Shown: positions 1-28,580 of the stretch, piece by piece
Layout: each line of letters begins with the position of its first letter
Position numbering within the stretch: the stretch's first letter is position 1
Origin: Oehlia diaphana
Taxonomy: Eukaryota; Glomeromycota; Glomeromycetes; Glomerales; Glomeraceae
Assembly (NCBI GenBank): GCA_003833135.1
Contig: QZLH01000161.1
Span: forward strand, 17,325-45,904
DNA length: 28,580 nt
Direction: 5' to 3'
Made by a program: the position numbers and the translations under genes
The notes under the pieces: generated by a model
Seen by the model: only the letters and a program-made list of their open reading frames with translations
Database searches by the model: none
Told to the model about the DNA's origin: nothing

Positions 1-153
1 AGTAAAAAAATACAACCATACGTACAAAGAAAAAGATCACCATACGTGACATACAAAGGGTTCTATACATAACATGTTTTCTACATACCGTTAACAGCCC
101 AGATATATAAATCATATATTACTTTATAACGAACAGTTATGTGACTTTGTATT

Positions 154-270
154 AACTCAGGCCAAATTTATAGCACTGGCCAAAATTATCTATTTAATGT
201 AGAAAATTTATATTAAACGAAATTATAATTCTGGCCAGCACTATAAATTTGGCCAAAATTACTGGGAGTT
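154..270. mobile_element. Small terminal-inverted-repeat element (GGCCAAATTTATAG arms)
   Basis: The left arm (about 154-188) and the reverse complement of the right arm (about 221-270) match over some 35 bases: both read GGCCAAATTTATAG, then a GCACTGGCC/GTGCTGGCC block, then AATTAT. The intervening loop is short and A/T-rich and there is no reading frame. This is the shape of a miniature inverted-repeat transposable element (MITE). The outermost bases of the left arm seem trimmed compared with the right, so the exact ends and target duplication are unclear. A related half-motif (AATAATTCTGGCCGGAACTA) is seen near 21245. Confidence 0.6.
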
Positions 271-414
271 CGGTATATTATATAACGAATTCACTCTATA
301 CCGAACTAAATCCTCTGGAACTGAAGGTTCGTTATATCCATTGGCGACTGTAAGTAGTAACAAAGTTTCTAAACATAAACCAGAATTTTCTTTTCAATAC
401 ATAATACTATAATA

Positions 415-455
415 TATATCCCGGCGCAGCGCGATGGGTTACGGCTAGTGTTTAT
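415..455. repeat. Short GC-rich island in A/T-rich DNA
   Basis: A block of roughly 30 bases, rich in G and C (core CCGGCGCAGCGCGATGGG followed by TTACGGCTAG), sits between TATATATA and TTTATATA stretches. It has no reading frame and no flanking gene. Its composition differs sharply from its surroundings, which suggests a repeat terminus or an inserted fragment, but no second copy is present in the window. Confidence 0.4.
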
Positions 456-2137
456 ATAAAAAAATAATGTAATTTATTATTAAAAAAAAAAAAAATTTAT
501 TTCAAAACTACAATAAATATGACTCTAAATAATATAATAAAAAAAAATTTAATTTGAATAATTTGTCAAATAATTCAACCTTTTATTCCTATATAATGAA
601 AATAAAATTCAAAAGTTTTAAAAAAAAATTTGATTTTTTCAATTTTTTTCCGATTCGTAACAGTTGCTTAAATTATATTGATATAGAGTAGTGTTTCTTA
701 ATTTTCATTTTCTGCTGCATTGTTATATTTTTCTCTTAAATCTTTTCAATTTAAACAAAGTTATTCCTCCTGAACTTTGCGATAGAAAAAAAAATGTAAA
801 ATAACATAATAACTCTTAGTAACTTTACCCATTAAATTTTACATAGAAATAGAAAAAGAGAAAGAAATTTTAATTTGTTCTAAACTCCTAACAAAACATT
901 ACCATTGAATTTAACTACTAATAAACAGTCACTCTAATTTGAATTTTGCTCAAAGAAATAAAGAAAAAACAATACTTTGTTGTAAAACAAATATTTACAC
1001 AAACTTATGTCTAAATTTCAAATAAAGCCATTCTTAAAAAAGAAAGTATATTATCTGTTTAGTATGCTAAGAAGCCGCTACTCTCATAAAATGAAGAAAC
1101 TGTTGCAAAAAAATATTTTTTTTTTTATTTTGAAATTTTTAGTAGTTTTTCAGAGAGAGAAGTATTGAAACTTCTACCGCACTTTCAAAACAAAAAAATT
1201 TTAAATATAAAATTCACAAAGCAGTAAAAAAAGTTTAAACCATATATAATGTAAAGATTCTTTCTTTTGGTACGAATCTGACGCTTATACCGTCCTCTTT
1301 TTTAAAATAATATTAGTTCACATGATGCATATGAAGCAATAACAACAGTTCTATTATCATTTTTTTCATTTATTTTTTTTTATTTAGTTATTTTATCTTT
1401 GATTTTTTTTTTACGAGACAGTTTTGCAAGATACGAAATATATTCTGAACTTTATAATAAGACCAGAACTTCCTTTGCAGATTCCAAATTATTAATCAGT
1501 AATAAATCATAATAATCTTTCATTAAAAATGGATGTTGAAATGAAAAGAAAAAAATATTTTTATTTGAGAACATGATTCTAGAAGATTAAATAATATACG
1601 AACTTTTCACATTATGTATGCACATATATAATTTTTTATCGGCGTATGTACAGTATCACAATAATTTTCCGTTTTCGAATTTTTAGAGATTCAAGTAAGA
1701 ATGGTCGAGATGATTCTCTTTTAAATATTAAGCTTTATAAAGTCAAAGTCACAATAACAATATGATTATTATTAAATATTATGAGAAAATCCGTAATATG
1801 TTTGATTAGTCATAAGATTATTTATATATCTCCATGTAATAAATTTTTTATTGAGTATCGAATGACTCAAAAAGCAAAAAAAAATATCAAATGTGAATCT
1901 ACTCCGTATTTTAATATCTAGTCATGTAGATAAATGAATTGGTTTTAATATATTTAATTATTTATTTTATTATAATAAATATGAGAATTTTTTCGGTCCT
2001 AATTGGGACTTTTAGGAAATCATTTCCATAAATTAAAAAAAAAAATAACGGAATTACTAATGGAATCATTATAAATCAAGATTCTACTTTTGACGAAAAA
2101 AATCTCTCAAAAAATTTGTTATGTGTTAAATAATATG
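456..2137. other. Intergenic A/T-rich region, no gene recognised
   Basis: Homopolymer runs of A or T and short A/T words dominate. No reading frame of convincing composition, RNA gene or long repeat was found on either strand. Confidence 0.55.
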
Positions 2138-2142
2138 AATAT

Positions 2143-2194
2143 AATAAATAGAAATAATAAATAGAAATAATAAATAGAAATAATAAATAGAAAT
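2143..2194. repeat. Four-copy 13-base tandem repeat
   Basis: The unit AATAAATAGAAAT is present four times in perfect head-to-tail copies (52 bases). It is a simple minisatellite just downstream of the secreted-protein gene on the opposite strand. Confidence 0.85.
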
Positions 2195-2272
2195 ATATAA
2201 TAATAGGAACTAGGGAAACAGATTTAATTGTTTCACATCTTCAACATACTGGGATAATAGCCAAATAAACGA

Positions 2273-2702
2273 TTAACAAGATGTTTCGTCAAATTCCCAA
2301 TGATCAACACTGCCATGTATATGAAAACAGGTATTTTTATTAAAAGGTCCTCGTTTTTTCGTTTCCTCAAAACTAGCTTCAACTTTAGCATAAACCGTGT
2401 ACGTTTGATCTGCGAAATTGAGGGTTTCGTGGACATTCGGGCTATAGGTACTGTAACTACAATCATGGTAGTGTTTGTCCCCAGCTATGCGATTACCATT
2501 TGAATCCTCTACCCAAATTCTACAACTGCAAAAAGTCAAATCCAAATTTGTGTCGGAAATATATGCTATAAATTAAACCAAAAAGCTGAATTATTAGAAA
2601 AGTGAATGGAGAACATACTGAATGCAAGACTTTACCTTTAATGTCCATTATATAGAAACACATGAAAATGACAGTAAGAAGGTAAAAGCTTTGAAGTTTC
2701 AT
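2273..2702 (-). CDS. Small secreted cysteine-containing protein (119 aa, two exons)
   Basis: Exon 1 is 2702-2636 and exon 2 is 2565-2273; the 70-base intron between them runs from GTAAAG to TTTATAG. The spliced length is exactly 120 codons including the stop. The first 22 residues form a signal peptide: MKLQ, a hydrophobic core (FYLLTVIFMCFYIM), then DIKA and a likely cleavage before YISD. The mature part of about 96 residues has cysteines at 35, 37, 58, 102 and 119 (the last residue), aromatic and histidine-rich segments, and no membrane span. The alternative in which the intron is read through gives a membrane-like tail ending in a stop and is less credible. The likely fate is secretion; small secreted proteins of symbiotic fungi are often effector candidates, but I do not recognise the family and assign no function. 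Confidence 0.75.
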
Positions 2703-2970
2703 ATTGGTGGTCTAATAATTCTTTTCAGTTGGTTGATAGACCTGGAGGAGCAGTAGTTTGGTAGTTATAGTAGAAACGGAAGTTGAATGTTTTAATGCTT
2801 CAATTTGAGACTTTTTCTAAGCGTAAGTGGCGGGTTTAACTGACTAGTTAAGTTACGTTTTTATGATGATGATTCTGTAAAATCAAAATTTTGGTGGCCT
2901 TGGTAAAGTTATATATATTTTCAAACCTAGATTTTTAATGATTTTCCGCCAAGATGTTTTGGCTTGATAT

Positions 2971-3118
2971 CCCTATAAAAACGTAATGTGTCAAATTTAT
3001 TTTAAATACGTGCTCATGTGTAATAAACATAAATCGGATAAAATGGTGCTTTTTTAGACATTTATTACACATTAGCACAAATATAAACCAAATTTAGCAC
3101 ATTTCGTTTTTATAGAGG
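2971..3118. mobile_element. MITE-like fold-back element, copy 1 (CCCTATAAAAAC ends)
   Basis: The left half starts CCCTATAAAAACGTAATGTG and the right half, reverse-complemented, starts CCTCTATAAAAACGAAATG. The arms then match with gaps through TGTGTAATAAA and GCACC, about 70 bases, so nearly the whole element is an imperfect palindrome. There is no coding capacity. A second copy lies at 4808-4991. Confidence 0.7.
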
Positions 3119-3319
3119 ATTCGCTTGTTCGTTTAAATCAGCTTATGATTGACAAAAAATTCACACATCCCGTGTAGCGTTAAAATTTAAAAATATATTT
3201 ATCCATTCATTCTATTCTGGTTTATTTCTTTTTTATTCCATTTTATTTCATTCATTTTATATTTATTATTATTTATTATTATTTTTTTTTCATTTTTTTT
3301 TAGAATGAATAAAGAAATG

Positions 3320-3411
3320 CGATAAATTCCGTGATATAGGATTCTTAGTAATTCCGGAAATTTGAGCCTTTTACGGAAAAAAGATGGAATGTAAAAAATG
3401 GATCAACTTTT
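3320..3411 (+). repeat. Dispersed GAGCCTTTTACGG repeat, partial copy 1
   Basis: This stretch runs from GATAAATTCCGTGATATA through AATTCCGGAAATTTGAGCC and TTTTACGGAAAA to GGATCAACTTTTT. It matches the right half of the full-length copy at 3811-3986 and the reverse-complement copy at 20733-20910. The left half is missing. Confidence 0.75.
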
Positions 3412-3810
3412 TCCCCTTTATCTATTAAAGCGTTTCTTATTGCTATTTTTGCTCAATTATTTATGAATTTTACTATCAAGATTTTTTTATACTCATTTAA
3501 ATGGTTTTAGTTTACGATACTCTGGTCGGTATGATTTACTGACGGGTACGATCTACTGATTACATTAATAGTTCCTTACTGGTGCATTTTAATTTCAAAT
3601 TTATATTTTAAGAAACATTTCCACAAACATGTATATTTCAGTTCGTGAGTTCGAAGTTAGTTTTTTTATGTGGATAGTTAGTTTCCCAAGACTTTTTTCC
3701 ATTTGGATCTGAGAAAAGTTTTTGTAAAAACATATATTAGCTCTATTTTTCGTCTCCTTTTATGCTTTGATTTACAAACTATGAAATAAATGACCGTGAC
3801 CTTGTCATTA

Positions 3811-3986
3811 CCCTATAAAAAATTTTATCCGTTATTTCTGTAAAAACTCCATAAAAATGAGCCTTTCACGGATCCATTCACTGAAAATGAAAATAAATCG
3901 ATAAATTCCGTGATATAAGGTTATTAATTCCGGAAATATGAGCCTTTTACGGAAAAAAAATGGAATATAAAAACGGATCGACTTTT
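3811..3986 (+). mobile_element. Dispersed GAGCCTTTTACGG repeat, full copy 2
   Basis: This copy of about 175 bases starts CCCTATAAAAAATTTTATCC and ends AAAACGGATCGACTTTT. Inside are two similar halves, one with GAGCCTTTCACGGA and one with GAGCCTTTTACGGAA, each preceded by an A/T-rich CCG word. It is noncoding. The same order of blocks, reverse-complemented, is found at 20733-20910. Its ends are only weakly inverted repeats, so it may be a MITE or another short nonautonomous element. Confidence 0.75.
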
Positions 3987-4109
3987 ATTGTTAAGCATTT
4001 ATTGAGCTGCGATGTATATTAGATGTTACAAAAAAAAAAAAATACCAAGAAAAATTAATCCACGGAGAATATAATTGCCATGTGACAACAACCACAACAG
4101 TTTACGATA

Positions 4110-4284
4110 CATTTCACCGAAGCCATTTCGCCGAATCGTCCATTTCACTGATCGTTCATTTCACCTAATTCCATTTGTCTGAAGCGAATTCGGCGAAATG
4201 GGGTTAAGCAAACGTCCCTTCAGCGAAACATCCTTTCGGGGAAAAATCCTTCAGTTCGGCGAAATGGCTTTCGTCGAAATGTCC
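4110..4284. repeat. Cluster of CATTTCGCCGAA / TTCGGCGAAATG inverted motifs
   Basis: Variants of CATTTCACCGAA, CATTTCGCCGAA and CATTTCACTGA fill the left part, and TTCGGCGAAATG, TTCAGCGAAACAT and TTCGTCGAAATG fill the right part in the opposite sense. The whole is a fold-back array of a motif of about 12 bases, noticeably richer in G and C than its flanks. It resembles the subterminal repeat zone of a DNA transposon; no transposase is present. Confidence 0.65.
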
Positions 4285-4807
4285 TGATACCGTTACAACA
4301 CGATTTAAACAAAATATGGTTTACATCTAACTGTCATATAATTCTTACCATATCAACGAGCAAAATATAACATAACTGGTATCATTACCACATTAGGAAG
4401 AAATCACGATAACCGGATTTTCATCCGGAATATTTCGACTCCTGAGTCACATGAGTTAACGAAGACAATCTAATTTTGTACATTGTGTACCACTTGTGTA
4501 CCCTAGATTGCTAAAATTGAAGTTATTTTTAGCCGCATAAATTTTATATCGTTTACCTAAATGGAAAAAGAACCAAAAACAAATATTGTGCTTAATGTAT
4601 TTTTTCCTTAACTTTCTTGACCTCTTAAAAGTGTTTATTTCTGAATCCCAACAACATTTTTACCATAATAAAATATGTTCCGGCTAACGACTAAAAGTTT
4701 TACCAAAATGGTTTAAAAAAGTGATAACAGTTAGGCTGTTAGAGCATTCAAAAATTTGTATGAGAAATCTAAACTGCATTGTTAAAGGAGCTTCTAGACA
4801 TATGTTC

Positions 4808-4991
4808 CCCCTATAAAAACAAAATGAGTTAAATTTGTTCAATATTTGTGCTCATGTGTAATAAAATATCTAAAAAAGCACTATTTTGTTTAATTTTTGT
4901 TTTTTTTGTAATAAGACAAATCGGACAAAATAGTGCTTTTTTTGGACGTTTTATACATGAACACAAATTTAACACATTTCATTTTTATGGG
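4808..4991. mobile_element. MITE-like fold-back element, copy 2 (CCCTATAAAAAC ends)
   Basis: The left arm starts CCCTATAAAAACAAAATGAG and contains GTGCTCATGTGTAATAAAA and AAAAAAGCACTATTTTG. The right arm carries the complements (CAAAATAGTGCTTTTTTT, then TTAACACATTTCATTTTTA, ending TGGG). It is a second, slightly longer member of the family at 2971-3118, with an additional T-rich loop. Noncoding. Confidence 0.72.
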
Positions 4992-5004
4992 AATTCCTGA
5001 ATAT

Positions 5005-5545
5005 ATATTTTCCCGAAAGAACTTTTCCCGACGTGATATTGCCTAAATAAGTTCTTTTTATATAATAAATAAATTAATGATTTTATGAAAAACTTTCAAT
5101 CAATTCTTTATGGAATTTTGCGGTTAAAAATTTCATGAAATTTATTAACTGTTTAAGAATATCGTCAAATTTATTAATTTGAAGTATTATAAATGAAATT
5201 AACATTAACGAAATCTTAATTTATATTTAAAAGTATTAGATACTAGTATTAATATGAAATGGTCAACAATTATTTTCTAAATAGATTATTTTGCTCAGTT
5301 TGTTTTGTTATCTATTTGTAAAACAATGTTTGTGTAGTCATATCAAAAATTAGATATTTGCGATTTATCGGTTATAATGCGCTATTTATTGTTAGATATT
5401 ATATACTCAATCAAAGTTACATTTTTAATAATTTGATTTCGGGAATACTTCATGTCGGGATAATATCATGTTAAATGCTTTTTGTGACTAAGGAATTTGT
5501 CTTGTCGGGAAATTATTGTCGGGAAAAGGTTATGTCGAGAAAATC
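5005..5545. mobile_element. TTTTCCCGACATGA-motif element with inverted ends
   Basis: The left end carries TTTTCCCGAAAGAAC and TTTTCCCGACGTGATATT; the right end carries the opposite-strand versions several times (TTTCGGGAATAC, CATGTCGGGATAATATCATG, TTGTCGGGAAATTATTG, TGTCGGGAAAAGG). The 400 bases between are A/T-rich and noncoding. The arrangement suggests a nonautonomous DNA element with repeated subterminal motifs. It begins directly after the MITE ending at 4991. Confidence 0.6.
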
Positions 5546-8226
5546 GGTCTGACAACGCATTTATGTACAGTATATTTAATTTATAATTATTTATACAGTT
5601 CTATACAAATTTCTTTCGATTTGATCAATTGAATTATTTAAATTCTAAGATTTGAATCTTTTTTCCTAATCTTGTTTACTGTGTTTTCAACTATTTATTA
5701 TTTTCATTTACTGTATGTTTGTTATTTTTAAACACTTCTACCCCACGTGACCGGTGACATTTAATGGGTTGTGACATTGATTTTACCAAAAATTCAATAA
5801 ACTATGGAAGAATATTATCAGTCATCCCACTCCCGCTTCTAATAATAGATTTTATTCGTCATCACTGTCACTTCCTTTCCGTTTCCGTAATTCATCAGTA
5901 TCTATCAGTCGGTATCTGGGGACTTAGGTTTTTGTCAAACTCCTATTTATCACATATTAGTTATTTTTTTTGCTACGATCACGTGCTGGGATGTGTTGGA
6001 GGACATATTTAATTAGTGAAACTTATTTTGACTATTGAAAACGAACAATGCTATGCGTAGAAAAGTGATAATGATGGAAAATGAATATAGTAAAATGAAT
6101 GGTAATCTATCTTTAACTTTGAACGTCTAAAATTTATTTGTTCAATTTATAATTTTAACTTCAGTTGTAAAATTTCTTCACCAGCTAATTAAAATTTCAT
6201 CGAAGGGTCGTTTCTTCTTAAAATGTTCTCGTTTTTGTGTTCAGCGGTTATTGTTTGCATTATGAAATATTGATTGTATGATTGAGAGGTGAAAGACTTT
6301 TGAGAATTAATTTGTTTTGATTCGTTTGATTTTTAAATTTTTTTTATTACTTGATAAGAAGCGAAACCGAGGTATATTCATAATAAATGGTATCAATCAA
6401 AGTTTATTGTGATATGTGAAAATTTTACTTTAATTTATTAATCGTTAAATTTAAATTTGCATTGTTTTCGCATTATGTATGGGATATTTTTATTACTTAT
6501 TTCCTATGTATTATCTCGACATTGCCTGCGATTATATTTTCTAAAAAAAATAACTATAATTATATAACTCTATTTTTATCATTAAAACAAAAAATTTTTA
6601 AAAAAGCTTACACGGATTATTTGTTAGTTTATTGTTGCAGCCTTCAAGAGTCAGTTATTTTATTAACATCTAAAAAGAAATTTTTTTTTTTAATTATTCG
6701 CAACGAAATAAAAATATCATGAAAATGAAATAATTACTAATTATTTAATTAATAAGAGGATAAAGCAATAAAACATCATCTCCTGTTCAAATAAGTTCTG
6801 TTATTAGAGTGTAGTGCGTAAACGTAGCAAGTAATAGTAATAAAATTTTGATTTAACCAGCCCTAATAGCCTAATCCAAAAAAAAACACAATAAATAAAA
6901 TGACCGTTAAAAATATATTTTCTTTTATAAAAAATGAAGATAAATAAGCGTTAGCGTAATATATTTTATTCGTTTCCGGCATTATATTTTTAGCTCAAAT
7001 TTTGACTTATTATACAATAATTGTCGTGTGACATGTGATTATAATTAGTTTATTTTATAATAATTTAAAAAAATAAAATTTTCTGATGCCATTATCGCGT
7101 CTTTATGCTTGTAATTTGGTAATTTGGTCCTTTGACTATTTTTAGTTTTAGTTGATTCTATTCTTATCATACGGTGTACTATGTAATAAAGAATAAAAAT
7201 ATTTTTTTGTACAGTAGCATATGAGGGTGATCGTAAATAGGATCATATGATTTCGGGACATTGAAATTTGGTGATAATAAACGGGATGTGATTATATATG
7301 ATGTGATTATAGAAAGGTCTGATATTATTGTAGCCAATAAAATTACAGTATATCTCATTCTAACTGTATTAAGAATTAGATACCTTAAAAGATCGGAATC
7401 CTAAAATTGTCAAATAATCTTGAATCTTAGAGCTTAAAGATCCTAAAGAATTCTATAGTTTAGTGGACCCTTAATTTAATCCTTAAGGATTTATAAAAAA
7501 AATCTAATTTCGGTTACGACATGTATCACATGATTAACATTTTAATAACCGCAGTTCCAGTGATCTCTTTATTTTTTAAAAATCTTTTTCTTTAACGAAA
7601 CTTCCTCCTTCTTTACTTTTTTTAGACGGGTCTGGACAAGTAGTTGGTAGGGCAATTTTTTTTTTAATTTATTTCCTTAACGAAATGTTTATTAATGTCT
7701 ATTTTAGCAGCTTATTCTTTAGGTTCTTTATCTCCCCCTATTTAACGGGAAAAAAGTACCTTTTAACAGAATTAATCTATCTTACTTGTTGATATACTGT
7801 ATAATCTCTAATATAGCTAGAACAATTGAAAGAAAATCTTTAAAAGGCACAATATTTTTTAAATATTTAATAAAATTTTATTTTTACGAAATAAAAAAAA
7901 GAACAATTTTACAAATTAAAATACGAAGAGTAATTTATAAATATTAAATATGTTTAATAAATAATATTAAAAAGTTACATTTGAATTATAAATGAGTAAA
8001 CTCACGGATGTAAACTTAGTGCATTTAATATTTAAGCATATAAAATCTAAGCATATAAATTTAAGAATATATACAGTTACAATTCATTTTCCTATACTCG
8101 AAAAATAATTAAAAAATTAAAATAGCTCAAAGCGCATTTAATCTTCATTTTTGTCGATTTAAAATATATATATATATCATATATAGACATGATTGTTTTT
8201 TTAATCTAATTAGAATGTATTATTTA

Positions 8227-9069
8227 TCAATTTAACAAATTTTGAATTTTTATCCGGTCAGAACCTTTAATTATTGGAAAGTCAATATCATGAAGATAGC
8301 CTTTTGGAACGTTAATATCTTGAGGTGAAGGTAATACGATTGTTGGAACATTATTATTATGGTTGAATACGTTATCATTTGAAGGTAATTGTCTTTTCCG
8401 TCTTTGTTTTAACGTTGAGGAATAATAATTTTTCACTTTACTTTCTGAACGAAATTTACCGAATTTATTTTTCATCTCTAAAATTAATTTTTTCCAGTTA
8501 ATGTTCTTAGATGGATTCTTTATTTTATATCCTTCAACCCAGTGGATAATGTAAAATTTTTCATTATTATCGAGTGGCCATTGACAAACTACAAAGAAAA
8601 TTTATAATCGAGTTACAATCAAATCAAGAACTTTAATTAAGTACAATTTACTTACGACGTGGATCGAGTTGACTTATCCATCTAAATTATTAATAAAATA
8701 AAATAAATTTTACGCAAAGAAAAATTAAATTTAATTAAATTATAATAATTTGAATATTTACCGCTGACGAATTTGCTTTGGAGAAAATCCTTTATTGATT
8801 TTTTTACTAATCATTACATAGCAGTTTGGCATAGCTTTATATTCATTCATAGCACTTATAATCTCGCTATCAATCTACAAGATTTTTTTTTTTTTTAAAA
8901 AATAAAAAAGAAAAAAGAAAAAAAAAATGAATTGGAAAATTGGCAAGAAATATTTTTTTTCTCAAAAGAAAAGAAAAAAACAAAATTTAATACGTACTAA
9001 TTCTATCTTATTTGTTTCTATCTTTTTTGATCGTTTCTTTCTTGATTGCCTCTTTTTTGGTTTGTTCAT
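8227..9069 (-). CDS. Gene A: type I two-repeat Myb/SANT-like protein (190 aa, four exons)
   Basis: Exons are 9069-8998, 8874-8762, 8681-8656 and 8588-8227; the spliced length is 191 codons with stop. The introns have donors GTACGT, GTAAAT and GTAAGT and end in TAG. The first 24 residues are very basic (KKRQSRKKRSKK), a likely nuclear signal. Residues about 25-70 form one Myb-like three-helix unit with third helix FSPKQIRQRWISQL followed by DPR; about 74-130 form a second unit with central WKK, then KFGKFRSESKVKNYY. Such proteins normally bind DNA in the nucleus; the target is unknown. The tail has two degenerate 13-residue repeats (N-H-N-N-N-V-P... and P-Q-D-I-N-V-P...). The closest relative is gene D, with identical exon lengths 72-113-26. 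It diverges from gene B across a 1.5 kb spacer. Confidence 0.8.
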
Positions 9070-9189
9070 ATTATTTTTTTTTTTTTTCATGAAAAAAAAA
9101 AATTAAATTCTTCGAATCAGTATTTTATACATTTTTTTGGTTTAAAATAATATATATAAATACAGGGGAAAAGTTATTAACTATGTTTA

Positions 9190-10045
9190 GTTATTTATCT
9201 GCCAAAACTCCGGTAATATATTTATTTAAGGAATAAATACACTTCAAATTTGTCAGTATATTTACTTTTTTATCCTGAAACCGAGGGGTAAAGGATCTTT
9301 ATAATCTATTTAAGGACGCAACGTAATGCCGATCTTAGATAGAATCCAAAACCAATTTTAAACATTTATTATAGTATTACTTTTATACATTTGTAAAAAT
9401 ATATTATATATATATATACTGTTGACATTCGTTTAAAAACTACAGTACGTTCGCCAAATTCTTTTTAATAAACATAAAATAAAAAGAATTTATATTTCTT
9501 ATATTTGTATTAGTATTAATAAATAGTAATAATATTTGTATTGGTATTATAATACTATTTATTATAAGCTCTAATATAAATATCAGCTATTAATAAAAGA
9601 CGGAAAAACAAGGCCGAAGTCTCACACACAAGGACCGCAGCCGCAGTCGCGCATGATACAGTATGACATTAATGATAAAACAAGGTCGAAAGCCTGATTT
9701 ACCGCAAAATTATGATATAGCCGCAGCCGCAGCAGCAACGTTGTCATTTGTATAATAAAGTTCTTATAAAAACATCATCTGTTGTAAAACATTACGATTT
9801 CTGATACAATTACCTTTTATTTTAAAAAAAGAATACAGAAACTTCTTTTGATTGTACAGATTGTACAATAAAATTCTTTAATTCTTTTTTCTTTGACTGT
9901 ACAATAGAATTTTCCAAACGTTTTTTAAATGAAACTCTACCCATAAATTTACCATTGTTAATTGCATATAATGCTAATTATGTATCTGCCAAGACTCCTG
10001 TGATATGTTTTTTTGAGGAATAAATCACTCCAAATGTGACATATA
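9190..10045. repeat. Diverged direct repeat pair in the A-B spacer
   Basis: About 9190-9262 and 9972-10045 share, in order, a TAxxTATxTATCTGCC word, AAxACTCCxGT, a T-rich stretch, xGGAATAAATxCACT, and CAAATxTGxCA. They are some 780 bases apart in the same orientation, one near A and one nearer B. They could be a duplicated promoter-proximal segment or a decayed direct repeat flanking inserted DNA. Confidence 0.55.
9600..9740. repeat. GC-rich GCCGCAGCCGCAG fragment in spacer
   Basis: A locally GC-rich stretch holds two similar halves: ACAAGGCCGAAGTCT and ACAAGGTCGAAAGCCT, each followed at some distance by ACCGCAGCCGCAG or AGCCGCAGCCGCAG. It has no reading frame of useful length and contrasts with the A/T-rich flanks, which suggests inserted foreign or transposon-derived DNA between the two copies of the direct repeat. 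Confidence 0.5.
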
Positions 10046-10306
10046 AATGAAAATGGTATGTAATTATTTTACCAATTTGATGGTCGGTCGGTCGATCATT
10101 CATTACTATCCTTTATTTTTTTTTTTTATAAGTAGTGTTGTTTCCTAAACAGAATAACAAATAAATCAATTTAAAAAAAATATTAAAATCCTTCAAAGAA
10201 TTCATTGCTTTTTTTGACTTCATTATTCATATAACATAAGAAACAATTTCACTATATTTTCTTACATTTTGGTGATCAATTTGTCGGAGGTCAGTTTGAA
10301 GTAATG

Positions 10307-10316
10307 ATCACGTGAT
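10307..10316. promoter_or_regulatory. ATCACGTGAT palindrome upstream of gene B
   Basis: A perfect 10-base palindrome containing CACGTG, the core bound by basic helix-loop-helix factors, about 290 bases upstream of the gene B start. The same 10 bases occur in the D-psi spacer at 17988-17997, but not upstream of C. Confidence 0.45.
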
Positions 10317-10342
10317 TATTTATTTGCAGTTTACAGAAGTAT

Positions 10343-10463
10343 ACAATCAAAAAAGGAATAAATTTCATTGTTTTAATTCACAATCAAACAATCCAAAAAA
10401 GGAATAAATCCTTTATACAAACTAATAAATATAGTAATAATTTAACAATCAAAAAATGCCATT
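10343..10463 (+). promoter_or_regulatory. CAATCAAAAAAGG motif cluster upstream of gene B
   Basis: Three copies or near-copies: ACAATCAAAAAAGGAATAAA at 10343, a variant CAATCCAAAAAAGGAATAAA at about 10388, and ACAATCAAAAAATGCCATT at 10445. The same motif recurs upstream of gene C (14901, 14941) and upstream of psi (18068, 18108, 18147, 18245). Position (140-340 bases before ATG) and recurrence suggest a family-specific promoter element or an upstream segment inherited by duplication. Confidence 0.5.
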
Positions 10464-10605
10464 ATATTATGTAACTGTAAATAAAGTTTCAGGTTAGGGA
10501 AAGTAAATTTCTTCCTCTTTATTTTTGTTTAAAAAAATATATAAATTTGTTTCTATGAATTGATAAAAAATATTCTTATTATAAAAAAAAAATATTGTCC
10601 ACAAG

Positions 10606-11692
10606 ATGGAAGTGAAAAATTACAACTTTGTTTACCAAAATGTGGAAGACCTTGAAAAAATTGATGAAAATGAAAGTGTTAAAGACGACGACGAAAGTAC
10701 TGAAGATAATAAAAGTGACATTGATTACAACCGCAAACCAAAAAAATATAAAATTCGCAATAGCCGTAAAATCAATAGATTAACTAAAACAATAGACGAA
10801 GCCGTATGTTATAAAACAAATTTAAAATTAAAATATTCTCATCTTTTTAAAATATTAATTTTTTACTTCTTAGGGTAGGAAAATTATAATAGATCATATG
10901 GATGAATGGTTAAAAAGGGGAAGAAAACCTAGTAATGTTTTTAAAGAATTGGCTAAAAAATTAAAAGATAGTTGTGGCCAAGACTATGACTCTAAAGCTC
11001 TTTGTCATTTGTAAGTTATCAATTCATTTATTACGAGTGGTTTTTTTTTTAAAAAAAAAAAAAAAATAACTTTTTATTTTATAAATTTCAGTTACTGGAA
11101 CATACTTGATCCTAACGGCAAGTTTTAAAAAACTTTAATGTTTTTTTCTTATTAAGAATTGAATTGACTTTTATCGTTTTATTTAGTTGACCGTTCATCT
11201 TTTTCCCCGGAAGAGGAACATTATATTTGCGAATTGGTTGTAGAATATCAAAGAACAAATAATAACGGCCCTATTCCATGGAAGGATATTCAACCTAAGG
11301 TGAAAGCGAAATTTGGTAAATTTCGTTCGCGAAATAGTATCAAAAACGTTTGGTACGCTGGTCAAAGACGGAATGATCGATTGGCTATATTTGAAAGAGG
11401 TGAATTTAATACGATTAAAGACAAATTTGAAATTGAAGATAAAGATAAAATTGAATATAATAAAGAAATTGAAGAGAAAAGTTTAATTGATAATAATGGT
11501 GAAATTGATGATAAAGGCGAAATTAAATATGAAAATGAATTTGAAGGTATACCTGAAAAATTGCACCAACTCGCTTTTTCAGTTAATAAAATTGAACCTA
11601 CTACCAATCAAGAAAAACTTAAATTTCGTTACCTGTTGAATGATGATGATGAAAATGATAATGATGATTATAATATGGATTTAAAGTGTTAG
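10606..11692 (+). CDS. Gene B: type II two-repeat Myb/SANT-like protein (288 aa, four exons)
   Basis: Exons are 10606-10803, 10874-11010, 11092-11117 and 11187-11692; the total is 289 codons with stop. Residues 1-66 are an acidic then basic leader. About 67-120 form Myb-like unit 1 (EWLKRGRKPSNVFKELAKKL, third helix YDSKALCHFYWNIL, then DP). About 124-183 form unit 2 (FSPEEEHYICELV, PWKDI, KFGKFRSRNSIKNVW, RRND). A low-complexity acidic linker rich in E-I-E/D-K follows, about 40 residues longer than in gene C, then a conserved motif with QLAF and QEKLKFRYLLN. It is likely a nuclear DNA-binding protein. Intron 3 begins GCAAGT, a GC-AG intron; the C, A and D genes have GTAAGA/T at the same place and phase. 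It is transcribed away from gene A. Confidence 0.82.
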
Positions 11693-12480
11693 ATAGTAAT
11701 TTATTTTAATTGCTCTTCTTTATTTGTATCTCTTTATATTTCCTTTTTTTTTTTATAACTAACTTTCACAGCAAAATTCATATGGAATGTAACCTATAAT
11801 AAGTATAATGTAATGTGAGATTTGTGACAAATTGCTAAATATTATTCAAGTGATAGTGCAAATTACTAGGATGCCATTGCTTCGTAAAAAAATGTCCTAA
11901 TTTTAATTATAACTACATCCAAGTAATAATATAAATATGTAAATAGATATATATAACTTATAACTTTTCTTAGCGAAATAAATTAAAATAGTTACAGCCA
12001 AAGTTCAAGAAAAAAGAAAAGAATAAAGAAGAATTAAAATGATAAAGTAATTCTTAAGTGATGCATGTAGTTGGTCAAGGATTATTTAATATTCAGAACA
12101 CCGTCATATCTCATAATTTACATCAAATACATTTGAGTAATAGGTTGCGTTCTTGTAGTATCAAAGATTGTTGCTGGACAGGTTCTGACTCTTTGCAGAA
12201 ACCTATTAGCTATTGATTTTGAAAAATGTGATAAGCATATTACTGACAGATAGCAATTAATATACTCAACGTATTATTAAAATATTTAATATATTTGTAA
12301 TATCTTTATATATGCTGAATCTTTATATATGCTGAAATTTAAAGTTTAGAGCCACACTTAATATAATTTGATGATTACGCAAACAAACAAAATAAAAACA
12401 AATATTTCAAAAATATTACTATAATACTATAAAAATATAGTCAAAATATTTTATGACTCAAGTTTATAAATGATTTTTTA
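11693..12480. other. Downstream region of gene B
   Basis: The first 60 bases (GTGTTAGAT.. to ATATTTCC) match the region after the gene C stop, so the 3' untranslated part was duplicated with the gene. A frame of 51 codons starts at 12061 (MHVVGQGLFNIQ..., two adjacent cysteines, stop at 12216) with somewhat protein-like composition but no splice context; I do not call it a gene. Confidence 0.4.
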
Positions 12481-12499
12481 AACACTAATTTCTTTTTTT

Positions 12500-13360
12500 T
12501 TTAGACTGGACACATAAAATCTCCTCGATTTTTTTCTTATTTATAGACGGGTCTGAACATGTAAAATAGTTAAGTTTCAAAAAAGGAACTCGAGACTTTA
12601 AAAAAAAGTTTTTTTAACTTTATTTTTATCTGTTTTTTTGTGGAATATCAGGAAACAGAATCCCGGATAAGAAATCTTTTAAAAAAAAGATTTCTCTTAA
12701 CTAATGTTTTTATAGGGAAATTAATTCCTACGTGGGCACTGTATTCTCAAGTGAGTATTGTAAAAAAGTTCGAAACTTCGTTACCCGAACTTTAATAAAA
12801 AGAAGAAAAAAAATAAAAAATAAAAATAACGATAAAAGATTTCAGTTTTTTTAAACCGAAAAAATAAAAAGCCAAAATCTTTTCTTATATAGTTCGAGAA
12901 CTAATCACTGGGTCAGGATGAAAATGGTAAGTTTCATAACGAAACGAAACTTGTCATTTTTTTTTTATTTTTTTAATAATACGTTAAATAATGTTATTCT
13001 TTTTGTAGGATTTAACTGGTTCAATCGGGAATTTTAATATTTAAAAAGTTATTGTTGTTGAGCTTTTCATTAAATTTTGTTTATGGATATTTGGAAACTG
13101 TAAGTTTCTCTAAGAAATTTACCATCTAATTTTTTTTAACAGATTCGTTTCTAACGTTTATTTTATTATTATTTATTTTTTTTTTCTAGGTTCTCCAGGG
13201 CGTCGATTATACTGTAAGTGCTAAAGTTTGGAAACGGTAAGTTTTTTTGCGAATCTCGAGTTTTTTCATTTATATAAATGTTAACGTTTCTTTTTATTTT
13301 TTTTTTGTAGATCCCAGAGGGCGGAGGGCTTCGATTTTGGGTGTAAATGGTAAGTTTCAT
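12500..13360 (+). pseudogene. Decayed string of short splice-site-bounded intervals
   Basis: Several short intervals lie between a T-rich AG and a strong donor: 12716-12750 (AG before, GTGAGT after, 35 bases), 12893-12926 (GTAAGT, 34), 13009-13099 (GTAAGT, 91), 13190-13213 or 13190-13236 (GTAAGT in both cases) and 13311-13349 (GTAAGT, 39). Their right edges are alike (GAAAATG, GGAAACT, GGAAACG, GTAAATG before GTAAGTTT) and their bodies share GGG words and a GGGCGTCGATT / GGGCTTCGATT block. Without frame-preserving lengths I cannot define a protein. It looks like a tandemly repeated exon-intron unit, probably degenerate. Confidence 0.4.
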
Positions 13361-15201
13361 TCATCTTGTAACTTCAATTTCATTTTTTTTATTATTATTT
13401 AAGTTTAGAACTGGAAAGTTTTAGATTTTACAGAATAATAATAATATTAAAAATTATATAGTATTTTAAATTTTCGATAGATGACAACACGTAATAATAT
13501 TTAAATGTTATTGTTTTATTATATTTTAAGCATATTTTCAATATATAACAAAACACTCCTATTTCATATTTCTAACGTATTTCGATCTTGTATTTTAACA
13601 AAATTATGTTTAGCATATTGCTGTTATCGAGTTACAACGGTTAAGAAATGTATATGCAAAATGTCAATCATAGTTTAACAATGTTTTTATCTTATTTTCA
13701 AAATCGATAGGTTTCAGCAAAGTTGTTGAACAGATTGTTGAACTCGTTGATTCGATCAATGACTACGTGAGAATTGTAATTCGAGGGATATGAGAGGGAT
13801 TAATGCCAGTATGCCACTATTATTAACGTTTTCTGGTGGTCTGAGTATCACAATAGATAGTACGTGTATCATTTAGTAATTGATTTTGATCATAGAAGTT
13901 GTAGTACTAACAACATTTAATAATATTAATTTTCATAACATTAAATTCGTATTAGATATACCTGCGTTAGTAATTAAGGCTATTATCAAGAATTTTTTTT
14001 GGGTAGAGTTCATGTTTTGCAAATTCTCGATAATAATTATAAGAGTATTATTTATGAAGCGAAATTTTGAAATTAGTCATATATACTTACCCAATAAAAA
14101 ATTTTTCAGAAAAATGATCACATGTCTAAGTTTCTTCGGAATGAAAACTAGAAAAATGTTAATTTTTTCCAGAATTTTTTTTTTTATAGAGTTATTTTTA
14201 ACATAATCATGCAGTAAATTACTAGTCTGCGCTATACATTAATACATAATAAATGATAACAGCTTTACATGAAATTTGGTTGTACATGAAATACCTGGGT
14301 TTTTTCTTTAAATAAGGCTAGTATAATTTGATAGCATTCACCTATTTCCTTTTAGATGAAAATCAAAGTAAATATTGTTTCACAATAAATAGAAAGGAAA
14401 TAGATGAATGATCTACTCAGCCACAAATAACCGGAGCATTAGTAAAATTAAGTTGTGGAATTTATAACGTATTTGTTTATTTATTATTTGTATTTGCATC
14501 AAACTTGTTGGTTACACAGAGAGAATAAAATAAAACTTCTTTTTCCGTTCATTATGTTTTATGATTAAATGTTGCATATAGGAAGAAATGATCCATTTTA
14601 ATAGGAAAATAAATGTTTCGAAGTGACTCAATAAATTTCTAGAATCTGGATAGTTTCATTTCATAACTATTTTGTATAGTAGTTGATTTTGGTCCATAAT
14701 TTACATAGTTTAGTTTGCTCATATAATTATTTTTTTTTTTAAAAAAAAAAATACTAATATCCATCAAAGTAGTCATTGCTGTTTATACATTTTATTCATT
14801 AATTATAACATAAGAAACAAAGTTAACTATGTTTAGCATTTTAGTAATCAATTTTTAGATTCTTCGTCAAAGAACAGTTTTAACATACTGATTGGCAGTT
14901 ACAATCAAAAAAGGAATAAATTTTATTGTCCAAATTTCAACAATCAAAAAAGGTTTAAATTTAAAGTTTTTATTATCAAGTATAGTTCAAAAAAACTAAT
15001 ATAAAAAACTGAAAAATACATTAATATATTTACTATAAATAGTTGTGGTAATTTATGTGACGAAAAATTTAAATATAAACAATAAGAATAGAGAGTAGAA
15101 CCTCCCTTTATTTTCGTTTAAAAAAATCACTTTAAAATTTGATTTTATTAATTGATATACAATAAAAAGTATTCTTATCAGAAAAATATTTTGACCACAA
15201 A
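13361..15201. other. Intergenic region upstream of gene C
   Basis: No convincing gene. A short protein-like frame lies at about 13711-13791 (+, GFSKVVEQIVELVDSINDYV, then a stop) directly after a CGATAG acceptor-like site; it may be an exon remnant. A perfect 11-base inverted repeat (CTATTTCCTTT at 14342, AAAGGAAATAG at 14393) can form a hairpin. From about 14740 on, the DNA is alignable with the upstream region of gene B (AACATAAGAAACAA and following words). Confidence 0.5.
14901..14953 (+). promoter_or_regulatory. CAATCAAAAAAGG motif pair upstream of gene C
   Basis: ACAATCAAAAAAGGAATAAA begins at 14901 and CAATCAAAAAAGGTTTAAA at 14941, about 300 and 260 bases before the gene C start. They correspond to the motif cluster upstream of gene B, but the ATCACGTGAT palindrome found there is absent here. 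Confidence 0.5.
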
Positions 15202-16155
15202 ATGGAGACGAAAACCCACGACTTTGCTGACAACGATATAAAAGACCACGAAAAAATTGATGACGTCAAGAGTGTTGAAGAAGGCAAAAGTACTGAAGAC
15301 AACGAAAGTGTTAAAGAAAGTAACATTGGTTTCAACCGCAAATCAAAAAAAATTAAAGTCCGCAAAGTGAATAAGAATGTTGCCCTCAGGAAGAATACCA
15401 ATAAAATACATAAAACAATAAGTGAAGAGGTATGTTATAGAACAAATTTAAATTTAATGGAAAAAAAATATTCGCATTTTTAAAATTAATTTTTTACTTT
15501 TTAGGGTAAGAAAATTATATTAGATTATATGGAATACTGGATAAAAGGAAGAAAACCTAGCAATCCTTTTAAAGAATTGACTAAAAGATTAAAAGATAGT
15601 TGTGGCCATGACTATGACTCAAAAGCTATTTGTGACTAGTAGGTTATCATTATTACGAGTGATTTTTTTTTAAAAAAATAAATTAACTTTTTATTTTATA
15701 AATTTTAGTTACTGGAACATACTTGATCCTCAACGTAAGATTTAAAAAATCTGCTTGTTTTTTGTTAAGAAGAATTAACTTTTTATTTTAATTATTTAGT
15801 TGACCATTCGCCTTTCTCTCCGGAAGAGAAAAATTATATTTGCGAACAGGCAAGTAATTATCAAGATGGTGATATTCCATGGAAGGATTTACAACCTAAG
15901 ATGGAAGAGAAATTTGGTAAATTGCGCTCGCGAAACAGTCTTAAAAACGTTTGGAACTCCAATAAAAGGCGTAACGATCGATTAGCTAAAGAAGTTAAAA
16001 GAAATGAAGATAAAATTGAAGATATAACTGAAAAAATGAACCAACTCGCTTTTCCAACTAATGAACCTGGAACTTACACCAAACAAGAAAAACTTGAACT
16101 TCGATACCTGTTGAATAAAGATTATGAAAATGATAAAAATGATGATTCAGATTAA
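15202..16155 (+). CDS. Gene C: type II two-repeat Myb/SANT-like protein (247 aa, four exons)
   Basis: Exons are 15202-15429, 15505-15638, 15709-15734 and 15800-16155; the total is 248 codons with stop. Intron 2 starts GTAGGT and removes what would otherwise be an in-frame TAG after ICD, so this is not a premature stop. Residues 1-76 are an acidic/basic leader; about 77-129 form Myb-like unit 1 (YWIKGRKPSNPFKELTKRL, third helix YDSKAICDYYWNIL, DPQ); about 133-190 form unit 2 (FSPEEKNYICEQA, PWKDL, KFGKLRSRNSLKNVW, NKRRND). The tail keeps QLAF and QEKLELRYLLN. It is closest to gene B in coding sequence, exon phases, upstream motif and 3' flank. It is presumed to bind DNA in the nucleus and is convergent with gene D. 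Confidence 0.82.
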
Positions 16156-16997
16156 ATAAGTGTTAGATTAGTAATTTATTTAAGCACTCCTCTTTATTTG
16201 TATCTTTATATTTCCTTTAACTTTTAATTATATTTTTTTTTAACTTTCAATTATATTTTTTAATAATTTGTAGTTATAGTGTTTTTTTGTAACTTTTATA
16301 TTTTTAATTATATTTCTTCAAATCCAAATAACGTATTTAGAACAAACCGTTAAAATTTTTTGCTTGTTTACAATTACGACAATTATTATTATTATAAGAC
16401 ACTAAAGAATTTCTCTTCAATCAATCATAAATCAAATTTTTTATTATTGTTAGAAATAAACGACTTTCTTGCATCATCTTAAAATACATTATTAATAGTA
16501 TATACTAATTTTGAAAAAATGTCTCAGTTAGCGATACTGTAGTTATTTTTTTGTTTATATAATATAAAATATGATCGTTTTACTTCATTAATTTCGTTCA
16601 AAGGAAATGTATTAGTTATATATAGTTTTAAGACAAAGATATGAAGTTTATAATGTAACGCTGATTGATTGTGTGATTAAGAAATGCGAATTTTATTCTT
16701 TAGACTTTCATGTTATCAAGAACTTAAATTCATTTTTTATTTCTAGACGTAATACGGTACCCCGTACTCTAGAGTTCAATATTTGCAAATATGTTGGACT
16801 TTCTATTAATTCATTTTCATATAATAAATCTGTTGATTAAAGTATATAATAATTTTATAGGTATTTTTATCCTATACAATAAAACAACATGATTGTTTTT
16901 TATGCTAATTAGGTGTATTATTTATTAAATTAACAAAATTTTTGATTTCATCTTGTCAGAAACTTGTCTTGATACGCGTTTTAGAACGTTTATTATC
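16156..16997. other. Convergent spacer between genes C and D
   Basis: A/T-rich DNA between two converging genes; no gene seen. The part just beyond the D stop (about 16915-16990) still aligns with the coding end of gene A, showing that D once had a longer tail. Confidence 0.55.
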
Positions 16998-17727
16998 TTA
17001 AGATGAAAGTGATACTGTCGGAATGTTATTATCTTGAGGGGAAGGCGATATGGTTGTTGGAAAGTTGTTATCTTGAAAACAAAATAAAACGTTTTTTGGG
17101 ATGTTGTTATCTTGAAAACAAAATGACAAGCTTTTTAAGATGTTGTTATCTTGAGGGGAAGATGATGCATCATCTTTTGAAGGTAATTGCTTTCGTCGTC
17201 TTTCTTGTCTTTTTTTTAAGTACCAAAAATTTTTCACCCTATTTTCAGTACGTAATTTACCGAATTTTTTGTCCATCTCTAAAATTAATTTTGTCCAGCA
17301 AATTTTATCAGATGGACTCTGATTTTTATATTCTTTAACCCATTCATTGATGTATGATTTTTCATCCTCATCGAGTTCATTGTGACAGACTAGAAAAAAA
17401 ATCAAATTACACAATCAATTTAAGAAAGCTTTAATAAGGTAAAATTTACTACTTACGACGTGGATCGAGTTGACTTATCCAACTAAATTATGAATAAAAT
17501 AAAATAAATTTTTACGAAAAAAAAAAAAATAATTAATTTATAATAAATTAATATTTTACCGCTGACGAATTTGTTTTGAGGTAAATCCTTTATTGATTTT
17601 TTTACTAATCTTTATATATGGGTTAGGTTCATTTTTATATTCATTCATAGCACTTATAATCTCATTATCAAACTACGAGAATTTTTTTTAAAAAAAACAA
17701 AAAAAAAACACGATGAATTGGAAAGAA

Positions 17728-17760
<33 letters not shown>

Positions 17761-17844
17761 AATAATAAGTACTAATTCTATCTTTTCTGTTTTTATCTTT
17801 TTCGTTTGTAACTTTTTTTGTTGTTTCTTTTTTGGTTCGCCCAT
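16998..17844 (-). CDS. Gene D: type I two-repeat Myb/SANT-like protein (200 aa, four exons)
   Basis: Exons are 17844-17773, 17672-17560, 17482-17457 and 17389-16998; the total is 201 codons with stop. The exon lengths 72-113-26 and all intron phases equal those of gene A. The 24-residue leader is very basic (KKKQQKKLQTKKIK). Residues about 25-70 form Myb-like unit 1 (third helix FTSKQIRQRWISQL, DPR) and about 74-130 form unit 2 (WTK, KFGKLRTENRVKNFW, RRRK). Residues 149-200 are four 13-residue repeats of the type (P/F)QDNN(I/F)(P/L)..., which run to the stop. Compared with gene A, the stop TAA falls where the next repeat has CAA, so the tail is shortened. Likely a nuclear DNA-binding protein. 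Confidence 0.8.
17001..17156 (-). repeat. 39-base (13-codon) in-frame tandem repeat, four units
   Basis: Four units of 39 bases encode the C-terminal tail of gene D, each beginning with a CAAGATAA(C/T)AAC-type core for QDNN. The two middle units also share TTTTGTTTT before the core. Gene A has two more diverged units at the same place, so copy number varies between paralogues. Confidence 0.8.
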
Positions 17845-18407
17845 ATTTTTTTTTTAAAAAAAAAATAAATAAATAAAATTTTTCGATACAGTATTTATAC
17901 ATTCATTTTTTTTAATTTGAAATATAATATATAAACATCGGAAGAAAAGTTATTTAACTATGTTATTTTTTTAATGGTCATTGTTCTATCACGTGATCAA
18001 TCATCAAATACAATTTGATTATGTGATTAATTGATAACAATTAAATGTCGGACAAAAACTTTTATTCACAATCAAAAAAGGAATAAATTTGATTGTTCAA
18101 AAATTTTACAATCAAAAAAGGAACATTCTATTGTCCAAAATTATTATAATCAAAAAAGGATGTGTAAAACTTAATAACTTCACAGTTTTTTTTTTTAATA
18201 CTAAATAAATACTAAATAAAATTACATTTCCCAAACTATAATTTAACAATCAAAAAAAGCCATTACATTTGAATAAAGTTTCAGGTTGTGATAATGATAC
18301 ATTTATATGTAATTATTATGAATAAACACCCCTGCCTATTAATTGACTTTTTTAAAAAAAAAAGAATAACCATGAAAAATTGTTGGCCAAAAAAGGTTTG
18401 ACCACAA
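17845..18407. promoter_or_regulatory. Divergent spacer between gene D and the broken copy psi
   Basis: The D-proximal part has AAGAAAAGTTATTTAACTAT, like the A-proximal part of the A-B spacer. ATCACGTGAT lies at 17988-17997. CAATCAAAAAAGG-type motifs lie at 18068, 18108 and 18147, and ACAATCAAAAAAAGCCATT at 18245 is followed by AATAAAGTTTCAGGTT, as upstream of gene B (10445 on). This indicates that the D-psi pair and the A-B pair derive from one divergent module. Confidence 0.6.
17988..17997. promoter_or_regulatory. ATCACGTGAT palindrome in the D-psi spacer
   Basis: The same 10-base CACGTG-containing palindrome as in the A-B spacer, in a matching position relative to the divergent pair. A role as a transcription factor site is inference. 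Confidence 0.4.
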
Positions 18408-19260
18408 ATGAAACGCTCAATACGAGCCATACCAGCTCGAAACAGCTCACGAGCCAGGTATATTGAGCCGAGCCGAGCCGCGGCTCGCAATAAACTGGCT
18501 CACGAGTTATGAGCCGGCTAAAAAATAATATTTGCACACGTGATCATCAGCTGATCATTCTATATATTTAAAATCTCGAGTTAAGCTGGTTCGAATTTTG
18601 GCTCGGCTCAGCTCGAGCTGGCTCATGCAGAGCTTTACACAATTTAAGGCCACGAGTTTTTATCACAAAACAAAAGACTAAAAAAATTGATGACTACTAA
18701 TAAAACATGCCAATAATATTGATAAAACAATGAAGTTGCATATAAGAATAAAATTTAAACTATTTATTTTTACCATTTAAGAAGAGAAAATTATAAAGAA
18801 AAAATGGAAAAAATCATCAAAGAATCTTTTCGTAGAATTGGCTTGATCGTTATAATGGAAAAGCCATTTAACTCATTTATATTACTTTATTTCTTAAAAA
18901 AAAAAAGTAAATTAACTTTTATTTTGAAAATTTAGTTGACGTAACATACTTTATTCTCGCTGTTAGTTTAAATTAAATTACATTTCTGTTATTTTTCTTT
19001 AATTAAAAAGTTAAATTAGTTTGGCTTTCATTTTTATTTATATTCATCTTTCTTTCAGGAAGAGAAGAATTATATTTGAGAATAGATCAAATAAACTCAT
19101 ATTCCGAAAGGATTTACAATCTAAGATGAAAGCAAATTTGGCAAATTTCGCTCGTGAAATAGTTTCAAACCCGGTTGAAACTCTAGTAAAAATCGCATAA
19201 GGCTAAAAGAAATGAAGTTAGTAAATTGAAAAAAATGAAATTGAAGATAAAAATAAAATT
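18408..19260 (+). pseudogene. psi: broken type II Myb-like gene, copy of B/C
   Basis: The start region TTTGACCACAAATG matches that of gene C (TTTTGACCACAAAATG). After a few bases it is interrupted by a GC-rich insertion (about 18416-18648); homology resumes with CCACGAG and AAAAAATTGATGAC, as in C exon 1. Further matches are a degraded exon 2 (about 18780-18870), the T/A-rich intron 2, exon 3 (TTGACGTAACATACTTTATTC), and exon 4 (GAAGAGAAGAATTATATTTG, AAGGATTTACAATCTAAGATG, AATTTCGCTCGTGAAATAG). Exon 4 has in-frame stops and a lost base in the FGKFRSR block. It is clearly not functional as a two-repeat protein. It diverges from gene D. Confidence 0.75.
18416..18648. mobile_element. GAGCC/GGCTC-rich insertion in psi exon 1
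   Basis: About 230 bases, much richer in G and C than anything nearby. It contains CGAGCCGCGGCTCG (perfect palindrome), GAGCCGAGCCGAGCC on the left, and GGCTCGGCTCAGCTCGAGC on the right in the opposite sense, which gives an inverted-repeat layout. The ends are inferred from where alignment to gene C exon 1 breaks (after ATGAAACG) and resumes (CCACGA). It has no coding capacity; a nonautonomous DNA transposon is likely. I cannot define a target duplication. Confidence 0.6.
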
Positions 19261-19427
19261 GCAAGTAATTCTTGTCTCTCCGCTATATGTGAAAGCATGA
19301 TTGGGATTAAAGCAATGGCGAATTAAAGATAAAATGTATTATTTTTTTCAATCTTATTATTATTTTTGTAGTTTAATTTTAAAACAAATACTATTAAATT
19401 TTCTTTGTCTACAATAACGGAAATTTA

Positions 19428-20026
19428 TTAATTCGTAATTCGTGTAACAATCGGAGCACCATTGAAATCTGCGTTTCTTATATAGGTAAAGCGGTCAGTT
19501 TTAGCCAATTTTGCTTGAAATTTTTACTGAGAAAACTTTGACATTGGATCTATTTTATTCAGGTTGTTGTAGCATTTGTAAAACTTATAATTTCGCAAAT
19601 AATTCTTAAAAGTTGTCAATGGGAAAACTTTATAAATTTGGAATTTTTTTTTACGAAATAATCCTAAAATAAGAAAATATTTTATTTTTTTTACCTTACT
19701 TTTTTTTAAAAAAAAATCCGTTAATATATATCAAAATGTATATAAATGTAAATTTTGAGCCTTCTGGTTCACAATTTTATTAATAAAAAATTAAAAAATT
19801 GCAAAGCATTTTTGCTAAAAATTTATTAATCAATAACTTCTAGCAATTATTTAAAATTTGTAACTGTCATAATTAATGCTTGGATAATATAGATCTAATG
19901 TCCAAGTTTTATCAGTAAATATTTTAGCCTGTTTGGCTAAAAATTGATCGATTTACCTATGTACGAAATGGTATCAAAACGCAGATTTGCGAAAGTGCTC
20001 CGATTATTACGCGAATTACGAATTAA
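19428..20026. mobile_element. 600-base fold-back element with very long inverted repeats
   Basis: The left end starts TTAATTCGTAATTCGTGTAA and the right end, reverse-complemented, starts TTAATTCGTAATTCGCGTAA. The arms then stay alignable through ATCGGAGCAC, AATCTGCGTTT, ATAGGTAAA, TTTTAGCCAA, TTTACTGA, AAAACTT, GACATT and GATCTAT, roughly 150 bases or more per arm. The loop is A/T-rich and noncoding. It is a nonautonomous inverted-repeat element that lies directly beyond psi. Confidence 0.75.
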
Positions 20027-20299
20027 GGCTTTAAAAATTTTCATTAATCATAAATATACTTTGTTGGAAAGTAAAGACTAAGTTACTGGAATTATATCTA
20101 ACGTCGATAACGTGCTGATCATTACCAACTTTTCTTTGCATTTTGTATTTTAGTTTTGTTGCAGAAACAATTTGTTGTGCCAAAATTATAGTTAAAATAG
20201 AACAAATAAATAATAATAAATGAAAATATCGGTAAGCAATTTGATCAGCTAATAATTGATTGTTAAAATTCTTTGTTTCACAATTATTATTTATTTATT

Positions 20300-20500
20300 A
20301 ATTATTATCATCCAGTCTATGAGGACCCCGAGCCATACAAAATTGGTTATTTGCTTAGAATGAGCCAAAATCATGTAGATCGCTTCCATTTGTGGATAAT
20401 GCCGACCAGCATTACATGTTGCCGGCCCGCGTAGAGCTAATAGTGGAGTCCTGTCCGATGGGATCATATAGATTATTAAGCATAGTACTAATACAATGAT
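20300..20500. other. Locally GC-richer block with protein-like frames, unresolved
   Basis: The base composition rises here and protein-like short frames exist on both strands. On the + strand about 20359-20497 reads ...DNADQHYMLPARVELIVESC... to a stop, after a different frame with GYLLRMSQNHVDRFHLW just upstream. On the - strand it forms the end of an open frame (20291-20761) whose start lies inside a repeat. It may be a gene or transposon fragment with a frameshift; I cannot decide strand or family. Confidence 0.3.
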
Positions 20501-20612
20501 TAAACATCTTGTATCCAAGGTTAGGTTTGGTTTGTGTATTATGATTTCATGTGTATTATTAACCTTATTCATAAAGTCACGTGAGCGCGACGAGTTCAGG
20601 TTGTTCGAAAAT

Positions 20613-21060
20613 CTAAAGTAAACGTTTTGTTTCAGGTTTCTCTTTGAACTTTTTGATGAAAAGATAACAATCTTCGTTATCAGGTATATTACCATTTGTA
20701 TCATCTTCATAAACAGAGATGTTTTTCCTGTAAAAAAGTCGATCCGTTTTTTATATTTCATCCCTTTTCCGTAAAAGGCTCATATTTCCGGAATTAATAA
20801 CCTTATATCATGGAATTTATCGAATTATTTACATTTTCCGTTAATAGATCCGCGAAAGGCTCATTTTTACGGAGTTTTTACACAAATAATGGATAAAATT
20901 TTTATAGAGTTTCAGTCATATTGTTATCTGTATCAGTTGCGTTATTGTGCTTCGATTTAATTGTAGCGTTAGATATTTTACTATCTGAAGATGTTTGAAT
21001 TGCTATCTGACGGAGTGATAGTCTTTGTATGTACGTATTTGCGGTCCGAGGTTTTCGCAT
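20613..21060 (-). pseudogene. Small gene split by a dispersed repeat
   Basis: From ATG at 21060 a frame runs through MRKPRTANTYIQRLSLRQIA, then a T/S/N/D-rich part to DNNMTE, where the dispersed repeat begins and gives a stop at 20902. Beyond the repeat, from about 20728, a protein-like frame (KNISVYEDDTNGNIPDNEDC, then a lysine-rich end, stop at 20613) continues on the same strand. The two parts, about 50 and 37 codons, are plausibly one original reading frame. The repeat cannot be excused as an intron: there is no GT donor between DNNMTE and the stop, although its far end (TTTTTTACAG) resembles an acceptor. Function unknown. Confidence 0.45.
20733..20910 (-). mobile_element. Dispersed GAGCCTTTTACGG repeat, full copy 3
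   Basis: The reverse complement reads CTCTATAAAAATTTTATCC, GTAAAAACTCCGTAAAAATG, GAGCCTTTCGCGGA, GATAAATTCCATGATATAAG, TTAATTCCGGAAATATGAGC, and ends AAAACGGATCGACTTTTTT. It is the same element as 3811-3986 in inverted orientation, 17 kb away, and it interrupts a small reading frame. Confidence 0.75.
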
Positions 21061-22422
21061 GTTTATTTTTTGTTTTAGAAATTAAAAAAACGATATTACA
21101 AATTTCGTTTTTTTTAGAAGTTGGATCCGTTAAATCCGGATATCTGCACTATCCGCTCCATTTTTCCTGAAACCCCGAAATTTCTTTTAAAGGACATTGA
21201 ATAACATAAATTCCTAAAATGAAGTTTATTTGACATCTTGTGCAATAATTCTGGCCGGAACTATATGTCCGGATAAATTTATATCCGGATTGAACGACGA
21301 TCAATCCGTAAAATACGGATGGCTATTAATTGCTTAATTAAGAAAATTTTCGTTGATTGTAAAATTTTATATCTTCTTATTAAAAAAAAAATACTTTGTA
21401 GAAATATATTTGATTTCAATCAATAATTATCGCCGTTTTCAAAATGGTTGGGGCAGTTTATTTCGTCCAGTTTTCATCCATTTTTGCACTTTTTGTCCGT
21501 TTTTTGTCCGGTTTCGTCCGGTTTTCTGGTTTCTTTTTTCTTTTATTCAAATATAACTACATCGACTATTTCGAAAACGGCGATAAAATACTATTATTGG
21601 TACCTTTTTTTTTTTTAAAAAAAAAAAGGCACTTCAATACTACGTTTTTCAAAAAAAAAAAAAAAGAAAAAATTTCTATTGTTAAAATTATACAATCATA
21701 AAAGGCTGAATTTTATGCATAGTAATCTATCTTCATTATTAGTAAACCTATTTTGATTGGAAAGTTTTTGATGATATAAACAATGGAAATGCCATTCCCT
21801 GTCGAAAATTCCCTTCATGTAATTTGCTGCGACATACAGTAATTATGCATATCCGTTGATATCTGCTGATGTTGTGCTACATATTAAATAGTGGCCGTGC
21901 ATACGCTTTATATGGTATTTTTAACAAAGTAATTCAACTCATTAATCTCGCACAACATTGAATATTTCTTCATTCGAATTATAGACATTTATAAATTTGA
22001 TAGTAATAAGAATTTAACCGAGTGATTAGAGGGCGGCACTTATCTGAAATTTGAAAGTTTAGCTGCGCAACCTTCACGTTGACGAAACGCTTGCAACCTT
22101 ATTTTTTTCATTATACCTTGTGATTGGTTACATCGTTTCCAATTTTAGATAAGTCTGGATGTTAATCGCCTGGGAAACGAATTTTACTCATTCTATGGGG
22201 AAAAGACTAATTTTTAACTTTCCTTTTTAAGCCATGGTTAATAAAAAACTGAAAATGATACATTAGGGAATTTTTACTTTATTAATATTATTAAAATTTT
22301 TCTTTGTGCTCTTTGTTTACACTACACATTACTTACATAATTAAAATAAAGTGTTTGTTTATAATCATTATGCATGATAAACAGTCTTTTGTATAATAAC
22401 TAAAATAGACACACAGAGTCAC
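21061..22422. other. Intergenic region with repeat fragments
   Basis: No gene recognised. About 21120-21320 has ATCCGGATAT-type words in both orientations and AATAATTCTGGCCGGAACTA, similar to the arm of the element at 154-270. About 21440-21540 is a T-rich run of TTTGTCCG/TTTCGTCCG words. About 22036-22155 is bounded by ACTTATCTGAAATT and its near-complement AATTTTAGATAAGT, a possible MITE of about 120 bases. Confidence 0.45.
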
Positions 22423-25400
22423 ATGTCTCACAAGTATATTAATACTTCGAACCTCCAAAACTCTCAACCTTATACACAGATGAATTTAGGATTTCAAGAT
22501 TTACTTATGACAATGTCTAACAGTAACAATAATACGGAAGGTAAAAAAATATATAGCATGAATGTAGTATTTAACGTCATTTTAAAATTTATATTATGTT
22601 AATATTAGTTTCGAGTATCGGTGAAGTATCTAAGTCTGACAGTAAATATAATATTCATTATTATTTAAATTCTTTGTTTAAAATATTAAATTCAACTATT
22701 AATTTAAACTAAATGCTAATATACAGTAGAATGTAAGTTATTTACTTTTATCGTTACGTTGTGTGTCAGATGTCGATCGTGCGTCAGCTGCCAGTCGATT
22801 AATGCTGGCCGCTCTCTTAAGGCATCATAAAAATTTAGCCGATTGTCATCTGAAGGCACAGCAGAAAAAATGCACACAATATAATAATGCTTAATATTCA
22901 TTTACACATAATTAATAATAATACTATAGGGGGTAAGTTAATTTTTTAAAATTTTATACAATATTTATATTTAATTTAACTAACAAATTAAATCTTATAA
23001 TATTATATCGACATAATGTAGCATGTAAGTTATTTTAAATTTTAATATATTTTAATATTTGTTTTTACTAAATTCTTAATGTTAAATTATTGATAATATT
23101 GCAGCTAGTGAGTTGCTTGATTCTATTATCTATACCTTATGTGATGTTTGCAGCACATGTTAAACTATTTATATAATATTATAGAGGGTAAACTATTAGT
23201 TATTTGGTTCAATCATGTTTATATGAAATATCAGCTCAACTTTTTTTTGATATTTTAATAAACTTAAACTAATTCAGAATGTAAGTTACATATTTACTTT
23301 ATTAATTGTACTGATTTTTAAAATATGTTAATGTCAAATTTAACAAAATTGATTATTTGGAAATAAATTTAATATAGGGAGTAAGTACTAAGTATATGTC
23401 TTAACTTCTATTACATTCTATATCATATAATTTAATCAAATTCTTTATTATCATAATATTATAGCTGGTAACCGTGGTAAGTTATAAATATTCAAATTTT
23501 ATGTATTACCATTTTGCACTGCCTAAAGCATCAGTCCTGGATCTAATAATATACCCGTTGGCCGTTGGTACATGTGAGATGCCAAGTATAATAAGCTTTG
23601 CATTAATTACCAGCATTTAGGGATACTCGAGCCTTATAATATGTAAATTGGGATACTTTGAAAGTGCAGGATGTTATTCGTGTATTTCATGTACAATTAA
23701 AGTACTGTAATTTAACTAATTAAAATTCCTTGTTTGTAAAAATTATTTATTAATTAATAATATATAGGGAGTAAGTTATTTAAACTACTGTTATAATTTT
23801 GCAATATAGTACTATATTTATATATAATTTATACTAATTAAAATTTTCATTTAAAATTATTTATTAATTTATTTAGTTAGTAAGCATATATTTTATTCAA
23901 CTTATTTATTCTGCATGGATACCTAATTTAAACTAACTAACTTCTTGTTTAAATAATCATTGTTATTGTAACAGATTGTAAGTTATTTAATTTTATTACG
24001 CGTTTATGGATATTTTATATATACTGCACATATTAATTAAATTAATTATTATTAATTAAATTAATAATATAGGGAGTAGGTTATTTGTATTTATTATATT
24101 TTATAATATTATACATAAAATTTAAACTAACTAAATCTTTAATTATACATAATTTACAATAACTAATAAATAATTTTTATTTGAATAATACAGCATGTAA
24201 GTACTGTATTTGATTTTTGCATAATATATTTATAAGATTCATATTAATTAAATTTTTTTTTTAAAAAAAATACTTGATGAACTACCTTAGTTGGTAAGTT
24301 TGTTATATTCTATAATAATGTTTAAAAATAATATATATTAATTAAAATAAACATTTATTTTATAATATAGCATGCAAGTATTTAATTTTAATATATTATT
24401 TGCGTTTCAAAATTTAAGCTAATTTAATTTTTATTTAACAAAATATTATTTAGTTAGTGAGTTGAAATTTTATCCATATTTCATATTTATATCATTTACA
24501 ATTTACGAATACCAAATATTTATTTAAAATATTTAATTATTTACTTAGTTCGTAAGTTATAAATTATTTTAATTTTATTAAATTTTGTATAATACTTATG
24601 TGTAATTTAAATTTAATGTTTTATTTAAAAAATATTTGGCAATTACTTAGTTGGTAAGTTATAAATATTTAATTTTATTATTTTTATATAATATTTAACA
24701 TATAATTTTACTATATTTAGTTTGTAAGTTATATATAATATAAAATGCTAGTTTGCAATATTCATATAATTTAATAACTAAATATTTTATTTAAAAAACA
24801 TGTGATGATTTACTGCAGTTAGTAAGTAATAAGTTATTTAATTTGTTTTTTTATATATAATATTTACATATATTAACTTAATTTCATATTTATTACTCAT
24901 TTTTAGCTTGTAAGTTATAACTGAAATTCTTTTAGTTTATTTTTTAATTATTATATAAATTAATTAAAATTCTTTATTTTAGGGGGTAAGTTATTTAATT
25001 TGTATTTATTTGCATACAATCTAAGCTAACTAAATATTTTATTAAAAAAAATTAATAATATACCTATATCTAGCTAGTAAGTAATAAATTATTTATTATT
25101 TTGTATAATATATATTTAATTATAGTTATTAAACTAATTAAATTTTTTATTTAGAAAGTAAGTTATAATTTAATTTGTACATATCATCAAAATTAACTAA
25201 CTTTTTACTTAAAAAATATATTATTTGGCAATTTATTTTAATAGTTTGTAAGTTATAAGGATTATTTAATTTTATTATTTATATATAATATATATACTAA
25301 ACTAATTAAATTTTAATATTATAGGTTGTAAGTTATTTGAATTTATTACATTTTATATTACATTACTTGTGTATTAATTATATTAACCAAGTTCTTTACT

Positions 25401-25700
25401 TGGAAATCTTTAGCAAGTAAGTTACATAGTAAATATTATTTAACTTTGTTAGTCAGTGTATTTTATAGTAATATATGTATTTACCATATTAAATTTTTAT
25501 TTAGAAAGTGAGTTATAATTTATTTAATTATAATATAAATTATAATATTTTATATTAAATAAATATCTTTACTTTTTAATAATGCTGAAAATTTATTTTA
25601 GTTTGTAAGTCATTAATTATTTAATATTTTATAATTGTATTTTATATAATTTAAACTAGTAATTAATTTCTTTAATACTACGCGTTTCGCAAAATATTAA
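22423..25700 (+). CDS. Candidate gene built from 29 single-codon exons (predicted 92 aa)
   Basis: Exon 1 (22423-22540) encodes MSHKYINTSNLQNSQPYTQM and on to NNNTE; exon 2 (22609-22641) adds VSSIGEVSKSD. Then come 29 units of the form AG, three bases, donor. The triplets end at 22732 (AAT; or six bases from 22727), 22932, 23024, 23107, 23187, 23280, 23380, 23467 (or a 12-base exon to 23476), 23770, 23879, 23977, 24075, 24196, 24293, 24373, 24456, 24551, 24653, 24723, 24822, 24909, 24985, 25076, 25157, 25247, 25327, 25416, 25507 and 25604. Of these donors, 21 are exactly GTAAGT; one is GCAAGT. Exons 1 and 2 set phase 1, which stays open through every triplet and gives a hydrophobic run including NWTFAFILVFTWAKIC, a possible membrane span. 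An acceptor at 25659 leads to a short end and TAA at 25698. Total 279 bases, a multiple of three. Function unknown; actual splicing is unproven. Confidence 0.5.
22755..22875. repeat. GC-richer insert inside intron 3 of the microexon gene
   Basis: This intron is 197 bases, about twice the usual length in the array. The excess is a GC-richer block from TGTGTGTCAGATG to AGGCACAGCAG with CGATCGTGCGTCAGCTGCC inside, unlike the A/T-rich intron sequence around it. The splice sites are intact. It looks like inserted DNA. Confidence 0.5.
23515..23700. repeat. GC-richer insert inside the longest intron of the microexon array
   Basis: The intron between the CTG unit (23465) and the GGA unit (23768) is about 300 bases, three times the array average, because of a block from TTTGCACTGCCTAAAG to about ATTTCATGTACAATT with non-repetitive, less A/T-rich sequence. 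The flanking splice sites are kept, so the unit spacing has absorbed an insertion. Confidence 0.5.
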
Positions 25701-26074
25701 CTAAGCCACAATTACGATTATGTAAATCACGTGATAGTGAAATTTTTGATGGTGTTACTGGGGAAGATATATATTGCGTTTTTTTTTTTAAATATAAAAA
25801 ATTAAAAGTAATAATTAAAAATAACATAAGAAATATAGTAGATAGTTATGGGTTTCAAAATACAGGACTGTTCTATCTAATATTAAAAAAGAAATCATTT
25901 TCAACCATTTCTAATAACATTCATTTCTTGTTTAATTTTTCTTTAGACCATGCTGTACATTTCCCTAACATTTTTATCTGTTTGTTGAAGTTGTTAGTAA
26001 AGTATCAAGAGAATAATAAGTTAAAAGCAGCTGAAAAATTATTAATAACCTTCGACTCTAATTATTTTAGATAG
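25676..26074 (+). CDS. Long open frame without ATG, possible terminal exon or gene remnant
   Basis: Some 132 codons are open, ending TAG at 26072-26074, with no ATG at all. The start of the frame reads like protein (LRLCKSRDSEIFDGVTGEDI), as does the end (DHAVHFPNIFICLLKLLVKY and a lysine/glutamate helix to SNYFR). The middle is lysine/asparagine/phenylalanine-rich and could hide an intron. In DNA this rich in A/T a stop is expected about every ten to twelve codons, so chance is an unlikely explanation. An AG at 25704-25705 would open it in phase 0, whereas the microexon chain arrives in phase 1, so the two do not join in the simplest model. It may be the true last exon in an alternative frame, a separate broken gene, or an exon of an unseen isoform. 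Confidence 0.4.
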   Translation, partial: YYAFRKILTKPQLRLCKSRDSEIFDGVTGEDIYCVFFFKYKKLKVIIKNNIRNIVDSYGFQNTGLFYLILKKKSFSTISNNIHFLFNFSLDHAVHFPNIFICLLKLLVKYQENNKLKAAEKLLITFDSNYFR

Positions 26075-28250
26075 TAGTATTTCATTAATAGATTTTATTT
26101 ACGTACATTTATCGTTAGACATCAGATATACGAGATATACAAGTTGATCCATTCAAATTGATCCGCATAAACTGTTGTCTTTTTCTTTTGATCATAAATT
26201 ATTATTTATTATTCTTTTCTGATATTAATTTTTATTTAGCGTAATAGGTGGTAACACTATCAATAAAAAAGTATTTAAAATTGTATATGAAAAGAAGTTA
26301 TATTAATTAGTAATGATTCTCTGAAGTTTATATATCATTAATTTGTTTATATCATATAATAATTATTTTATAATGTGTTTTATACGGTCAAATTTGTCAA
26401 ATTTAAAATTTTCATTTACTGCATATTGATCGACAAATCACCTGACAAAAAAAATATATATATAATTCTTGTAAAACAGAATAGCGATTCTCATTACAGA
26501 ATTATGTCCCCACTCCTAATAAATTTCTTTTCGTTCTTCCTTATTTTTATACTACAAGACCTACTATCTATAGTATGAGAAATCAAAAAGGATAGAGAAT
26601 TTTTTTGAAAATTATAGCGTGATTCTTTAGGTTAAACTTGATAATAGAACTACTTAACCATAATTTTATTATCATTCAATCTGGATACTGCATCATTGGA
26701 TATTAAATGACTGAAATTGAGCTAGTTCTACCTTAAGATCAAAGATGATTTAAAATTAATCAAGCAAATCAATGAAACAGAAACTAAAATAAATTTAGGA
26801 AATATAATCCTAATTTATGGGACAACATTCTGAATTTGTCGTCGTTCATGATCTTCATCACCTTTAAAAGATTTGTGTCTAAATAAATTTAGTCCGATTA
26901 ATAATTATTTAATAGCACGTAATTATTAGGAAATTTTTACGTTGCCGATTACCGTATGTATTACAAAGCCACAAATAATAGCTCTAACTTTAATTGGGTT
27001 AGATTCTCAAATATACCTTTGTTCATTGAACATCTTAAAAAGGTAATAAGATAAAAAGAATAGAAGATTCTTTGGAAACTAATAACAAATTTATTAACAC
27101 AGAATCTATCCATTTGATGAAAATTATTTTGATTTTGTACACCAAAAATTTTTTGAATGCATGACAAAAGAGTTAACTAGTCTTAGGAGGTATTTATCGT
27201 CAATCCGCAGCAAATACGTAAATTAAACGTCAGGATTTAATTAATTACGTTTGCATGCATGTTCTTACGATTTTCCAGATTAAAACCCCGGTTTATGAAA
27301 AACTTGGGTTTTAATGACGATTTTATTTCAAAGAAATTTATTTCGTTTTTTTTTTTTTTTTGAGAAATGTTACTTCGTTAAATTTAATGATAATCGCTGC
27401 TAATCCATTCCTAGTGTGAGTCTGTGAGAGTGCACTAAGGATTTTATCAAGTGCCCAAATAGAAGATACAACATAACTACTATTTCTGAAACTGCTCATT
27501 TTATGAATGAACAAGAAAATATTAAAGTATCGAATTGAGCAATTGGTTTAGGATGTGTCTTTTAAGATACTGCTGTTTGTATTAAACTTTTTAATAATTT
27601 ATCTTCTTTAAAATAACACAGAAAATTGTTAAAGCTCACCAGAGGTGATGATTACTCAAACCAGCATTATGATGTACTTTTGGCCAGAATTAAAAATCTA
27701 ATAAAACACTGGCCGGCGTTACATCATAAATTCACCACTGGTAACCGTCACCCATTGATGATATTTAGCATAATAATAACTTGTTTTTATTTATTTATAT
27801 TTAATTCATTATTAGCAAAGATAATTGTTAAATTAATAATACACAACGATTATTTACGTGCGGATATATTATTTATTTCGGTTTTATTTGATTGTAACAT
27901 ATTAAATTCTTTTTTTTTAATAAAAAAGATAAAATAAAAAAAAATAGAAATTTTTGAAAGAATTCTTTAGGTATAATGTAATTTTTACTTTGCAACGTCC
28001 ATTGACGCAATACTATCGGATTTAACCTTCCTGATGGCTCATATGACTCCTTTATTGTAAAATAAATATATTTGTACTGCGTGGTATGTCAAAGATAATT
28101 TGTTTGTATCACCGGAATAAACAACTCCGAACAATCAAATTTCAATAAACCTTTGTAGATCACAAAATATATATTTAATAACCGTAGATTCCGTAGATTG
28201 ATATAATTTGCTCATTATTACATTTTTTTTTTTTTAGAAAAAAATAAAAA
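26075..28250. other. Intergenic region, no gene established
   Basis: Mostly A/T-rich DNA. The only protein-like stretch is about 27626-27760 (+): LTRGDDYSNQHYDVLLARIK followed by a part with HWPALHHKF and GNRHP, preceded by an ACACAG acceptor-like site and followed by low-complexity residues; it could be an exon fragment. A hairpin of ATTAAAACCC (about 27280) and GGGTTTTAAT (about 27305) is present. Confidence 0.4.
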
Positions 28251-28580
28251 ATGTCACTCTTCACTCCACAAATTAATAATACTATCAAAGAGCTTATAAA
28301 AGTATTGGGACATCTTCCTAACTTTTGTGAAAAAATTTGTGAAAAAGTTAATAAACAATATGCAACGAATTTTACTTCAAACCAAGTCCGTCAACAGTAA
28401 GTAGATCATTATTTACAATTTATTAATTAATCAATTATTTATTTGTTTTATTTGTTCACTTATAATTTAGCTTGAAAGACGAGTTACAAGTAAAAATACC
28501 ACAAAATAGAGGTGAACCCTTCACTGAGCAGATTGACAATTCTATTAAAGAATTTATGAAAAAGTTTACTCAATCATCTA
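28251..28580 (+). CDS. Gene E: Myb/SANT-like protein, 5' part only
   Basis: Exon 1 is 28251-28396, then a 74-base intron (GTAAGT to TTTAG), and exon 2 runs from 28471 past the end of the window. The start ATG follows an A-rich leader. The protein begins MSLFTPQINNTIKELIKVLG, continues with FCEKICEKVNKQYATNF and third-helix-like SNQVRQHLKDEL, then PQNRGEPFTEQIDNSIKEFM begins a second unit. This is the same two-unit plan as genes A to D. The intron falls after RQ in the third helix in phase 2, exactly as in A and D, but the phase-1 intron after DPR is absent, so the 26-base exon is fused here. Likely a nuclear DNA-binding protein; the 3' part is unseen. Confidence 0.7.

Follow-up and report, generated by a model that had tools for sequence, protein, structure and literature searches.

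The DNA analysed here, 28,580 nucleotides from Oehlia diaphana (the window), carries a run of acceptor and donor splice signals set three bases apart. It raises the question of whether these triplets are exons of one codon each, or whether they are incidental to the removal of larger introns. An earlier note had claimed 29 such sites, 21 of them with a GTAAGT donor, and we located all of them again. The 29 AG-NNN-GT sites (29/29) lie between a first triplet at 22730-22732 and a last one at 25602-25604. An exact AG-N3-GTAAGT was present at 21/29 sites, while the other eight donors were GTGAGT (three), GTAAAC, GTAACC, GTAAGC, GTAGGT and GCAAGT. On the plus strand, the predicted 3-nt exons are, in order, AAT (22730..22732), GGG (22930..22932), CAT (23022..23024), CTA (23105..23107), AGG (23185..23187), AAT (23278..23280), GGA (23378..23380), CTG (23465..23467), GGA (23768..23770), TTA (23877..23879), ATT (23975..23977), GGA (24073..24075), CAT (24194..24196), TTG (24291..24293), CAT (24371..24373), TTA (24454..24456), TTC (24549..24551), TTG (24651..24653), TTT (24721..24723), TTA (24819..24821), CTT (24907..24909), GGG (24983..24985), CTA (25074..25076), AAA (25155..25157), TTT (25245..25247), GTT (25325..25327), CAA (25414..25416), AAA (25505..25507) and TTT (25602..25604). 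All 29 fall within the size range of microexons (<=30 nt, with acceptor and donor flanking). The 28 introns between them measured 67-118 nt, as had been claimed, apart from two enlarged ones of 197 nt (22733..22929, plus strand) and 300 nt (23468..23767, plus strand). From 22769 onwards the former resembles, by eye, predicted exon 3 of R. irregularis P0002. The latter was considered as a repeat insertion, which was unsupported, the sole match of 23480-23730 in the genome being itself.

The spacing of three bases was specific. When AG-Nk-GTAAGT was counted in 22701-25700, we obtained 21 occurrences for k=3 and 0-1 for every other k from 0 to 14, and AG-N3-GTAAGT did not occur in the remainder of the window. 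In 1000 dinucleotide shuffles the k=3 count averaged 0.033 and never exceeded 1. Such k-spacing scans, in the window, in the genome (k=3/k=4) and in the oriented loci described below, are free of chain-picking bias.

Upstream of the array lie predicted exon 1 (22423..22540, plus strand), with a family-like start at the ATG at 22514 (MSNSNNNTE), and predicted exon 2 (33 nt, 22609..22641, plus strand), which carries 1 nt to the next codon. Predicted protein starts elsewhere in the family include MAQSNNK... and MANSNDK.... The exon 1 region was 75% identical over 65 nt to locus L042, and in a by-eye comparison all 20 residues of MSNSNNNTEVSSIGEVSKSD, encoded by exons 1-2, were the same (20/20) in R. 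irregularis P0002. Translation of exon 1, exon 2 and the 29 triplets gave an open frame with no stop, in agreement with the earlier claim. The 279-base product proposed at that time holds in its length if a last exon at 25660-25700 is used, but the native 3' end lies outside the window, since the array-intron homology of the last array intron (25605..25678, plus strand) runs out near 25675 and a dispersed repeat occupies 25679-25768.

The earlier note had described a single array, and that description stands; the kinase family, the homology of the introns, a one-base exon and the broken 3' end are new. Paired AG-NNN-GTAAGT units gave 447 matches in the same genome, while pairs with a four-base spacer (k=4) and the reversed pattern gave none genome-wide. 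Twenty further loci were fetched and read, and all had chains of the same type. A protein-kinase match on the strand of the array was found in 15/20 loci, in 13 directly 3' of the chain and in 2 on its 5' side; L036 had a kinase match on the opposite strand only, and L043, L044, L048 and L050 had none. The predicted protein of L033 matched PF07714 (E 6.4e-31). Across the 21 arrays 635 three-nt exons were chained, a count of exon lengths that comes from dynamic-programming chains and is not independent evidence. Locus L051 alone had 67, up to 39 of them uninterrupted, so that array-bearing genes contain the runs of consecutive symmetric short exons that characterise micro-exon genes. GTAAGT was the donor sequence of 463/577 array introns versus none of the 12 donors identified downstream of the first kinase exon. 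An exact array-end pattern with a one-base exon occurred at 31 places in the genome and was absent from viral contigs; in L033, L034 and L039, the three loci joined, the kinase is reached in frame only with this single base. Dispersed copies also had their first codons in common, L-[END]-[ND]-W being found in 9/12 N-terminal arrays listed, where the listing kept first triplets CTC, CTT, ATC, TTC and CTG and left out the window, L035, L045, L046, L047, L049 and L051. R. irregularis P0003 closely resembles the L041 kinase; it is marked 'partial' and breaks off at the last ordinary exon ahead of that array. Comparison of the L033 array peptide with annotated proteins returned 11 candidates, none with E <= 10.

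If the triplets are translated, joining each to its neighbour should not create stops. Read in the frame of the ATG exons, the junctions of immediately adjacent triplets had stops in 0/577 cases in the 21 arrays as against 27.8 expected, the arrays being related and hence not fully independent tests. When the order of triplets was permuted 2000 times, 27.7 +- 4.1 neighbour junctions had stops, and the other junction frame had stops in 96/577. Pairs of non-neighbouring triplets had 23/521 (25.0 expected), 25/471 (22.5) and 18/424 (20.2) stops with rising lag from 2, and at lags of 2-8 stops were about as frequent as by chance. Thus, selection sees the triplets in order, each one joined to the adjacent one. 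The 577 junctions exclude 37 across gaps >140 nt, where exons were possibly missed, and 1/37 of these, in L035, was a stop. The window array alone had 0/26 junction stops, which is not significant (permutation chance of none 0.107). The chains are dynamic-programming picks; that used for the junctions admits only three-base exons, while a looser one favours these and admits other lengths; in the window, L035, L043 and L050 it chose odd-sized exons and had same-frame stops. From these data the triplets are very probably coding. The one-codon-exon reading of the earlier note is backed family-wide, with inclusion of the triplets in mRNA as its predicted consequence. We consider it highly likely that the 29 sites are one-codon exons spliced consecutively and in order, in a member of a family of mostly kinase genes.

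Whether the window copy itself still functions is a separate matter. Only the N-terminal exons and the array place it in the family. No kinase match was found 3' of the array, the best match anywhere in the window having E 1.9, and its contig (C161) was absent among the 150 scored kinase-exon matches of 1616 candidates. The repeat that interrupts the 3' end of the array (25679..25768, plus strand) has 4 near-full copies elsewhere, 85-99% identical, and the queried stretch had 7 shorter matches. The introns of the window were the least alike among the 17 arrays compared. We infer that the window copy is an old family member with its 3' end broken by the dispersed repeat. Its native 3' end would have been lost via repeat insertion or rearrangement, and it may no longer make a kinase. 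These features favour the window array being a dead relic, with the arrays in intact kinase genes live. Against this stand the retention of every acceptor/donor pair, the 21/29 perfect donors, the open frame and the identity of the 20 residues of exons 1-2 in R. irregularis, and we are evenly divided on this reading. Some copies are decaying, as 7/76 of the best kinase-exon matches had in-frame stops. Public gene models, P0001 for the window gene and P0002 for its relative in R. irregularis, end differently. Pfam search of the window peptide revealed no domain, even at E <= 10. A Myb domain (KWASKEW...TWAKICSKI, from by-eye tryptophan spacing) and an HMG-box look-alike, also seen by eye, were both rejected on this search and on the relatives being kinase genes. 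The ORF at 25676-26074 was similarly rejected as a C-terminal exon, having no Pfam match and overlapping the dispersed repeat in its first part.

Coding triplets could also be used combinatorially, with alternative skipping of frame-neutral exons giving many isoforms, as in schistosome microexon genes. The frame would survive any skip and the segment is hypervariable, both as expected for such use, but the junctions that skipping creates (lags 2-8) carry stops at about the chance rate, giving no sign of protection for skipped forms; we regard this as improbable. The earlier note had itself offered two alternatives, and both fare worse than one-codon exons. The first is a tandemly amplified intron satellite, in which the splice-like ends are there by descent, the block is excised as one or a few large introns and the triplets are skipped. 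The introns of an array are indeed related copies and public gene models ignore the triplets. However, a satellite does not agree with the neighbour-specific absence of stops, with further pairs at chance, nor with a spacing of exactly k=3 while intron lengths vary, the one-base exons that are in frame where joined, and the first codons common to dispersed copies, and is very unlikely. The second, that the sites are recursive splicing (ratchet) points at which a long intron is removed stepwise, with the three bases incidental and perhaps removed again, is hardly credible: acceptor adjoins donor at every site and sequential removal is likely under any model, but ratchet points have AG immediately adjoining GT, AG-N0-GTAAGT occurred 0 times in the window array and once in 18 oriented loci (themselves retrieved with the k=3 pattern), and triplets that are removed again would give no reason for stop-free neighbour junctions.

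One-codon exons would be spliced as follows. The array introns, with a median of 93 nt and strong GTAAGT donors, would be recognised by intron definition and taken out singly, since simultaneous occupation of two splice sites separated by three bases is hardly feasible. Every removal would lengthen the growing exon by three bases, such that each codon is split into one base and two. As the introns within one array are related copies, arrays probably grow by duplication of an intron plus one codon. Simple copying of one unit, against which the earlier note had argued, was also not supported by us, as adjacent triplets showed no excess identity in any of 17 arrays (smallest p 0.159); the comparison of intron similarity left out introns >140 nt and 4 arrays with <8 introns. 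The triplets differed about 5 times more than the flanking introns (31/105 vs 344/6488) in pairs chosen by the similarity of their introns, a choice that biases the intron value downwards. With selection on one flank only, the other intron had 0.064-0.099 differences per site versus 0.263-0.433 for the triplets. This suggests that the array-encoded segment is hypervariable. Diversifying selection is not claimed, because homogenisation of introns with triplets held apart by selection gives the same contrast. Arrays would expand and contract by duplication or deletion of intron-plus-codon units that never shift the frame, and the encoded segment may be free to vary, or under selection to vary. 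We lean towards the view that the array is a coding minisatellite with an intron and a single codon as its unit, which permits residue-by-residue, frame-safe change through array expansion, contraction and conversion and makes dozens of kinases hypervariable in an N- or C-terminal segment, with one-codon exons outpacing the surrounding introns and the spliceosome removing up to ~67 consecutive introns.

If transcripts confirm this, every codon of a long coding stretch is split, which goes well beyond the limits of exon-recognition models. The arrays may explain gene models that break off in Rhizophagus, e.g. P0003. The kinase repertoire of R. irregularis has been given as 2,533 (PMC10234402) and, with gene models stopping at arrays, part of this very large symbiont repertoire may be misannotated. 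If the reading is true, the gene family provides built-in replicates. With array genes one could ask if the removal of neighbouring introns three bases apart follows a fixed order, how splicing stays accurate over dozens of consecutive steps, and how tandem duplication of introns yields new introns together with new codons.

A literature search found no precedent for chains of one-codon exons, and this would be, to our knowledge, the most finely split coding sequence. The exons of schistosome micro-exon genes (MEGs) measure 6-36 nt and their products are secreted with a signal peptide. As in MEGs, many short frame-neutral exons follow one another in each gene; unlike MEGs, each exon here is exactly one codon, the genes are mostly kinase genes and the introns are related copies. 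Recursive splicing, which is also mentioned in PMC4674806, has in common with the arrays an acceptor next to a donor and sequential removal, but its exon is of zero length, whereas here AG and GT are held apart by three bases under coding constraint. In introners, or introner-like elements, one intron sequence recurs as copies across genes, while the copies here stand in head-to-tail arrays with one codon between them. The propagating sister stwintrons of Hypoxylaceae are fungal introns that have multiplied into similar copies and are removed one after another (PMC9024468). The arrays likewise consist of sequence-similar fungal intron copies, but stwintrons leave no exon between introns, one intron disrupting a splice element of a second one, and the three bases at every acceptor/donor pair, which are under coding constraint across the family, set the arrays apart from them. 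In a filamentous fungus, Trichoderma, Xlr2 has a functional microexon (PMC11121469); it is described as one alternatively included microexon, unlike the chains found here. Described microexons include single 3-nt exons and, in Arabidopsis APC11, an exon of 1 nt; intron definition and one-after-another removal were proposed for them (PMC4674806). Exons of 1-3 nt are predicted here too, but the cases described in that work are lone tiny exons, whereas those reported here form chains, of 29 exons in the window and of as many as 67 in one locus.

Rhizophagus diaphanus is an arbuscular mycorrhizal fungus, and the assembly holding the window is AT-rich and 108.8 Mb in size. The 29 AG-NNN-donor sites claimed by the earlier note (22730..25604, + strand) were all present, and 21 of the 29 were exact AG-N3-GTAAGT, as it had stated, against an average of 0.033 such sites (maximum 1) in shuffles. 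The claimed spacing and open frame were likewise borne out: the 28 introns between triplets measured 67-118 nt, bar two of 197 and 300 nt, and exon 1, exon 2 and the 29 triplets translated without a stop. Since exon 2 leaves one base over, each codon (junction codon) consists of the last base of one triplet and the first two of the next. A family-like start is present, with the ATG at 22514 giving MSNSNNNTE-VSSIGEVSKSD; it matched the start of locus L042 (MANSNDK-VSSTSTEESE) at 75% over 65 nt in blastn, and its 20 residues were, by eye, identical in the R. irregularis protein P0002. A 73-aa database protein of Rhizophagus diaphanus, C1646_766877, matched the window at 100% and, compared by eye, comprised exon 1, exon 2 and read-through beyond, which makes this species the most likely source. 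The first enlarged intron contains, at 22769-22810, the apparent last exon of the P0002 model (NVGRASAASRASND).

The paired pattern TAG-N3-GTAAGT-(50-80)-TAG-N3-GTAAGT had 447 matches in the genome, and both its reverse and its version with a four-base spacer had 0. Twenty loci (L033-L052) were fetched, picked from the paired-pattern matches and from an array-end pattern. On the array strand of the first 18, counts of [TC]AG-Nk-GTAAGT (k bases between acceptor AG and donor) were 381 at k=3, 15 at k=1 and 0-5 at each remaining k up to 30; on the opposite strand, strict-pattern three-base sites numbered 0 in all 18. The arrays are not anonymous repeats. The chain is preceded by a short ATG exon and one or more further short exons in nine loci read by eye (L033, L034, L036, L038, L039, L042, L043, L048 and L050).

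Chaining of three-base exons blind to frame gave 635 exons in 21 arrays (the window and L033-L052) with at least 4 sites each. In the frame of the ATG exon, none of 577 junction codons was a stop, as against 27.7 ± 4.1 when exon order was permuted within arrays (2000 permutations, minimum 14). In the other junction frame there were 96 stops in 577 (permuted 75.6), and the triplets read as codons themselves held 3 in 635. The 577 do not include 37 junctions over gaps >140 nt that might hide an overlooked exon; one stop occurred among these 37, in L035. A looser chain, allowing other exon lengths, met stops in the window, L035, L043 and L050 where odd-sized exons were chosen. Stops between neighbouring triplets (0/577, 27.8 expected) were compared with those obtained on skipping one exon (23/521, expected 25.0), two (25/471, 22.5) or three (18/424, 20.2); the counts with skipping stayed about chance up to a lag of 8 triplets. 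When each ordered pair was counted once per array, neighbours again gave 0/499 versus 26.0. The window array alone (0/26; chance of none 0.107) is a weak test. About 90 bases of DNA separate the two parts of one junction codon; these come together only in spliced mRNA with both triplets adjacent, so that the absence of stops is evidence for ordered inclusion. It argues that, family-wide, all triplets would be retained in their order and translated. Of the 12 N-terminal arrays listed, which are dispersed copies, 9 open the chain with the codons L-[END]-[ND]-W (L033, L034, L038, L039, L042, L044, L048, L050 and L052, the others being L036, L037 and L043); this list does not include arrays whose chain opens with a different triplet, and some of those are without a 5' end.

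At the far end of the array, the last triplet (mostly TTG) is followed by a one-base exon and then by kinase exons. The predicted joined products begin MAQSNNKVSKIEKDKALENWYHQ... in L033, MAQSKDKVSKIEKDKALENWYYH... in L034 and MAQSNDKVSKIEEDKTLENWFDH... in L039, and each of these chains arrives at the kinase exon carrying two bases, as EFGTSG... needs; the one-base exon is therefore required for frame in these three. The exact array-end pattern occurred at 31 places in the genome, 9 of which were read. A kinase match (E <= 1e-5) lay on the array's strand in 15 of the 20 fetched loci, just 3' of the array in 13 and 5' of it in two. L036 had a match on the opposite strand only, and L043, L044, L048 and L050 had none at this threshold, L044 being truncated where the fetched sequence ends. 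The L033 prediction hit Pfam PF07714 (E 6.4e-31). In L040 and L041, on contig C38, the array stands 3' of the kinase domain and the introns appear unrelated by eye; the layout thus occurs at two positions and probably has two origins. The array-bearing kinase of L033 (1144-2071, -) lacks, by eye, the usual catalytic lysine and HRD aspartate (EVILRYF, HYNFHNGN) and may be a pseudokinase; that of L041 seems to retain both. The first kinase exon had 76 genome matches at E < 1e-12 among the 150 scored of 1616 candidates, which is not a count of arrays. Seven of the 76 carried in-frame stops (G000:C106:118301, C958:20630, C954:39702, C123:31955, C106:23337, C448:65821 and C167:7775), so part of the family is decaying; the arrays adjoining two of them (L034, L044) still had 0 junction stops.

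Array homology in the window ends near 25675; positions 25679-25768 are taken up by a dispersed repeat. No kinase match was found in the window (best E 1.9), and its contig, C161, was absent from the 150 kinase-exon matches scored out of 1616 candidates. The window copy is best seen as an old family member whose native 3' end has been lost. By eye, a repeat containing CACGTGA seems to recur next to arrays, upstream of that in L039 and from 25679 onward in the window. Elsewhere the window carries similar Myb/SANT-like genes that form a cluster spread over both strands, at 8200-9100 (-), 10600-11700 (+), 15200-16200 (+), 17000-17900 (-) and about 18800-19300 (+), one copy apparently degenerate; PF00249 was hit in two (E 9.3e-05 and 0.0038, both under the curated cut-off), the others being assigned by eye. 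The region 12915-13350 holds several short segments that look, by eye, like exons, each with a gtaagttt-like donor after it; they perhaps represent another gene having short exons or tandem introns.

Mean intron identity within arrays (17 arrays) was 0.61-0.82 versus 0.59-0.64 in shuffles, the window being lowest (0.61 vs 0.59). Judged by identity, the introns of one array are related. Blocks of units have been copied within arrays: in L040, introns 4 and 21 share 99-100% identity, as do 5 and 22, and the L041 array has a seven-unit period. The peptides repeat accordingly (DHHRRIDHHRR in L039, LNGRRTLNGRRTLN in L038). Copying of an intron plus codon unit, the probable way in which arrays arose, would always leave the frame intact. 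For 35 non-overlapping pairs, drawn from 9 arrays and at least 88% alike on both flanks, differences numbered 31 in 105 triplet bases versus 344 in 6488 intron bases (Fisher p 6e-15), the wobble position differing least (6/35, versus 10 and 15). The contrast fits diversifying selection, or introns homogenised by conversion with selection holding codons apart; under either, the triplets are visible to selection.

Array introns (577 measured) had a median length of 93 nt (5-95%, 77-111 nt) and carry strong splice signals, with a GTAAGT donor in 463, a TAG acceptor in 532 and a branch-like CTAAY, TTAAC or CTGAY anywhere in 474, a raw count without a chance level. Donors after the first kinase exon (12 found) were GTATGA in 11 and GTAAGA in one. 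Two splice sites three bases apart could hardly be bound simultaneously, so the array introns are likely removed one by one. The paper on the APC11 one-base exon argues similarly for its two introns (PMC4674806).

A match to the L041 kinase in R. irregularis, protein P0003 ('kinase-like protein, partial'), stops at YEYTLK, the last ordinary exon ahead of a nine-base exon and the array. This end suggests that R. irregularis, too, has something similar there, halting the gene model. We know of no counterpart to the whole architecture. For the R. irregularis genome, 2,533 kinases are reported in PMC10234402. 'Rhizophagus' and 'microexon' occurred together in one paper among the matches listed, PMC4014442, which is on Rhizoctonia. 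No chain of one-codon exons was among the matches listed in the open-access literature, subscription papers being outside the scope. Each three-base piece is a microexon by definition, and the known systems among the matches listed in that literature are single microexons, schistosome microexon genes, stwintrons and the one-base exon of APC11.
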